DNA from: Candidatus Nitrosocosmicus agrestis
GTDB lineage: Archaea; Thermoproteota; Nitrososphaeria; Nitrososphaerales; Nitrososphaeraceae
Reading direction: 5' to 3'
Assembly: GCF_008389435.1 (NCBI RefSeq)
Contig: NZ_VUYS01000019.1
Span: forward strand, 13,352-77,351
DNA: 64,000 bases
Shown: positions 1 through 64,000 of the stretch, in pieces
Layout: every line of letters starts with the position of its first letter
Position numbering within the stretch: the stretch's first letter is position 1
Notes under the pieces: generated by a model
What the model saw: only the letters and a program-made list of their open reading frames with translations
What the model was told of the DNA's origin: nothing
The model's database searches: none
Translations under genes and position numbers: made by a program

Positions 1-1
1 T

Positions 2-136
2 GATTCAACAGCTGCTAATGAGACCATTGATTCAACAGCTGCTAATGAGACCATTGATTCAACAGCTGCTAATGAGACCATTGATTCAACAGCTGCTAAT
101 GAGACCATTGATTCAACAGCTGCTAATAACGAGAGC
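2..136 (+). repeat. 27-bp tandem repeat, four exact copies plus a diverged fifth
   Basis: The unit starts GATTCAACAGCTGCTAATGA and is 27 bp long. Copies at 2-28, 29-55, 56-82 and 83-109 are identical in DNA; the fifth, at 110-136, diverges after its first 18 bases. Identity at silent positions points to recent expansion by slippage or unequal recombination. More copies may lie upstream of the window. Confidence 0.95.
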
Positions 137-301
137 GGGTCACTTTCTAATGCTCCATCCTCCCATCCCGACAATGCACCCTTAGCCTCACCAACAAATA
201 CAGAGACTTTACAACCAAATCAAACACAAAATCAAACTTCGCCCACCTCGTTCCTTGACCCAATTATAGATCCATTCAAACAATTGTTCGGCATCAGATA
301 A
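2..301 (+). CDS. C-terminal part of a repeat-rich protein, 5' end outside window
   Basis: An open frame runs from the window edge to a TAA at 299-301, so only the C-terminus is seen. It begins with four identical nine-residue repeats (DSTAANETI) and a fifth partial copy, then a Ser/Pro/Thr/Asn/Gln-rich stretch with several N-x-T sequons. The last residues (about FLDPIIDPFKQLFGIR) look like a short amphipathic tail. Low-complexity Thr/Asn-rich segments of this kind are typical of surface or secreted archaeal proteins, but no signal peptide can be seen because the start is missing. Function unknown. The frame is well supported by the 27-bp period of the DNA repeat, a multiple of three. Confidence 0.75.
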   Translation, partial: DSTAANETIDSTAANETIDSTAANETIDSTAANETIDSTAANNESGSLSNAPSSHPDNAPLASPTNTETLQPNQTQNQTSPTSFLDPIIDPFKQLFGIR

Positions 302-326
302 CCCTTTTTTGTAAAGTTGTCAAATC

Positions 327-668
327 ATGTCTGAAATTAAGGACGAAATCACATATGATGATTTCAGTAAAATAGATCTCAAAGTTGGCAAAGTACTGAA
401 TGCGGAGCAATTGGAAGGTTATAAAAAAATATTAAAACTAGAAGTGGATATTGGTGAAAGAAAGATAGAGATAATGTCAGGTCTAGCTAAGCACTACGGA
501 CCTGGTGAGATAGTGGGAAAAAATGTTATCGTGTGTACCAATCTAGCACCTAGAAAATTTGGAGAAAAGACTTCAAATGGAATGCTTTTGGCAGCTACAA
601 ATGAAGATGGCAAACCCATTCCATTAACCGTTTTAAGCGACACAAGGGCTGGTTCCCCTATCACCTAA
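327..668 (+). CDS. metG: tRNA-binding OB-fold protein (MetRS beta-subunit / CsaA type)
   Basis: A 113-residue stand-alone EMAP-II/CsaA-like OB fold. It matches the C-terminal tRNA-binding domain of methionyl-tRNA synthetase, which many archaea encode separately. Recognisable features are YDDFSKIDLKVGKV near residue 9, the central EIMSGLAKHYGPGEIVGKNV, and NLAPRKFGEKTSNGMLLAA near the end, the usual order in this family. Full length for a single-domain version. It probably binds the outer corner of tRNA and assists the synthetase, or acts as a chaperone-like CsaA; sequence alone does not separate these. The ATG start lies 25 bases after the preceding stop. The catalytic MetRS subunit is not in this window. 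Confidence 0.8.
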   Translation: MSEIKDEITYDDFSKIDLKVGKVLNAEQLEGYKKILKLEVDIGERKIEIMSGLAKHYGPGEIVGKNVIVCTNLAPRKFGEKTSNGMLLAATNEDGKPIPLTVLSDTRAGSPIT

Positions 669-830
669 CATTAAATTCCAAACTCATTAAATTCAATTTT
701 AAAGTGTAGTAATCAAATTAAAAATTTCTTATTCCGGATAAATTGTTCACTGAAATATTGAATTTAAGAAATACTTGGATCATTGTTTTAGAAAGGTTAT
801 ACACATTAGGAAGGAATAATTTATCATCTT

Positions 831-1169
831 TTGGTCTTGGAGATACACCCGGATTCATTGGTAGAAAAAAATACCAATATCCCAACTAAACATCTATTTC
901 TTCCGTCGGAGAAGTTCTGGTGGGAAATAAGAAGTAGAAATAATGTAAGAATATATTTTATAGATGAAAAAGGCGAATTTTGTTCATGCATGGGCTATTA
1001 TTTCAATTATAAGAGAAACGAAGGATGTTATCATTTGGAAAAGATAAAAATGTATGTCGAATTAGGCAAGTATAGAACGATTGTGTATCGAGATGAAGAT
1101 TATTCAGAGTTTGCTAAAAAAATTGTAAATGAAACAATAAATGAATTAAGAAGGTCTTCAAATATATAA
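831..1169 (+). CDS. hypothetical protein, 112 aa
   Basis: No family recognised. The frame opens with TTG about 15 bases after an AGGAAGG stretch; no ATG or GTG is available near the front, so the start is a best guess. The product is soluble, rich in aromatic and charged residues, with a central segment containing two Cys (FCSCMGYYF) and a later Cys-Tyr-His, which could be metal ligands, though the spacing fits no zinc finger I know. The C-terminal half (YRDEDYSEFAKKIVNETINE) is probably helical. It ends 21 bases before purD and may be co-transcribed with it. Coding is likely because of the length and the tidy spacing. Confidence 0.55.
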   Translation: MVLEIHPDSLVEKNTNIPTKHLFLPSEKFWWEIRSRNNVRIYFIDEKGEFCSCMGYYFNYKRNEGCYHLEKIKMYVELGKYRTIVYRDEDYSEFAKKIVNETINELRRSSNI

Positions 1170-1190
1170 TAGGTAAGAATTCTATCGAAT

Positions 1191-2471
1191 ATGCATGATA
1201 ATGAGAATGTCTTAGTCATAGGGTCAGGTGGAAGAGAGCATGCACTTGGTTGGAAGATTTCTCAAAATGAACACATCCAAAAAATATTTTATGCAAACGG
1301 AAATGGTGGCACGAATAATAATTTGCCTATTTTACCTACCGAATTTGAAAAATTGATAGATTTTGCTAAGGACAACAACTGCTTTACAGTTGTAGGCCCT
1401 GAATTACCCCTGTCACTTGGTATTGTGGATATTTTTGAGTCGAATTCATTAAAGATTTTTGGCCCTACAAAACTCGCCTCAGAAATAGAAACAAGTAAAG
1501 AGTTTTCAAAAAACTTTATGACTAAATTTGCTATTCCAACTAGTGAGTACAAAGTTTTTACCGATGCATCCAAAGCCGAAGAATTCATAGAGAAAATAGA
1601 TTTTAATGTAGTTGTTAAAGCAGATGGATTGGCTGCAGGAAAAGGAGTTTTTGTTACAAACAGCAAGTCTGAAGCTATAAACACAATTGATCTATTACTA
1701 AAAAAGAAGATTTTTGGAAAAGCATGTGAAAAAATAATCGTCGAAAAAAGAATCGTTGGTAATGAGGCATCTATTATTGCCATCTGTGATGGAAACTCAT
1801 TCAAATTGCTTGATCCATGTCGTGACTATAAACGAGCGTTTGATAATGATTTGGGCCCAAATACTGGAGGCATGGGTAGTCATTCACCTGTATCTGATAT
1901 TACTGAAAATGAAATTGAATTCATTGTAGATAAAGTATTTAACCCGGCCATCAAAGGTATGAACTCTGAAGGAAGACCATTTAAAGGTTTTCTATACGCC
2001 GGACTCATGATTGAGAAACATACTGGTAAACCATATGTACTAGAATTTAATGCACGGATGGGAGATCCTGAGTGCCAGCCTTTAATGATGCGAATGGAGT
2101 CTGACTTGTTGCAATATTTAGAAGCAGGTGTAAACCAAAGCTTGGACGATGTTAAACCTATTGAATGGAAGAAAAAATTCTCTACTTGTGTTATTATGAC
2201 GTCAAAGGGTTATCCAGATAAGTATGAAACGGGTTATGCCATCAAAGGAATTACAAACCTTTTCGATCCCGATCTAATGATATTTCATTCTGGCACAAAA
2301 AGGACAAATGACGATGAATTAGTCACTTCTGGTGGAAGAGTATTAGGTATTACATCTTTGGGTGAGAGCCTGGATGACTCTATAAATAAAGCTTATCAAA
2401 CGGTCAATAATATTAGTTGGGGCGACTGCCAACAGCAATTTAGAAAAGACATTGGAAAGAATGTGACTTAA
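1191..2471 (+). CDS. purD: phosphoribosylamine-glycine ligase (GAR synthetase)
   Basis: Catalyses step 2 of de novo purine synthesis: 5-phosphoribosylamine plus glycine plus ATP gives GAR. The 426 residues match the usual PurD length. The N-domain starts with LVIGSGGREHALGWKI (residues 8-23). The ATP-grasp core shows VVKADGLAAGKGV near residue 145, a GPNTGGMGSHSP loop near 230, and LEFNARMGDPECQPL near 290 with the metal-binding Glu/Asn. The C-terminal domain carries VLGITSLG. ATG start. Two other purine genes, purK and purE, lie at 49.7-51.5 kb, so the pathway is scattered. The folate genes just downstream, on the opposite strand, supply the C1 units that later purine steps need. Confidence 0.95.
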   Translation: MHDNENVLVIGSGGREHALGWKISQNEHIQKIFYANGNGGTNNNLPILPTEFEKLIDFAKDNNCFTVVGPELPLSLGIVDIFESNSLKIFGPTKLASEIETSKEFSKNFMTKFAIPTSEYKVFTDASKAEEFIEKIDFNVVVKADGLAAGKGVFVTNSKSEAINTIDLLLKKKIFGKACEKIIVEKRIVGNEASIIAICDGNSFKLLDPCRDYKRAFDNDLGPNTGGMGSHSPVSDITENEIEFIVDKVFNPAIKGMNSEGRPFKGFLYAGLMIEKHTGKPYVLEFNARMGDPECQPLMMRMESDLLQYLEAGVNQSLDDVKPIEWKKKFSTCVIMTSKGYPDKYETGYAIKGITNLFDPDLMIFHSGTKRTNDDELVTSGGRVLGITSLGESLDDSINKAYQTVNNISWGDCQQQFRKDIGKNVT

Positions 2472-2490
2472 CCTTATTTAAATAGCCAAT

Positions 2491-3057
2491 TTAGAATTCT
2501 AAAACTCTTTTTTCAGTATACAGAGCGTTTAATTTGACATCGTAGTTCTCAGACTCTATACAATTATCGAGCAATTGGAAGTCATAAGCCAGGCCGATAA
2601 TATTAATATCGGATCTTTGTTTAGAATGAAAAAACTTATCGTAGTAGCCTTTTCCATATCCCACTCTGTATCCCCTAGGATCAAATGCAATTCCAGGTAC
2701 TATGACAACATCTAACTTATCGTCTAATGCTACATCAGAAATCTGGGGTTCTTTAATATTGTATGCACCTACCTTCAGGCTTTGTGAGGAAAAATATTTA
2801 TGGAAAGTGAGATTTTTCCTCGTCACTATAGGTAATGCTATGGTTTTCGAATCACTCATCCCTTTGGTGATAATCCTGAAGCTTTGGACTTCGTTTAAAA
2901 TAGGATAATAAACACCAATTATATCGGATTGACGGTATATATCTGAATTTAGAAACTTTTTCTGAATTTCCCAACTTAAAAGAAAAGTAGTATATGAAGG
3001 TTTTAGTTTTCTTAGTCTCAGATATTCTTTTCGGATTATTTCCTTGCTTAAACACAT
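2491..3057 (-). CDS. 5-formyltetrahydrofolate cyclo-ligase family protein
   Basis: Converts 5-formyl-THF to 5,10-methenyl-THF with ATP, returning a storage or dead-end folate to the C1 pool. At 188 residues it has normal length. The signature VVIVPGIAFDPRGYRVGYGKGYYDKFF spans about residues 117-143 and contains the Gly-rich substrate loop. The N-terminal KEIIRKEYLRLRKLK helix is also typical. It lies just downstream of folD on the same strand with a 16-base gap, so the two form a small folate C1 operon. ATG start. Confidence 0.9.
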   Translation of the reverse strand: MCLSKEIIRKEYLRLRKLKPSYTTFLLSWEIQKKFLNSDIYRQSDIIGVYYPILNEVQSFRIITKGMSDSKTIALPIVTRKNLTFHKYFSSQSLKVGAYNIKEPQISDVALDDKLDVVIVPGIAFDPRGYRVGYGKGYYDKFFHSKQRSDINIIGLAYDFQLLDNCIESENYDVKLNALYTEKRVLEF

Positions 3058-3073
3058 GTTTCAATTTATTTTG

Positions 3074-3919
3074 TTATAACATTGCTGCTTTGACAGTATT
3101 CTCAAGCAGCATGCATATTGTCATAGGACCAACCCCTCCAGGAACAGGGGTAATGTAATCTACTTTCTCCTTAACAGTTTCAAAATCTACATCACCACAG
3201 AGCTTTCCATTTACTCTATTTGTCCCAACATCTATTATTGTTGCTCCAGGTTTTACCATATTGGCGGTTAATAAAAAAGATTCTCTCTTACCTACTGCAG
3301 ATATCACAATATCGGATTGAGTACTAAAACTATGCAAATTCTTTGTATGAGTATGAGCCACAGTTACCGTGGCGTCTTTCTCAAGTAACAAAGAAACCAA
3401 AGGCTTGCCAACTAAATTGCTCCTGTTAATAATCAATACATTAGATCCATCCAAAGGAATATTATAATATCTTAATAGTTCCATTATACCAAGAGGCGTA
3501 CATGGTACAAGGCTAGCTTGGTTGTTCAACAGTAATCCGGAGTTGATGATTGTCAAACCATCTACATCCTTTTGTGGATCTATGGTATTGATAATTTTGC
3601 GTCTATCGAGATGATTAGGTATAGGTAGTTGCAATAAGATCCCATGAACAGAGCTGTCTGAATTCAACCTTCTTATTAGATCTGTCAATTCTAATTGCGA
3701 GACAGACTCATCCAACCGGTAATCAAGTGTTTTTATTCCTATTGATTTAGCTGTTTTTTGTTTGTTATTTACATACACCATAGATGGGGCATCATTTCCC
3801 ACCAAAATAGTTGCAAGGCATGGAATCCTCCCAGTTTGCCTCATACCTGCGATTTGAATTGATAATCGCTCTTTAACCTTTTGTGATACAAGTAAACCAT
3901 CCATTATTTTAGCAGCCAA
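3074..3919 (-). CDS. folD: bifunctional methylene-THF dehydrogenase / methenyl-THF cyclohydrolase
   Basis: Interconverts 5,10-methylene-, 5,10-methenyl- and 10-formyl-THF using NADP. The 281 residues match the family. Motifs in order: PCLATILVGNDAPSMVYVNNK near residue 33, with the Tyr and the following catalytic Lys (KQKTAK); VHGILLQLPIPNHL near 90; DPQKDVDGL near 115; the nucleotide-binding VLIINRSNLVGKPL near 160; and the C-terminal PGGVGPMTICMLLENT near 259. The gene upstream on this strand is thi4, 113 bases away. The cyclo-ligase follows directly. ATG start. Confidence 0.96.
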   Translation of the reverse strand: MAAKIMDGLLVSQKVKERLSIQIAGMRQTGRIPCLATILVGNDAPSMVYVNNKQKTAKSIGIKTLDYRLDESVSQLELTDLIRRLNSDSSVHGILLQLPIPNHLDRRKIINTIDPQKDVDGLTIINSGLLLNNQASLVPCTPLGIMELLRYYNIPLDGSNVLIINRSNLVGKPLVSLLLEKDATVTVAHTHTKNLHSFSTQSDIVISAVGKRESFLLTANMVKPGATIIDVGTNRVNGKLCGDVDFETVKEKVDYITPVPGGVGPMTICMLLENTVKAAML

Positions 3920-4032
3920 TACTTAATACCTTGTAGATAAATGTAATTTTAGTTTTCTTAGTACTCTATTTTGATTCCAGGTTTTCAAAAGAGAATTATC
4001 AATAATTGAAAAAAATTAAATTAGATATAGGG

Positions 4033-4854
4033 CTATTTTACCTTCACTTTTAATTTTGGTGAAATTGATTGCGAGTTTAGTTTAGAGATTGCCACTTCAG
4101 CAGCTTTTTTTCCAGAGAGTAACATCGATCCAAATGTGGGACCCATTCGTGGCAAGCCATAAGTTTCGGTCACCGACATACCAGCAGCAATAAGCCCAGG
4201 ATAAACTTCGCCCGTTTGGTGTACTACACCATCTTCTCCACCTTCAACCCACATTGGATTCATACCTCTCCATTCTACCAAACCTCTCTGCATCAATCTT
4301 TTCACGGCTACGGAATCGTGCCCCGTTGCATCAATAACGATCTTACTTTCAAATGCAACTGGGTCTACACATGTAATATTTCGAGGTAAAGCCGATACAG
4401 GCATCCAATTTACAACTACCCCACTTACTTTTTTGTTCTTCAGCACAAGATCATCAAATTTTGTAAGTTGTAGGAATCTAACTCCTGCATCGCAGGTGGC
4501 AGAAATCAATTTTGAACATGCATCAGGTCCCCAAGCGGCAAAAAGGTTTTCATTTACTTTTTTATAAGGAACACCTAATTCATCCCAAACTTTCTGGGCT
4601 GGTGCCCTTACTGTTACAGGGTTCATCATGTAACCTCCAACCCAGTATCCTCCCCCCAAATAATTATTCTGTTCAATGATCAATGTTTTAATCCCCTTTT
4701 TTGCTATTTCCCTTCCAGCAGATAGGCCAGCTGGTCCAGCACCTAAAATTATAACTTCAGAATCACTGTATTCTTGAATAGTTTCAAAAAACATAGAAGC
4801 TATTGAACGAGTAATTTCTTTTTCACTTACATCAGCAAATATTTTTTTTTCCAT
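4033..4854 (-). CDS. thi4: Thi4-type thiamine thiazole synthase
   Basis: Makes the thiazole half of thiamine from NAD and glycine. A Rossmann motif VIILGAGPAGLSAGREI and the following EQNNYLGGGYWVGGY loop are diagnostic, as is the C-terminal GLPRMGPTFGSMLLSGKKAAE. I place the start at the ATG of MEKKIFAD (273 aa); a TTG seven codons upstream is an alternative. The position corresponding to the sulfur-donating Cys205 of yeast Thi4 is a Cys here (ITCVDP, about residue 162 from the ATG), not the His of the sulfide-using Methanocaldococcus type. By established knowledge of the family that suggests a single-turnover, Cys-consuming enzyme. No TPP riboswitch consensus was seen upstream. Confidence 0.9.
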   Translation of the reverse strand: MEKKIFADVSEKEITRSIASMFFETIQEYSDSEVIILGAGPAGLSAGREIAKKGIKTLIIEQNNYLGGGYWVGGYMMNPVTVRAPAQKVWDELGVPYKKVNENLFAAWGPDACSKLISATCDAGVRFLQLTKFDDLVLKNKKVSGVVVNWMPVSALPRNITCVDPVAFESKIVIDATGHDSVAVKRLMQRGLVEWRGMNPMWVEGGEDGVVHQTGEVYPGLIAAGMSVTETYGLPRMGPTFGSMLLSGKKAAEVAISKLNSQSISPKLKVKVK

Positions 4855-5107
4855 AAGTAAATTTCTTACTCGCAATATTAATAGATTCTTGACAGTCTAA
4901 ATAACACATGGATCAGTAGATTCACTAAACCATAATAAGAAATTCCCAGCTAAAAAATTTGAATAACAATTAGTGGACCTTTTTCCTTATCATCGTTAAT
5001 ACCTAAAATCAGCACGTATGTCATTCGGTTAAAGAATATTCGAAAAAAATTTCTATGAAATTAAGTTCTTTACTTTTTTCCAAATAACTTGTAATAAATT
5101 TAAAAGC

Positions 5108-5731
5108 CTATATTTCCTCTTTCCTCTTTCTGATTGAAATTAAGAAAATTGCGAGTATCAAGGCGATCGAGCCAATTATTATGATAGAAATGATCGAAAA
5201 GTAATCAGATAATGTTTCTGACAGCAAATCCCAGGAATTTCCAAGCAGATAACCAGCAAACACTAGTATAACGGACCAAATTAGAGATCCCAAGAATGTA
5301 AACAAAGTGAATTTCGCTAATGGCATTTTTGCAATTCCTGCTGGCACACTTATTAATTCACGAACGCCAGGAGCCATCCTACCTAATAAGACTGCATAGA
5401 TACCATATTTATCAAACCATCTTTCAGCAGATTGAATTTTTCGTTCACTTACAAATATATATTTTCCAATTTTGATTATTGCAAGTCTACCTAACTTGAG
5501 AGAAATAAAGTAAATTATGACGGCTCCAACGGTTGCGCCTAAAGCCCCACATATAGCCATAAAAAAAGTTTCCAAGTATGTAAAATTCGATTTAAACCCA
5601 ACAAACCCAGCAAGTGGGAAAATCACTTCACTAGGTATGGGAGGAAACATCGTCTCTGCAAAAGATGCTAAAAATAACCCTAAATAACCATGAGTAGAAA
5701 CGAGAGAGGTAATGATGTCTATTATATCCAA
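5108..5731 (-). CDS. DedA/SNARE-associated family integral membrane protein
   Basis: 207 residues with about five hydrophobic stretches and the DedA signature: an N-terminal GLFLASFAETMFPPIPSEVIFPLAG segment (re-entrant loop with acidic residues) and the later GRMAPGVRELISVPAGIAKM containing the conserved Arg and Gly. The family transports or flips lipids, for example polyprenyl phosphate or phospholipids, in the cytoplasmic membrane; the substrate here is not known. Basic C-terminal tail (SIRKRKEEI). ATG start. It stands alone, with 253 bases to the thi4 ATG on the same strand. Confidence 0.88.
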   Translation of the reverse strand: MDIIDIITSLVSTHGYLGLFLASFAETMFPPIPSEVIFPLAGFVGFKSNFTYLETFFMAICGALGATVGAVIIYFISLKLGRLAIIKIGKYIFVSERKIQSAERWFDKYGIYAVLLGRMAPGVRELISVPAGIAKMPLAKFTLFTFLGSLIWSVILVFAGYLLGNSWDLLSETLSDYFSIISIIIIGSIALILAIFLISIRKRKEEI

Positions 5732-5830
5732 GTACTTCAGATATGGTTATTCTATTAATTTAATTAATTTTTGGAATTTTGTATTTGCAATTATGTAAGA
5801 TTAATAAGGTATGTAACGTGATATTAAATA

Positions 5831-5947
5831 TTGAGCTCAAAAAGATGTGCATTATGCATGGAAACCCTGTCTGATAAAACTAGCGTAAGCATTTGTTCAG
5901 AGTGTATGAAATGTGTCGATTGCTGTGTGGGTTTAGAAAAACTCTAA
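5831..5947 (+). CDS. tiny Cys-rich zinc-binding protein, 38 aa
   Basis: A short frame opening with TTG immediately after an in-frame stop. It encodes RCALCMETLSDKT followed by ICSECMKCVDCC: eight Cys in 38 residues arranged as paired CxxC knuckles, the pattern of a small zinc ribbon. It ends seven bases before the stop of the convergent XRE-CBS gene, so it fills its interval tightly. Cys density this high is unlikely in a random A+T-rich frame. Function unknown. Similar mini zinc proteins recur throughout the window. Confidence 0.55.
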   Translation: MSSKRCALCMETLSDKTSVSICSECMKCVDCCVGLEKL

Positions 5948-5953
5948 ATAGTG

Positions 5954-6514
5954 TCACGATAATGCGACTATTTTTAAGGTATCTGTCAAAGTGATTATTC
6001 CAACCACGTTACCTTTTTCACTAACCAACACACATTTTGCAAACCGTACTAAAGAAACTAAAGCCTTCGCAGGCGTGGATTCATCTACAAGCGGTGGTGG
6101 AGGCTCCATAACGGTTCCAACATTTACTGTATGAATATCCTTATCGTTATTTTCTATCATGATTTTGGCTAAATCATCTTCGGTTAAAATACCCACAAGT
6201 TTACCCCCGCTAAAGACTGGCATCTGACTAATATTGTTATCACGCATCTTGATAATAGCAGCACTCAATGATTCTTCACTTTGTATTATTATGAGATTCT
6301 TATTACAAATATCTCCCGCCTTTATTGATGCATTCGTTTCCATCGAAAGGAGAATTTCAAATATTCGCTTGGCAGTGTCATAACTAGGCTTGCATCGTCC
6401 TGATTCTATTTGATTGACCATAGATGTACTAATACCACACAAGATAGCGAGTTTTTTTTGTGTAACCCCTAACTTCAGACGGGCTTGTTTGATATAGTCA
6501 AGGCGTGGTAGCAT
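5954..6514 (-). CDS. XRE-type helix-turn-helix regulator with two CBS domains
   Basis: 186 residues. Residues 6-55 form a Cro/XRE HTH (LKLGVTQKKLAILCGISTSM with an ESGRCKPSYDTAKRI recognition region). About residues 65-186 form a tandem CBS (Bateman) module, with KMRDNNISQMPVFSGGKLVGILTEDD and later GNVVGIITLTDTLK. CBS pairs bind adenine nucleotides, so this is probably an energy- or SAM-sensing DNA-binding regulator. Such HTH-CBS fusions are widespread in archaea; the target genes are unknown. ATG start. The 85 bases upstream lead to tRNA-Gly on the same strand. Confidence 0.88.
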   Translation of the reverse strand: MLPRLDYIKQARLKLGVTQKKLAILCGISTSMVNQIESGRCKPSYDTAKRIFEILLSMETNASIKAGDICNKNLIIIQSEESLSAAIIKMRDNNISQMPVFSGGKLVGILTEDDLAKIMIENNDKDIHTVNVGTVMEPPPPLVDESTPAKALVSLVRFAKCVLVSEKGNVVGIITLTDTLKIVALS

Positions 6515-6599
6515 TATTATTGTTAAAGTCCTAACAGTTAATAATTTTAAGTGTTATATGAAATTCCGAAAAAAGTTATCAATATTTTTTAGAAATCCA

Positions 6600-6674
6600 T
6601 GCGACGGCCGGGATTTGAACCCGGGTTACCAGATTGGCAATCTGATGTCCTAGACCAAACTGGACGACCGTCGC
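6600..6674 (-). tRNA. tRNA-Gly (GCC)
   Basis: Folds as a complete cloverleaf on the minus strand: acceptor GCGACGG/CCGTCGC, anticodon loop TTGCCAA (anticodon GCC, Gly), T arm CCGGG-TTCAAAT-CCCGG, discriminator A. No intron is visible and CCA is not encoded. A TATA-like AATATAAAATA lies about 15-25 bases upstream. Length 75 nt including the discriminator. Confidence 0.93.
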
Positions 6675-6850
6675 CTTTCTGACATTTATTTTATATTGGT
6701 TATATTAATTATTTGGTGCATTTTTTGACCCAATCTCTTCCCCCCCTAGTCAACATATTATACAAAAGGAACCAGATAAACAAAGGTTAACAAAGCCTTT
6801 TCAACTGCAAAAAATGGGAACTAGATAAAACATGCCTTTAGCAGAATATA

Positions 6851-7111
6851 TTATATTTCAATCTCGTGGGTCGGCTCGAGTACTTTTTCAGTTCCGGTAG
6901 GCTTCTTCATTACATTGTATTCTTCAAAGAGGGCATCTAATGTAACTTTCTTGACAAAAAACTCCTTTTCGATAAATTCTGTATCATGATTGTCATTATA
7001 TTCTCTGATAAGGACTTTGAAAACACCTTTTTTTATTTCCCGAACCAAAAAGTCAGCGTTTTCACCCTCATAGTTGAAATAAGTGACATACTCAGAAATA
7101 GGTACTTCCAA
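6851..7111 (-). CDS. hypothetical protein, 86 aa
   Basis: Small acidic protein with no recognised domain. It looks like a compact alpha/beta fold with alternating hydrophobic positions (YVTYFNYEGENADFLVREI, then VFKVLIREYND) and an acidic C-terminal tail after a KKPTGTEK turn. ATG start. Transcribed away from the gene that begins 145 bases on. No Cys, no membrane segment, no signal peptide. The regular composition and clear start support a real gene, probably lineage-specific. Confidence 0.6.
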   Translation of the reverse strand: MEVPISEYVTYFNYEGENADFLVREIKKGVFKVLIREYNDNHDTEFIEKEFFVKKVTLDALFEEYNVMKKPTGTEKVLEPTHEIEI

Positions 7112-7227
7112 TTTCCTCCATGTAAGATCAAAAATAAACCAATATTAGTGTATCAAATAATAAATGGCAACACATATAACCTGCAAAATAAATTTTATAT
7201 CTTCCCCATTTCTAATTTCGATTAAAT

Positions 7228-7235
7228 CTTATATA
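7228..7235 (+). promoter_or_regulatory. TATA box for the 137-aa gene at 7257
   Basis: CTTATATA within ATTAAATCTTATATACTC. The centre lies about 26 bases before the ATG at 7257, the normal archaeal TATA-to-start distance, so the message would be leaderless. The same TTATATACTCA string precedes the zinc-finger gene at 40258. Confidence 0.5.
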
Positions 7236-7256
7236 CTCATATTACCCTCTTAATTT

Positions 7257-7670
7257 ATGCAAAAGAAGCATGCTGAAAAGCCTCCAATGGTGCTTATTTC
7301 AGGATCCTGCTTAAATTTTGATAAAGAAAGAAATACTATTCTTGATTTAGTTGGAGAATTGGAATGGGGATGCCATTACCAATCGAATTTTGAATGCTCA
7401 TCGGTAGGGAAAACCATGGGTTGGGATTTCTTCCATATGTATTTTGAAATGGATTTTATTAGGACGTTAGCACAGGTCCATCCAAAAATCAATAAAGAGG
7501 AAGGAAATATATTGGAACAACAATTTTTACTTTGGCTAGAAAAGAGGCTAAAGAAAATGAATAAAGAGTATCACTTAAAACTCGTAGAAACTCCATATGA
7601 AGAATCAAAAGGATTTAGAATTGATCCAGAATTTTACAGGACAGAAGAAAATCTGTGGGACCTAAGATAA
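7257..7670 (+). CDS. hypothetical protein, 137 aa
   Basis: No family recognised. Soluble; it contains GSCLNFDKERNTILDLVGELE, a Trp/Cys/Phe-rich middle (WGCHYQSNFECSSVGKTMGW) and a charged helical segment (LLWLEKRLKKMNKEYHLK). The three Cys are not arranged as a zinc knuckle. The ATG coincides with the expected transcription start from the TATA box at 7228, so the start is well supported. 48 bases separate it from the DHH gene on the same strand, possibly one transcript. Confidence 0.6.
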   Translation: MQKKHAEKPPMVLISGSCLNFDKERNTILDLVGELEWGCHYQSNFECSSVGKTMGWDFFHMYFEMDFIRTLAQVHPKINKEEGNILEQQFLLWLEKRLKKMNKEYHLKLVETPYEESKGFRIDPEFYRTEENLWDLR

Positions 7671-7718
7671 AAACCAAAGAAAAACATTATTCAATTTCAG
7701 AAAATATCCGACTATACT

Positions 7719-8684
7719 TTGAACATCATCATAATATCTCATGAGTCAGATGTAGACGGAGTTTTTTCTGCTGCAATTGCGTTACAAAGGTACCCTCAAG
7801 GAAGAGTTTTCTTTACTTCTTATGGAAAGGAGAATTTTAATAGAGTTTTTGATCTTGTATATGGAGAAGTCCTTAAGTCGACGAGCAAAGGAGTGGTAAT
7901 TTTTACAGACCTTGGATTAAGTGAAGAGTTAGTCGAAATTACATCTGAGCTTTTTAGTTTCTTGCACTCCAACTCTTGGGAGGTTTTGTGGATTGATCAT
8001 CATCCTTGGCCTTTGAAATCAATTGAATTGTTCAATTCAGAAAAGGAAACGAGCAGACTAGTTTTAGACAGTTCAGGGAAAAAATGTGCTGCAGAACTGA
8101 CCTACGATTATATGCTTCCTAATAACAACAAAGCAAAACTGCTTGCCTCAATCGCCCATACATCAGATTTTCTTTTAAATGATCAAATCTATCCCCCTCT
8201 CCCCGAATTAATTATCTACTACAAAAATATTCCAAACTTTTATTCCAAACTCACAGAACTTGCAATAAAAGTATCTAATGGCGTTCTTTGGGATTTAACA
8301 ATGCAACAAGAATATTTGCAATACTGCAAATATAGAGACGAATCGAAAAGTGAATCAATAAAGAAAATGCAGGTTGTGGAATTAAGTAATGGCATGAAAA
8401 TGGCAGTTATTCCATCAAGTCCTTATATCCAAGCTAGTTTATTTTCAGAGGAGATATTTCGAGAATCAAGTATTGATGCTATTTTTTTCTTAAGTGATGA
8501 AGGTAAAGTTAGTATACGAAGAAACAATCCCAATATCAAATGCAACAAGATCGCTTCAAACTTGCTTGAGGGGGGAGGTCACGAGTACGCAGCGGGAGGA
8601 CACATAAAGTCCGAGCCTTCGAAGATGCACATGGTTATCATGGAATTAAAGAACGCACTAGAGAAATCTTTAACAAAAAAATGA
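7719..8684 (+). CDS. DHH/DHHA1-family phosphoesterase
   Basis: 321 residues. The N-terminal DHH domain has ISHESDVDGVFSA (motif I with metal-binding Asp residues), FTDLGLSEELVE and the eponymous DHH in WIDHHPW near residue 92. The C-terminal DHHA1 domain has NLLEGGGHEYAAGGHI near residue 285, which binds the substrate phosphate. The family includes nanoRNases (NrnA), cyclic-dinucleotide phosphodiesterases and archaeal RecJ-like exonucleases. This length and the absence of extra domains suggest an oligonucleotide or dinucleotide phosphodiesterase; the substrate cannot be fixed from sequence. TTG start (MNIIIISHESD), with the strand beta-1 motif directly following. Confidence 0.85.
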   Translation: MNIIIISHESDVDGVFSAAIALQRYPQGRVFFTSYGKENFNRVFDLVYGEVLKSTSKGVVIFTDLGLSEELVEITSELFSFLHSNSWEVLWIDHHPWPLKSIELFNSEKETSRLVLDSSGKKCAAELTYDYMLPNNNKAKLLASIAHTSDFLLNDQIYPPLPELIIYYKNIPNFYSKLTELAIKVSNGVLWDLTMQQEYLQYCKYRDESKSESIKKMQVVELSNGMKMAVIPSSPYIQASLFSEEIFRESSIDAIFFLSDEGKVSIRRNNPNIKCNKIASNLLEGGGHEYAAGGHIKSEPSKMHMVIMELKNALEKSLTKK

Positions 8685-8727
8685 CAACATTTACAATTAA
8701 AATTAATTAAAAATACTAAGTAAAATC

Positions 8728-8736
8728 AAAAAAAAA
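8728..8736 (-). terminator. U-run terminator after the S10 gene
   Basis: Nine consecutive T on the minus strand directly follow the S10 stop codon, with more T-rich sequence after. Archaeal RNA polymerase terminates at such U-runs. It would end the EF-1A/S10 transcript. Confidence 0.5.
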
Positions 8737-9048
8737 TTATTGGGTCAAAGATACCTCGATGTATACATCTTCAGGTATTTTTAAACGCATCAGTTGCCTT
8801 ATTGAACGGTCATCAGCCCCCAAATCAATTACACGTCTATGAACTCTCAATTCGTATTTGTCCCAAGTATTGGTGCCCTGACCACATGGTGATTTTCTAG
8901 TCACTACCCTCATTTTCTTTGTAGGCAATGGATGTGGTCCTTTTAATCGAATACCATTTTTTTCTCCTATATCCTTTATTTCAGTGCACACGTTTTCAAG
9001 AGTAAGCAAATTGGTGCTAGTAAGTTTTATCCGAGCTTCCTGAGGCAT
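8737..9048 (-). CDS. rps10: 30S ribosomal protein uS10
   Basis: 103 residues, normal for archaeal S10. Recognisable are ARIKLTSTNLLTLENVC, the loop region GPHPLPTKKMRVVTRKSPCG with its basic residues, and ELRVHRRVIDLGADDRSIRQL, then PEDVYIEVSLTQ at the C-terminus. It follows the EF-1A gene with a 10-base gap, the classical archaeal tuf-rps10 order, so the two are co-transcribed. ATG start. Confidence 0.96.
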   Translation of the reverse strand: MPQEARIKLTSTNLLTLENVCTEIKDIGEKNGIRLKGPHPLPTKKMRVVTRKSPCGQGTNTWDKYELRVHRRVIDLGADDRSIRQLMRLKIPEDVYIEVSLTQ

Positions 9049-9058
9049 CTAAATTCAC

Positions 9059-10372
9059 TTATTTCTTGTTGGGATCGTATTTTTCAGTAATGCTCTTTAC
9101 AATACCGGCAGCAATCGTTGTTCCCATATCACGTAAAGCAAATCTACCAATTTCAGGGAACTCTTTGAAAGTTTCAATTGCCAATGGTCTTACAGGCCTT
9201 ATTTTGACAATAGCAGCATCACCAGTTTTCAAAAATTTGGGCTTCTCCTCCACGATACCACCGGTTTTTGGATCGATTTTTGCTACAAAATCAGATATAG
9301 TAGCCGCAACTTGAGCAGTGTGAGCATGAAGAACGGGTGTATAACCTGGTGCCATGGCAGTAGGGTGATGAATGACAATTATTTGAGCCTCGAATTCCTT
9401 CGCCACACTTGGAGGACTATCAATATTTCCAATGATATCACCTCTATGAATTGCCTTCTTATCCACCCCTCTCAAGTTAAACCCAATGTTATCACCTGCT
9501 TCTGCGTAATCCATTTGGGTATGATGGGTTTCTATAGATTTTATCTCACCAGGAACACCAGAGGGCATAACTATTACTTTTTCGTTCGTTTTCATCTTTC
9601 CAGTCTCAACTCTTCCAACTGGCACAGTTCCCACTCCTGTGATAGTATAGACATCCTGTACTGGAATTCTTAAGGGCTTGTTGATTGGTTTTTCTGGAGG
9701 TGTAAAGGAGTCCAGTGCTTCTGCTAGAGTAGGTCCCTTGTACCAGGGCATATTTTCAGACTTCTTAACTAAATTGTCACCCTTCCAAGCAGAAACAGGA
9801 ATAAAACTGACCTTGGAAGTGTTATATCCGACCATTTTTAACATTTTTTCAACAATTTCTTTAACCTCGTTGTACCTTCCCTCACCATATCCAACATCAT
9901 CCATTTTATTTAGAGCAACAACAATCTGTCCAACTCCTAGTGTTCGTGAAAGGAAAGCATGCTCCCTAGCCTGTCCACCTGGTTCTGTTGCAGCTTCTGT
10001 TTCGCCTGGTTTTACAGATACCACAAGAATTGAAGCATCAGCTTCTGATGCTCCAGTGATCATATTTTTGATAAAGTCTCTGTGACCAGGGGCATCAATT
10101 AGAGTATAAAAGAATTTCGGGGTTTCAAATTTCTGAAATGCAAGATCGATAGTAATACCTCTCTCTCTTTCATCTTTTATGCTATCTAAAACCCAAGCAT
10201 ACTTGAAGGTATCACCCTTTCCTGTAGCTTCCGATTCCTTAGCAAAAGAATCAATAGTTCTCTGATCTATTACACCTAAATCGACCATCAAATGTCCAAC
10301 GGTCGTTGATTTACCATTATCGACATGTCCAGTAACCACCAAATTCATATGTGGTTTTTTACTTGCGCTCAT
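9059..10372 (-). CDS. tuf: translation elongation factor aEF-1A
   Basis: GTPase that delivers aminoacyl-tRNA to the ribosome. 437 residues with all G motifs: GHVDNGKST (15-23), the switch I region ending ERGITIDLAFQKFET, DAPGHRDFIKNMI (switch II), NKMD near 155, and SAWKG near 195. Domains II and III follow, with VGTVPVGRVETGKMK and the C-terminal RPLAIETFKEFPEIGRFALRDMG. The N-terminus MSASKKPHMNLVVTGHVD fits relatives. Heads the tuf-rps10 unit. An A+T-rich 230-base upstream region holds its promoter. Confidence 0.97.
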   Translation of the reverse strand: MSASKKPHMNLVVTGHVDNGKSTTVGHLMVDLGVIDQRTIDSFAKESEATGKGDTFKYAWVLDSIKDERERGITIDLAFQKFETPKFFYTLIDAPGHRDFIKNMITGASEADASILVVSVKPGETEAATEPGGQAREHAFLSRTLGVGQIVVALNKMDDVGYGEGRYNEVKEIVEKMLKMVGYNTSKVSFIPVSAWKGDNLVKKSENMPWYKGPTLAEALDSFTPPEKPINKPLRIPVQDVYTITGVGTVPVGRVETGKMKTNEKVIVMPSGVPGEIKSIETHHTQMDYAEAGDNIGFNLRGVDKKAIHRGDIIGNIDSPPSVAKEFEAQIIVIHHPTAMAPGYTPVLHAHTAQVAATISDFVAKIDPKTGGIVEEKPKFLKTGDAAIVKIRPVRPLAIETFKEFPEIGRFALRDMGTTIAAGIVKSITEKYDPNKK

Positions 10373-10601
10373 AAAAGATAAAAATCATGCAGGGGTTTAT
10401 TTGTATTTCGCTATCTTTTTTTTAATAACGTTTTGCCCACCAATGGAGAGTCCATGGAATATGAAATAAATAAACAAATTTCAAAGGTATTGATGACACC
10501 TATTTGCAAGTATTCTCTATGTCTCATTTATAAGCTTTATTCAGAATTGAACGGCTCATTTTAAGCATTAATAAACTATTCGCATATTTTTGAAGAAAAT
10601 A

Positions 10602-10946
10602 TCACACTCTGTTATAGATATCATCGATTCTCACGATATCACTTTCTTCAAATTGACCCAAGGAAATTTCAAGAATGATTGAAGGTTTATCCAAGTTAAT
10701 GGCTCTATGTTTACAACCTTTTGGAAGGTAAATCGTATCATTTTCACTTAATGTAGTCCTATTATCATCAACCTCTACTGTCACACTTCCTTTTACTACC
10801 TTCCACCATTCTTCTCTCTTATGATGATATTGTAAGCTAAGCTGGGCGGCAGGTTTTAAATGTAATAACTTTACTGTACATCTTTGATTTTCAATAAATT
10901 TTTCAAATCTTCCCCACGGCCTTTCTTCCTCATAAACATCGATCAC
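10602..10946 (-). CDS. cupin-fold phosphomannose isomerase type II-like protein
   Basis: 114 residues forming a single cupin barrel. The motif LQYHHKREEWWKVVKGSVTVEVD (about residues 38-60) carries the His/His/Glu metal ligands, and the second motif is YLPKGCKHRAINLD. ERPWGRFEKF at the front is typical of the C-terminal domain of mannose-6-phosphate isomerase / mannose-1-phosphate guanylyltransferase. It probably isomerises mannose-6-phosphate and fructose-6-phosphate for surface glycan precursors; other sugar-phosphate cupins are possible. ATG start; it stands alone. Confidence 0.8.
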   Translation of the reverse strand: MIDVYEEERPWGRFEKFIENQRCTVKLLHLKPAAQLSLQYHHKREEWWKVVKGSVTVEVDDNRTTLSENDTIYLPKGCKHRAINLDKPSIILEISLGQFEESDIVRIDDIYNRV

Positions 10947-11129
10947 AATAATATCATCGTAAAGATAATCTCCATATTATTTAAAATTAGAGTAATGGAG
11001 TTATTGGAAAGATCATTACAACAAAAAATAATTAGGAAACAATTAAAATGAATTGTGGGTGGACACTGGTTAACTTTAAACATATTCATAAGAAATCATT
11101 TAAAATTTATATGATGACAGCAAGAGGAA

Positions 11130-11492
11130 CTATCGAATTGAAAGTAAGTATTCATTTAACGTCTCAAGACACTGATTGAATAAATTGCTACTCCTACCAT
11201 ACATATAATTTGAAAATTCTTCAAAAGTAAAAACCCGCTGATGCTGTATTCCTATAGGGACATATCCTCCAAATGTTATAACTTGAATTACTACAAAATT
11301 CTCATTAACTATAGCAAGTTCTTGCTCACCGTAGTCATTCACTTCGTCAAGTAAAGAGGTGTACAGTATTACAGGTCTGCCCGTTTTTGCTACGTTTACT
11401 GAAAGCATTGTTAGTTTGTCTTTGAAATTCTCTATGATACAATTTTCAAAGGACAACTGTTTACCTTCCTGCAGACCTTGTACTTTTTTCAA
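11130..11492 (-). CDS. hypothetical protein, 120 aa
   Basis: No known domain. Predicted soluble alpha/beta protein with two strand-rich stretches (LTMLSVNVAKTGRPVILYTSLL; ELAIVNENFVVIQVITFGGYVPIGI) and a helical C-terminus (FEEFSNYMYGRSSNLFNQCL). ATG start. Isolated between the cupin gene and ileS. A lineage-specific gene is likely; function unknown. Confidence 0.6.
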   Translation of the reverse strand: MKKVQGLQEGKQLSFENCIIENFKDKLTMLSVNVAKTGRPVILYTSLLDEVNDYGEQELAIVNENFVVIQVITFGGYVPIGIQHQRVFTFEEFSNYMYGRSSNLFNQCLETLNEYLLSIR

Positions 11493-11976
11493 GCAATCTA
11501 AAATCTTGAAAACAATTTATCTATATTGAAGATCATTACAATTGACTTATTGACCAATGTTTATTAATCATCATTTCCACTGCTTATCTTCTATATCGAT
11601 AATTATTGGATATGAACCTTATTTAGTCATATACTATCTAATGTATTTCTAAATAATACTCCTATTTCTTTGTTAATTACATACAAGATAGATGGTAGAT
11701 ATTTAAGATTTACGTATTGTATTGGACTCTAACTATTTGTCTTAAAATCAAGTATCTAGGATGTTATGGAAACAGTTTCTCAACAATTTTAACCCACTTG
11801 GCAGCTCAAAATTATAATTCAAGGAGATAGACAAGTATTGAAAGTAATTTTTCCCTTACAAATTACGGAAATACGATTCGTTGTTTAATCGTAATCTCCT
11901 GATTCCAATTTCCTTTTCTTATTTTAGATAAATAACATTTTGTATCTGTGAATTGAGAGGCATAATTGATATATGG
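11493..11976. other. non-coding interval with one hairpin
   Basis: About 480 A+T-rich bases between the 120-aa gene and ileS. No frame with coding character. The only structure noted is a perfect 7-bp inverted repeat, TACGATT/AATCGTA, with an 8-base loop at 11872-11893. It lies about 85-105 bases downstream of the ileS stop and could mark the 3' end of that transcript. Confidence 0.5.
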
Positions 11977-14900
11977 TTAGTGAACATATATCAGGATTTT
12001 CTTACCATCGAGATCTATCTCTTTGCTGTTGAAATTTCTTAGTTTATGGATATCAGAAAATTCAATAGAGTTGACCCTAACAAGGCCTTTTAGTTCAGAT
12101 TCATAGATTTTAATCTTTGTTGATTCTTCCTCGCTAAAATTGGAAATATATGCAGCCTTCAGTATTTCAGTAGGTAAATAACCTAATTCCTTTCTGAGTT
12201 GCTGAATGTTTCTCGCAAGGTCCTTGACCAATCCTTTCGTAATAAGGTCATTATTTCTTAAAGAATTTAAAAAGATCACGTAGTTATCTTTTTCTATAGA
12301 TGAAAATGAGTTTGTAGCCTCATATTCAGCAATTATATCATCTATGGTTAATTTAAATAACTTATTTTCAGCATATTCAAATTCATAATACCCATCTATA
12401 ACAATTTTTTCTAATAATTTTACCTTGTCAATATTTTCAAAATTTGTTACTAGATTACCGATATCACTTTTTACTTGCCTGGCGACAGTCTTTTTATTTA
12501 TCGAAATCACTGGGGTTATAGGGGCCTTACATTTGATCATATCAAGTATTTTGGTAACCTCATTTGTAAAATCTATCTTAAATATTGAGAGTTTTTCAAC
12601 GTTTATTTGATCTTTAAGCAAATTATCTAATCCATTGATGTTCAAAAAATTAGTATCCTCGCAATAAATTTGGACTGACTCTAATGGCCACCTTCTTTTG
12701 AGTTTTAATTTGTTTCTGAGTGCAAAAGACAATGATGAAATATTCTTGATTTTGTCAAATCCATTCTCAATTTCTTTATTATAGACAGAAGTTAATAATT
12801 TGGGATCGGTTTTTTTTTCCATCAAAATTGAATCAAACCTTTTGAAGCAAGTTTGGTACAAGTATTCGGTAGTAAAAGGACAAATTGGATGTATAATTAA
12901 ATCAATTGTTAACAAACAAGAAGCTAGGACCTTGTAAATGGTAAACCTTCGGGCCCGGTTGTCCAAATCATCACTCCATAGATCATAGCGGATCATCGGC
13001 ACATAAGTCTGGCTCAATGAGTTTATTACAAAGTCTTCAATTGCGTGTGCAGCCTCGTGAAACCTACAATCTTGGAACAATTTTTCTGACCGGATAATCA
13101 GATCAGATAGCTTGGTAAGAATCCAAACATCTTGGCTTTTCAACAGTTCGCCAGAAAATTTTATTTCTCCAAAATTATTTAGTTTAAAGAAGTCAAACTG
13201 ATCATACTGAGAATTCTGATTATAATAAACATGTAGAAAGTACAATGTACTAAGTACCTGGTGAGGACGGGCATTCATTTCTTTCAAATCAAAGTTAAGT
13301 GGTTCAATTGGTGAAGATTTCCACATTAAATAGAATCTTACCAGATCTACGGGGTTTAATGAGAGTAAAGAATATGCATCAATTACATTGCCCAAACTTT
13401 TGCTCATTTTATTTCCTTTTTCATCCAACACATGACCTGTAAAGAGGAAGGACTTGTAAGGAGATTCGGCCCGTGATTTCAATATAACATTCAACATGAG
13501 CAATGTATAAGCCCAACCTCTGGTTTGATCGATACCTTCTGTTAGGAATACAGCAGGAATCAAATTTTTGAATTCATCGTCATCAAGAGAGGAATATGGC
13601 GCACTTCCACTATTATGCCATGTGTCCAAAACAAAGGGTTCTCGATTCATAACTTCACCGCATTTATTGCAATGAATTTCAATCCTATCGATCCATGGTC
13701 TATGCAATTCGAAAGCCGCACCATCTGGCAACTTAGATGCCCTTTTAATAATTTCCTCCCTTGAAAACAAACCCTCCTTAAATGAACATTTATTGCATTT
13801 CCAAATCGGTAACGGGGTCCCCCAGACGCGCTCTCTTGATATACACCAAGGAACTTTTTCTTTTATAATTTCGATGAACCTGTTTTTTGGGGGTTCGTAA
13901 TAGTATTCAACTGCCGATGCCGCTTCATACGGTTTATTGCCCAATTTATCTATCATATAAAAATACTCTTTTTTTGCCATCCAAATTATTTTATGATGTG
14001 ATCTCCAGCAAGTCGGATATTTGTGAATAATCTTACCTATCTTTACAACCGAGGCCTTGGCAATCATATCATTTATTATATCTGTTTCTGCATCTCTTAC
14101 AAATTTACCCTGATATTTGCCCGCATCCTTGGTAAAGTAAACCTTGTCATCTATGGGAACAAAAATGGGCAATCCCCTTTTAGTAGCTATTTCAAAATCT
14201 TCCTCACCATTGGCTGGTGATAAATGGACTAACCCACTTCCAGTGGTCAAGTCAACAAAATCTTCTGCCACTACAAAATGAACGTTCCTATCACGTGCCA
14301 AGGTACTAAGGACAGGAATATTATCCAACAAAGGATGAATATAGCGTAGACCTTCAAGCTCTTTGCCTTTTGTAGTTTTTAACACTTCAAAGTTTTCAAT
14401 TCTCAACTCTTTCATTAGACCATCAAGTCTGCTTTCTGACACTATCCATTTCTCAACTTTGTTACTGTGATTAACTCTGATTGTAAGATATTGAGCTTTT
14501 GGATTTACCCCTACAAGTTCATCCGTAATTAAGGTAAATGGCATAGTTGTCCAGACAATCAAAAATTCATCAGAGTTTTCTAATTTTACTTTGTAATAAA
14601 ACGATGGATCTTCAACCTGCTCATAACTTTGATTAATTTCAGCATTACTAAGCGAAGTTTGACAGGAGGGACAATATGCAATAACTCGAAACCACTCCTT
14701 GAGTATCCCATCTTGATAAGCTTTCTTTACATATGACCACTCTCTTTCGATGTAAGAATCCCTATAAGTCCAGTATGCCTTTTCGTAATCAAATGACATA
14801 CCAATTAATGAATCTACTTCTCTCCATTTTTTGTTGTACTCGGAAATAATTTTTTTACAAGTTTCCACAATTTTTTCAATCCCAACTTTTTCAAGATTTT

Positions 14901-15231
14901 CACTCTTATTCCCTTTAAGCCCCAAGACTTTTTCTGCCTGCAGTTCAACCGGTAGACCTTGTGTATCCCATCCTGCGCGAAATATCAAATTCACCCCGTT
15001 CAAGAAAGACTCTCTATACCAAAAATCTTTAATAATTCTCCCCCTAATATGACCCAAATGAGGTTCTCCGTTCATCGTTGGTGGTCCTTCAATGAATCCT
15101 ATTTCATTCTTAGAAAAATTACTCTTATCTGAGAAGTTTTTGAGACTATTCTTTACCTGAGTATCATTATGATACACCCTGATTTGATTCTCAATCTCTT
15201 TCAAGTCAAACTTGTTCCCCAGATTCATCAT
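11977..15231 (-). CDS. ileS: isoleucyl-tRNA synthetase
   Basis: Charges tRNA-Ile. Class I synthetase of about 1,084 residues: HIGH-type motif PTMNGEPHLGHIRGR near residue 52, the CP1 editing domain with TTMPFTLITDELVGV and the TSGSGLVH-like TGSGLVHLSPANGEED, a zinc-knuckle segment (WKCNKCSF, HCNKCG), and the KMSKSLGN loop near residue 615, then the anticodon-binding domain. An open frame continues 36 codons upstream (to 15339, TTG), but that stretch looks unlike the family. I prefer the ATG pair just before NLGNKFDLKEIENQIR. Archaeal/eukaryotic-type IleRS are this long. No neighbour shares its transcript. Confidence 0.95.
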   Translation of the reverse strand: MMNLGNKFDLKEIENQIRVYHNDTQVKNSLKNFSDKSNFSKNEIGFIEGPPTMNGEPHLGHIRGRIIKDFWYRESFLNGVNLIFRAGWDTQGLPVELQAEKVLGLKGNKSENLEKVGIEKIVETCKKIISEYNKKWREVDSLIGMSFDYEKAYWTYRDSYIEREWSYVKKAYQDGILKEWFRVIAYCPSCQTSLSNAEINQSYEQVEDPSFYYKVKLENSDEFLIVWTTMPFTLITDELVGVNPKAQYLTIRVNHSNKVEKWIVSESRLDGLMKELRIENFEVLKTTKGKELEGLRYIHPLLDNIPVLSTLARDRNVHFVVAEDFVDLTTGSGLVHLSPANGEEDFEIATKRGLPIFVPIDDKVYFTKDAGKYQGKFVRDAETDIINDMIAKASVVKIGKIIHKYPTCWRSHHKIIWMAKKEYFYMIDKLGNKPYEAASAVEYYYEPPKNRFIEIIKEKVPWCISRERVWGTPLPIWKCNKCSFKEGLFSREEIIKRASKLPDGAAFELHRPWIDRIEIHCNKCGEVMNREPFVLDTWHNSGSAPYSSLDDDEFKNLIPAVFLTEGIDQTRGWAYTLLMLNVILKSRAESPYKSFLFTGHVLDEKGNKMSKSLGNVIDAYSLLSLNPVDLVRFYLMWKSSPIEPLNFDLKEMNARPHQVLSTLYFLHVYYNQNSQYDQFDFFKLNNFGEIKFSGELLKSQDVWILTKLSDLIIRSEKLFQDCRFHEAAHAIEDFVINSLSQTYVPMIRYDLWSDDLDNRARRFTIYKVLASCLLTIDLIIHPICPFTTEYLYQTCFKRFDSILMEKKTDPKLLTSVYNKEIENGFDKIKNISSLSFALRNKLKLKRRWPLESVQIYCEDTNFLNINGLDNLLKDQINVEKLSIFKIDFTNEVTKILDMIKCKAPITPVISINKKTVARQVKSDIGNLVTNFENIDKVKLLEKIVIDGYYEFEYAENKLFKLTIDDIIAEYEATNSFSSIEKDNYVIFLNSLRNNDLITKGLVKDLARNIQQLRKELGYLPTEILKAAYISNFSEEESTKIKIYESELKGLVRVNSIEFSDIHKLRNFNSKEIDLDGKKILIYVH

Positions 15232-15467
15232 ACATTTGAATCCATCTGCTTGACCTCTCTTATATTTTTGGAAATGCATTGAAAAGCATACAGTGGATAT
15301 TGTGCAAATTAACTCGATATTGATGCTTTGAGAATACACGACTTTTTACTAAGAATCATCAGTAGAGAATATGTGTCATTAACAAATGATTAGAATTTAG
15401 TTCTCAATAAATAAACGATTATAGTTCCAGCCATAGAATTATATTAAAATGTACTAATTTTCACAAT

Positions 15468-16004
15468 GTGAATAAATTTGACCAGATAGGTGCAGGCAAG
15501 AATCCTCCCAGTAATGTAAATGTAGTAATTGAGATCCCTCAGAACGGCAATATCAAGTATGAAGTTGATGCAGACTCGGGTATTCTTTTTGTAGATAGAA
15601 AGCTGCATACATCGATGGTTTATCCTTTCAACTACGGTTTTGTCCCTATGACAAGAGAAGAAGATGGTGACCCAATTGATATATTGGTAATGAGTAATGA
15701 CGCCTTTTCCCCATTGTCTGTTGTGAGATCAAAACCGATAGGCGTATTAATTATGGAAGACGAAGAAGGGCAAGATTCAAAAATTATCGCAGTCCCAAAT
15801 GAGAAGATCGATTACGATTACTCCAGATATTCAGAAATAGGTCAAATCGATCCTGTGATATTGGATAAGATAAAACATTTTTTTGAACACTACAAAGAGC
15901 TTGAAAAAGGAAAGTTCGTAAAAGTAACTGGCTGGAAAGATAGAAAAGCAGCAGAACAAATTATCCTTGATGGAATTGAAAGATTTAAGAAGAGTCAATC
16001 ATAA
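15468..16004 (+). CDS. ppa: inorganic pyrophosphatase (family I)
   Basis: Hydrolyses pyrophosphate, pulling synthetase and polymerase reactions forward. 178 residues, the normal soluble type. Motifs: GNIKYEVDADSGILFVDR, YPFNYGFVP, the metal site EEDGDPIDILV near residue 65, and the C-terminal KFVKVTGWKDRKAAEQII. GTG start; no ATG lies in frame nearby. The 3' end overlaps the convergent cdvC stop by 6 bases, so the two transcripts run into each other. Confidence 0.95.
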   Translation: MNKFDQIGAGKNPPSNVNVVIEIPQNGNIKYEVDADSGILFVDRKLHTSMVYPFNYGFVPMTREEDGDPIDILVMSNDAFSPLSVVRSKPIGVLIMEDEEGQDSKIIAVPNEKIDYDYSRYSEIGQIDPVILDKIKHFFEHYKELEKGKFVKVTGWKDRKAAEQIILDGIERFKKSQS

Positions 16005-17309
16005 TGCCTTGAATTGTTCACTCCACCGCATATAAGCTCTTATCATTTCTGGACTAACGCTGGGTTTTCTCACCTTAAACATCTCTTTAAAGTCTAATAA
16101 GCTTAGTTCTCTAGGTAGAATCGAGTGGTCTAGTGGCTCCCCTCTTTCAAATAATTCATTTACAACTTTTAACTGTGCAGATTGACAAATATCTTTTATA
16201 TCACTGGCACTGTATGCTTCAGACAGTTTTGCCAAATCATCAACCTTAACAGTCTGATCATTTGTTAATTTAGATACATATTGTTTAAATAGATTCTTCC
16301 GAGAGGACACGTCAGGTAAAGTTACATAAATCCTTTTCTGAAACCGCCTTAGAAAACCAGATTCCAAACTCCATGGCTTATTCGTAGCTCCAATTACATA
16401 TAGAAATGAATCCTTGGCCTTTCCATTGATGCCATCCATTTCTGTTAAAAATTGGTTTTTGACTCGCACCTCACCACCCACTTCGCCATTTCTAGTCCCA
16501 AGCAATGAATCGATTTCATCTATAAATAGCAAGATTGGAATTTTTTCTTTTTCATGCAAAGCCCTAGCAAAAGTAAATAGTTTGGAAATATTCTTCTCTG
16601 CTTCCCCTAGCCACTTACTCATCATAGAAGCCGCATCAATATTGATAAAATATCCATGAATCTCAGCAGCTGCAGCTGCAGCCAATAAGGTTTTTCCACA
16701 TCCAGGAGGTCCAAAAAGTAATATTCCTCTTGGCCAACCAAGCGGAAATAAATCTGCTCGTTTAGTAGGATAAACTATGGATTCTCTAATCGCACGTTTA
16801 GCATCTTCTAATCCAATTACTTCGTTCCAAGTAACCATTGGTTTTTCTTTGAGAATGAGACTTTCCAACTCTTTTCCTAAATCCTGAATTATGTCGGTAC
16901 TTGGCGTATGTCCATTCTTAGGAGGATACTGAGAACGTGGGTTTTGAGAGAGGCCACGTTTTACTGAAGTTTCAGTCTTGTTTATCAGATTGCTCGAATT
17001 TAAATGAGAATCTTTATTTTTTAAGGAATCTCCAAAATCTTTGACATCCAAAGAGTCTTGTTTACCCTCCTCAAGAATACCATTAGCCATCTGTATTGCT
17101 TTAATTCGATTTTGATAAGCACTTGCCCTTTCCAAATATACCCTATTTAATTTGTATTCGGGATAAATTTGAACTAGTTTTATGAGAGCCTCGCTTGCTC
17201 TTTGGTATGAGTTAATTGCAGACGAATGTGATCCCTGAGAATCAAGCTTTATAGCATCTGCTGCAAATTTACTTGCAGTATTCTCCAATTCCTGTGGTGC
17301 AAGTGTCAT
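15999..17309 (-). CDS. cdvC: Vps4-like AAA ATPase with MIT domain (CdvC)
   Basis: 436 residues. An N-terminal three-helix MIT domain (about 8-75, with AADAIKLDSQGSHSSAINSY) binds ESCRT-III/CdvB tails. A Ser/Asn-rich linker follows to about 135, then the AAA module: Walker A GPPGCGKT at 200-207, Walker B LLFIDEID near 260-267, sensor GATNKPW, and arginine finger region ESGFLRRFQKRIYV. The C-terminal part (SPEMIRAYMRWSEQFKAL) matches the Vps4 helix. In thaumarchaea the Cdv system, not FtsZ alone, divides the cell; CdvC remodels the ESCRT-III ring. cdvA and cdvB are not in this window. ATG start. Confidence 0.92.
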   Translation of the reverse strand: MTLAPQELENTASKFAADAIKLDSQGSHSSAINSYQRASEALIKLVQIYPEYKLNRVYLERASAYQNRIKAIQMANGILEEGKQDSLDVKDFGDSLKNKDSHLNSSNLINKTETSVKRGLSQNPRSQYPPKNGHTPSTDIIQDLGKELESLILKEKPMVTWNEVIGLEDAKRAIRESIVYPTKRADLFPLGWPRGILLFGPPGCGKTLLAAAAAAEIHGYFINIDAASMMSKWLGEAEKNISKLFTFARALHEKEKIPILLFIDEIDSLLGTRNGEVGGEVRVKNQFLTEMDGINGKAKDSFLYVIGATNKPWSLESGFLRRFQKRIYVTLPDVSSRKNLFKQYVSKLTNDQTVKVDDLAKLSEAYSASDIKDICQSAQLKVVNELFERGEPLDHSILPRELSLLDFKEMFKVRKPSVSPEMIRAYMRWSEQFKAL

Positions 17310-17502
17310 TATATACTATTCTCATTTACAATCTTCAAAGTGTTAGAAAGAATATAGGGTAAATAGAATTTTTCAAAAGGATAAAAAAAAATAGACTAAT
17401 GTATTGTAGGTGACAAAGGATGATCAGGATGCTACTTTCATTTATTTTAATTATTAATTCAATTAATTTGACTCATGTCCTTACAACTATTACAAATCAA
17501 GA

Positions 17503-18300
17503 ATGAAAAAGATGTCAGAGTCTTTAGCGTGCAATGAAATTCTAGGTGGTTTAGAGGAATTAGGATTATCAAAATATGAGGCATCTGCTTATTATGGGCT
17601 ACTTGGTAAGGGTTTAATATCAGCAAATGATTTAGCTTATAGTTCAGGTTTACCCAGAACAAAGATTTATTCCATATTGAAAAAGCTGGAAAGAAAAAAA
17701 CTCGTAATTATCAGCAATCAAAAGCCCTTGATGTTTAGAGCACTTTCACCTGCTGATTCCTTCAGAAATCTCTTATTAAAACATGAAGAAAAAATAAGTG
17801 GGCTACGCAGGCTAATTGAAAGATTAAAGGTTATCAATGATAATGGACTCCGGAATAAAGGGATAGATGAAAAACACTACCTCCTATTGAATCAGTCTTT
17901 AACGGACAGTAAAATTGTGGAACTCATCAAGTCTTCAAAGCAATCTATCGAAATAGCTTTAAACTCCTGGGGAAATGTTTTGTTTTCAGCCATACAGGAC
18001 AATATTTTAAAAGCAGTAATAAGGGGTGTGAAAGTTGACCTGATAATTGATAAAAATTCGGACATTGACACCTCAATACTCCCCATTGCTATCAACCTAA
18101 GAAAAAATACCATTACTTCAAACATCTTTATATTTGATAAACACTTGATACTCCTAATGAATACTGACGGAACGAAATCAATTGTAATTGATTCGGTTGA
18201 TATCATAATGCCAGTACTTATACGTCAATTTGAAGATTTATGGAAATCAGAAAAATCGATAAAGATTAGTAGAAAAGAAATTGAATCAATGAACGCCTAA
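17503..18300 (+). CDS. TrmB-family transcriptional regulator
   Basis: 265 residues. An N-terminal winged helix (about 15-85) has GLSKYEASAYYGLLGKGLIS, SGLPRTKIYSILKKLE and KKLVIISNQKPLMFRALSP, the classic TrmB layout. A coiled linker (KHEEKISGLRRLIERLK) follows, then a C-terminal effector domain resembling the phospholipase-D-like fold of TrmB proteins (SSKQSIEIALNSWG; VKVDLIIDKNSD). TrmB regulators often sense sugars or redox state; ligand and targets here are unknown. ATG start, with a second ATG three codons on. Convergent with the NAD(P)HX dehydratase gene. Confidence 0.88.
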   Translation: MKKMSESLACNEILGGLEELGLSKYEASAYYGLLGKGLISANDLAYSSGLPRTKIYSILKKLERKKLVIISNQKPLMFRALSPADSFRNLLLKHEEKISGLRRLIERLKVINDNGLRNKGIDEKHYLLLNQSLTDSKIVELIKSSKQSIEIALNSWGNVLFSAIQDNILKAVIRGVKVDLIIDKNSDIDTSILPIAINLRKNTITSNIFIFDKHLILLMNTDGTKSIVIDSVDIIMPVLIRQFEDLWKSEKSIKISRKEIESMNA

Positions 18301-18309
18301 TCATTGTAT

Positions 18310-19173
18310 TCATTTCAATATGTCGAATTCTTTCATTACGAAGGGCAATTCGACCAACAGGTCAGATGATACCATATGAAGACCAGTTTTCGCGTAAACA
18401 TTTAATGCCGCGGTACCATTAAAGAAGAGTCCCATTATGCTTGCCACGATGGGATCATATTTGGTTAGGTAACCTGCTATAAGCCCTGAAAGGATGTCTC
18501 CTGTACCTCCAACTGTCATTGCAGGAGTGGTTCGTTGCATAACAAATACATTCTCTCCGTCTGAAACAATGTTCCAATATCCTTTTAATGTTACGGTGAT
18601 TCCAAATTCTTTCGCCGTGTCCGAAACTATTTCAATTTGATCATTTAATTTTTCAGGCATGGTTAATCCAAACATACGCTTAAACTCCCCAGCATGGGGA
18701 GTTACAACGACTTGTGAGTTAGTAATTTGGTTCAGGATTTCTGGGATAAGCGCCCCTGCATCAACAATGAGTTTAACATCTTGATTTAGTAAACCTTGGA
18801 TTAGAGACGACAATGCTTGAGGTTTTGCATTATTCAAACCCATACCTATCGCCGCCGATTGTATTTTTTTTGGAATCGATTTTAGCAACCTGTGTACTGC
18901 TCCTGCGGTCAATTTATCATCCGGAAATGGGATCAATATTAAGTCAGCCGAAAAATTTCTGGAAGGTATGATATTAATTTTAGGAACTGCGGTATAAACC
19001 AAATCGACACCGCTTCTCAGTGCTGCCATGGAAGCTAACAAAGGTGCCCCGTGATAGATTCTGCTACCTCCAACAATTAATGTAATTCCATTATCACCTT
19101 TCCTCGATGTCACTTCCCTAGGAAGGATAAATTTCTTGATCAAGTCAGAATCGACATTGGAATAGGATTTCAT
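18310..19173 (-). CDS. nnrD: ADP/ATP-dependent NAD(P)H-hydrate dehydratase
   Basis: Repairs hydrated NADH and NADPH. 287 residues of the ribokinase-like YjeF C-terminal type: RKGDNGITLIVGGSRIYHGAPLLA near residue 22, IVDAGALIP, VVTPHAGEFKRMFG near 157, and the nucleotide site TVGGTGDILSGLIAGYLTKYD near 221. The NnrE epimerase domain, often fused at the N-terminus, is absent, so this is a stand-alone dehydratase. ATG start. It fits with the other NAD genes in the window (nadK, nadX), though they are not linked. Confidence 0.9.
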   Translation of the reverse strand: MKSYSNVDSDLIKKFILPREVTSRKGDNGITLIVGGSRIYHGAPLLASMAALRSGVDLVYTAVPKINIIPSRNFSADLILIPFPDDKLTAGAVHRLLKSIPKKIQSAAIGMGLNNAKPQALSSLIQGLLNQDVKLIVDAGALIPEILNQITNSQVVVTPHAGEFKRMFGLTMPEKLNDQIEIVSDTAKEFGITVTLKGYWNIVSDGENVFVMQRTTPAMTVGGTGDILSGLIAGYLTKYDPIVASIMGLFFNGTAALNVYAKTGLHMVSSDLLVELPFVMKEFDILK

Positions 19174-19257
19174 TTTGGAATACTAATAAACCTTATAAGC
19201 ACACTAATTAGTTTTAGCATCAAACAAATAATATAGTCGAATTACCTACATGATTAT

Positions 19258-19461
19258 GTGAGAAGGGATAAAAAGCTTGATTTTTCAAGACTTCACCCCA
19301 ATACTGAGAAGTTTGTATCTGTTGTGCCGTTAGAAATCGATACGCATTACCAAATGTTTGGAAAGCATATGTGGGAGGTTGAGTATAATGAAAGGTGTCC
19401 CCGATGTGATAAGAGGATAGATGAGTATGGGTTTTGTGCCTGTAACGGGGTTGCAGAATAG
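19258..19461 (+). CDS. small zinc-binding protein, 67 aa
   Basis: GTG start. A basic N-terminus (RRDKKLDFSRLHPNTEKF) precedes a short C-terminal Cys cluster ERCPRCDKRIDEYGFCACNG that can bind one zinc (CxxC...CxC). It lies 106 bases before rpo12 on the same strand, heading a run of three small zinc proteins. Function unknown; the context suggests an RNA-polymerase- or translation-related accessory factor, by inference only. Confidence 0.6.
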   Translation: MRRDKKLDFSRLHPNTEKFVSVVPLEIDTHYQMFGKHMWEVEYNERCPRCDKRIDEYGFCACNGVAE

Positions 19462-19486
19462 TTTTTTACACGGATTAAATAAAATT

Positions 19487-19521
19487 AAATATATTTGGTA
19501 CAAATACGACCAAATATATTT
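19487..19521. repeat. perfect 13-bp inverted repeat upstream of rpo12
   Basis: AAATATATTTGGT at 19487-19499 is exactly mirrored by ACCAAATATATTT at 19509-19521 across a 9-base spacer. It sits just upstream of the presumed TATA element of rpo12. The geometry of two half-sites one to two helical turns apart suits a dimeric regulator. It lies 25 bases after the previous stop, so a transcript hairpin is an alternative. Confidence 0.85.
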
Positions 19522-19533
19522 TACATTTTCGAA

Positions 19534-19544
19534 AATAATTAAAT
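19534..19544 (+). promoter_or_regulatory. TATA-like element for rpo12
   Basis: AATAATTAAAT, centred about 28 bases before the ATG at 19568. The spacing predicts a leaderless or near-leaderless rpo12 message. The 13-bp inverted repeat lies directly upstream. Confidence 0.45.
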
Positions 19545-19567
19545 ACCATTGATGCAAAAATGTATTT

Positions 19568-19732
19568 ATGAGCAGCGAAGTGATGGGTGCAGTAACCTAT
19601 GAATGTATGTCTTGCGGTACTAATGTAACTGCAGAAGAATTGTCTTATCTTCCAGAAATAAAATGCATTTGCGGTTTCAGAGTGTTTAGAAAAGTGAGAC
19701 AGCCAATAATTAAGCAACTAAAAGCGATTTAG
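19568..19732 (+). CDS. rpo12: DNA-directed RNA polymerase subunit Rpo12 (RpoP)
   Basis: A 54-residue protein: VTYECMSCGTNVTAEELSYL, then PEIKCICGFRVFRKVRQP and the family-typical LKAI C-terminus. Rpo12 (the archaeal counterpart of Rpb12) is a one-zinc subunit that helps assemble the polymerase; it is normally 45-60 residues. The CxxC plus CxC(G) zinc ligands and the RK-VRQP tail match. ATG start. The next zinc protein starts on the base after its stop codon, so the two are translationally linked. Confidence 0.82.
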   Translation: MSSEVMGAVTYECMSCGTNVTAEELSYLPEIKCICGFRVFRKVRQPIIKQLKAI

Positions 19733-19903
19733 TTGAAAATAGTCTGTCCTGACTGTAAAAATGCCGCTTTTTTGGCCGATGATTTTTCCGTAGTGAAATG
19801 CGACAACTGCGGATTCGATAAGTCCTACGGCGAATATGTAAAGTACGTTGCCTACAAAGATAAGAGATTTTCAGATATATTGAGCGACTACAAAAAAGAT
19901 TGA
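19733..19903 (+). CDS. small zinc-ribbon protein, 56 aa
   Basis: TTG start directly abutting the Rpo12 stop. The sequence opens KIVCPDCKNAAFLADDFSVV and continues KCDNCGFDKSYGEYVKY: a CxxC...CxxC zinc ribbon of about 30 residues followed by a helical, charged tail. It resembles the zinc ribbons found near transcription and translation genes in archaea. The abutting arrangement suggests equal expression with Rpo12. Exact function unknown. Confidence 0.7.
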   Translation: MKIVCPDCKNAAFLADDFSVVKCDNCGFDKSYGEYVKYVAYKDKRFSDILSDYKKD

Positions 19904-20003
19904 TCATTTTCCTTAAAGAACAAAGCATTAATACTGTAATTACCTTAAAGCAAAAATAAACAATAAAATAAAAAATAGTAACCAAAATGGGCAGAAGAAG
20001 TAT

Positions 20004-21176
20004 TTGTGGGCTAAAAATCAAATGCCCATTTTACGCAAACTAGTACAGAAATACTCTCAAAACAATACTCTAAAGGGTTTAGACATAGGAGTATGTCTTC
20101 ACATAACCAAAGAAACATCTGTTTTAATAATGGGATTAAAGGAAACTGGTGCTAACGTATCTCTATGCTCTGCTAATCCTTTATCAACCAAAACTGAAGT
20201 TAGAGATTTTTTAAAGGAATCTGGTATTCGTATTTTTACAGATAAAAACTACAATTTAGATTCTTTTTATTCGAATATGGATAAGGTTCTCGACACAAAA
20301 CCTCAAATAATTATTGATGATGGTGGTGAATTACACAAAAAGGCAATAAGGAGAAAGGACCCGATTCGAGGTGGTACAGAGGAGACAACATCTGGGGTAA
20401 ATAGATTAAGAGCATTAAGCGACATCCCTTATCCCGTGATTGCCGTAAACCAATCCATTACGAAGCATTTATTTGACAACACTTTTGGAACTGGTCAAAG
20501 CATTATGGAATCTATAATCAAAACAACAAGTGTGTTGATTGCAAGTAAACGAATTGTAGTATGTGGTTATGGTTGGGTGGGAAAAGGTGTTTCAAAATAT
20601 GCTCGAGGTATGGGAGCGAAAGTTAGTGTTACTGAAACAAACCCTCTCAAGGCAATTGAAGCATATTTGGATGGCTTTGAGGTTGCTAGACTAGATAAAT
20701 TATTATCGCATAATGATATTTTCATTACATGTACTGGTCAAATAAACGTAATAGGAAGACAACACTTTGATTACCTAAAAGATGGTGCAATTTTATGCAA
20801 TGCCGGTCACTTTGATGTGGAAATTGATGTTAAAGCACTAGATGCTATTGATCCAGACGCTTTCGAGCCTGTACAGAACGTAACGTGCTACAAAATCAGA
20901 GATGGCCTGAATAAGAAAAAAGTATTTTTGCTTGCTCGGGGTAGAGTAGTAAATTTGATAGGTTCAGAGGGCAACTCCCCCCAAGTAATGGATCTCTCAT
21001 TTACTAATCAGTTTCTTTCCATAATCTATTTGTTTAAATATATGGAGAAGCTACCTAAGAAGGTATCACCACCACCTAATAAAATTCAGAATCAGATATC
21101 AAAACTTGCGTTACAAGCGTTTGGTTTGGATATTGATAATCTTACATTGCAGCAAAAAGAATATTTTAAGAGTTAG
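20004..21176 (+). CDS. ahcY: S-adenosylhomocysteine hydrolase
   Basis: Splits SAH to adenosine and homocysteine, relieving product inhibition of methyltransferases. Seen: GLDIGVCLHITKETSVLI near residue 24, IIDDGGELH, GGTEETTSGVNRLRAL (substrate loop), the Rossmann motif VVCGYGWVGKG near 180, and NAGHFDVEID near 265. From the only canonical start (TTG) the protein is 390 residues, shorter than usual, and begins at the WAK...MP motif normally preceded by about 20-30 residues. The in-frame DNA upstream stays open to 19932 and reads IKNSNQNGQKKYLWAKNQMP, which resembles the missing N-terminus. The true start may be an ATA at 19956 or 19968. NAD-binding residues are intact. Confidence 0.92.
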   Translation: MWAKNQMPILRKLVQKYSQNNTLKGLDIGVCLHITKETSVLIMGLKETGANVSLCSANPLSTKTEVRDFLKESGIRIFTDKNYNLDSFYSNMDKVLDTKPQIIIDDGGELHKKAIRRKDPIRGGTEETTSGVNRLRALSDIPYPVIAVNQSITKHLFDNTFGTGQSIMESIIKTTSVLIASKRIVVCGYGWVGKGVSKYARGMGAKVSVTETNPLKAIEAYLDGFEVARLDKLLSHNDIFITCTGQINVIGRQHFDYLKDGAILCNAGHFDVEIDVKALDAIDPDAFEPVQNVTCYKIRDGLNKKKVFLLARGRVVNLIGSEGNSPQVMDLSFTNQFLSIIYLFKYMEKLPKKVSPPPNKIQNQISKLALQAFGLDIDNLTLQQKEYFKS

Positions 21177-21248
21177 ATTTGAAAATGTTAAAATATTCTT
21201 TGATATCTTTCACAAATACAATAAAACACAAGATTTAACAAATTAAGT

Positions 21249-21740
21249 TTATCTTGTCCTTTTCAAAATTACTTTATTGCCACAAATATTGCAATAAGGC
21301 TCGTGTGTATCAGTGAAGGATTTGCATATACTGCAGTAGTGTTTTAGAGATTTAATTTTGAATTTATCCTTCCCCGGGATTATTACTTGCAGGTTAAGTT
21401 TTTTGGCCAAGTTAGCCAAAGTATAATCAGTAGATATAATTGGATATTTAACTTCCTTTCCCAACGCTATTAAAGACAAATCAGCATCAGACAATTTTGA
21501 CACTTCAAATCTGTTATTTGATTTTTTCAAGTCGTTAAATGATTCTCTAGAAGGATTTAAAATAGATACTCTCCCTGCAGAAATTAATGTTTCTAGTCCA
21601 TTAATATCCTTCAAAATGTGTTCTATTTCATCATAAATGTGACTTGTAATCATAAATGAAACATCAGAAGAACTCTGAAAAGGAATCCCCATATAAAAAA
21701 CGTTGGAATCAGCTATATAGGTTTTAGATATTGTATCCAA
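21249..21740 (-). CDS. nob1: Nob1-like rRNA endonuclease (PIN domain plus zinc ribbon)
   Basis: 163 residues. The PIN domain starts YIADSNVFYMG with the first acidic residue at Asp11, continues SKLSDADLSLIALGKE and ISTDYTLANLAKKL with further acidic residues, and is followed by a C-terminal zinc ribbon HYCSICKSFTDTHEPYCNICGNKV. That order is diagnostic for archaeal Nob1, which cleaves the 3' end of 16S rRNA during small-subunit maturation. TTG start, overlapping the end of nadK by 17 bases, so the two are coupled. Confidence 0.85.
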   Translation of the reverse strand: MDTISKTYIADSNVFYMGIPFQSSSDVSFMITSHIYDEIEHILKDINGLETLISAGRVSILNPSRESFNDLKKSNNRFEVSKLSDADLSLIALGKEVKYPIISTDYTLANLAKKLNLQVIIPGKDKFKIKSLKHYCSICKSFTDTHEPYCNICGNKVILKRTR

Positions 21741-22533
21741 GTTTGTTCAGCTGTCTAGTATTATTTTTTTTAAATCTTAAGAAGACTGCATCGTAAGCGT
21801 ACTTTACTATTTTGATTTCAGTATTTTTAGGAATCTCTTGAGTTATCTGGCCATCCATAACAAGTTGGGTATCATGACTAGCGCTGATCGTTATGCGCTC
21901 CATTGGCAGTACAAAAGGAGGCATTCTGTTCACAGATGCAATTGGTGTAAGTAGCAAGCATTCTAGATTTTCCTGTATAACAGGACCATTGTTTGAGAGC
22001 GAGTGGCCAGTCGATCCTGTAGGGGTCGAAACTATAATTCCATCCATTTTCTGACCAAAGGAATCACCATTAACACATATGTGGAACATAGGTGTCTTAT
22101 TTAGTTCCGATCTCATTAACACAAAATCATTTATAACCGGAACAGAAATCCTATTATTGTAATGAGCTATAATCCGTATCCTTCTATCAGTAAAGTATTT
22201 TCCATTAATTAAGGGATCTAGTATTGATTCTACAAAATTTTTTGAGACTTCTGACAAAATGCCTCTCGTCCCGCCAGCATTGATACACAACACTGGAACG
22301 TTATGTGGCAACAACCTGAACGCCTTTATAGTAGTCCCATCACCTCCAACTGCTATGGCCAAATCCAATTTTTCATCCACATCTGATCCCGGAAAATCTA
22401 ACTTATCCTTCCTGAATTCAATAACCTCAATACCTTGCCCTTTTATCTTTTCCTTCAATAAAGAGGTAACTGTTTTTGCTTCCTCATTATTTCTTTTAGT
22501 AAAAATGGCAACGCATCGAATTTTATGATTCAA
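21724..22533 (-). CDS. nadK: NAD kinase
   Basis: Phosphorylates NAD to NADP. 269 residues. Key motifs: LAIAVGGDGTTIKAFRLL (the GGDGT nucleotide loop near residue 60), CINAGGTRGILSEV, NDFVLMRSELNKTPMF, and STPTGSTGHSLSNNGPVI (about 170-187). TTG start in front of NHKIRCVAIFTKRNNEEA, a proper beta-1 strand. First gene of a two-gene unit with nob1, a metabolic/rRNA-processing pairing without an obvious functional link. Confidence 0.93.
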   Translation of the reverse strand: MNHKIRCVAIFTKRNNEEAKTVTSLLKEKIKGQGIEVIEFRKDKLDFPGSDVDEKLDLAIAVGGDGTTIKAFRLLPHNVPVLCINAGGTRGILSEVSKNFVESILDPLINGKYFTDRRIRIIAHYNNRISVPVINDFVLMRSELNKTPMFHICVNGDSFGQKMDGIIVSTPTGSTGHSLSNNGPVIQENLECLLLTPIASVNRMPPFVLPMERITISASHDTQLVMDGQITQEIPKNTEIKIVKYAYDAVFLRFKKNNTRQLNKLGYNI

Positions 22534-23128
22534 ACACTTTATGATTATACAATGGGGTATATTTTTTTACTTATATTCATTATTGTAAATTATGAATATT
22601 CACGGACCTGATGGGCCTAATTATCACATTCTCGGCAGTCGCATTTTATCGGGCGACTAATTTTATTTGTTCCCTCTATAGACCCTTTTTGTAGTGAATT
22701 CTTGCCATTAACCTCACATATGGTTCACAGAGACGCATTAGCTTATAATATAGCACTAATATAGAATTAAGTTTGTTCCAAATTACTAGTGATTTTCAAA
22801 CCATATATCAAAATTTGACCTTTCAAGTTAATCAGCATTCTTTCCTTTACTGACATGTATGGTAATCTCTTCGCAGAAATTGACAACTTTGGATTTGGTA
22901 CGAATCAATGGATGAAAATGCAAACCAATTAGTCCTTAGATATTGACATAAATAGCCAGAAAAAGATCTTTTAGAAAAATTATGAGGCTAACTACTCAAG
23001 ATAGGCCTTGCCTCGCCTACCTCGACACGCTCTTATAATCGACTTTACCATTTTTTAGATAAAAAACATCAAGAGATTTTAAATTACATTTATATTAGAA
23101 AAATAGGGCCTTTAAAAATTAGCAAAAG
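22534..23128. other. intergenic region with a 6-bp GC-rich hairpin
   Basis: About 595 bases between nadK and tRNA-Ile with no convincing gene. AGTCGC/GCGACT with a 10-base loop at 22637-22658, followed by a T-rich run, could be a terminator-like hairpin on the plus strand. A short G+C-richer patch near 23003-23032 has no assignable function. A TATA-like TTATATTA at 23090-23097 probably serves tRNA-Ile. Confidence 0.45.
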
Positions 23129-23202
23129 GGGCCGATAGCTCAGCTTGGTGGAGCGTTCGACTGATAATCGAAAGGCCGAGGGTTCAAATCCCTTTCGGCC
23201 CA
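23129..23202 (+). tRNA. tRNA-Ile (GAT)
   Basis: Cloverleaf with acceptor GGGCCGA/TCGGCCC, D-arm region AGCTCAGCTTGGTGGAGCG, anticodon loop CTGATAA (anticodon GAT, Ile), T arm GAGGG-TTCAAAT-CCCTT, discriminator A. No intron; CCA not encoded. 74 nt. Isolated, with its own TATA-like element about 35 bases upstream. Confidence 0.95.
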
Positions 23203-24106
23203 TATGGAAATACATATTTGATAAGGACAGACATTATACTCGTCGGCTGCTAAAGGTTTAGTTTGTGATCCCAACGATAATTAATACGACTTTGATCTCA
23301 TATCTAAAAGGAAGCAACTAAAGCATGTTTGATTTAAACGTTCAATTGATAACTAGATAATGATTTGCCAGATTTATTTCAGAAATTGAGTCAAATTTTA
23401 TTCTGATTTTTGAATAAGATTTATGCCAACTTAATTTTATTTACTGTGGTCCGATGTTGGATACATTTGGACATTAATTGACAGTATAAAATTTGAATAA
23501 ATTCTTATGTTCATTTTTCTGACTTCTGGATTATATGTGCATGAATTTCGCAATTGGCTAGTGGAACGATGAATAAAACTGAAGGAGATAACAAAGTCAA
23601 ATTCACATTTATCTGATAGAAATATAACTAAAGATAAAAAGCAGTACATTCAAGTTTCCAATCGGAAATTTTTCCGTTTTACTTATTTTGTTCAGATACA
23701 GAATTTATGTCAGATGCTATTTTGAAGCTAGGGTATGTAGATCGAGTGATACGATATACTTTGAAAAGTTTTATTATGCCAAAGATATAATTTATCCAAT
23801 TCATCTTTACATAACTTGACTTAGACTAATCCATCAAACCCAATTCAATCGACAAAGTTAGGAAAAAAAGGTTTGAAATAATTAAGCATAATATTAGGTA
23901 TCACAAGAAAATACAAAAACGGTAAGTGTAGTCAATATAAAGCATTCACAGGTTATTTGAAACCAAAAAAGTATTTTGCAGGATCATTTTTTTCCGAAAT
24001 GCTCACCTTACTATCAAGATTATCAGATCTAAGATTACATAGCAATCTATTTAATATTACTTGTATTATTTGGAATTGAACGATCACGAAGATAGCAACT
24101 AATATT
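23203..24106. other. gene-free A+T-rich interval
   Basis: About 900 bases between tRNA-Ile and the sensor kinase. I found no frame with coding character on either strand and no long repeat. The last 60 bases probably hold the kinase promoter (TATTTAATATTA near 24050-24061). Confidence 0.5.
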
Positions 24107-26023
24107 TTGATCTTAATTATCCCATTAATCGTTGGTTCTATAATTATGACATCAATACTTTCTCTCCAAAACATGTCAGGATTCAGAGCAAAATATCTTG
24201 AAATCTTTGAAAATTCAGGGAATCAATTGGTAGACAGGATCTTAGGTGAGATCAATAAAATGAAGTTTGATGTAATTTATCTTGCAGAACAACCAATACT
24301 TACTCAACCAAATGGATTGGCCAAGGAGCAGCTTGATTTGTTAAATAACTTTATTAAATTGGGGGAATCAAAATACGCTTCTGTAGCAATTTACAATTTA
24401 AGTGGATACAAGATCTTAGATACCACAGGAGAAGATCCCAACAAGAGTATTTCAAATACAAACATTTCAACCAGTTCAATCCCAAATAGGGTTTTTTTTA
24501 ATAGTACAATTGATAGAATATCAAATTACCAGAATGGATTTCATTTTACAGCACCGCTGTACAACAACCAAGATTTATTAACAGGATTAGTTGATGTGAG
24601 AGTATCAGATACTTTTATTTATAATATTGTCAATAACACGTTATTTTCCTTGAATAAAGAAGGAAACATTTACAAGTTTTCAATCGACTTGATCCATGAC
24701 AACGGTGCTTTAATATTTTCTACCAGATCAAATATTTTTGAAAGCCATGATTCGGGTATTTTGATGAATAATTTCAGTTTATCCGATAAGTCTAGCTTCG
24801 ATGGTAACTTTAGTAGAGGCAAATCTACACTGATATCCATTCCAATTCCAATAACATTAGCCAATCTCCAAACAAATGGAAACTGGACTATGTTACTAAA
24901 TAGCCAAAATATATCTTCAATGGAAGAATTTAATAAAACAGTAGGCGATTTTTTGATCGCTTCCTCAGTTATATTAGTTAGCGCGATATTAGTAACAGTG
25001 ATACTAGTAAATAAGATTACATTACCCATTACCCAGTTAAAGAATGTCGCGTTAGAATTAAGTAGAAATAAATTTGAAAAGGAAATCATGGTTGAAGGAT
25101 CAAGTGAAGTAAAGGATTTGTCGATTAGTCTAGAAGTAATGCGCAGAAATGTTGAAAACTCCAAAAAGAACCTAATACGTAAGGTCAAAGAACGTACCAG
25201 GGACCTTGAGAAAGCCAATGAACATTTGATAGCCAAAGAATCTGAAGTCAACATGATAAACGAGGAGCTACTAAAATCAAACAAAGCCAAAGAAGAGTTC
25301 CTCTCCATGGTTAGTCACGAGCTTAAAACCCCTATTACACCAATGAAATTATATATCGAAATGATGCTTAAAGGCAACAGAGCTGATGAGCTAAATGTAT
25401 TTCAGAAAAAAGCTCTAGGCATAGTTCACAAAAATATTCTAAAATTAGAGACAATAATTAACGATATATTTACAGTATATCGAATGGAATTAGACACTTT
25501 TAAAATTAGCAAGAAAATTACAAATGTTACCGAATTGATCGATTCTAATATGTCAGCTCTTTCTCCATTGATGCGAGATAAGAACATACAATTCAATTCT
25601 TCAGTGAGGACAAACAAGAAAGTATTATGTGATCCAGTGAGAATCAGTCAAGTATTCTTCAATTTAGTAAATAATGCTGTTGACCATGTCCCACAGGAAG
25701 GAGGAAGAATTGTCATCAAGGCTGAAGACGAAAATCAAGGTCAAACAAATATCCAAGCAACACTTGGGACAGACAACATAAACGAGAACGGCAAAGTGAT
25801 ATTCACTGTAGAGGACAATGGCATAGGAATCGCGGAGAGTAATATGGATTCACTTTTTAAAAAATTTTATCAAATAGATACTGGCCTCAGTAGGAAATAC
25901 GGAGGGACTGGATTAGGTCTAGCGATATGCAAAGGTATTATAGAATCACATGGAGGAACAATTTGGATTGATCCATTTTACAAGAACGGAGCCTCATTCA
26001 AATTTACCCTTATTTCTGCATAG
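24107..26023 (+). CDS. membrane-bound sensor histidine kinase
   Basis: 638 residues. TM1 is at the very N-terminus (about 2-20), an extracellular Cache-like sensor domain occupies about 25-280, and TM2 lies at 283-302. A HAMP linker (KITLPITQLKNVALELSR) is followed by a coiled coil (about 345-395), HisKA with MVSHELKTPITPM (phospho-His404), and the HATPase: NLVNNAVDHVP (N box), VEDNGIGIAES (G1), GGTGLGLAI (G2). The ligand is unknown. Only TTG is available as a canonical start, but the frame is open nine codons further up and the likely TATA element would start transcription near 24080. The cognate response regulator directly downstream is decayed. Confidence 0.92.
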   Translation: MILIIPLIVGSIIMTSILSLQNMSGFRAKYLEIFENSGNQLVDRILGEINKMKFDVIYLAEQPILTQPNGLAKEQLDLLNNFIKLGESKYASVAIYNLSGYKILDTTGEDPNKSISNTNISTSSIPNRVFFNSTIDRISNYQNGFHFTAPLYNNQDLLTGLVDVRVSDTFIYNIVNNTLFSLNKEGNIYKFSIDLIHDNGALIFSTRSNIFESHDSGILMNNFSLSDKSSFDGNFSRGKSTLISIPIPITLANLQTNGNWTMLLNSQNISSMEEFNKTVGDFLIASSVILVSAILVTVILVNKITLPITQLKNVALELSRNKFEKEIMVEGSSEVKDLSISLEVMRRNVENSKKNLIRKVKERTRDLEKANEHLIAKESEVNMINEELLKSNKAKEEFLSMVSHELKTPITPMKLYIEMMLKGNRADELNVFQKKALGIVHKNILKLETIINDIFTVYRMELDTFKISKKITNVTELIDSNMSALSPLMRDKNIQFNSSVRTNKKVLCDPVRISQVFFNLVNNAVDHVPQEGGRIVIKAEDENQGQTNIQATLGTDNINENGKVIFTVEDNGIGIAESNMDSLFKKFYQIDTGLSRKYGGTGLGLAICKGIIESHGGTIWIDPFYKNGASFKFTLISA

Positions 26024-26069
26024 TGTGAAAGTTTTACTACAAACCGCATAGAATCATCCATTTCTTCAA

Positions 26070-26520
26070 GTGAAGGTATTGATTGAAGATGACAATGAGA
26101 GTATAACCTATGCAGTTAAAGATTTTTGAGACAAGTTATATTAATTATAAGAGATCATCAATAATGGTAAATCAGGGTTGAAGGAATACAGAAATTATTT
26201 TATGATCTAATCTTTTAGATATAGATATTCCAAATTTTACGGATTTAGAGATGTTAAATTGGTTAAAAAATGGAGTGGATGAAAAACAAAAATACTACAT
26301 TTTTGCAGCATCTGCTTTCAATTTTAATTTAGTATCTGAATTGCTGCAAATTGGAGTAAGTGATGTTTTAACCAAACTGGTTTCTTTAGATAAACTAGAT
26401 AAAATTAAAAGGAAATACCTGAATGTTCAAAATGAATTTTCATTTCATTTTAAGCAGATCAATTTGAAAACTATACTAGTTATGTATACATACCCTAAAA
26501 CAATTATTTGGCAGGGTTAA
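26070..26520 (+). pseudogene. decayed response-regulator receiver gene
   Basis: Directly behind the sensor kinase. A GTG opens KVLIEDDNESITYAVKDF, the normal start of a receiver domain, then hits TGA. The following stretch continues in other frames: VEGIQKLFYDLIF in one, then LDIDIPNFTDLEMLNWLKNG (phospho-Asp region) and FAASAFNFNLVSELLQIGVS with LTKLVSLDKLDKIKRKYL (a decayed K-P loop) in another. At least two frame changes and several stops separate the pieces, so no full receiver can be made. The 3' part stays open as an 89-codon frame from 26251, which should not be annotated as a gene without support. Confidence 0.8.
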
Positions 26521-26787
26521 AAGGCTAAAATGATAAAATTATCAAAGTTTTTTTATTATAGGTAGTTTGTGTTAATAGAAATATACTTTTTGAACCTTTA
26601 TACAGATTCCAAGAATATAGGCGATAAAGCAATAATACACATGTTACTATTTAAGGGGAAAGTGCATCTAGATAATAAAGAGTCAAAATAAATTGGACAA
26701 AGTTCTGTAGATATTTGATTGTTAAAATCAAACAATAGTTAAAAAAAATTCTTAATTGAATGTATGTTCTTAAACCTAAGATCGGCT

Positions 26788-27546
26788 TCATAAAGTATTG
26801 TTTAGTAATTGACCTATTACATCATCAAATACCTTCATAGGTTGCGCACCTTCTATCGCCGCAATTCTTGTAGAATTGTCTTTAAGGATAAGAAATGTTG
26901 GAGTGCTCGCCAAACCTAGACCTTTTGCGAACAAATCATTTTCAGCCACTAATTTGGAATATTTGTGAGAATCCAAACAATTTGTAAACTCAGATATGTC
27001 GGTCATGTTAACATTCTTGGCAAATGTTATCAGGCTTTCCTTTGAGACCCAACCAGTATTTTCACCTCTGGAATTTCTGTATACCTCGTCGTGATAGTCC
27101 CAATATTTGTCTTGATCGGCTGCACAATAGGATGCTTCTGCCCCCAATGTTGAGAGTCTATCTTTTGGAAGATCATTTATTACCAAGTCTTTGAATCCGA
27201 ATCTTACTATACCGGTATCAACGTATTTGGATACAAGAGTCTCTTTAGTCTCCGCGTTAAACCTTGCACAGAATGGGCACTGATAATCTCCGAATTCAAC
27301 TATATTTATTGGTGCATCTGGCTTCCCTAAGGCGGTAGCGCCAGGGATTACAGGAGTAGTAAGATTTGAGATTAGCTGTTGAATATTTTGAGGATTAGCC
27401 TCAGTTGAGGATTTATTCTGTTTTCCATAGTTAGAAAATGCTGTGATAGAACCTCCAACGAGGAGTGCTCCAAACAAAACAGCCAAAATTAAAAATTTAC
27501 GATAATTAGTCTTTTTGCCTTGCGATTTCCTAATTCTTCGCTTCAA
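26788..27546 (-). CDS. membrane-anchored DsbA-like thioredoxin-fold protein
   Basis: 252 residues. A basic N-terminus (KRRIRKSQGKK) precedes one membrane anchor (about 18-36, FLILAVLFGALLVGGSITAF), then an extracytoplasmic thioredoxin fold: IVEFGDYQCPFCARFNAET with the CPFC redox motif near residue 94, and the cis-proline loop STPTFLILKDN near 215. An inserted helical domain with an extra Cys pair (ASYCAADQDKYWDYHDEVYRN) is typical of DsbA. It probably forms or isomerises disulfides in secreted proteins. Thaumarchaea have several such paralogues. ATG start; stands alone. Confidence 0.9.
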   Translation of the reverse strand: MKRRIRKSQGKKTNYRKFLILAVLFGALLVGGSITAFSNYGKQNKSSTEANPQNIQQLISNLTTPVIPGATALGKPDAPINIVEFGDYQCPFCARFNAETKETLVSKYVDTGIVRFGFKDLVINDLPKDRLSTLGAEASYCAADQDKYWDYHDEVYRNSRGENTGWVSKESLITFAKNVNMTDISEFTNCLDSHKYSKLVAENDLFAKGLGLASTPTFLILKDNSTRIAAIEGAQPMKVFDDVIGQLLNNTL

Positions 27547-27617
27547 GTTGTGAACACATAAATGAAAGTTAATCGGTTATTTAAAACCATAATTTTACAA
27601 CGAAAGTCCCATAAAGA

Positions 27618-28052
27618 TTAACTTTTATTGCTTTCAGGTAATTTAGATACTATGAGATTGTAGGCATGTATTGCCTGATCCTTTCTTGGGAGCTGTATAA
27701 AAAACACATTGGATTCCGAGGAACCAGAAGGAGATATACCAATCATCCCTGTAACGGACAAAGATTTGAAAAAATCTAGCGTCTCATTTGCATACAGAAG
27801 AAAATCATAATCCAAAATACGGTTCATAAACTTTATGTTTATATTTACAAATACATGGACTCCATCATCAAAAATATTAAGATTTGTATCAATTGAATTG
27901 GGTCTTCCCTGCGACACCTTCATTATGTTTTCAAACTCGTTTGGATCCATTAATAAACAAGGAACTCGCTCACCGGCAAAATTTACAAGCATGTAACCTA
28001 ATTTATGAACATTAGATACAAAGTCTTCCAAGGAATTCAAATTTTTTTTCAA
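27618..28052 (-). CDS. hypothetical protein, 144 aa
   Basis: No family recognised. Soluble alpha/beta protein: an N-terminal helix (LNSLEDFVSNVHKLGYMLV), a strand-rich centre (GVHVFVNINIKFMNRILDYDFLLY), and a C-terminal helix after VFFIQLPRKDQAIHAYN. It resembles a small sensory or roadblock-like fold in outline only. ATG start. Downstream of the ATPase module on the same strand with an 86-base gap. Real gene likely. Confidence 0.6.
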   Translation of the reverse strand: MKKNLNSLEDFVSNVHKLGYMLVNFAGERVPCLLMDPNEFENIMKVSQGRPNSIDTNLNIFDDGVHVFVNINIKFMNRILDYDFLLYANETLDFFKSLSVTGMIGISPSGSSESNVFFIQLPRKDQAIHAYNLIVSKLPESNKS

Positions 28053-28138
28053 TAATTACTAAATGGTAGATAGAGTTTTAAAAATTAAACTTATAAAAAA
28101 ATAACAGACTTAAAGGTTTAAGATGGGTCTCGGGTCTG

Positions 28139-29776
28139 TTAACAAATTTGAATAGATTTTGCCAAAAGTATTGCTTTTTGTGGATCTTCGTTGCTGAATT
28201 CATGACTGTCGTACTTCTTATTAAAATAAAGAAGATCAGCAAGTTTCCACTTGTCAATTGTGACAAATGTAGTTCCCGTCCTTTTGATATTTGTCATATT
28301 GGTAGTAAGTATAACCAATTTGTCCACTACAGATGTCTTCTTAGTGCTCATGACAATTTTGTCAAAATTTTTGTTCTTGTCAGTGTCTACAGCTATTGTT
28401 ATGCCTATTCTCTTACCCATATGATCATTGTAAATAGCATCCAGACAATCAAGATCGATTTTATCCTGGTTCTTCTTGACGGCACCCATTTCTTCAAAAT
28501 AATTTATGAGGTTTTTAACTGCTTCTCTTATACCAATTTCAAGCCTATCTTTGTCAATCGACAGTTTCCTCATCTTTATAAAATCAGAAATGGGAATTCC
28601 CATTATACTACCTCTCAATCGAAGTCCAGGATAAACGCTCTTTAATGTGTCTTCTATAGATTGTTCATCTATAATATCAGATTTCTTACTCAATGCAGTA
28701 TCAAATGCATGGCTAATCACATTTAGGATGGATCTAATATTCCTAAAATCAGGAAACTCATCGTAAATAATCCGGATTTTAGAGGATAAATCCTTTCTTT
28801 CTGAAGAAGACAATTTGGGGTTGTGATGCAAAATGTATTGAAGTACTATTCCATCAATTTCATCAAAGGAGTTTGATCCGGCAAGATCGATTTTATAATT
28901 GGCCTTTTCCAATCGATCAAATAAAGAAGGACTCAGACGTGATATTTCTGAGTAATAGGATGGAGTCGTAACAATCATTAACATGGCATATGAGATGTGT
29001 GAGTTTATCAAACCTTTCATATATTCTAATGAAGAAAGATTTGTGTCAAATTCATCAATCTGAAAAATTGTAATTTTGTTTAAGAGTTTGATATTAATGG
29101 CCGCGAGGGCTTTTAAAACCATTACCAGGTTTTCAAAGGTTTTTAAATCAGAATAGTTTAACGTTCCTGTCCGGATAATCTCAGATACCAAATGGATCTC
29201 CATTTTTGTAAAATCTTTTGACATCAACTCAAAAAGGTGTTCAAAAGACAAGGTTGATTTTTTTTCTGTCAGTCGCTCAATCTTGTCAGAAATTGAATTT
29301 CCATTTAAAGAGTCAAAAAAACCATATTTTATAATTTTTTTAACTAACTTAGGATTCTGTTTGTAAGATTCTTTAAGATATTGCATCAATTGAGTTCTTA
29401 TGAGACTGAAATATTCTGATCCAAAACCAGATATTATTGAGTGAAAGAAATTGTCAATATCTCTTGGCTGTACTTGAGTAAGGTCCGTATAGGTTATGAC
29501 GGATTTGTCTCGTATGTCGGCAATAGTTTTCAAATGTAAGGTTAAATGGGTCTTTCCAGAACCAACATCTTGAATTATTGTTACTATCTTAAATAAATCA
29601 TCACTCTGACCTGCGTTTAACTTGGATTTTGATTCAAGATCAATTATACATTTTTTTATGGAATCAACAGCTTCGATGTGTCGCTTGCCACCAAGGATTT
29701 TGGAGGTTGTTATAGACGGGGTTGGGGTACTCGGGAAAGGATTATTTTCAAGTCCATAGGGCATTATGCGATACAC
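28139..29776 (-). CDS. uncharacterised ORC/BrxD-like P-loop ATPase, 545 aa
   Basis: Contains a full AAA/STAND-type core: PYGLENNPF start, Walker A IIQDVGSGKTHL (about 68-79), Walker B KITIFQIDEFD (about 234-244), a sensor-1-like MLMIVTTPSYY (about 266-275), and a downstream Arg segment LFDRLEKANYKIDL. The C-terminal 150 residues are probably winged-helix or effector. The layout resembles ORC/Cdc6-like and BREX BrxD-like ATPases, but I cannot assign it to a named family. It overlaps the 3' end of the upstream partner gene by 13 bases, so the two act together. The start may be the ATG of MPYGLENNPF four codons on. Confidence 0.75.
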   Translation of the reverse strand: MYRIMPYGLENNPFPSTPTPSITTSKILGGKRHIEAVDSIKKCIIDLESKSKLNAGQSDDLFKIVTIIQDVGSGKTHLTLHLKTIADIRDKSVITYTDLTQVQPRDIDNFFHSIISGFGSEYFSLIRTQLMQYLKESYKQNPKLVKKIIKYGFFDSLNGNSISDKIERLTEKKSTLSFEHLFELMSKDFTKMEIHLVSEIIRTGTLNYSDLKTFENLVMVLKALAAINIKLLNKITIFQIDEFDTNLSSLEYMKGLINSHISYAMLMIVTTPSYYSEISRLSPSLFDRLEKANYKIDLAGSNSFDEIDGIVLQYILHHNPKLSSSERKDLSSKIRIIYDEFPDFRNIRSILNVISHAFDTALSKKSDIIDEQSIEDTLKSVYPGLRLRGSIMGIPISDFIKMRKLSIDKDRLEIGIREAVKNLINYFEEMGAVKKNQDKIDLDCLDAIYNDHMGKRIGITIAVDTDKNKNFDKIVMSTKKTSVVDKLVILTTNMTNIKRTGTTFVTIDKWKLADLLYFNKKYDSHEFSNEDPQKAILLAKSIQIC

Positions 29777-30423
29777 CTCACAAACCCATGGATGATTCCT
29801 CTCAGGACTACCCCTTCATACCCCCCTGATGAGAGTTCATAGTTTTCAGGGTACAATTCAATCAATTCTGATACCAAGGTATAAAACTCGTTACTGGTAA
29901 TGTTGCAGCTTTCACATATATCTTCCTTAATAACAGAAAGCTCAACCCAGCCTATGGATTGTGACTTTTCACCTATAGCACTATCAAACCTACTCTTAAA
30001 GTCTTCTATAGATAATGAGCTACTTGTTGAAGTAGTCAAAAGTGAATCTGGTTTTAGGTTATTAATTTTTTCTTCGAAACGTTCAAAAGAACCTTTCATA
30101 TCTGAGAGTTCACAGTCTATTTTTTCCACGTATTTAAACAAGGAATCAGAATAATTATCTAACTTACTCTGAATACCTGTTATAGAATAATATAAGAATT
30201 TAAATTTAATATCAGATGAAAGCAGATACTCTAGATAAGATTGCTTTTCCCAACAATAGACATACGTCCCCTTTTTAGAAATACAAATCTTGTCTGATCC
30301 GGCTAGTTGATTCAATTGATCATCAAAATTAACATCCGAATGCTTTTTCTTTAGGTCAGATTTCTTAATTCCAACGGATCCAAAAGATTTAATATCATTG
30401 AATATATCATCAATGTTGGACAT
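29764..30423 (-). CDS. uncharacterised partner of the ATPase: winged-helix-like and coiled-coil protein
   Basis: 219 residues. The first 60 resemble a small winged-helix (FGSVGIKKSDLKKKHSDVNF ... GSDKICISKKGTYVYCW). A long, probably coiled-coil segment follows (about 85-125: QSKLDNYSDSLFKYVEKIDC), then a Ser/Thr linker (LLTTSTSSSLS) and a second globular part that may be another winged helix (VELSVIKEDICESCNITSNE). The gene ends inside the start of the ATPase gene, indicating translational coupling. A DNA- or protein-binding adaptor for the ATPase is plausible, by inference only. Confidence 0.65.
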   Translation of the reverse strand: MSNIDDIFNDIKSFGSVGIKKSDLKKKHSDVNFDDQLNQLAGSDKICISKKGTYVYCWEKQSYLEYLLSSDIKFKFLYYSITGIQSKLDNYSDSLFKYVEKIDCELSDMKGSFERFEEKINNLKPDSLLTTSTSSSLSIEDFKSRFDSAIGEKSQSIGWVELSVIKEDICESCNITSNEFYTLVSELIELYPENYELSSGGYEGVVLRGIIHGFVRCIA

Positions 30424-30635
30424 ATTATCAAAAACGCTGAAAAGTGTTAAATAAAAGATTGTGAAAAAAATCTACCGTATTTGTGAAATTAAATAAACAA
30501 TTATATGAATTAAAAAGCCATCTAAATTTAAAAGGAATGATGATACACAAGTCTGATAAAAGCAATGATGATAGCACTAGGGTATCTGACCACACCTTGA
30601 TAGATAATGGAGGATAAATAAATTAATAAAAGAAA

Positions 30636-30971
30636 ATGTATAATAGCTATAACAAAGTGTCCGATCCTGATAAATCATATGAAAAAAACATTGGCCAAGA
30701 TGAAGTGACGAGAAGGACAAATAAATTGCTTGAGGACTTTAAACAAAATTATGTTAAGGGTAGTGGTAATGACTTTGTAAGTGATGCAATTACCAATATG
30801 ATTGTGTGTTGTAGAACTTATGAAAAAATATTTGAAGGTTTTATAATTGTCTCTCAACTAAATAAATTGCCTCAAGAGCTAATCGAAGGATTTGTGAAGT
30901 GGTCCAATGGACAGCTTGAGGAACTAAAAGAAAAAATCCAAGAAATTGACAAAAGACGAGATATGAGATAG
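30636..30971 (+). CDS. hypothetical protein, 111 aa
   Basis: Soluble, highly charged and probably all-helical. A middle stretch (FVSDAITNMIVCCRTYEKIFEGFIIVSQL) is the most hydrophobic but too polar for a membrane span. The C-terminus (LEELKEKIQEIDKRRDMR) is a strong coiled-coil candidate. No known domain. ATG start, divergent from the ATPase module. The regular composition suggests a real, lineage-specific gene. Confidence 0.55.
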   Translation: MYNSYNKVSDPDKSYEKNIGQDEVTRRTNKLLEDFKQNYVKGSGNDFVSDAITNMIVCCRTYEKIFEGFIIVSQLNKLPQELIEGFVKWSNGQLEELKEKIQEIDKRRDMR

Positions 30972-31040
30972 GACGATGTAGTATATTTCATCCATCGAAT
31001 AAGTTAAATTCAAGCAAAGGCACATTATTATTGAATACTT

Positions 31041-31955
31041 GTGTCTGTGAGTGGTCGTCTGGAATCTTCAATTATTAAAGATTACATTGAGGTATCAAAA
31101 CCAAGAATTGTAATAGTACTTGTCATTACGGCAGTTACTTCGATGCTCGCAGCTACCAGATTCGATGGTTCTCCCGATGCAGCATGGGATATTTCGGGCT
31201 GGAAGTTACTCTTTTTGATAATTTGCGGGTCCTTGTCATCTATGGGAGCCAGTGCAATAAACCAATTTTATGACAAGAATATCGATAACTTAATGGTAAG
31301 GACTTCAAAAAGGCCTATCCCCTCAGGTAGACTTAAAGCTAATAATGTTTTGTTTTATGGATTAGCACTCTGTGTAGCATCAGTAGCCACAGCATGGTTT
31401 ACTCTAAATCCCATGGCCACTTTCATGATCGCATTGGGAATATTCTTTTACGTAGTAGTATATACCCTTGTCCTTAAAAGAAGGAACGTATGGAATATAG
31501 TTATAGGGGGTTTTGCAGGTAGTGCAGCTTCTATGGCAGGATGGGCTACAACAACAAACGGGATGGACCTTTTAGGATTTCTTGTAGGTTGGATTGTTTT
31601 TATGTGGACTCCACCTCATTTTTGGTGCTTAGCAATAAAAACGAGGGAAGAATACTCCAAGGCTAGTGTCCCCATGCTTCCTGTGGTCTACGGAGATGAA
31701 GTCACAGCCAAATATATATTCATAAATTCATTGATTTTAATCCCATACTCAATATCACTGTACTTTTTTGGATTGGGGCTACTATATCTTGTTGTTGCGG
31801 TAGGTTCGGGAGTATTAATGACGATATATCACTATAAATTAATGCAAAATCCAAATCCAGAATTCGCTTGGAAGGCATATAAAGTTACGGCCCCATATTT
31901 GGTAATAATATTCATAGCCATAGCTTTAGATTCTTTATGGTATATTCGACTATGA
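31041..31955 (+). CDS. ctaB: protoheme IX farnesyltransferase (heme O synthase)
   Basis: 304 residues with about eight membrane spans. The UbiA-family signatures are clear: NQFYDKNIDNLMVRTSKRPIPSGR (Asp-rich motif, about 76-99) and the second loop YSKASVPMLPVVYGDEVTAKYI, together with WTPPHFWCLAIK. It adds a farnesyl (or geranylgeranyl) tail to heme b to make heme O, the precursor for heme-copper terminal oxidases, consistent with aerobic life. GTG start (MSVSGRLES). No other oxidase genes are in the window. Confidence 0.95.
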   Translation: MSVSGRLESSIIKDYIEVSKPRIVIVLVITAVTSMLAATRFDGSPDAAWDISGWKLLFLIICGSLSSMGASAINQFYDKNIDNLMVRTSKRPIPSGRLKANNVLFYGLALCVASVATAWFTLNPMATFMIALGIFFYVVVYTLVLKRRNVWNIVIGGFAGSAASMAGWATTTNGMDLLGFLVGWIVFMWTPPHFWCLAIKTREEYSKASVPMLPVVYGDEVTAKYIFINSLILIPYSISLYFFGLGLLYLVVAVGSGVLMTIYHYKLMQNPNPEFAWKAYKVTAPYLVIIFIAIALDSLWYIRL

Positions 31956-31991
31956 GCATACCCAAATAGGAGCAAACATGATAATCATAGT

Positions 31992-32204
31992 TTAATTGAC
32001 CAATTCTATTCTTTTTCGTTCCTTAGTTATCCAACCGACCCGAATAAGACCAAAAATTTCCAAGTCCAAAAGAACCTTGTTAAAATCATCTTCTAAAATA
32101 CTAATGTTATCCTTTTGCAATGAGTTGATTAAATCTAGATCAGTTGTTACACCGCCTAATCGCTTGATTCGTTCAAAAATAACATTTCTAATTGGGTAAT
32201 TCAT
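31992..32204 (-). CDS. small winged-helix-like protein
   Basis: About 70 residues from the second ATG (MNYPIRNVIFERIKRLGGVT); an ATG eight codons upstream is the longer alternative. The pattern NVIFERIKRLGGVTTDLDLINSLQ ... LDLEIFGLIRVGWITKERKRIELV fits a compact winged helix: two helices, a recognition helix and a terminal beta wing. A DNA- or RNA-binding role is likely. It lies downstream of ctaB on the opposite strand and is oriented with, but upstream-adjacent in map order to, cdc48. No operon partner is evident. Confidence 0.6.
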   Translation of the reverse strand: MNYPIRNVIFERIKRLGGVTTDLDLINSLQKDNISILEDDFNKVLLDLEIFGLIRVGWITKERKRIELVN

Positions 32205-32285
32205 ACTAATTGATCGAATAAAGAGCATTAATATAGGTTTAGAAAAGGGAGAAAAGAGTAGAATGGATAAATGGATTCAAGGTTT

Positions 32286-34493
32286 TTATCCATAAAAGAT
32301 TTTGTCGTTAAACTTTGGAATTGCAGTTGTTAACTTCTTTTCTATCGATGAATACCAATTGTGCACATCGTTTGTTATGGAAGGCTTGACATTATTCAAA
32401 GACTCTTCAAAATCTGAATTAAATATCATGTCAGAGTTCTTGTGAATTGCATTAATCGCTGCAAATCGACAAAGGGCTACTAAATCTGCCCCACTGAATC
32501 CTTTTGTTAAAGACGAGATTTTGTTGAGATCAACGTCAGATGAAATTGGCATATTAGATGTTATCTTCAAAAGAATATCATATCTAGATAGTTCGTCTGG
32601 AGGACTAACATAAATAATGAGATCAAACCGGCCAGGCCTTAACAATGAAGTATCTAACAAATCGGGCCTGCTAGTTATGCCTATTACAATTACACCAAAA
32701 TTACCTGAATCATCCATCTCCGACAATATCTGAGATAAAACCCTTTCATTGCCTGATAAATCATCAGATGTACGAGGTCTGCCCAAAGAGTCCAATTCGT
32801 CGAAAACAACTATGCAGGGCGATGAAGATCTTGCTTTTCTAAAGATCTCACGTATCGCTTTCTCAGATTCACCGACCCATTTTGACAACACTTCAGGTCC
32901 TCGAACAAAAATAATATTCATTGAACCTTCATTCGCAAACGATTTTGCAAGTAAAGTCTTGCCGCATCCTGAAGGCCCAAAAATCAGGGCGCCCTTTGCA
33001 GGCTTGATACCCATTCTAAGGAATCTTTCAGGCGTCATTATTGGTGACAGCAGATTTTCCTTAAGCAAGCTCTTTTCTTTGACCAATCCCCCCACTTCAT
33101 CCCATGTAATATTGGTAGGTTCAACGTAAAATTCCCTTAATGCAGTCGGAATAATTTCTTTCATTGCGTTTAAAAAATCATTATTATTAATCCTTATACT
33201 GTTTAGAATTTCAGAAGGCACTTGGTTTTGATTTTCCAAATCGAAGTCAGTAAGTGTCCTTCGTATCGACTTCATTGCAGCTTCCCTAGACAATGCTTTA
33301 ATGTCGGCACCTGTATATCCGTTAAGTAATCTCGCCAGTTCCTTTAAATGAACATCAGAATCTAATGGCATTTCATGGGTATGGATTTTTAAAATTTCAT
33401 AACGACCATCTACATTATGAATTCCAATTTCAATCTCCCGATCAAACCGACCAGGCCTTCTTAACGCAGGATCCAAACTGTCTGGTCTATTAGTAGCTCC
33501 TAAAACTACTACATTTCCTCTGTCAGACATACCGTCCATTAATGCTAAAAGTTGAGCAACTACTCTTTTCTCCACGTCACCGAACGTATCTTCCCGTTTG
33601 GGAGCAATAGCATCGATCTCATCAATAAATATTATACTTGGAGCAGACTCCTTTGCTTTTTGAAAAATCTCTCTCAATTTACTCTCAGTTTCACCATAAT
33701 ATTTATTCACAATTTCAGGCCCATTTATTATGAAAAAGTTTGCTTTTGATTCGGCCGCTAAAGCTTTTGCTATCAGGGTTTTCCCACAACCAGGTGGTCC
33801 AAATAATAATATTCCTTTATGAGGTTCGATACCTATTTTGGAAAATACTTCTGGATGGCGCAATGGTAATTCAACTATTTCTCTTAATTTAGTAATCTGA
33901 TTCTTTAAACCTCCGATCTGTTCATACGTAACATGATGACTATCGTGATATAATTTTTCTAATCCTATCTTAATTACTATTTTAGTATTCCTTGCAATAC
34001 GCACAACCTCCTTTGGCAAAGTATTTTGGACTTTAAACTCAAGCGATGTACCTAAAAAATTAAGCAGAAATTGATCACCTTTTGTTACGGGGTATCCTTC
34101 AAATCGGTTATTTAAATATAGGATAAACTCATCTGAAAAATTTTTTGAAGTATTGCAGGATAAGACAAGTTTCTCAGCTGGTTTAGGATTTGCTTTTTTG
34201 ACTAGAACGTAATCATTCAAGCTTACTCCGGCATTTTGTCGTGTTTGTCCATCAATATGAATGAAATTATTTTTTTTTGATTTATCATCTGAACAGAATA
34301 CTGAAACAGCAGTAATCTTTTTTCCTGCTAATTCTATTATGTCACCGTCTTTAACTCCAATCTTTTCCATGGTTACGCTATCGAGTATAGCTTTTTTCTT
34401 CCCGACATCTCTAATTCTACACTCTGCAACTTTTAATTTTATGGTGTTCCCCTTTTGAACACCAGGATTGGACTTTTCTTTTTTTCTGCTCAA
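32286..34493 (-). CDS. cdc48: Cdc48/VCP-type AAA+ ATPase
   Basis: 735 residues. The N-domain (about 15-185) is a double-psi barrel with a GLEK-type end; the D1 ring has Walker [15 protein letters not shown] (232-239) and [16 protein letters not shown]2 has Walker [15 protein letters not shown] and [17 protein letters not shown]. Both show the second region of homology ([24 protein letters not shown]). Hexameric unfoldase that feeds substrates to the proteasome or remodels complexes. In D2 the Walker A has Ser in place of the usual second Pro/Gly position (GPSGCGKT), a tolerated variant. TTG start. Precedes no gene tightly. Confidence 0.95.
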
Positions 34494-34517
34494 CTAAACT
34501 TCGGAGTAATAAATTCT

Positions 34518-34799
34518 CTACTTCATCTTTACGGACTGTCTACTGATATTGATGACTTGCATCTCTCCAGCCCCTTCAACATTTTTTATTGATTCTTCCA
34601 ATTTTTCCATTTCACCCTCTGCATCCTCTAAAAGAAAATCACCAACCAATGCATTCAAGCCAAAGGCAATTGGTTCTTTAGCATGTGCCTTAAGTTCCAT
34701 ACCAGATGGTATATTGTCCTTTAACGTACTAGCTAGTTTATCAACATCAGTTTCAGAGTCTGCAGGTAAAATCTTGATTCTAGCAACTAATCGGGCCAT
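34518..34799 (-). CDS. ef1b: elongation factor aEF-1beta
   Basis: Guanine-nucleotide exchange factor for aEF-1A. 93 residues, normal for archaea. ARLVARIKILPADSETDVDKLA, the FGLNALVGDFLLEDAEGEME core and the C-terminal VQVINISRQS-like EMQVINISRQSVKMK match the family. ATG start. The zinc-ribbon protein upstream ends 5 bases before this ATG, the conserved archaeal pairing. Downstream lies cdc48. Confidence 0.95.
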   Translation of the reverse strand: MARLVARIKILPADSETDVDKLASTLKDNIPSGMELKAHAKEPIAFGLNALVGDFLLEDAEGEMEKLEESIKNVEGAGEMQVINISRQSVKMK

Positions 34800-34804
34800 C
34801 TCTA

Positions 34805-34984
34805 TTAAGGTCCCTCAAATCCACAGCCTACGCATTTGTAGGGTCTAGCAAATTCTCGACAACTTTGACATCGCCAAATTATTACATATCCACAATTTGG
34901 ACAATAAAATCTAACACAAGCATCATTAGGCATGATAGGCCTATTGCATGATGTACATACCGGCAATTGCAACTGCTTTGACAT
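34805..34984 (-). CDS. zinc-ribbon protein with a predicted role in translation (COG2888 type)
   Basis: 59 residues with four CxxC knuckles: LPVCTSCNRPI, FYCPNCGYVIIWRC, QSCREF and YKCVGCGFEGP. Two zinc ions would be bound. This arrangement is the small archaeal zinc-ribbon (COG2888/DUF1610, HVO_2753-like) that sits directly before aEF-1beta in many archaea, as here with a 5-base gap. ATG start. It probably binds rRNA or the translation apparatus. Confidence 0.85.
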   Translation of the reverse strand: MSKQLQLPVCTSCNRPIMPNDACVRFYCPNCGYVIIWRCQSCREFARPYKCVGCGFEGP

Positions 34985-35009
34985 GTAATAAAAAAGTCAT
35001 AAACCGCAT

Positions 35010-36200
35010 TTATATCTTGCTTAGGTCCCTTACAACTTTTCTATATTCATTTCCCATCAATGTGTAAATTAAATTCAATGTCAGTTTTGTATCCAAAAAC
35101 TGCTTTAGTGCAATGGAATGGAAATCAAAGTCCCCTGCCGCGGAAATTTTTTCCAAAGTTTTTTGTGATATATCAGAAAATATTTTGTCTAAGGATTTAT
35201 TATCCAATCTTTCCAATATACTTCTCATCAATCTAAGTCGGTCAAATTCTTTACCGAATTGAGATGTCCAATTGTCTTCGTATCTTCCAAGGTATTTTTC
35301 ATCATAGTTTTCACCATGCGAATCAGCGATAGCTCTACCTGCAAATATACCACCCATTCCCCCAGTAAAAATACCTCCTGCAGTTGTAGGTTTTGTTTGA
35401 CCAGCAGCATCACCCACTACAACGTTTTTGCCTATAGAAAAAGGAGTGACATATCCGTCAATCCATATAGGTGCATAGATTTTCCTTATAATTGAGTAAG
35501 GTTTTCCACGTTTATTTAGAAAATTGTTTATAGATTCATTAGGATTGATGTTTCTACCGGCCACACCCACTTTGCCTTTCCCTTCACCGGTGGGAATAAC
35601 CCAAGCAAAAAATCCAGGGTACAAGTCAGCATCAAAGATTACCTCGATAGTATCCTTATTTATCCAAGGTGCATAAATTTCATATTGGCCGGAAGGTAGT
35701 ATACTTCTTTTCCCTTTGTTTACAAGAGTACCTACACCCCTTGCATCGACAAAATATTTCCCATACAAATCTACTCCGCCTTTTATCTTAACCTTAAAGA
35801 CACCACCTTCAAAGGTATTTTTCAGGACCGCGCTACTAGTGTTAATTTCAGCCCCAGAAGATTGAGCTTGAAAGGCTAATTCCTTGTCAAATGATCTTCT
35901 ATCAATAACAATAACTTTTTGATTGGATGAATCTATTTCCAATTCTCTATTTCGAGTCCTAATTATTGCCCTTTTAATTTCATTATCTATAGTTTTAATC
36001 CTCGGAATAATTCCCAAGGTTTCAAGGCCCTTTTGGCTAACAACACCGCCACAGTGTTCAGGAGTTCCAATTTCGTGATCTTCTTCAAGAACAATGACCT
36101 TCATGCCTTTAGAACTCATTTCACGGGCAGCAAGTAATCCAGAAACGCTGCCTCCGGCGACTATAGCGTCGTAGGTATTTTCGTGATTCTTGTTGAACAA
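35010..36200 (-). CDS. geranylgeranyl reductase family FAD protein
   Basis: 396 residues. An N-terminal Rossmann fold (DAIVAGGSVSGLLAAREMSSKG, about 11-32) with the acidic ribose ligand in VLEEDHEIGTPEHCGG, a motif typical of geranylgeranyl reductases, and the second FAD motif VVVGDAAGQTKPTTAGGIFTGG near 265. The enzyme saturates the isoprenoid double bonds of archaeal membrane lipids (archaeols/GDGTs). Cys in EHCGG is the conserved active-site neighbour. ATG start. 25 bases separate it from the zinc-ribbon start on the same strand, so co-transcription with the aEF-1beta cluster is possible. Confidence 0.9.
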   Translation of the reverse strand: MFNKNHENTYDAIVAGGSVSGLLAAREMSSKGMKVIVLEEDHEIGTPEHCGGVVSQKGLETLGIIPRIKTIDNEIKRAIIRTRNRELEIDSSNQKVIVIDRRSFDKELAFQAQSSGAEINTSSAVLKNTFEGGVFKVKIKGGVDLYGKYFVDARGVGTLVNKGKRSILPSGQYEIYAPWINKDTIEVIFDADLYPGFFAWVIPTGEGKGKVGVAGRNINPNESINNFLNKRGKPYSIIRKIYAPIWIDGYVTPFSIGKNVVVGDAAGQTKPTTAGGIFTGGMGGIFAGRAIADSHGENYDEKYLGRYEDNWTSQFGKEFDRLRLMRSILERLDNKSLDKIFSDISQKTLEKISAAGDFDFHSIALKQFLDTKLTLNLIYTLMGNEYRKVVRDLSKI

Positions 36201-36283
36201 CTAACAAATAAAAAACGAATTACGATAAATATTTACGTTGTCTATTCTATTTTACCTTGCAGTTTATCGTGAAAATGCAAGTT

Positions 36284-37489
36284 TTATTTTTCCCGTAAAA
36301 TATCAATACCAGGCATTTCATCTCCAGCAAGGAATCTCAAAGATGCCCCGCCTCCGGTAGAAACATGTGTTACTTCTTTTTCGGATACTCCAGCAACCCT
36401 CATTGCCTCCAAGGTGTCACCACCCCCAATCACTGTTTTTACTCCTCGCCAATATGCCAAAGCCATGCTTACAGCTACACTTTTAGTTCCATTAGAATAC
36501 ATCTCCTTTTCAAAAAATCCCATTGGCCCATTCCAAAAAATTGTTCCCAAACCATTATTATGTATTTCATAACTAAATTTCTGAATAGTCTTGTCGCCTA
36601 TGTCAAATCCACGCATTTTGTCAGGTATATCGGTTTGAACTATTTGGTATTGGTCGTCATTTTCACTGCGAGCCACCTTATGATCTAAAGGCAGGATTAT
36701 TTTTTCACTATGTGCTTGCAATGCTTTTGTAACCCAAGGCAGGTAATCTTCCTCTATAATTGAATCTCCAACTGAAAATCCCTTTGCCTTTAAGAAAGTA
36801 TAGGAAGCAGCTCCACCAACAAGCACCTTGTCGGCTTTAGGCAACAAGTGATCCAATGCACCAATTTTGTCTTTTATTTTAACGCCACCAATTACCAAAG
36901 TAAAAGGATTTGCGGGATTTTCGCGCAATTGAGTCAGATACCGCAATTCCTGAGCTAAGTTGAACCCAGCTATTCTTGTATCAAAATATTTCGCGATCCC
37001 ATAAGTTGAAGAATGCTTGCGATGTGAAGTGCTGAAAGCGTCATTTACATAGATATCAGCGTATGAAGCCAAATTTTCTGAAAATTTATTTTCATTTTTT
37101 TCTTCATCAGGATAAAATCTCAAATTTTCCAATAACAAAACATCTCCCTCCCCCATACTATCGACCATGTTACTTGTTTTTGGTCCCACACAGTCATCCG
37201 AGAATCGAACAATGGCATTAAAAGATGATAGCATTTCGGCTAGTTTTTTAGATACTGGCTTTAGGGAATACCTCAAGTCTCTTCCCTTAGGTCTATCAAG
37301 ATGAGACCCTAGTATCACTTTGGAACCCCGTTTGACTAAATACTCAATGGTAGGAACAGCTGACCTGATTCTATAGTCCTCGCTTATCGCATCATCCTTG
37401 ACTTTTACATTAAAATCAACCCTGACAAATATTCTTTTATTTCGAAAAAACTTATCATCAAAATCGGTCAATATTTTAATTTGTCCCAT
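36284..37489 (-). CDS. pgk: phosphoglycerate kinase
   Basis: 401 residues. KRIFVRVDFNVKVKDDAISEDYRI and SHLDRPKG form the substrate side; LVIGGVKIKDKIGALDHLLPK and TVIGGGDTLEAMR near 350 form the nucleotide side; THVSTGGGASLRFLAG closes the protein. The enzyme interconverts 1,3-bisphosphoglycerate and 3-phosphoglycerate; in ammonia oxidisers it mainly serves gluconeogenesis from fixed carbon. ATG start. The next gene upstream on this strand is rpl10e. Confidence 0.96.
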   Translation of the reverse strand: MGQIKILTDFDDKFFRNKRIFVRVDFNVKVKDDAISEDYRIRSAVPTIEYLVKRGSKVILGSHLDRPKGRDLRYSLKPVSKKLAEMLSSFNAIVRFSDDCVGPKTSNMVDSMGEGDVLLLENLRFYPDEEKNENKFSENLASYADIYVNDAFSTSHRKHSSTYGIAKYFDTRIAGFNLAQELRYLTQLRENPANPFTLVIGGVKIKDKIGALDHLLPKADKVLVGGAASYTFLKAKGFSVGDSIIEEDYLPWVTKALQAHSEKIILPLDHKVARSENDDQYQIVQTDIPDKMRGFDIGDKTIQKFSYEIHNNGLGTIFWNGPMGFFEKEMYSNGTKSVAVSMALAYWRGVKTVIGGGDTLEAMRVAGVSEKEVTHVSTGGGASLRFLAGDEMPGIDILREK

Positions 37490-37940
37490 GGCCTTATGGA
37501 AATAAAATAATAATAGTAATATATGTATTATATACTATCGAGCACAACAGTCAAGCATAAAAGATCAAAAAATGACATCCTAAATATTTATAATTCAAAG
37601 GGAACTCCAATGAGTTTTAGTAAGTTAACCGATCTACTAAACCATGGCCGAATTATTTTTTTACCGCGTCTATTATATATATTCAAGAATATAAAAATAA
37701 AAATAAAAATAAAAATCATAGTCCATAATACTTAAAGCTTCAAGATTAGACCTTTGAATTTTATTCTCGATTTCAAATATAAAAGATTGTGATGACGTAT
37801 TATATCCTAACTATTAGAACATAAAAAGATACATAGCCTACAAGAAAACCTAGTTTTAATAAATAAGCTAAGTATGAATCAAATTAGACCGACATTAATC
37901 AAAAAGAAAATGAATGTGCCCTATAACTAAAAAATAGTGG
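37490..37940. other. intergenic region with a short A/T microsatellite
   Basis: About 450 bases between pgk and rpl10e. It holds a period-6 repeat (AAAAAT, four copies near 37691-37716). A 70-codon frame at 37523-37735 contains that repeat at its end and has no convincing protein character. Probably the pgk promoter region plus the rpl10e 3' end. Confidence 0.45.
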
Positions 37941-38438
37941 TTATTTCTTGATCGGAGTAATTTTGGTGATGGTTGGGCAGCCGACTTTACTTGAGGCAAC
38001 CTTGAAAGCCTTTTTTGTCAGATCTAGATTTTCTTTGGTTACGTGTGCTTCATAAATGGTTTTCCCAGGTTCAACCCTTGCAGCAAGTCCAGTTGCTTTC
38101 CCGAAGGCTCTTCTCATTCCTTCCTGCAACCTATCAGCACCCGCGGTAGCTATCATCTTGTTTTCCCTCAATAATACATGAGGATAAACTCGGAGCCTGG
38201 AGAAAAACGTCATATCACCTGCCTGCGCCATGGTCTTATTAGCAGCTAGTCTTGCAGCTTCTAATGAGTTGTGTCTAATCTGGATTCTTTCAGTAACCTT
38301 TAGTTCAACAAGATAATCATAATCAGCCTTTGCCTGACCTGAAGCAAATCTAGCGATTTTAATTTGAGGTTTTCCTGCAATGTACTCTTTTCTAACGTAA
38401 GGCATTCCCTTTATTTCTCGATAATTTACTCCTTTCAT
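37941..38438 (-). CDS. rpl10e: 50S ribosomal protein uL16 (L10e)
   Basis: 165 residues. MKGVNYREIKGMPYVRKEYIAGKPQ start, then KIARFASGQAKADYDYLVEL, the RHNSLEAARLAANKTM segment, RVYPHVLLRENKM, GADRLQEGMRRAFGKATGLAA, and a lysine-rich tail. Matches archaeal/eukaryotic L10e (uL16), which sits at the central protuberance near tRNA. ATG start. Divergent from endA, sharing a 50-base promoter interval. Confidence 0.96.
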   Translation of the reverse strand: MKGVNYREIKGMPYVRKEYIAGKPQIKIARFASGQAKADYDYLVELKVTERIQIRHNSLEAARLAANKTMAQAGDMTFFSRLRVYPHVLLRENKMIATAGADRLQEGMRRAFGKATGLAARVEPGKTIYEAHVTKENLDLTKKAFKVASSKVGCPTITKITPIKK

Positions 38439-38488
38439 ATAACTCCCTTTTAATGATTAAATGTGGCCTGTTGCTGTTTTTATGTGTT

Positions 38489-39175
38489 ATGTCTCCACAG
38501 GGTAAAGGTCTATCTTCTGCGAACGAATCCGAGCCAAAAGATAAAGTAAAACCAGAAAAATTTGGCCTTGGAGATACGATCGACCATCAAGAAGCCAAAT
38601 CAAATAACGATGCAGAATCAGAATCAAACTTCCTAGTTGAAGCGTCATTTCAATCCCAGAAAGGCAAAATCATAGTATATGAACAAAGGCATCAGGATCA
38701 GCTTCGAAATAAAGGGTTTGGAGATATTTTTAACAAGGAATTTCTTTTGGATGAACTTGAGGCGCTATATCTTCTTCAAAACAAGAAACTAGTAATAAAT
38801 TACAACAAAAATAAATCAGATTTTTCTTTTTCAGACTTTTTGAAAATTCTTATAAAGAGAGACAAAAAATTACTTACCAAATTCTTAGTTTATAGAGATT
38901 TGCGAAGCAAAGGCTATGTTGTGAAAAATGGATTTGGATTTGGTACCGATTTTAGAGTGTATGAAAGGGGTGATTACGGTAAAAAACCATCTAAATACGT
39001 GGCGATTGGCATTAATGAAGGTACGAACATTAAAGCATCAGTGTTTGTGGGAACTCTAGAACAGGTTGAGGCTATGGGAAAAAATGCAGTCATTGCTGTT
39101 GTGGAAAGGAGAGGAGAAGTGATTTACTATAAAATATCAAGGGTATCATTTTTTGAAAATAAGGGGTCAAAATAA
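38489..39175 (+). CDS. endA: tRNA-splicing endonuclease subunit EndA
   Basis: About 228 residues from the ATG of MSPQGKGLSS. A 12-codon extension (MIKCGLLLFLCV) is open upstream but overlaps the TATA-like TTTAATGATTAAA near 38449-38461, which fits a leaderless start at 38489. An acidic, low-complexity N-terminus is followed by the EndA N-domain (FNKEFLLDELEALYLLQNKK) and the catalytic domain (LVYRDLRSKGYVVKNGFGFG, DFRVYERGDY, KYVAIGINEG, KNAVIAVVERRGEVIYYKIS). The catalytic Tyr (Y158) and Lys (K198) are present, but the His expected in the EHSxYLV segment is Pro167 here (KKPSKYVA). It may therefore be a non-catalytic or specialised subunit. Confidence 0.88.
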   Translation: MSPQGKGLSSANESEPKDKVKPEKFGLGDTIDHQEAKSNNDAESESNFLVEASFQSQKGKIIVYEQRHQDQLRNKGFGDIFNKEFLLDELEALYLLQNKKLVINYNKNKSDFSFSDFLKILIKRDKKLLTKFLVYRDLRSKGYVVKNGFGFGTDFRVYERGDYGKKPSKYVAIGINEGTNIKASVFVGTLEQVEAMGKNAVIAVVERRGEVIYYKISRVSFFENKGSK

Positions 39176-39228
39176 TTCACTAAAAACCGGAGTATAAGAA
39201 TATAATTCGTGTAAACTTTATTAGAAAT

Positions 39229-39651
39229 ATGGATCACAATAATAATAATAATAATAATAATAGAATCCCCGAAGAGAGGAGAAAAGAGATTTGTGATAAA
39301 ATTTTCAATATTGACAACAATATAAGATTTGTAGGATTAATAAATAGAGAAGGTGAAGTAATTGAGGGAGGTTTCAGAAAGGGTATCGAGCCCTTACTGA
39401 ATCAACATGAGGAGCAAGACATGTATTTGCAATCGCTGTCTAACATTACCTTTTTTCAATCATTTTCTGAGAAATTTGGTCCAGTGGATTACCTTATCAT
39501 AAAGCAACAAAAGATTTCTATGTTAACTTTCCCATATTCTGAGGAAATCCTGTGCTTGTCCGCTTCTTCACAATCGAACATTGACAAAATAAGGGATCAA
39601 ATTCTTGAATTCCTTTCAAATAATTTAATAAAACTTGATAAGGTTAAATAA
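39229..39651 (+). CDS. hypothetical thaumarchaeal-type protein, 140 aa
   Basis: After an eight-Asn run the protein reads RRKEICDKIFNIDNNIRFVG, then LINREGEVIEGGFRKGIEPL and a strand-rich half (VDYLIIKQQKISMLTFPY). The IRFVG.IN.EG..I.GG.RKG pattern recalls a Roadblock/profilin-like small sensor fold that is common as multi-copy hypotheticals in soil ammonia oxidisers; that assignment is from memory and tentative. ATG start. The Asn run is encoded by a trinucleotide repeat and so can vary in length. Confidence 0.65.
   Translation: MDHNNNNNNNNRIPEERRKEICDKIFNIDNNIRFVGLINREGEVIEGGFRKGIEPLLNQHEEQDMYLQSLSNITFFQSFSEKFGPVDYLIIKQQKISMLTFPYSEEILCLSASSQSNIDKIRDQILEFLSNNLIKLDKVK
39238..39261 (+). repeat. 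AAT trinucleotide microsatellite (eight units)
   Basis: Eight consecutive AAT codons encode eight Asn near the N-terminus of the 140-aa protein. In-frame slippage would change the Asn count without breaking the gene. Confidence 0.95.
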
Positions 39652-39675
39652 AGTGCTCTAGAAAGAATTATGTAG

Positions 39676-39825
39676 ATGGAAAAGGTAGTTTGCGAAATTT
39701 GTTTTTACAAGGGTAATAAAGGAGAATTTGAGCAAAACAGTGATTACTGTATCGAATGTATGTGCGACCACGCCATGTGTCCTAAATGTAAGAAGCCATA
39801 TCATGCAGCAATTATTACCGAATAG
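39676..39825 (+). CDS. small zinc-binding protein, 49 aa
   Basis: ATG start, 24 bases after the previous stop. It opens EKVVCEICFYKGNKGEF, continues YCIECMCDHAMCPKCKKPYH: CxxC...CxxC...CxxC, enough for one or two zinc ions. RING-like or treble-clef miniature. Same strand as the 140-aa gene and possibly co-transcribed. Function unknown. Confidence 0.65.
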   Translation: MEKVVCEICFYKGNKGEFEQNSDYCIECMCDHAMCPKCKKPYHAAIITE

Positions 39826-40257
39826 AAGTCACATTGAATTCTTAACTCCATAAAGTTATATTGTTGTGGGAATACCATATCGTGTTACAAGACGATGATG
39901 AATTTGATAGTCCCCCTATTAAGTTGAATATAATTCAACCAATATGAAGAGTATATACCGGACTTCCGAGTTTTGTAACCACATTTTTCTTCCTTTATGG
40001 CGTAGATATTCAAAATTAATCGGCTTTTATAAATGGGTTTGTAAACGGATAGTATTTCGTCTATGTAGGGGATCTTTATGAATTAAGGATTACCTGATGT
40101 CAAACTAAATTTTAGAAAAAAATAGCAAATGACCACTGAAATTATAATAATTTTTTGTAATGTAAAAAATATAACAACCTTTCGATAATTATATAATTTT
40201 TATATATTACATTATAAAATTTATATACTCACGAAGCTATCAAATATTTGAATACCA
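39826..40257. other. intergenic region with a 17-base perfect palindromic repeat
   Basis: About 430 A+T-rich bases. GTTGAAT-ATA-ATTCAAC at 39923-39939 is a perfect inverted repeat with a 3-base centre, which could be a hairpin or a dimeric protein site. The last 40 bases contain the promoter of the 73-aa zinc-finger gene. Confidence 0.5.
40220..40227 (+). promoter_or_regulatory. TATA box for the 73-aa zinc-finger gene
   Basis: TTTATATA, centred about 34 bases before the ATG at 40258, so a leader of about 8 bases is expected. The context TTATATACTCA is shared with the element at 7228. Confidence 0.45.
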
Positions 40258-40479
40258 ATGTACAACGAGGAATCTTGCAGGTCTTGTGGTAGAGAATTAA
40301 CATCTTTGTACAAGTGCAAATACTGTGATGAAACTCGTTGCTGGAAGTGCAGTAGTTGCGATTTTTTGCTACAGAGACTTCACACTCATCCACTAGAAAG
40401 TACAATGTTAAATAGGGATCAAAGACAGAATCAATTCCAAAACAAAAATCCCATCATAGGGAATCAAATTACCAAATAG
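40258..40479 (+). CDS. zinc-finger protein, 73 aa
   Basis: ATG start with a fitting TATA box. The first 45 residues hold CRSCGRELTSLYKCKYCDET and RCWKCSSCDFLLQRLHTHPL: Cys pairs plus two His, consistent with a cross-braced B-box or AN1-like double zinc site. The tail is Asn/Gln-rich and probably disordered. Possibly a protein-interaction zinc domain; target unknown. Confidence 0.65.
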   Translation: MYNEESCRSCGRELTSLYKCKYCDETRCWKCSSCDFLLQRLHTHPLESTMLNRDQRQNQFQNKNPIIGNQITK

Positions 40480-40530
40480 GTTTTGAAAAATAAAAAATAA
40501 TAATTATCGAATGGTATCGGGCCTTTGTCA

Positions 40531-41883
40531 TCAGTAATGCACCTGACGCATAAGTATTTCATGATTTCCTGGTGTGTAATCCTCCCATGAAACTGAAACT
40601 ATTTTTTCATTAGGGAGTAAAGATATCGAAGGACATTCAGATATTCCAAGATTTTCACTCAAGTTAAACATTTCTTTAGGCGAAGTTAGATTTTGAGATA
40701 GCACGGTAAAAAATATTTCCTTGTTAAACCCCCCTTCCTTTTTCATACCGACGTTCAATGAGGTCGTTGTATTAACGCTTGCCTCAAGTGCCAGAAATAA
40801 TTTACCCCCATAAGCAAAAGTATCTAAATTTGAAGCATCAAAAATATTGTAAGGTTTTAACGGAATTTCAATTCTTTCAAAGTTGTTGCCATAATCAGCA
40901 CTCTTTGCTACGTACAGATTTCCGAAAGTTAGTGGAGAATCTTTCTGAACCCAGCTCACATACACGTAGTTGTTAAATGCTGATACCTGAGCCTCACCGT
41001 AGCTAAAATCAGATGCATTACTTAGCAGTTGCGGGGCACCAAATGTATTTCCCTCATCACGGCTCATCGTAAAATAAATTCCAGGATTAATTTCTGATGA
41101 AATGGCATTGTTATAATTAAAAGGGTCTGACGATTTTATAACATCTATATTCCAGGTTACAAATACAGTTCCATTTTGTGAGAAGATTCTGGGGTATGAA
41201 TCACTGCTATAGTTTGAAAGCACTTTTTCATCTCCAAATGTTTTGCCAAAATCACTGCTGATTCTCAAGATCACAGATGAACGATCTAAATTTTTTTCTT
41301 GCCAAGTTACATATACGAAATTAGATTCAGCGCTAACGTCAACATTAGAGGCCTGGCTCTCGTTACTACTAAGTATGGTAGTATTATAGAAATCTTGGCC
41401 AGTGTTTTCACTATGCCTGAAATACACTTGCTTTACGTTTTCTGAATTATCTATCCAAGCAATGTAAGTATTATTCCCAGAAACTGCCATGTGAGGATGT
41501 TCTGAGAATCCAGGATTGTTACTCAGATTCAATCGATCATCTTTTATTATGCCGTTAAGGTCAAAATTTTCAAAGAAGATATCATAATTGCGATCTATCA
41601 AATTTGACCCTGTAATTTTGAAATTAGAATCTTGCCAAACAAGTGCAAGGTTATTTTTATCAAGTGAAGATATCTGACCATACACGGAGTCATTCTGATT
41701 GTTGCTCAAATCATAAGTATCAGAAAAGTTGAATTTGCTATCCGGCTCGATGGAACTAGACCACACTTGATTACCCCCCAAAAGACTAAATGTCATAACT
41801 ATCCCGCAAAGAAGGATTCCAATCACAAAGAAACGTTTTTCAGAAAGATATTCAAAATCTTTTTGTTCTAAAAGGTTTATCAA
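40531..41883 (-). CDS. secreted BNR/sialidase-like beta-propeller protein
   Basis: 450 residues. A membrane-anchor or signal segment (about 16-38, RFFVIGILLCGIVMTFSLLGG) is followed by repeated blades with Asp-box-like motifs: RISSDFGKTFGDEKVLS, TMSRDEGNTFGAPQLLS, AKSADYGNNFERIEI, and HSENTGQDF. Between them recur YVSW/YVTW/TWN strands (VYVTWQEK, VFVTWNID, VYVSWVQK). This is the sialidase-type propeller fold; catalytic sialidase residues are not obvious, so it is more likely a surface-binding or sensor protein than an enzyme. Thaumarchaea often encode several such proteins. Confidence 0.8.
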   Translation of the reverse strand: MINLLEQKDFEYLSEKRFFVIGILLCGIVMTFSLLGGNQVWSSSIEPDSKFNFSDTYDLSNNQNDSVYGQISSLDKNNLALVWQDSNFKITGSNLIDRNYDIFFENFDLNGIIKDDRLNLSNNPGFSEHPHMAVSGNNTYIAWIDNSENVKQVYFRHSENTGQDFYNTTILSSNESQASNVDVSAESNFVYVTWQEKNLDRSSVILRISSDFGKTFGDEKVLSNYSSDSYPRIFSQNGTVFVTWNIDVIKSSDPFNYNNAISSEINPGIYFTMSRDEGNTFGAPQLLSNASDFSYGEAQVSAFNNYVYVSWVQKDSPLTFGNLYVAKSADYGNNFERIEIPLKPYNIFDASNLDTFAYGGKLFLALEASVNTTTSLNVGMKKEGGFNKEIFFTVLSQNLTSPKEMFNLSENLGISECPSISLLPNEKIVSVSWEDYTPGNHEILMRQVHY

Positions 41884-41948
41884 TAAAACAAATTAATCTA
41901 TTTTATATATATATAATCTTATATCAGATGGGATTACGATTCAACAAA

Positions 41949-42344
41949 TTAAGTGGATTTCTCAAAGTTGAGAGATAAAGAATTTATGCAATATCTAAGA
42001 CCGGTAGGCTTTGGACCATCATCAAATACATGACCAAGATGACATCCGCATTTTGAACAAACTACCTCTATACGAGTGATACCTAAGTCGTTATCTATTT
42101 TCTTCGTAATATTTTCCTCATTTAGTGGAGCCCAGAAACTTGGCCAGCCAGAATGTGAATCATATTTTTGATCTGAATCAAATAGCATTGTGCCACAACA
42201 TTTACAACAATAAATGCCTTTATCTTTATTGTACAATAAATTTCCCGAGAATGGTCGTTCGGTCCCTCTGTTAACACACACCTCATATTCTTCACGTGTT
42301 AAATAATTTCGCAAGTTTAGTTCAGATGGTACATCAGCCATCAT
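41949..42344 (-). CDS. msrB: peptide methionine-R-sulfoxide reductase MsrB
   Basis: 131 residues. Reduces Met-R-sulfoxide in oxidised proteins. Zinc-binding CxxC pairs in GIYCCKCCGTMLFD and VVCSKCGCHLGHVFDDG, the HSGWPSFWAPL substrate loop, and the catalytic Cys in LRYCINSLSLNF near the end. ATG start with a second ATG directly after. Fits an oxygen-using organism. Stand-alone gene, convergent with nothing. Confidence 0.94.
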   Translation of the reverse strand: MMADVPSELNLRNYLTREEYEVCVNRGTERPFSGNLLYNKDKGIYCCKCCGTMLFDSDQKYDSHSGWPSFWAPLNEENITKKIDNDLGITRIEVVCSKCGCHLGHVFDDGPKPTGLRYCINSLSLNFEKST

Positions 42345-42492
42345 AATAATGAGCCAAAAAAGATATATAAAATTATTTGAGATCAGAAGTGAATCTTTAT
42401 TCTTACAAATCCCGAGTTTTATTGTTGTGTATCAAAATAGATTGTAATTGCTTCTTGGAGACCTTGAGGAAAGTAGAATTTACGAAAAGATA

Positions 42493-42504
42493 AAAGTATT
42501 TATT
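42493..42504 (+). promoter_or_regulatory. TATA-like element upstream of aIF1A
   Basis: AAAGTATTTATT, centred near 42499. At the usual 26-27 base spacing transcription would start near 42525, about 10 bases before the ATA codon at 42535 and 43 or 58 bases before the TTG and ATG further in. This supports a start upstream of the canonical codons. Confidence 0.4.
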
Positions 42505-42534
42505 TCTTTTTTGGGCACTCAATATTGATTAGAA

Positions 42535-42846
42535 ATAGGTAAGCGCAAAGTTTTAAATGAAGCCCATTTGAAGGAGTTGGTTATGCCTCAAGAAGGGGAG
42601 CTGTTTGGAAGAGTCATCAAATTAGTTGGTGGAGACAACATTATTGTAAAGAGTTCAGATGGTAAAATTAGAACTTGCAGGATTAGAGGGAAAATAAAAA
42701 GGAGAATGTGGATAAGAGACAATGATTTGGTCTTAATCGCACCATGGGATTTTCAATCTGACAAGGCCGATATAATCTGGCGATATATCAGTGCTCATGC
42801 TGATAAGTTAGAACAAGAGGGCCATTTAGAAGGATTAAACAGATAA
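42535..42846 (+). CDS. eif1a: translation initiation factor aIF1A (probable ATA start)
   Basis: The S1/OB-fold factor that promotes initiator-tRNA binding and scanning/start recognition on the 30S subunit. Core: PQEGELFGRVIKLVGGDNII, CRIRGKIKRRMWIRDNDLVL and APWDFQSDKADIIWRY, all family-typical. Canonical starts are TTG at 42568 and ATG at 42583, but the frame upstream, open back to a TGA at 42526, encodes GKRKVLNEAHLKELV preceded by ATA. A basic GKRK(V) start is what I expect for aIF1A. I therefore place the start at this ATA (103 residues). From 42583 the protein would lack the basic tail. Confidence 0.85.
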   Translation: MGKRKVLNEAHLKELVMPQEGELFGRVIKLVGGDNIIVKSSDGKIRTCRIRGKIKRRMWIRDNDLVLIAPWDFQSDKADIIWRYISAHADKLEQEGHLEGLNR

Positions 42847-42873
42847 CAAAACAAGAGGAATAAGTCAATCTGT

Positions 42874-42952
42874 ACCCCGCCACTGACCCACATTCGAATC
42901 ATTGTTAGCCTTACACTATGTGTAAAACTCATCGCGCACTCTCTGACGGGGT
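42874..42952. ncRNA. possible structured RNA between aIF1A and pheT
   Basis: A G+C-richer island in an A+T-rich 237-base gap between convergent genes. Outer stem ACCCCG (42874-42879) pairs with CGGGGT (42947-42952). Inside is a perfect hairpin TTACAC-TAT-GTGTAA (42911-42925). A further CCGCC/GGCGG pairing could join 42877-42881 with about 43048-43052. It is not a tRNA, and I could not match 5S rRNA, SRP or RNase P motifs. The strand is undetermined. Confidence 0.3.
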
Positions 42953-43083
42953 TAGATACTATAATAATCAGGCGATATATGAATTAACTTTATTACCTTA
43001 TAGACTTGGCTAGCCCAACAAGAACCCGATAATAATTATTTGGTGGGGCGGCAATCAAAAAAAATGTTTTGACTTTTGATAAT

Positions 43084-44781
43084 TCACAAAAATCTCCTTT
43101 GGTAGAGATCTAGTAATTCAAATGCCGACGATAGATCGATTTCAAAAATACTGACCAATGTTCTCATACTAAAATTTTCTAGAACTTGAGGATGAACTTC
43201 TCCTATACAACCAATAGGAGAGTTTTTCAAAGAAACTAGCGCTGAATGGCCTTTAAGCAAAAAAGGTTTAGTTGTGGCCGAAGTTTGAATATCAATGTCA
43301 AAACAGAATTTCATCACAGATTCAAGTGTCGATTTTATTTCAGAAAAGTCGGTAAAATCATGTGCTATGGCTGCTACAAGAGACCACCCTTCTGTCACAC
43401 CTGATCCGTCCTGTTTGAAAACCTTGCCTATTTCAAAAAGTTTCTGAGGATATTTCTCGTGGATATTAACCGATAAAGTATTTACCATTGATGGGTAAAG
43501 TCTCATTCTTAACATCTCAAGATTGTTGTTTTCAATACTGTTTATCAATATAGAGTCATCCGCAGCAAGGTCCAAATTTGCTAAAGACATTTTAAAAAGT
43601 GTTTCTGACAAAATACTAGGATTAACGATTTCTATGAACCCCAATCCTATCATAACTTGGCGCAATTTTTCAAAAGCCTTGGAGTGGACATTTTTCTCGC
43701 CCACCAACTTAGTATATGGATAATCGGGCAATAAATTACGAATTCCATAACCTAACAAGACCTCTTCACATAAATCTTGAGGACCAAATAGATCTCCTCG
43801 ATAACTAGGTGCAGTGCATACAATACTCTCTGCATCCTTGACAGAGCCATTACAACGACATTTCTCAAGACATTTGATAATATCTTGTGGTGATAGATTT
43901 GTTCCTAGTAAATCATTAATAGACGCTATCTTTGCATCCATGATTATAGGTGTTAAATCAGGAGATAACAATTTTCCCTGGTAGGGAGAATCAGTGACAA
44001 TAGATAATAAACTAAATTCCATGTCGTTGAGTTCATATGCCAAAATTGATATCATTTGTTTTGCGTACTTTGCATTAGTAGCAGTTACCTCGACTAACAA
44101 ATTTGAAGTACTTGTGTCGACTCTAGTGTAAGAGCTATTTACTATAGGTGGTAGCGAGACGACGTGATTTTGAGAGTCAATTAATAAGGGAACCATTTCC
44201 ATGCCTTCTAAGATATAAGAATACGTTCTCCCCGTTTGAGTTTGTAGTAAAACATCCTCTATACTTAAGGGGAGCTCTGAATCAAGTGGCTGAAATTTTT
44301 TATGTTTATCTGAGAGAATATATCTAAGTGGAAATGTCAATACATCCAAATTGTGTATTCCGATGGAAGCTTTTCGCCTTTTCCGTCCTAAACCGTTATG
44401 TAAATCCTCTTGCATTGAAATCAATTGCATTATTTCATCATTAGTTAGAGGGTTAGATCTCTTGGTTGCAAATGAGTAGATAAATGGTCGCACATCTCGC
44501 ATTGCTTCATCTACTTGTACTACATATTGTGTTGGTTTGATATCATTAATTTGCGGTAGACCTATTTCAGTTTCGAAGAGACCTCTCAAACTTCTTATAA
44601 TTCCGTTTTCTGAAGAAAAGTCAGGTCTATTAGGATTAAATTCTAGCCTGATGATACCAGCATTCTCATCCCTTCCCTCAATATCTAAACCCAGATATGG
44701 CAACTCCTGGATTATTTTATCTATGGTCACATGAGAAAAGGAATTCTTTATCGCACTTAATTTTACATTTACAACAGGCAT
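43084..44781 (-). CDS. pheT: phenylalanyl-tRNA synthetase beta subunit
   Basis: 565 residues, the archaeal/eukaryotic type without the N-terminal EMAP-like domain. PVVNVKLSAIKNSFSHVTIDKII start, EGRDENAGIIRLEFNPNRPDFSSENGI (B1/B5 region), the B3/B4 editing domain around KRSNPLTNDEIMQLISMQEDL and GRKRRKASIGIHNLD, and a class-II-like core with EIVNPSILSE and LFEIGKVFKQDGSG. Pairs with PheS as a tetramer. Starts within the 3' end of pheS (13-base overlap), so the two are translated together. ATG start. Confidence 0.95.
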   Translation of the reverse strand: MPVVNVKLSAIKNSFSHVTIDKIIQELPYLGLDIEGRDENAGIIRLEFNPNRPDFSSENGIIRSLRGLFETEIGLPQINDIKPTQYVVQVDEAMRDVRPFIYSFATKRSNPLTNDEIMQLISMQEDLHNGLGRKRRKASIGIHNLDVLTFPLRYILSDKHKKFQPLDSELPLSIEDVLLQTQTGRTYSYILEGMEMVPLLIDSQNHVVSLPPIVNSSYTRVDTSTSNLLVEVTATNAKYAKQMISILAYELNDMEFSLLSIVTDSPYQGKLLSPDLTPIIMDAKIASINDLLGTNLSPQDIIKCLEKCRCNGSVKDAESIVCTAPSYRGDLFGPQDLCEEVLLGYGIRNLLPDYPYTKLVGEKNVHSKAFEKLRQVMIGLGFIEIVNPSILSETLFKMSLANLDLAADDSILINSIENNNLEMLRMRLYPSMVNTLSVNIHEKYPQKLFEIGKVFKQDGSGVTEGWSLVAAIAHDFTDFSEIKSTLESVMKFCFDIDIQTSATTKPFLLKGHSALVSLKNSPIGCIGEVHPQVLENFSMRTLVSIFEIDLSSAFELLDLYQRRFL

Positions 44782-46334
44782 CTAGGTACACTCTTTAACC
44801 ATTTCAACTTATTTGAATATAAATCGCGAATATCTTCCAAATCAAACCTGATCATTGCCAACCTTTCAAAACCTCCACCCCAAGCAAGGACAGGTTGTTT
44901 GATACCCAGTGGTTTTGTCACCTCTGTTCTGAAGATACCCATACCGAAGAGCTCTATCCATTTATTTAATTTTTCATTATAAACCATTGACTGCATCGAT
45001 GGTTCGGTATAGGGGAAGAAAGTTGGCCAAAATTTGATCTTGTTTACACCTAGCTTCTTATAAAACTCTGATTGAATTCCAATAAGCTGTCTCAAATTGG
45101 CATCTTTACTTGTAAAAATACCTTCTACTTGATGGAATTCTATCAGGTGTTTATAAGTCACCTTCTCGTTTCTGAAGACTCGGTCAATTAGAAATAGCTT
45201 GTCGGATGTGGGGGATTTTTGCCACAAATATTGCAGAGTTACGGGAGTAGTATGAGTTCTTAGAACATAAGGTCTAGATTCTTCTTTGTTCCAAAGTGTA
45301 TTCCAGCATTCTTTATGGACTTGGGAAACAGATTCAATGAGTAATTTTTCTTTTTCCAATGCATACGAAAGGCCTTGATTTGATTTCAAATAAAAGGTGT
45401 CTTGCATTTCTCTCGCAGAATGATCCTGCGGAATAAATAGAGCATCAAAATTCCAAAATGAAGGTTGAGTAAAACTGCCTTCTATTTCCGAAAATCCCAT
45501 TCCAATTAAGATTTCTTTAACTTCATCAATGAAATCAATTAATGGATTTTTCATCCCACAATTGAAAAGTGGTAACGGAGCTTCCACATCAAGTTGCTCA
45601 AATTCAATATTCTTCCATTCCCCAGATATCAAGATATCTTTACTCATTTTTCGAGAAATTCTATCGCCAGTTTTTAAAAGATCATCAATATCTTTTGTAT
45701 TGTCCAAAGATAATTTTATTCTCTTTTTAACAATCTTTTCTAAAGTCAGAATATTTGGTCGCTTTTTTAAATCTTCAAACGAGGCCTTGTCTTTACTATC
45801 AAGTTTTGACAAAAGCAACCTTTTTGATGCAAACAGTTTATCAATTAACTGTTCCTCATCTGATTGTTGTAGTACATCGTCAAGCAAACTGATTTTATCG
45901 CCTTCAATATGGACCCAGTGGTTTTTCTTTGAGTATCGAATAGCTCCAAAAAGTTCATTGCTATTACCTTTAAAACTACTACTCTTAATAATCTGTGGAA
46001 TAACACTTGTACCTGCCTGAATCGTATTGACTAGTTTTCTTTCTGGAAGCACAAATTTATCAGCATCCAATACGGATTTGCTTAATGCGAAACTAACATC
46101 GTTAAACTCATCAATTTGAATTAAATTTTTATACTTTAGCCATTCTACACCCCTGCGGATTTGATCTAAAGTCAGATTAGATTCTGCCGCCAATTCCTCA
46201 TCAGTTATCCAATCTTCCTTAAATCGAAGTATGGAAAGAATTTTCCTTTCAATCGGATGTAGGGATGAGACAGAACGTCCACTTTTTTGTTCATCGGGAG
46301 ATTTATCAACCCTGTCCAGTCTATCCTGATTCAC
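44769..46334 (-). CDS. pheS: phenylalanyl-tRNA synthetase alpha subunit
   Basis: 521 residues. The N-terminal winged-helix DNA-binding-like domain (about 25-75, LHPIERKILSILRFKEDWIT) is typical of archaeal PheS. The class II catalytic core has MGFSEIEGSFTQPSFWNFDALF, HSAREMQDTFYL (motif 2 region), RTHTTPVTLQYLW, RVFRNEKVTYKHLIEFHQVEG, and the motif 3 GGGFERLAMIRFDLEDIRDLY near the end. First gene of the pheST operon. ATG start; divergent from trpS with a 68-base interval. Confidence 0.95.
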   Translation of the reverse strand: MNQDRLDRVDKSPDEQKSGRSVSSLHPIERKILSILRFKEDWITDEELAAESNLTLDQIRRGVEWLKYKNLIQIDEFNDVSFALSKSVLDADKFVLPERKLVNTIQAGTSVIPQIIKSSSFKGNSNELFGAIRYSKKNHWVHIEGDKISLLDDVLQQSDEEQLIDKLFASKRLLLSKLDSKDKASFEDLKKRPNILTLEKIVKKRIKLSLDNTKDIDDLLKTGDRISRKMSKDILISGEWKNIEFEQLDVEAPLPLFNCGMKNPLIDFIDEVKEILIGMGFSEIEGSFTQPSFWNFDALFIPQDHSAREMQDTFYLKSNQGLSYALEKEKLLIESVSQVHKECWNTLWNKEESRPYVLRTHTTPVTLQYLWQKSPTSDKLFLIDRVFRNEKVTYKHLIEFHQVEGIFTSKDANLRQLIGIQSEFYKKLGVNKIKFWPTFFPYTEPSMQSMVYNEKLNKWIELFGMGIFRTEVTKPLGIKQPVLAWGGGFERLAMIRFDLEDIRDLYSNKLKWLKSVPRCLL

Positions 46335-46402
46335 TATAACTAAAAAAATTGAATTAGTCTTTTTAAACGTTTAAACTTTGGAGAGGGAAATAAAAATTTA
46401 GA

Positions 46403-47659
46403 ATGTCAGAAGGGGAAAGAAATCAAAAATCAGGATTGGAGAGTAAAAGCAATAGTAATAACGGTTTGGTTTCGCCTTCTCCTGAGAATGATAATTCACC
46501 CGTTACGAATCAAGAAAGTGGAGTAAGTGTCACTCCATGGGAAGTTAAAGGCGATATTGATTACTCAAAATTAATTGAAAAGTTTGGAACCTCCGTGATC
46601 GATGAGAACCTAATTCAAAAATTAACGGAAATAACTGGAGATAACCATAAGTTCTTGAAGACAAGATTTTTCTTTTCTCATCGTGACCTCGATGTCATAC
46701 TTAAGCAGTATGAAAGCGGAAACAAATTTTATCTCTATACTGGCAGGGGGCCTTCCGGTCCTGTCCACCTAGGTCATTTAATGCCTTGGATATTTACTAA
46801 ATTTCTGCAAGAAAAATTCAATTCGAAGTTACTATTTCAGATAACTGATGATGAGAAATTCTTGTTTAATGAATATTCAGACTCTCAAATGATATCCAGA
46901 TACACTTATGAGAATATTTTAGACATAATTTCGGTTGGATTTGATCCAAAAAAAACTAGAATTATAATTAATACCAAAGACATCAAATACCTGTATAAGG
47001 TATCGATTGAAATTGCAAAAAGGATAACATTTTCTACCGCAAAGGCGGTATTTGGATTTACCAATTCCACTAATCTCGGCATGATAGGGTTCCCCCCTAT
47101 TCAGGGTGCGCCTTGCTTTCTACCTTCATTGATTGAGGGCAAACCTACACCTGTTCTGATTCCTGCAGCAATAGATCAAGATCCATATTGGCGTATTACT
47201 AGAGATATCGCTGAAAAGTTAGGCTATCCGAAACCCGCTCAGATTCACAGCAAATTTATTCCAAGTTTAATGAGCGGAGGTAAAATGTCATCATCAAAGC
47301 CAGATACGGCCCTGTTTACGACTGATGAACCCGAAATATTGGAAAGAAAGATCAAGAATATGTTTACGGGAGGACAACCAACGGTATACTTGCAGAGAAA
47401 ACTCGGGGCTAACGCAAGGATATGCCCTGTTTATTGGTATCTGAAATACTTATTTGATGACGAAGAGGAATCTAAACTTAGATTTGAGGATTGTACTACT
47501 GGTAATTTGCTCTGTGGAGAATGCAAAAGTGATTTAATAAAAGGCGTAATACCATTTATAAAAGATATACATCGCAAAAGACAGGAAGCGAAAAATCGAA
47601 TTGATGAATTTATGATAGATGGTAAATATAATAATGATGAAAAGATAGGATTTAATTGA
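46403..47659 (+). CDS. trpS: tryptophanyl-tRNA synthetase
   Basis: 418 residues, archaeal/eukaryotic class I type. A disordered Ser/Asn-rich N-terminus precedes VTPWEVKGDIDYSKLIEKFG, the family start. HIGH motif GRGPSGPVHLGHLMPWIF near 115, DDEKFLFN, the Trp-binding PAAIDQDPYWRITRDIA, and the KMSSSKP loop (residues 295-301). The C-terminus has GNLLCGECKSDL. ATG start. The next gene begins 10 bases after the stop. Confidence 0.95.
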   Translation: MSEGERNQKSGLESKSNSNNGLVSPSPENDNSPVTNQESGVSVTPWEVKGDIDYSKLIEKFGTSVIDENLIQKLTEITGDNHKFLKTRFFFSHRDLDVILKQYESGNKFYLYTGRGPSGPVHLGHLMPWIFTKFLQEKFNSKLLFQITDDEKFLFNEYSDSQMISRYTYENILDIISVGFDPKKTRIIINTKDIKYLYKVSIEIAKRITFSTAKAVFGFTNSTNLGMIGFPPIQGAPCFLPSLIEGKPTPVLIPAAIDQDPYWRITRDIAEKLGYPKPAQIHSKFIPSLMSGGKMSSSKPDTALFTTDEPEILERKIKNMFTGGQPTVYLQRKLGANARICPVYWYLKYLFDDEEESKLRFEDCTTGNLLCGECKSDLIKGVIPFIKDIHRKRQEAKNRIDEFMIDGKYNNDEKIGFN

Positions 47660-47669
47660 CATCCGACCT

Positions 47670-47960
47670 ATGGAAAGCAATAAAATTGAATTTCGCTGTT
47701 TGGACTCTTATGAGGCTGAGAAACTTGCAAGTATCTTTTCAAAACAGAAGGATGAATCGATTTTTGTGTCTGAAATAGTAAAGATTATCGATTCTGAAAT
47801 TGTCGTGAGGTTGAGGGATGGATCGCATCATAGTATTCTTTTAAAGAATTTCGAGACTGCAAAAAAACTACATAATTTCTTTAACATTGTAACTGAGGAC
47901 AAGGTAAATGTCTTGCATACGAACTACGAACAAGACAGGGCCATATTTTATTTCTCCTAA
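47670..47960 (+). CDS. hypothetical protein, 96 aa
   Basis: Small acidic alpha/beta protein: EFRCLDSYEAEKLASIFSKQ, a strand segment (IVKIIDSEIVVRLRDGSHHS) and a second helix (FETAKKLHNFFNIV). No known domain; it resembles a small KH- or ferredoxin-like fold only in outline. ATG start. Ten bases after trpS and so probably co-transcribed with it. Confidence 0.6.
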   Translation: MESNKIEFRCLDSYEAEKLASIFSKQKDESIFVSEIVKIIDSEIVVRLRDGSHHSILLKNFETAKKLHNFFNIVTEDKVNVLHTNYEQDRAIFYFS

Positions 47961-47990
47961 AACGAAAAATATTTTTTTAATACTAACTCA

Positions 47991-48323
47991 TTATACATAA
48001 TCTTTGTTGTATTCATCTAGTATCAGTTGATAGACTTTTTCAAAGTATAATGATGTTGAATACGGCATAAGAGGGATATACTGACGAATTATATCTAACA
48101 CCAACGGTACTGCTCTTTTTGAAACACGAAGGTCAAATTTCATCCACAAGATTCTGTCTTGCTTAAAAATTATTTTTTCTCCGATCTCTTTTGAACAAAC
48201 TTCCTTTGCTTTGTCCTCTATCCTTTTATACCAATAGGCAAGAATTTCAGGCTCCATTCCTGCGCTTAAATTTGAGAGGTTATTACAATAATCTACAATT
48301 AGGTCATCAATTCCATTTTTCAT
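47991..48323 (-). CDS. hypothetical protein, 110 aa
   Basis: Helical, soluble protein with no recognised family. Notable stretches: LIVDYCNNLSNLSAGMEPEI, YWYKRIEDKAKEVCSKEIGE, and the conserved-looking KRAVPLVLDIIRQYIPLMPY. ATG start. Downstream of coaD on the same strand with a 70-base gap. A small, probably lineage-specific gene. Confidence 0.6.
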   Translation of the reverse strand: MKNGIDDLIVDYCNNLSNLSAGMEPEILAYWYKRIEDKAKEVCSKEIGEKIIFKQDRILWMKFDLRVSKRAVPLVLDIIRQYIPLMPYSTSLYFEKVYQLILDEYNKDYV

Positions 48324-48393
48324 GATTCAATCCATAGAAGTTTTTTTTTCTAACATTTTATTCTGGCAGATCAACTATTATTTATCAGAAAGA

Positions 48394-48876
48394 TTATTTT
48401 TTCGAACCCAATACCTTACCATAAGGATTTATTTCATGGTTTCTTATTCTAGTAGATGAAATTGGCAGACCATCATCGGCCATCCGTAATCCCACTGTAA
48501 TAATATCTATAGCATCTAAACCTTTATCTGTTCTAAGTTTATTGATCAGCTCCCCTTTTTTACTAGTCTCAGAACTCGCTACCAAACAATCAATCTTGTT
48601 GGATAGTATTAAAGGTCCAAATTCTTCTTCTAATTTTGTGATTTCAAAAGATGTTGATCCTATTTCTCTAGTAATCAGAGCCTTTAAATTATTTAAACGA
48701 ATTTCAAAAGGATTTTTCAAGTTCTTTTTCAACCTTTCTTTGGCAAAATAATCGGATGTTAATCCTATTACAACGTAAAACGAAATATCAAATGCCTTTT
48801 TTAAAAGGTCGAGATGACCGAGATGCAAAACATCAAAAGTTCCACCCATTGCAACATTTCTGTATTTCTTCTTCAA
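48394..48876 (-). CDS. coaD: archaeal phosphopantetheine adenylyltransferase
   Basis: Penultimate step of coenzyme A synthesis. 160 residues. The nucleotidyltransferase motif NVAMGGTFDVLHLGHLDLLKKAF (about 7-29) holds the HxGH site, KERLKKNLKNPFEIR is the eukaryote/archaeal-type loop, DCLVASSETSKKGELINKLR follows, and ISSTRIRNHEINPYG (about 138-152) carries the ISSTxIR nucleotide-binding signature. ATG start. Divergent from the zinc-finger ferredoxin gene with a 96-base interval. Confidence 0.9.
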   Translation of the reverse strand: MKKKYRNVAMGGTFDVLHLGHLDLLKKAFDISFYVVIGLTSDYFAKERLKKNLKNPFEIRLNNLKALITREIGSTSFEITKLEEEFGPLILSNKIDCLVASSETSKKGELINKLRTDKGLDAIDIITVGLRMADDGLPISSTRIRNHEINPYGKVLGSKK

Positions 48877-48972
48877 AATAATCCTCCTCCGAAGCTAAAT
48901 AAAACGTTTTAAACACATGGGAATACTTTGAGGTGACAAATTTATAAATATGTCGCGGAAGAAATAGATTTA

Positions 48973-49626
48973 TTGACAGCTGCAGTCACTGAATATGTTT
49001 GTGAAGATTGTGGATCTCTGCTAACCCATTTGAATCCAACTACGTTACAAAGTATCATTGAAGTTCACTCCCAGCTTTGCCCGGTTAAACGTCAAAAAAT
49101 TTTGGCAGCAGTCGAAGCGGAAAAGACAAAACGAGTGGCTGCAACAAGAGCATCAAATGTACCCGTTCAAGCTGTGCAGACTGCAGCAGGAGCCCCTCCC
49201 AGCGCTGCATCTATTCCGCAACAAGTTTCAACACAGAGTAATGCTCCCGCTTCTATGGATTCCTCTAATCTTCCATTAACCGGTACTGGAACTAATCATA
49301 CCGCCGCTGAAGGTCCTATAGATGTAGGGTTTAAATCCTCCAGACAGCCTGCCGGAAAGTTTCAGGGAATTCAAGTATGGGGACCGTACGATGCTCCGGG
49401 TCAGTTAGGTATTTGGGGAACAGATGTTTGTGTAGATTTTGATATTTGTGTATCAGATGGTGCTTGTATTGACGCATGTCCTGTTAACGTATATGAATGG
49501 TTGGATACGCCAGGTCATCCTGCATCAGAAAGAAAGCCATTTATGATTAGAGAAAAAGACTGCATATTTTGTCTGGCTTGTGAAAACGTGTGCCCTCCTC
49601 AGGCAATAAAAATATTTAAGAAATAA
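48973..49626 (+). CDS. zinc-finger plus ferredoxin fusion protein
   Basis: 217 residues. The first 35 carry a Cys2-His-Cys zinc site (VCEDCGSLLTHLNPTTLQSI ... HSQLCPVKR). Then a long Ala/Pro/Gln/Ser/Thr-rich linker to about residue 110, then a dicluster ferredoxin: VDFDICVSDGACIDACPVNV and REKDCIFCLACENVCPPQAI give two Cys sets for two clusters. The ferredoxin half resembles the zinc-containing ferredoxins of aerobic archaea, but the N-terminal zinc finger and linker are unusual. Probably a soluble electron carrier, perhaps with an added binding domain. TTG start; no ATG nearby. Confidence 0.82.
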   Translation: MTAAVTEYVCEDCGSLLTHLNPTTLQSIIEVHSQLCPVKRQKILAAVEAEKTKRVAATRASNVPVQAVQTAAGAPPSAASIPQQVSTQSNAPASMDSSNLPLTGTGTNHTAAEGPIDVGFKSSRQPAGKFQGIQVWGPYDAPGQLGIWGTDVCVDFDICVSDGACIDACPVNVYEWLDTPGHPASERKPFMIREKDCIFCLACENVCPPQAIKIFKK

Positions 49627-49691
49627 CCGATCAGCGGGTACGATTATCGGAACAATTCTTACCTTTATAAAAAGGTGAATTTTTCTTAAAT

Positions 49692-50888
49692 TTGTTGACT
49701 CTGATCGATGGGAAGTTCGCAGTCGGCCATCCAATTATACTAGGCATAATTGGAGGTGGCCAGCTTGGTAAAATGATCGCAATGGAGGCGAAAAGAATGT
49801 TTATGAAAGTCATTGTGTTGGACCCAAGCCTGGATTGCCCTGCTTCTGGAGTTGCCGATATAGTAATGGAAGGACATTTTTCAGATCCAGAAAAAATTTA
49901 CGAATTATCAAAAAAAGTTGATATTGTGACTTTTGAAATCGAGCTAGCAAACGTAAAGGCTTTGGAGAGACTAGAAGAAGAGGGTAAAATTGTTTACCCG
50001 TCATCAAAGGTATTGCAAATAATACAAAATAAATACCGACAAAAAAAATTCCTTAGGGATAATAAAATAAATGTACCTGATTTTGAAATAGTTGAAAATG
50101 AAGAACAGGCAAAACGGGTTTGCAAATCCTTCGAATTTCCGGTTCTCCTCAAAGCATGTGAGGATTCCTACGATGGCAGGGGAAACTATCTGATTCGTTC
50201 TGAAGGTGAAGTAGGCCAGGCGTTGCAGTTTTTTTCAGGGCGCCAGTGTATGCTAGAAAAGTTTGTCCGATTTAGAAAGGAAATTTCTATCATGATTGCT
50301 AGGAACCCATCTGGATGTATTTCTTATTTTCCTGTTGTTGAGAATATTCATGAAGATCATATTCTCATAACTACAATCGTCCCAGCCAGAATAGACGACA
50401 AAGTAAAACGGAAAGCAATCGATATGGCCGTTAGGACTGTGGAATCACTTGAAAGTGTAGGCATCTTTGGGATTGAAATGTTTGTCGACGATAATGACGA
50501 AGTGATGATCAATGAAATTGCTCCCAGACCTCACAATTCGGGACATTATTCTATTGAAGCTTGTTCAATATCCCAATTTGAACAACACTTGCGTGCAATT
50601 TTGAACCTCCCGATGCCAAAGCCTTTCTTATTGTCAGATGCAGTAATGATGAATATATTGGGACCCCATGACCTTGCTGGCCCATATGCAATAAGTGGCA
50701 TTAGAGGACTTTTCTCTATACCGGGTTGCCATTTACACATTTATGGCAAATTAGAGACCAAACCGAAAAGAAAATTAGGACATGTAACGGTTGTTGGAAG
50801 TAATCTGGACCCGACATCTTTAAAATATACAATAGAAGATGCCATTCGAATTGAGTTACTTCATCAGGTTTCTAAATGTTCAAATTGA
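49692..50888 (+). CDS. purK: 5-(carboxyamino)imidazole ribonucleotide synthase
   Basis: 398 residues, ATP-grasp fold. LGIIGGGQLGKMIAMEAKRM (about 17-36), DIVTFEIELANVKALERL, KYRQKKFLRDNKINVPDFEI, LLKACEDSYDGRGNYLI (nucleotide loop), and INEIAPRPHNSGHYSIEACS near 272 with metal ligands. Converts AIR to N5-CAIR with ATP and bicarbonate. The start is TTG; the protein before IILGIIGGG is a short extension. purE follows with an 11-base gap. Confidence 0.95.
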   Translation: MLTLIDGKFAVGHPIILGIIGGGQLGKMIAMEAKRMFMKVIVLDPSLDCPASGVADIVMEGHFSDPEKIYELSKKVDIVTFEIELANVKALERLEEEGKIVYPSSKVLQIIQNKYRQKKFLRDNKINVPDFEIVENEEQAKRVCKSFEFPVLLKACEDSYDGRGNYLIRSEGEVGQALQFFSGRQCMLEKFVRFRKEISIMIARNPSGCISYFPVVENIHEDHILITTIVPARIDDKVKRKAIDMAVRTVESLESVGIFGIEMFVDDNDEVMINEIAPRPHNSGHYSIEACSISQFEQHLRAILNLPMPKPFLLSDAVMMNILGPHDLAGPYAISGIRGLFSIPGCHLHIYGKLETKPKRKLGHVTVVGSNLDPTSLKYTIEDAIRIELLHQVSKCSN

Positions 50889-50899
50889 TGGCATAACAG

Positions 50900-51544
50900 T
50901 TGTATGATCGTTATTTGATGCGATCAAAGAAAAATGTTAAGAATTTAGCAATTCCCAGGTCGAGCAGTACTTCAAGCAACGATCATCTGCTAAAGGGTCA
51001 TGAATCTAATTCTTCCCCAAGCCCGGTCGTTGGCGTAATAATGGGCAGTGATTCTGATTTGCCAGTCATGCAAGAGAGTTTAGAAATATTAGAGGAGTTT
51101 GAAATTCCATTCGAATTAAGAATTGTGTCAGCGCATAGATCACCAAACAATATGTATGAATATGCCGAAACCGCCACAAAAAGGGGATTGAAAGTAATTA
51201 TTTGCGGGGCAGGAGGATCTGCACATTTACCAGGCATGGTTGCTTCCCTCACTACTTTACCAGTAGTGGGCGTTCCGATAGGTAGTTTGAAAAATACCTT
51301 GGGAGGAGTTGATTCATTGTATTCTATAGTACAGATGCCACCGGGTATTCCTGTAGCAACAATGGCAATCAATGGGGCCAAAAATGCCGGCATTCTGGCT
51401 TGTTCAATTCTTGCTACCTCTGATCCTGAGATTTTAGACAAACTTTTGGAATATAAAAAGAAAATGAGAGATGAGGTTGATTTAAAGAACTCTAAATTAG
51501 CAGATTTAGGGTATAAAAATTATTTTGGTAACGGATCATCTTAA
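50900..51544 (+). CDS. purE: N5-carboxyaminoimidazole ribonucleotide mutase
   Basis: Converts N5-CAIR to CAIR, following PurK. Core motifs: [36 protein letters not shown], and [20 protein letters not shown], all class I PurE. The 214-residue frame opens with TTG at 50900; an ATG at 50918 (MRSKKNV) is the likely alternative. The first 45 residues are a low-complexity Ser/Asn-rich extension not usual in PurE. Second gene of the purK-purE unit. Confidence 0.93.
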
Positions 51545-51573
51545 CATGCAATAAGAAGTTCATAAATTGCATG
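51545..51573. other. 8-bp inverted repeat between purE and nadX
   Basis: CATGCAAT at 51545-51552 is exactly mirrored by ATTGCATG at 51566-51573, 13-base loop, starting at the purE stop and ending 24 bases before nadX. It could be a 3' hairpin of the pur transcript or an operator for nadX. No distinguishing evidence. Confidence 0.5.
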
Positions 51574-51597
51574 ATTGCTTTTTCATATTAGAACAAA

Positions 51598-52437
51598 GTG
51601 ACCAAAAATATTGCGATTATAGGCTGCGGTGCGATAGGAAGTCAATTGGCTCACTATCTAAACGACGGCAAAATTTTAGGTTTTAGGTTAGTTGCACTAT
51701 ACGACGAAGAAGATGAAAAATTAAACTTGTTAGAAAAGAATCTGAAAAACAAACATATTGGACTCTACGCAGATTTTGACAAGTTTATCACTTCAAAAGA
51801 GTTTAGAGATACACATCTTTTAATAGAATCTGCATCAATTGCTGCAGCCAAAGCATATACAAATTCCATATTAAATCATGATAAAGATATGATGATTATG
51901 AGTATCGGGGCTTTTTCAGACCCTGACTTTTATGAAACAACGACAGAGATAATGAAAAAGAAAGGTAACCGAGTTTATTTACCCACCGGGGCAATTGGAG
52001 GTTCAGATATACTCAGAACTATTCGCGATTTTATCACAGATATAACTCTTATCACTACGAAACCAGCTAAATCCCTTAAAGGAGCACCTTTCTTTCGAGA
52101 AAGAGGAATCAATGTCGAATCATTCAAAGAAAAGACAATTGTATTTGAGGGTGATGCACTCGAAGCTATAAAACAATTCCCCTCAAATGTAAATGTATCA
52201 GCCCTAGTAAGCCTAGCAGGTGTTGGCTTTAAAAAAACAAAGGTAATGGTTTGTATTGATCCTTCCTATGAGAGAAATCAACATGAAATAGTTGTAAAGT
52301 GGAAGTTTGGAGAGTTCCTCATAAGAGTAAAAAACGATCCCAGTCCTGATAATCCTAAGACCAGTTACCTTGCTATACTATCTGCCATAGAATGTTTGAG
52401 ATCAATATCGGATAAGGGATTTAAAATTGGTTCTTGA
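51598..52437 (+). CDS. nadX: L-aspartate dehydrogenase
   Basis: First step of NAD synthesis: aspartate to iminoaspartate. 279 residues. Rossmann motif NIAIIGCGAIGSQLAHYL at the start, LLIESASIAAAKAYTNSIL, YLPTGAIGGSDILRTI, ITTKPAKSLKGAPF, and FPSNVNVSALVSLAGVGFKKTK near 205, all typical of NadX. GTG start. Stands alone behind purE; complements nadK elsewhere in the window. Confidence 0.93.
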   Translation: MTKNIAIIGCGAIGSQLAHYLNDGKILGFRLVALYDEEDEKLNLLEKNLKNKHIGLYADFDKFITSKEFRDTHLLIESASIAAAKAYTNSILNHDKDMMIMSIGAFSDPDFYETTTEIMKKKGNRVYLPTGAIGGSDILRTIRDFITDITLITTKPAKSLKGAPFFRERGINVESFKEKTIVFEGDALEAIKQFPSNVNVSALVSLAGVGFKKTKVMVCIDPSYERNQHEIVVKWKFGEFLIRVKNDPSPDNPKTSYLAILSAIECLRSISDKGFKIGS

Positions 52438-52459
52438 TTATGATATTGGCAATTGAATT

Positions 52460-53080
52460 TTATCTAACAATTAGCAGTGTAGTAAATCCCCTGCTCTCCA
52501 TTACCACATTATTATCTAATTCCTCAATTTTCACGGTAATAGATATAGTATCTTCAAAATCAATATTTTTGGGTTTAATTATTATGTATTCATCTAAATA
52601 ATCAGATAAATCAAAGCTCTTATCGCTATAACTAATATCCACGGGAGAAGATGAGTTTAAAAGAAAAATATTGTCTTTATCATAATTTGTCATTTTTACT
52701 TGTCTATTATTTCTGGGATAAGATTTTAAATTCAATTTAATTGGTTTTTTGTCATGCATGATGTATCTACTTTGATCTAGGGCAGTAATTTCAATTTTGA
52801 AGGGGTAACCAGCAGTTGACTCAGCCATTTTATTAATCCCATCGTTCATAATAATATCAATTTTTTTGATTGAATCCCCATATTGATAAATTAATTTGTT
52901 TGTATTCTCTACCATATAATCAATTACCCTTCTTCTTTTTGCATCCTCTTCAGGAGCAAGTTGATATCTCTCCACCCAGTCTTTGTAGTCCTTGCTTATA
53001 TCTCTAATAAATTCGCTGCAAGTATATTGATAATCCTCTATACTGGTAGCTCTTTCAGAATCTCCATCAGATGCGAACAT
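52460..53080 (-). CDS. hypothetical protein, 206 aa
   Basis: No recognised domain. The N-terminal half is helical (SEFIRDISKDYKDWVERYQL ... YMVENTNKLIYQYGDSIKKI). The C-terminal half is beta-rich (IDIIMNDGINKMAESTAGYP; ITVKIEELDNNVVMESRGFT) and could be a small Ig- or jelly-roll-like domain. No signal peptide. ATG start. Faces nadX tail to tail. Confidence 0.65.
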   Translation of the reverse strand: MFASDGDSERATSIEDYQYTCSEFIRDISKDYKDWVERYQLAPEEDAKRRRVIDYMVENTNKLIYQYGDSIKKIDIIMNDGINKMAESTAGYPFKIEITALDQSRYIMHDKKPIKLNLKSYPRNNRQVKMTNYDKDNIFLLNSSSPVDISYSDKSFDLSDYLDEYIIIKPKNIDFEDTISITVKIEELDNNVVMESRGFTTLLIVR

Positions 53081-53136
53081 ACCAATTATTTCTATCTTTT
53101 TAACTTATTTATTAAACTTTAAAAGGTTATTATATA

Positions 53137-53634
53137 TTGAATGAGTTTACAAATTTGCTTTTAGATTTAAGCAATAATCTCAACACAAATAATGATTTCT
53201 TTATTTCCAGAGTTAGAAAGAACCCTCAGATGGTGTTCGTTAAAGTCAACGAGTTAGCTCGATTCGTGGGATCAAGGTACGGACTTACATTGGAATTACA
53301 CTTTCCTGATCAAAACAAGATTTACCAAGTTCAAGATTATGGATCAGAGAACCTGAGTCTAGTATTTGACAAATTTAGTAAAAAATTTCCTATTGCAAGA
53401 GAATTGATTAAGGAAAAGGCATTTGAGGTTTTTGATAGTCAAATTGGTGTATATGATGCATACATGTATGAAGGAAAAGAAGGAGTTCGAATTTTGTTTA
53501 ACAAGAACTCGATTGGAAACGATAGAATCGAAATCCTACCTGGCTCGTTGCACCTCTGGTGTAAAATTGATTCTAAAGTACAAGATTTTTCAAACTGGTT
53601 ATTGGAAAATATTTATCCCCATAGAAAAAAATAG
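53137..53634 (+). CDS. hypothetical protein, 165 aa
   Basis: TTG start (NEFTNLLLDLSNNLN), about 25 bases after the TATA-like ACTTTAAAAGG stretch, so a leaderless start is plausible. Soluble alpha/beta protein; strand pairs such as LTLELHFPDQNKIYQVQDYG and KEGVRILFNKNSIGNDRIEI alternate with helices. No family recognised. Convergent with the secreted-protein gene. Confidence 0.65.
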   Translation: MNEFTNLLLDLSNNLNTNNDFFISRVRKNPQMVFVKVNELARFVGSRYGLTLELHFPDQNKIYQVQDYGSENLSLVFDKFSKKFPIARELIKEKAFEVFDSQIGVYDAYMYEGKEGVRILFNKNSIGNDRIEILPGSLHLWCKIDSKVQDFSNWLLENIYPHRKK

Positions 53635-53655
53635 CTATTGATACGAGCCATTATG

Positions 53656-54717
53656 CTAGCTTACAACTAGCATAAATGTCGCAGATTCTACAAACATTCC
53701 CATATCTTGTCCTGATGCAGTATCTATTGATACTCGCAGATACTTTGTACCCGGTGTATCAAACGTATATGAGAATTGTCCGGTACCGTCATCAGCTCTC
53801 TGGCGCTCCTGTTTATCTATCACAGTTCTGTTTTCATCCATTACTGTGTAACTAAATGTGGAACGCGGTACGATGTTGTCCCTGTCGTCAGTAAATACCA
53901 CACCGAAATTTGTAGCGTTACCTGCTTTGATATCCACTGGTTCCCACAACAATTGAATATTATAAGTACCCCTCGGTGTCTTTATGGTTAATGGTGGTTT
54001 TGGAGTCTCTAGAACACTCGTAGGAGTTGGTGGTTCGCCTTGCCCGGTGGCTTTAAGTTCAAATGCATATTGAATCGGTGGGTTACCTGAAGTCACATCT
54101 GCGAAAGTCTCTGCCTTTACTGGAAAAGGCATGTCCTTATTTATGTATATATGATTGTCGACTCCCTTGTGCCATGTTATAACTCGCGTATCAAAAGAAC
54201 CAGCAGGAGTTGTTACTTTTGCTGAATCAGATGGCGCAATTGCAGAACCCCCAATAGCGGCTATCTTACCCCAATATGGAGCATTGAGAGACAAACCAGG
54301 TTTAGGGACAAATGCGGATAGCCACGTTAAAGTTACAGCATATGCACCCCTGTATTCTGCCATTTCCTTTGGAATTGGAGAGGACCCCAATGCAGTCATG
54401 TCCAAATCGCTAAGGTATAAAGTTCCGTTGTAGACCTGACCACGGTCAACTACGAAAGTAGGAGCAATCCAATATTTACCAGTTTCATTGTACTCTTTTA
54501 AATAAATAGTCATAGTAAATGGTTGACCTTGATTCGTATCAGCATTCTTAATTTCATAAGTATAGTAAGTATCGGCTTTAGCACCTTTTCCTACGTACCA
54601 AGCATCCCCCTGAGCAAAAGCAGTATTCAGAAATGGATTCAAATGTAGTGCGGAAATTCCAAGCATCAAAATCAGAAAAAATACAGTTAAATTACTTAGA
54701 CTTTTTCTTCTATTCAT
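53656..54717 (-). CDS. secreted protein with C-terminal Ig/PEGA-like domain
   Basis: 353 residues from the ATG of MNRRKSLSNL. The first 36 form a clean signal peptide (basic start, LTVFFLILMLGISALHL core, AFAQ cleavage site). The mature protein is beta-rich with WYVGKGAKADTYYTYEIK near its start; the last 100 residues (YNIQLLWEPVDIKAGNATNF ... TPGTKYLRVSIDTASG) resemble an Ig- or PKD-like fold for cell-surface display. The frame continues 39 codons upstream (TTG) but that part is non-secretory in character. Common type in thaumarchaeal surface proteomes; function unknown. Confidence 0.8.
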   Translation of the reverse strand: MNRRKSLSNLTVFFLILMLGISALHLNPFLNTAFAQGDAWYVGKGAKADTYYTYEIKNADTNQGQPFTMTIYLKEYNETGKYWIAPTFVVDRGQVYNGTLYLSDLDMTALGSSPIPKEMAEYRGAYAVTLTWLSAFVPKPGLSLNAPYWGKIAAIGGSAIAPSDSAKVTTPAGSFDTRVITWHKGVDNHIYINKDMPFPVKAETFADVTSGNPPIQYAFELKATGQGEPPTPTSVLETPKPPLTIKTPRGTYNIQLLWEPVDIKAGNATNFGVVFTDDRDNIVPRSTFSYTVMDENRTVIDKQERQRADDGTGQFSYTFDTPGTKYLRVSIDTASGQDMGMFVESATFMLVVS

Positions 54718-54872
54718 TTGTACTAATATGGACAGATTACTCTTTAAATGTTTACCAGTGTTGAAAAGTCGTATATAGGGAAAAGATAAATTGGTAGACA
54801 ACACAATAGACTCAATATATGTGCAATTGCTCAAAGATTCATTTTTATGATGTGGATTTTAAATTGTATGGG

Positions 54873-54983
54873 ATGAAAGTAGTTCCAAGTTGCAAAAACT
54901 GTGGTGATCCTCTGAGCGATGACCAAACCACAAAATTTGAGAAAGATCTCATGAAATATTGGGGCTTTGAAGAAAAAAAATGA
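54873..54983 (+). CDS. tiny protein with one CxxC, 36 aa
   Basis: ATG start (a GTG seven codons upstream is an alternative). KVVPSCKNCGDPLSDDQTTK, then FEKDLMKYWGFEEKK. One CxxC knuckle only, so zinc binding would need a partner or dimer. Composition is protein-like, with a helical tail. Weakly supported; function unknown. Confidence 0.4.
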   Translation: MKVVPSCKNCGDPLSDDQTTKFEKDLMKYWGFEEKK

Positions 54984-56543
54984 GTGATTGATAATTTCTC
55001 TTATTATAATTATTGAAAATCAAACAAAATCATCATGAATTTTGCATACACATCTCTTCTTTCCTAATAAAATATTTGTGCTGACACGATCAAACCTACC
55101 CAAATGTTTGTTCCAAAATGGAATTGCTTAGTCACAAATACTAAGATATAAACAGATCAGAATGTATACTTTTTCCGATTTATCATCATAATTGCGTTTG
55201 ATTTTTCCGACCTTACAGTCGGCTCTACTATTTAATATTTAATTAAGTCAATCAGATAAAATCTGTAATATAGAGCATCAATTTTATCCGTGTGACGATA
55301 ATCTAAAATCATATTTACCATTCTTAATAAATGAGGCTTACCCATCCAACTCATGGAAAATTAGCAGTCGATACCCCATTTGTATCCTTTTGATATTGGA
55401 ACTCACTTTTTTTCGGTCTTTCCCTACCTATTGAATTTGAGTTAATAATTTAGATGAAATTGACAAGGTATTGATAAAATGATTAAACCTAAAAAGTGGT
55501 ATTTTGATATACCTATCTTTTACAATTATCATATAACAAACAATGTCATTTTCAAAGAACCTTGCAAAAATTTTACTATTTTTTTCTTCTAAACAATAGA
55601 GGGACTATATTACATTTATAGAGGCCGAATATTAAGAATAAAAATACAAAATTTCCTTTTTTTGAATTAGTATCACATTATTTCTAAATTATTCAGTAAC
55701 CCTTAAATACTATGAGGAAGAACTTATAGATGCACTGATATCTTCTATCTATGATATCTATAGATAGATTCATTGTTATTTAGGATGAGATATAGAAAAA
55801 CAAAAAAGTTCTGTCACTTGCGACACATTTATTTAATTAATTTTCCTTAATATATCTATACACCATAAGCTTTATAAATGATAAGCAAGGATTGACAAGA
55901 AATTAAATGTATTGAATTAGTAATTTAAGTATGGATCACATGTTTGGTGAATTAAATCAATTACTAATACTTCCAATTACTTGGATCTAAAATGTAATTT
56001 ACATAACTCATTTAAAGCCAATTGTTTCAAGGTATATAACATACTTTGTAGATATTTTTATAAAATATTTGTCTAATTAGATTTTAAATATACGTGTTTA
56101 GATACTAATGAATTGATATGGTACTAAATATATCGGCCCATTGAGGCTACTTATTATATTCCTCCACAAATCTTAATTTTAAAATATTTCTTTCCCTCAA
56201 CAGCAGTTCTATTGGAAATTTTTTGGGAAAGTGAATTGTACAAGTATTACGATTTATGGGATTACAGGTGCTTGAAAATCCGACCCAAATGAACTACAAA
56301 AAAAACCCATAGAAGTTATTCTCCATAACATACTTTTGCCTTCGTTTTTTGATAAATCAAGACCCCTTTCTAAAATTATTATTCTGAACCTTATTGTCTT
56401 AATATATGGATTCAAGCAAGATAGCAATTAAACTATAAGGAAACAAATAGTGGATAAATGTTTGAATTGTTTAATTTATATGATCTGATGAGCCTACGGC
56501 ACCTTTATAAACATCCTAATTAAAAAAAAAGCAGTGGTATAAG
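54984..56543. other. 1.56-kb gene-free A+T-rich region
   Basis: No frame with coding character on either strand. The most evident structure is the perfect 9-bp inverted repeat TCTATCTAT/ATAGATAGA around a 7-base centre at 55744-55768. Otherwise short A/T tracts. Could be a decayed region, a replication- or nucleoid-related spacer, or hold unrecognised small RNAs. Confidence 0.5.
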
Positions 56544-56801
56544 ATGACCAAGATGTTTAATGTGAATATAGATGCAGAGGGATTTGATCAAAACGAAGCA
56601 CAAGAATGGGTGAATGAAATGGGAAACGTTTATGCTGATATGGAAGTTTCAGATGTCAATGTCTCAGGCAATAAAATTAGTTTCAAAGCGGGATTTTCCG
56701 GTATGGACGATACATCTGAAGATGATATCAGAATGAAGCTAGACGAGTACATGACAATGCATGAATTGTTTCAAGCAAAGAACGTTTCTGTGACCGCTTA
56801 A
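56544..56801 (+). CDS. hypothetical protein, 85 aa
   Basis: Small acidic protein: KMFNVNIDAEGFDQNEAQEW, GNVYADMEVSDVNVSGNKIS, SEDDIRMKLDEYMTMHELFQ. It looks like a compact beta-alpha fold with a strongly negative surface. No known domain. ATG start after an A-rich stretch. Likely lineage-specific. Confidence 0.6.
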   Translation: MTKMFNVNIDAEGFDQNEAQEWVNEMGNVYADMEVSDVNVSGNKISFKAGFSGMDDTSEDDIRMKLDEYMTMHELFQAKNVSVTA

Positions 56802-56897
56802 AAAATCCATTTTTAATTTTTTAAATGCTTATAAATATCTACTGAAGCTTATATAAGTTTATAAGGAAGATAGGCGACATTTCTATGGTTTTCAAGT

Positions 56898-57137
56898 ATG
56901 ACTTGTAAAGGTATTTGTATCAGACACAAAGCTCAAAAGCCTGTGGGATCGGGGCGTTATGCTAGCGGTCAAAAAAGATGTCAAATTTGTGAAATATTCA
57001 TTAAGTGGGATGGTCTATGGTGTCCATGCTGTGGATACAGATTAAGAACAAAACCAAGAAACTTAAAATACAAAGCTAAGCTTAGAGCAAGAAATAAAAC
57101 AGTTGAACCACTAGAGCAAGCAATAGTGATTCAATAA
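56898..57137 (+). CDS. zinc-ribbon protein of the thaumarchaeal MTCKGIC type, 79 aa
   Basis: MTCKGICIRHKAQKPVGSGR, RCQICEIFIKWDGLWCPCCG, YRLRTKPRN: CxxxC plus CxxC plus CxxC. I recognise this layout as a frequent multi-copy thaumarchaeal small protein (from memory). The very basic C-terminus (KYKAKLRARNK) suggests nucleic-acid binding. ATG start. Convergent with the 307-aa gene; the stops are 5 bases apart. Confidence 0.75.
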   Translation: MTCKGICIRHKAQKPVGSGRYASGQKRCQICEIFIKWDGLWCPCCGYRLRTKPRNLKYKAKLRARNKTVEPLEQAIVIQ

Positions 57138-57142
57138 TTACT

Positions 57143-58066
57143 TTATAGTAGATTTTTGTTAAACTTTAAAAGTAGTTTCATTTCTTTCAACCAAGTTATT
57201 TTTTCTTTATTTTGCACATCAATAGCACGTTTTAACACCTCATTATATCGGTCGCTAACAGGGGTTTTTTGATAATATTGTATTGCGAAATCGTACACTA
57301 GTAACATCGCATCAAAGTGCTTGCCCTTTAATTTAAAATAATTTATTTTTTCTGCAATTAGAGATGGCTTTGATTGTTTATCTTTGTTTAATAACATCAT
57401 GATGGACCTTTCACTTCTTGATATGGTGGACTTGTTTATCCTCTCCGAATCAATGATATCCAGTATGCAGGTGATTGCCTCCGATACTTTTGAATTTTCA
57501 TTTTCTAAAACGAGTTGGATTTGCTCGCGCATATGTGAGGGTCTTAATTCCTTCTTTAGGTACCATTGTAAAAGACTTGTGAGAGTCAAAAGTGAGCAAA
57601 TTTTGATATCAAGAGATAGTATATCTGTATTGCTGTTCTCCTTATTCAGATCATGTATTACTTTGCTAATGCTGTAAATATTCCTTATAATGTTGGTTCT
57701 ATTTTTAAATTGAATCGATTGGCAAAATAATTCCTTTTTCCTTTCAAAGTGATCAAAAGAGGTGGATCTTAATGATGATCTTGGAAATGGAGCATATTCT
57801 GAATATCCCAAGTCAGCATTGGAATAGAAATTATTTTTCCCAACCATTATCACTTCGAATATGGATGTTTTTGTCTCACCTCGTATATTATGAAACTGGG
57901 TCTGAGGATGTAAATTTGGTCTTGGGTTCTCATTAAATGATAATATGTCGAATTCGCAACATTCATGCGAAGTTATTTTAGGATCTGCATGACATCCGAT
58001 AAGGGCGCAATCAGTTTCAGAATAATTATCCTGTAGAAATTCCCAAATTTTCGTGGTATTATCCAT
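57143..58066 (-). CDS. hypothetical protein, 307 aa
   Basis: The first 50 residues (ETDCALIGCHADPKITSHEC, then CEFDILSF) recall a nucleotidyltransferase-like start, with the Asp of EFDILSF in a plausible metal position, but the GS..R..D motif itself is degenerate, so this is tentative. The rest is helical (LLTLTSLLQWYLKKELRPSH; EKINYFKLKGKHFDAMLLVY). No membrane spans. ATG start. Convergent with the zinc-ribbon gene. Confidence 0.6.
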   Translation of the reverse strand: MDNTTKIWEFLQDNYSETDCALIGCHADPKITSHECCEFDILSFNENPRPNLHPQTQFHNIRGETKTSIFEVIMVGKNNFYSNADLGYSEYAPFPRSSLRSTSFDHFERKKELFCQSIQFKNRTNIIRNIYSISKVIHDLNKENSNTDILSLDIKICSLLTLTSLLQWYLKKELRPSHMREQIQLVLENENSKVSEAITCILDIIDSERINKSTISRSERSIMMLLNKDKQSKPSLIAEKINYFKLKGKHFDAMLLVYDFAIQYYQKTPVSDRYNEVLKRAIDVQNKEKITWLKEMKLLLKFNKNLL

Positions 58067-58259
58067 ATCCCAAGATGGTCTTTTTTCTAGAATGATATCA
58101 ACTTAAACAGTTCAAGATTATTTAGTTGACCTGATTCATGCCGTAACTGTGTTTTTAGTAATTTTATTCTTCATGATTAAATTTGGATATTTAATTCAAA
58201 TCCAAGTAAACTGCATAAATCAATTAAACCGTTGCAAAATAAATTGATTTTACTGATTT

Positions 58260-58649
58260 TCAGTAGTCAGCTTGATCATCCCTCTCAAACACAGGACCAA
58301 TTGAAGCACCTCTACCTCCTCCAGTAAATGTCCCCCTAATTTTTTCAACATTCAGATTATTGGACAAGTATTCCAGCATCTGCAGGTTAAATCTGTGGGC
58401 GACCACAATGTGAGTACCGTGGTCGTAAAATGCAGGCATTACTCCTAATCCCTCTTCAATAATTGTCTTTATTTTGTTTGTATCTGGTCTATCATTTAAG
58501 AAAATTTCAATTGTATACATTGGCGAATCGTCCTTTTTAATTCTATGGAGCATGTCAATTATCAATCGGGTGTCGACCTTCGGCAATCCGTCTTTCATAG
58601 ATTTTTCAAATTCATCAAACTTTTTGACAATATCACTAATACCATCCAT
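58260..58649 (-). CDS. hypothetical protein, 129 aa
   Basis: ATG start. DIVKKFDEFEKSMKDGLPKV (helix) is followed by PMYTIEIFLNDRPDTNKIKT and VMPAFYDHGTHIVVAHRFNL, a ferredoxin-like alpha/beta arrangement. The Gly-rich segment FTGGGRGASIGPVF near the end is distinctive. No family recognised; probably lineage-specific. Confidence 0.65.
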   Translation of the reverse strand: MDGISDIVKKFDEFEKSMKDGLPKVDTRLIIDMLHRIKKDDSPMYTIEIFLNDRPDTNKIKTIIEEGLGVMPAFYDHGTHIVVAHRFNLQMLEYLSNNLNVEKIRGTFTGGGRGASIGPVFERDDQADY

Positions 58650-58938
58650 TTATTGTCTATTATATAGATTGTATAATAATTTATCTGATACCTAGAAATA
58701 ATGTCGAATGTATGGCATCGACAAAATAACAAAATATCAAGTTTTTATAAAAGGAAATGCAAACTAGGATATACATTAATTTTAACGATGACTAAAACGT
58801 TCTTAAATAAAATATATTGTAGAATCTATGATTTGATATTCTTTATGCTTTCTTCCGCCAACCCAGAAGTTATTTGAAAATATATTAAGCTTTACAAATT
58901 AGTATAATCAAAATTTTCTAATATTTTTAAATATATTT

Positions 58939-59073
58939 ATGTCTTCATCAATATTTAGTAAACAAAAAATGGACTTTCAAAAAGGATGGGATCCGATATT
59001 AAAAGGGCCTTGGCAGGTTCATTATTCTTTCATTCAGCATTTCATCAAAACAAGAGATATTGAATTCCAATAA
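58939..59073 (+). CDS. possible small protein, 44 aa
   Basis: ATG frame in an otherwise empty 790-base gap. The product SSSIFSKQKMDFQKGWDPIL, then KGPWQVHYSFIQHFIKTRDI is amphipathic with three Trp/aromatic clusters, unusual for random A+T-rich sequence. No recognisable family; weak support. The rest of the 58650-59440 gap shows only A/T tracts. Confidence 0.3.
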   Translation: MSSSIFSKQKMDFQKGWDPILKGPWQVHYSFIQHFIKTRDIEFQ

Positions 59074-59440
59074 TGGTAATTTAATCAGATATAAATTAAA
59101 CTAATAATGGTTTTCAAATTGTAGTATTTTTTGCTTTAGAAATTTTCAATAATTAGTATTATTATTGGTATCAATAACCGCGATGTTAGTTTTTTTAATA
59201 AGATCATAAGATAGTGAACGATTTAAACCACCATCTGATACACAAATTATTTAAATTTTAAGAACAACAGTGTTCATTCAAAGTGCAGGAGTATTTTTCA
59301 ATATTTTAATTTTATTTATTTATTCTGTTCAAAAATCAAGTCACTAAAAACCAAAAATTAATGATTATTAAATATTAATTTTTTTTAACTTTAAAATTAA
59401 ATAAAAATTTAGAGTGATGATTCAAAAATAGAGAAATTGT

Positions 59441-60475
59441 TTATTTCCCTAGGCAGAGGCCTGCTGGTACTGATGTGTTACATCTATTGTCATTGAATTG
59501 GTTGTTATTGACATTCAATGGGAGCCCGTTTGCGTTATTTATATCTACTCCACCGTTATTGATAATATTGTTTGAATTCACTACATTGTCTCTACTTTGT
59601 CCATCAAAGAACAATCCGCTGACTGAACCTTGAATTGTGTTAGATGTTACTTCATTGGTTGCAGAATTTACAAAGGTAACTCCAGCCAAATCGTTTCCTG
59701 TAAAGAGGTTATACAATAACTTTGAACCAGTTGACGAGTGTGATGCGACTCCAATATTGTTGCCAAAGAACGAGTTAGCCTCTATTCCTGTATTTGCAGA
59801 GCCGGTGTTAAATGAGCCAATTTGGTTTTTAGTAAATGTTACTTGATTAATTTTATCATCTTGACCACCAGTGTTCAATACACCTGCTTGGAAGTTCTGA
59901 ATAATTCCTGGACCATTGATCTTTACGTCGTCTTGGTCACTGAGCATTATTCCAACTTTAGATGTTGCTACTCCTGGACCGGATATCGTATGACCATTTA
60001 AGTCTATTGTGATACCATCTGCTCCGACAATTAGACCGTCTGTTTTACAATCCAAGTTTGATGTCAAACTAACGCTTTGAGTTATTACTTCCCCACATGA
60101 AACACTAGCGCTTACTGGTTGTTCCTCTTCAACTGCACTTGCGGTAGCAGTTTGTGGTGTAGTTGTTACTTGGTCAGCTTCTTCTTCATCAGAATTGCTG
60201 TTTTGATTTGCTTGTACGCTGATATTGTTGCAGCTACCTACAGTATTTCCCTCAGATAAGCATTCAGAACTTTGGGAGCTAGAACTTGATTGACTAATTC
60301 CACTTGATGAGTCGTTATCTCCATCTTCACTGTTTTGAGCTGCAGCTTGATTTCCACCACTGCTTCCATCCCTTTGAGCAAAGGACAAAGAAGTTGATGA
60401 GGAAACCGTGAAGCTTAAAACTAGTAAAGTTGCTAGTATTGCAATCGGTATGATTTTCTTGCTTTGTGTTGCCAT
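59441..60475 (-). CDS. secreted right-handed beta-helix protein
   Basis: 344 residues. An N-terminal signal peptide (KKIIPIAILATLLVLSFTVS, FAQ cleavage region) is followed by a long Ser/Gln/Asn/Asp-rich spacer to about 120 and a pectate-lyase/NosD-type parallel beta-helix: ISVNLDC-type start, GITIDLNGHTISGPG, DDVKINGPGIIQNF, then repeated N/G/S turns (INQVTFTKNQIGSFNTG; GIEANSFFGNNIGVASHSST; LLYNLFTGNDLAGV; NEVTSNTIQGSVSGL). Such proteins often bind or cleave polysaccharide at the surface; no catalytic residues were identified. ATG start. Common as multi-copy surface proteins in soil ammonia oxidisers. Confidence 0.85.
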   Translation of the reverse strand: MATQSKKIIPIAILATLLVLSFTVSSSTSLSFAQRDGSSGGNQAAAQNSEDGDNDSSSGISQSSSSSQSSECLSEGNTVGSCNNISVQANQNSNSDEEEADQVTTTPQTATASAVEEEQPVSASVSCGEVITQSVSLTSNLDCKTDGLIVGADGITIDLNGHTISGPGVATSKVGIMLSDQDDVKINGPGIIQNFQAGVLNTGGQDDKINQVTFTKNQIGSFNTGSANTGIEANSFFGNNIGVASHSSTGSKLLYNLFTGNDLAGVTFVNSATNEVTSNTIQGSVSGLFFDGQSRDNVVNSNNIINNGGVDINNANGLPLNVNNNQFNDNRCNTSVPAGLCLGK

Positions 60476-60613
60476 TTACAATATGTATATTCTGAAAAAA
60501 TATATCGATTTTCAGTAATTTTCTAATAACAAATGACATTGTATTTCTAATTGATGATTGTTATATTTTTATCCTATTCATGAATGGTCTGAAATCGAAA
60601 CGAACATGGAGGT

Positions 60614-61075
60614 CTAGAGAGAATCTATAAATTTTACAAAATCAGGTGAATGAACTGATTTGGTCTTATCCCATACCGTTAAAAACTTTGGGATAGATTT
60701 CATCGCCTTTGCCGATGACATCCACCTTGTCCAGAGCTGATCATCAATTACCTTTGTTTTGTGTAACAGAAAAATGAATTCATATAAGTCAATGTATGCT
60801 CGCAACATGTAAAATTGATCGGGACTGTCTACTAATGCAAATCTATCTGCAAAAAAAGGACTCTCCTTTGCCATGTTAATGAAAGGTTCAGAAGTTTCCA
60901 ACTTGAGTCGTGCTTCAATCATCCTCGCATAAATCTGGTATTCGCTTTGAAGCCTCAGGTTTTTCCTATTGACTACTAAAGTTAAGATAGATAGAAGTAA
61001 AAGTCCAGAAGTTATGATTGGAAGGTACTCTAACAAACTTACCATTTTAATTATGAATAGTTGTAACCAATGCAA
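60614..61075 (-). CDS. hypothetical membrane-anchored protein, 153 aa
   Basis: One hydrophobic segment near the N-terminus (about 12-36, SLLEYLPIITSGLLLLSILT), then a soluble helical domain with basic and aromatic residues (KNLRLQSEYQIYARMIEARL; FIFLLHKTKVIDDQLWTRWM). No known family. The start ATG is followed by HWLQLFIIKMV; an alternative start at that second Met would keep the anchor. Function unknown. Confidence 0.55.
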   Translation of the reverse strand: MHWLQLFIIKMVSLLEYLPIITSGLLLLSILTLVVNRKNLRLQSEYQIYARMIEARLKLETSEPFINMAKESPFFADRFALVDSPDQFYMLRAYIDLYEFIFLLHKTKVIDDQLWTRWMSSAKAMKSIPKFLTVWDKTKSVHSPDFVKFIDSL

Positions 61076-61537
61076 TTTATGTTAAATAGAAGGGTTTTGG
61101 TATAGTACATTGTTGATTCTTGTAAATTTAATTTGATGTTGAAACACTTTATACTAAGCCCATAACCAAAATAAAATTCAAAATGGTTTTCAGACTTATA
61201 TTCTAATCGATCAATTACTTTCACTTTTGCTGTAGTATATTTTCATTTTTGGGAACGATTTTCCCCTGTTTAATCATTTACCATGTTCAGCCAAATTTAA
61301 TAACTATATGCACAGTATTTTGATGATTTTGACAACATGTATAGAAATTGTGATGGTTAGGATCCTTGCTGAGGCCCCAGGCAAATTATGGACCTCAAAA
61401 ATTTACAACTAATTAAATTTACTGTAGTTTAAAAGCAAGTAATTAGTTAAAGTTAATCCCACAAATACATTCCTCAAGTTCGGTAAATAACTAATAGTAA
61501 AGTAACTGTCAAAGTTTCAGGTTAAAAAAAGATTAAC
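61076..61537. other. non-coding interval with one stem-loop
   Basis: About 460 bases without a gene. TGAGG...CCTCA at 61370-61397 forms a 5-bp stem, extendable past one mismatch, with a 12-16 base loop, inside a slightly G+C-richer patch (GGATCCTTGCTGAGGCCCC). A small RNA or a terminator is possible; nothing decides. Confidence 0.35.
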
Positions 61538-61909
61538 TCAATTGATTTCAGAATTTAAAGATTTAATCTCCCTTAACAAACTAGCAATTTGTTCTGTTTT
61601 CCACGTTTTTAACCAAGAGAAATCTTTCCCTTCAATTCGTATTTTTTTTACCACATATGGTTTCCATGGATGAATGAACTTTCCATAATATATTAGAGAG
61701 TCAACTTTGATTCCTATTTTTCTTGCCCCATGATTTTTCATTTGATTCTTTTCTCCAGGCAGTACTCCATTCCATGAAACCAAATAAGTACCATTGTCAA
61801 AGCTTTTCAAAAGGTGGTTGCATTCCTCAATCAATTTAGAACGATACCTTAAATCATCCTCAAGATCAGATGGTTGCACAATTGAACTAGACCCCAGAGT
61901 TATAGCCAT
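61538..61909 (-). CDS. hypothetical protein, 123 aa
   Basis: Helical start (DLEDDLRYRSKLIEECNHLL) followed by a strand-rich centre (GTYLVSWNGVLPGEKNQMKN; KVDSLIYYGKFIHPWKPYVV) and a helical, charged C-terminus. No known domain, no membrane span. ATG start. Probably real but lineage-specific. Confidence 0.55.
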   Translation of the reverse strand: MAITLGSSSIVQPSDLEDDLRYRSKLIEECNHLLKSFDNGTYLVSWNGVLPGEKNQMKNHGARKIGIKVDSLIYYGKFIHPWKPYVVKKIRIEGKDFSWLKTWKTEQIASLLREIKSLNSEIN

Positions 61910-62249
61910 TTAACAATATTTGAAAAATATCTGTATAATTAGGTTTAATACGATGCTTTCATATGAATCATATTGTAATTTTTTCTATAATAATAATAGA
62001 CTTAGACCTTAAATTGAGGTCACCATAAGAAATATTTTTGAAATACAAGGACTCAAAACATTCTCCAAAACTCAACCATTGAACATGAAAAAAGATCCAA
62101 GTTAAAAATTTGAGCAAATTTAATCCACAATACTTGGTTGAATAAACTCAATCACCAATGGTCAATTTGGCCGCCAATTTTATTATGAATAATGCTCCGT
62201 TAACTTAAGCCATCATATCCTTATTGTGCTTATATACAAATTGATTCAA

Positions 62250-62880
62250 TCAATTTATCACAGGATTTGTTTTACAGATTGCTTTTTGACATGAAAAGAA
62301 ATCATCGAAACCTTCAGTTCTGTACTTAAAATATTGTATGACTCTTTCAATCAGACTTTTCCCTTATTTTGCAAAAACAGAATGAACTGATATCTTGTCT
62401 TTAGGAACCTACAGGCCGGAGACACCTTGTTCTTTCACCATTAATGAAAATCAGTAAATCCTATTCATGTGCTTTGACTAAACTCGCAAGTAATGAATCT
62501 TTGGACGACAAACAAGTCTCCTTCCTTGGATATTTTTAGCAAAAAAGAGTGGGAGAATTTCCTTACTTTTTTAGGCTCTATTGCTATCCAAAGCCAATAT
62601 GTATTTTGAGCCAACCTGTAAAATGGTTTCATCTACAATGTATTCTGAAATTTTCTTACTCATTGCTGATACCCATTGATGATTATGTTTCTGAATCCAA
62701 TTTCAGATGTCTACATGACTTCTCTTAACTTTATATGGAAAGAACATTGCTTTGGCAACGCCTCTGGTTAAATAATCCAAGAAAATACAAATACAAAGCG
62801 CTACTAATATCTAAAGAAGGTGTTCTGTTTCTTTTGCTTTACATAACAGAAATAGAGCATCTTCGAGTTGTATCATTTTC
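62250..62880 (-). pseudogene. decayed DDE transposase (IS6-like)
   Basis: Read on the minus strand, fragments in different frames give WIQKHNHQWVSAMSKKISEY with IVDETILQVGSKYI (first catalytic Asp), IAIEPKKVRKFSHSF after a one-base insertion, ISKEGDLFVVQRFI, PACRFLKTRYQFIL, and the C-terminal SLIERVIQYFKYRTEGFDDF then FSCQKAICKTN. The last part matches the Y-IKDRTE-FDD-FPC-NCK signature of archaeal IS6-type transposases. Several frameshifts and stops make it inactive, and the second Asp (TDGG) region is destroyed. No inverted ends or target repeats were found. The rest of the 61910-63467 gap shows no gene. Confidence 0.75.
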
Positions 62881-63467
62881 TTAGGTTAACAGAGGTTGAT
62901 TGATTGTCAATTACTAAAAAATTAGAGCATTATTTACTAAAAAAGATAATCTTTATAGAAATAATTTATTTAAGTATGCATTTTGAACTTATTAATCTAA
63001 AAATTATGTTTATAAGGGAGGGATGATAAGAAGAAAAAATACCCATCCCCATCACTAAATTTCATTTTGCCTACCCTATTTGCAGTTAATGACTGACAAG
63101 TCCAAAGGTCGAATATGCATCCTTTAAATCATCATTCTGTTGATGGACCATGAGGAAGTTAAAGGGTTCATAACCGATACCCAATCAAAAAAAAGTGAAT
63201 GAACTTGATGGAATAGCTTTAATTGAAAATCATACCGACAATTTAGATATTTTAAGTTGCGTAATTTACAAGGAAGGATCGGAACTAGTAAACACTATAA
63301 TGGCAATAAAGAAGATGTAAGGTACAAGTATTTTGTTCAGAACGCATTTATATAAATCCATTTAAGTAATAATGTGAAATAAACAGCCTTAATACTAGAT
63401 AAGGGATCACACTTTTTTACCTAAGAGGAAAAAAATTTTTGCAAATATATTGAACCATTAATAAATT

Positions 63468-63851
63468 CTACGTAAAAGAAATTTCTTTAATGATTGGTTC
63501 TAAATCCTTTAAACGAAAGGGTTTTTCTATCACAGTATCTATTCCAGATTCCTTTATCTCTGCATGCTCTAAATTTTCGTCTGTTAAGAATGCAGTAACT
63601 AATACGACCTTGATTGTCTTATTGTATTGACGTATCCTTCGGGTAAATTCTAGTCCATCTATACTAGGCATTTTAAAATCTGTAATTATCAGACTATAGT
63701 TATCAAAATTCCTCACAAACTCATTTAATGCCTCATCAGGTTCGGTAAAGTACACACAGTTAAACCCACTCAACTCTAAAAATCTACTATATAATTCTCC
63801 AAGTTCTATTTCATCATCTATCACCATAACAGACTGATGAGGTCGGGGCAT
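63468..63851 (-). CDS. stand-alone response-regulator receiver (CheY-like)
   Basis: 127 residues. Acidic pair Asp12-Asp13 in VMVIDDEIELGE, phospho-acceptor Asp58 in LIITDFKMPSIDGLEF, Thr86 in VVLVTAF, and Lys110 in VIEKPF: all five conserved positions are present, so it should be active. There is no output domain. No kinase lies next to it; the sensor kinase at 24.1 kb, whose own partner is decayed, is one candidate. ATG start. Confidence 0.92.
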   Translation of the reverse strand: MPRPHQSVMVIDDEIELGELYSRFLELSGFNCVYFTEPDEALNEFVRNFDNYSLIITDFKMPSIDGLEFTRRIRQYNKTIKVVLVTAFLTDENLEHAEIKESGIDTVIEKPFRLKDLEPIIKEISFT

Positions 63852-64000
63852 GATTTCTTTGACAATATTATATATTTAAGATTTTGGGATTTATATTAAA
63901 TTATTTTAATGAAACTAGATAATTCGGTCATTTAATTGAATTTTAACTTTATATGAGAACAAATATCGAATTAATTAGATGTGATTCGAATTTTATTAAT

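Follow-up and report, generated by a model that had tools for sequence, protein, structure and literature searches.

In the archaeal family Nitrososphaeraceae the gene for translation initiation factor aIF1A appears to start with AUA or UUA, a presumably weak start codon that, in our judgement, fairly probably couples synthesis of the factor to the initiation machinery, either by feedback or as a fixed low ceiling. For archaea, translation is generally taken to begin at NUG. The window, a stretch of 64,000 nucleotides from Candidatus Nitrosocosmicus agrestis, holds an aIF1A frame (Table 1) that an earlier note on this DNA had described as open back to TGA, with ATA ahead of the first TTG and ATG, and the sequence bears this out: behind the stop it reads TTA GAA ATA (42535) GGT AAG CGC AAA GTT TTA AAT GAA and continues GCC CAT TTG (42568) AAG GAG TTG (42577) GTT ATG (42583). 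That ATA 42535 is the start codon, as the note had proposed, is strongly supported by sequence comparison, since AUA or UUA occurs family-wide, the outgroups have a canonical start in the same column, and coding selection sets in right after it. The product matches the Pfam family eIF-1a (PF01176; E 7e-20, above the cut-off), which places it among the OB-fold proteins, with the domain beginning ~20 residues past the ATA. Ahead of the domain lies the short basic N-terminal tail of the aIF1A/eIF1A class, which had also been expected and whose GKRKV is conserved and selected when read from ATA.

Table 1. Features of the aIF1A gene and its 5' region (positions in the window)
Feature	Position	Strand	Remarks
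aIF1A (e/aIF1A, OB fold) CDS	42535..42846	+	103 aa from ATA, MGKRKVLNEAHLKELVMPQEGE...GLNR; ends with TAA at 42846
ATA start codon (strongly supported)	42535..42537	+	ATA/TTA in each family copy read; outgroups have ATG/TTG/GTG at the same column
Codons 2-16 (GKRKVLNEAHLKELV)	42538..42582	+	conserved basic N-terminal tail under selection for the protein sequence, 5' of any fixed canonical start
In-frame TGA stop, precludes an upstream start	42526..42528	+	
In-frame TTG, likely annotator's choice of start	42568..42570	+	in 13/55 family sequences, not conserved
First in-frame ATG	42583..42585	+	in 44/55 family sequences, not conserved; R/K/L codons instead in several genera
TATA-like promoter element TATTTATT	about 42497..42504	+	conserved in the genus as AAAGTATTTATTT
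Predicted short 5' leader, ~6-8 nt, without Shine-Dalgarno	42527..42534	+	inferred from box spacing

The start column was compared over 15 genomes of the genus, 70 of the family (with extra regions) and 80 loci from a GTDB scan. All 55 distinct readable sequences of the Nitrososphaeraceae carry ATA (28) or TTA (27), never NTG; they represent ~54 genomes and 11 genera, paralogues included (count from the result tables), with one genome (G012) excluded for indels throughout its aIF1A gene. The observation is wider than first noted, extending from the ATA of one genome to all readable copies of the family. Paralogues in four genomes (G025, G026, G040 and G042) each retain NTA, and a divergent second copy in G032 has ATT GAC AAG at the start site. 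Sequencing error was ruled out, as ATA/TTA agrees over many independent assemblies, including single-contig ones.

The alignment with relatives that the earlier note had suggested came out in favour of this position: other Nitrososphaeria and Bathyarchaeia start aIF1A at the column of 42535, with ATG or TTG in the other families of the order and with TTG, ATG or GTG in Bathyarchaeia. These genes encode the same protein, share the start column and the GKRKVLNE/SE tail, and differ in the start codon itself. Furthermore, when 300 genomes of the class were searched for a non-NTG codon before GK(R/K)(R/K)V, aIF1A was matched only in the Nitrososphaeraceae (f1) and in a second family, f11, the remaining matches being unrelated sequences. 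The NTG version of the pattern found matches in the other families, and its nine matches in f1 belong to a different gene (MGKKRIIAE) at other locations. In the three genomes of f11 the aIF1A start is ATC, ATC and ATA, with no canonical in-frame codon back to the stop and with a GAGGG motif shortly 5' of it; TTG at codon 7 is a possible alternative start there. A single-gene tree did not join f1 and f11.

Across the family, comparison of sequences shows protein-level selection to start right after the NTA codon, with none upstream. Over codons 2-16, variability is 0.55 at third positions as opposed to 0.23 and 0.09 at the others, and pairwise codon differences are synonymous in 10407 cases and non-synonymous in 4051, while non-synonymous differences prevail in the other two frames; over the 45 nt upstream of the start all three positions are alike in variability (~0.62). 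Translation from a canonical codon downstream (42568, 42577 or 42583), with the stretch ahead of it conserved for other reasons, is highly improbable on these data: every copy does have an in-frame TTG or ATG close downstream, but the first such codon differs among genomes (codon 7, 12, 15, 16 or 17), with none fixed, and the strongly selected codons 2-16 are homologous to outgroup N-termini that begin at the same column. In 46 of the 55 sequences, the 60 nt upstream, or the stretch back to a stop, contain no canonical in-frame codon. A canonical start on either side was thus ruled out, no such codon being conserved at aIF1A, and so was entry by frameshift from another frame, as no upstream ATG is conserved.

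The third base of the start codon deserves separate consideration. On a FastTree gene tree, base 1 switched between A and T about five times and bases 2 and 3 not once, whereas the synonymous purine sites of 11 conserved Lys/Glu/Gln codons of aIF1A, taken for comparison, underwent 4-12 A/G changes each (mean 8.1). A return to ATG or TTG would take one transition, and none was seen in the family. Because base 3 is fixed at A while comparable A/G sites change, this comparison shows the third-base mismatch to the initiator anticodon to be maintained by selection.

How rare such starts are was assessed in stretches of G002, G003 and G042, using 460 orthologous pairs in 600 kb of G002/G003, followed by ~200 pairs formed with a further genus. 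Conserved coding sequence ahead of all canonical starts turned up in ~5 of the former and 5 of the latter. This handful consists of aIF1A and carA, a topoisomerase-like and a zinc-ribbon gene, and carB, where the cause is a broken frame and not a start; low-scoring candidates were mostly shadow ORFs, conserved DNA of other kinds or broken frames, not odd starts. The clearest case besides aIF1A, judged by sequence, is carA, whose ATT start (ATT CCN ACN) is strictly conserved in 26/26 parsed family loci (L273-L298), ~19 of which have no in-frame canonical codon upstream of the ATT in the displayed sequence. Within the window, aIF1A is the clear case and a sensor kinase (24080-26023, + strand) the weaker one, its conserved ITK(I/V)AT lying 5' of the first TTG, with ATC in the window and ATA in relatives; an odd start is possible for it. 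One could hold that start selection is generally relaxed in these archaea and that aIF1A is one of many drifting starts. We regard this as very unlikely, for despite the fixed ATT of carA and the ATA/ATC of the sensor kinase only few genes are affected, and base 3 of aIF1A is, contrary to drift, never G within Nitrososphaeraceae. Nevertheless, carA, the sensor kinase and perhaps guaA in one species also seem to have odd starts, so that some of the signal may reflect tolerance in general instead of regulation of aIF1A.

Further observations concern neighbouring cases. In guaA, G002 (concatenated stretch 379724-381265) reads ATA ACG GAC where a congener has GTA ATG GAC, so that the ATG is missing in one species, perhaps marking an odd start. 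The earlier note had ascribed a similar pattern to ahcY (19932-21176), and this was not supported: the N-terminus is variable among relatives, neither it nor the start being conserved between the genome itself and two relatives. No canonical start lies above TTG 20004. In carB, an insert of ~20-45 nt (by eye) with stops or a frame shift separates GGCGA from TTTGAC in nearly all Nitrososphaeraceae (loci L273-L302), including the genome studied here (L277, contig C15, just 5' of the window), and G029 (L288) lacks it. The bulge-helix-bulge-like fold of the insert marks it as a probable small intron of archaeal pre-mRNA, here within a protein-coding gene.

With regard to the 5' region, 318 conserved starts of the relative G002 (ATG 185, TTG 97, GTG 36) provide the reference. 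As an SD-like motif occurs at only 22 of them and TATA-like boxes of the same class peak at -32..-28, most transcripts look leaderless. The TATA-like element that had been seen upstream of aIF1A is real, and its onset at -38/-36 lies 6-8 nt farther 5' than this usual spacing, which predicts a leader of probably 6-8 nt; the description of the transcript as almost leaderless was roughly right as to its shortness, with the box standing farther out than usual. RNA folding across the aIF1A start gave no conserved structure, merely four weak pairs without covariation. A search allowing ≤1 mismatch found a single initiator-like anticodon stem in the genome, with anticodon CAU, and reassignment of the start through a special initiator tRNA was rejected on this ground. 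The 3' half of the initiator tRNA gene (L399 in this genome; also in G042) is apparently interrupted by an intron around the T-arm, perhaps the reason why tRNA searches missed the gene.

A change of the start at the RNA level, by A-to-I editing (AUI/UUI) or by splicing to an upstream AUG, seems to us most improbable. Editing would account for base 3 being always A in Nitrososphaeraceae, and the carB mRNA is apparently spliced in this family; however, A-to-I editing would be powerless on the ATC of f11, aIF1A has neither a conserved upstream ATG nor a variable insert, and we know of no A-to-I editing of mRNA in archaea.

In the model that we favour, the third base of an ancestral AUG or UUG start would have turned to A, and the CAU initiator tRNA would tolerate the resulting C-A mismatch. 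The mismatched AUA/UUA would then initiate weakly, its output set by the stringency of start-codon selection, and aIF1A synthesis would thereby follow how active the initiation machinery is. A point against the model is that UUA, with two mismatches to the initiator anticodon, would to our knowledge be weaker than any well-studied start. The loop could be an infC/IF3-like negative feedback, acting directly through aIF1A or routed via aIF1, and the minimal version would be a constant low limit to how much aIF1A is made. A throttle at the start codon is the likeliest role of ATA/TTA by analogy, probably as an infC-like feedback loop.

The analogy rests on bacterial infC, whose AUU or AUC start allows its product IF3 to repress its own production; in Streptomyces the codon is ATC, and annotators often choose a wrong start (PMC5472188). 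Both are initiation-factor genes whose non-canonical start is conserved and fails to pair with the initiator anticodon at base 3, as found here in 55/55 sequences with base 3 unchanged on the tree. Autoregulation of aIF1A in the manner of infC is plausible, as the third-base mismatch under selection fits it, and aIF1A may work like infC, to which we liken it by its start codon without assigning it to that regulatory class. In contrast to infC, aIF1A is archaeal and a homologue of IF1 rather than IF3, uses AUA/UUA rather than AUU/AUC, and has a short leader without SD, and its feedback is putative. Streptomyces sigR, whose GTC start is repressed by IF3, likewise employs a conserved non-canonical start as a regulatory device, but it is not an initiation-factor gene, and its regulation is experimentally proven (PMC5472188). 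As far as the citation in PMC6237735 goes, eukaryotic eIF1 is autoregulated through an AUG in poor context, and is on that account reminiscent of aIF1A as a start-selection factor with a suboptimal start site of its own, although there the codon is AUG, the flanks are poor and the factor is eIF1, not eIF1A. The aIF1 of Nitrosocosmicus (L117), the archaeal eIF1 homologue, starts with ATG.

The sign of the feedback is uncertain, because the demonstrated archaeal discriminator, which disfavours non-canonical starts, is aIF1 and not aIF1A (PMC6237735). Given that the basic N-tail of eukaryotic eIF1A promotes codon-anticodon pairing (PMC6412873), the loop may run via aIF1 or be a simple throttle. 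Indeed, AUA/UUA might merely lower aIF1A output to the right stoichiometry with no feedback through aIF1A or aIF1, a reading that is unlikely, yet worth serious consideration. It explains the same sequence evidence, and carA, a metabolic gene for which feedback from initiation fidelity would hardly be sensible, also has a fixed odd start. On the other hand, a low level could be attained by any weak promoter, and the conserved base-3 mismatch in an initiation-factor gene, together with the ATC/ATA of f11, is more easily understood as coupling to start selection. Tentatively, and short of calling it probable, we propose that archaea independently evolved a fidelity-coupled autocontrol of an initiation factor by a third-base-mismatched start, with the doubly mismatched UUA as a natural conserved start.

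No report of non-canonical aIF1A starts was found in the open-access library searched, and infC is the textbook case of bacterial initiation-factor autocontrol. If our model is true, aIF1A (and carA) are probably annotated too short by NTG-only gene callers, the family-wide AUA/UUA would give archaea a direct equivalent of infC, and the Nitrososphaeraceae would offer a natural substrate for testing start-codon discrimination in archaea.
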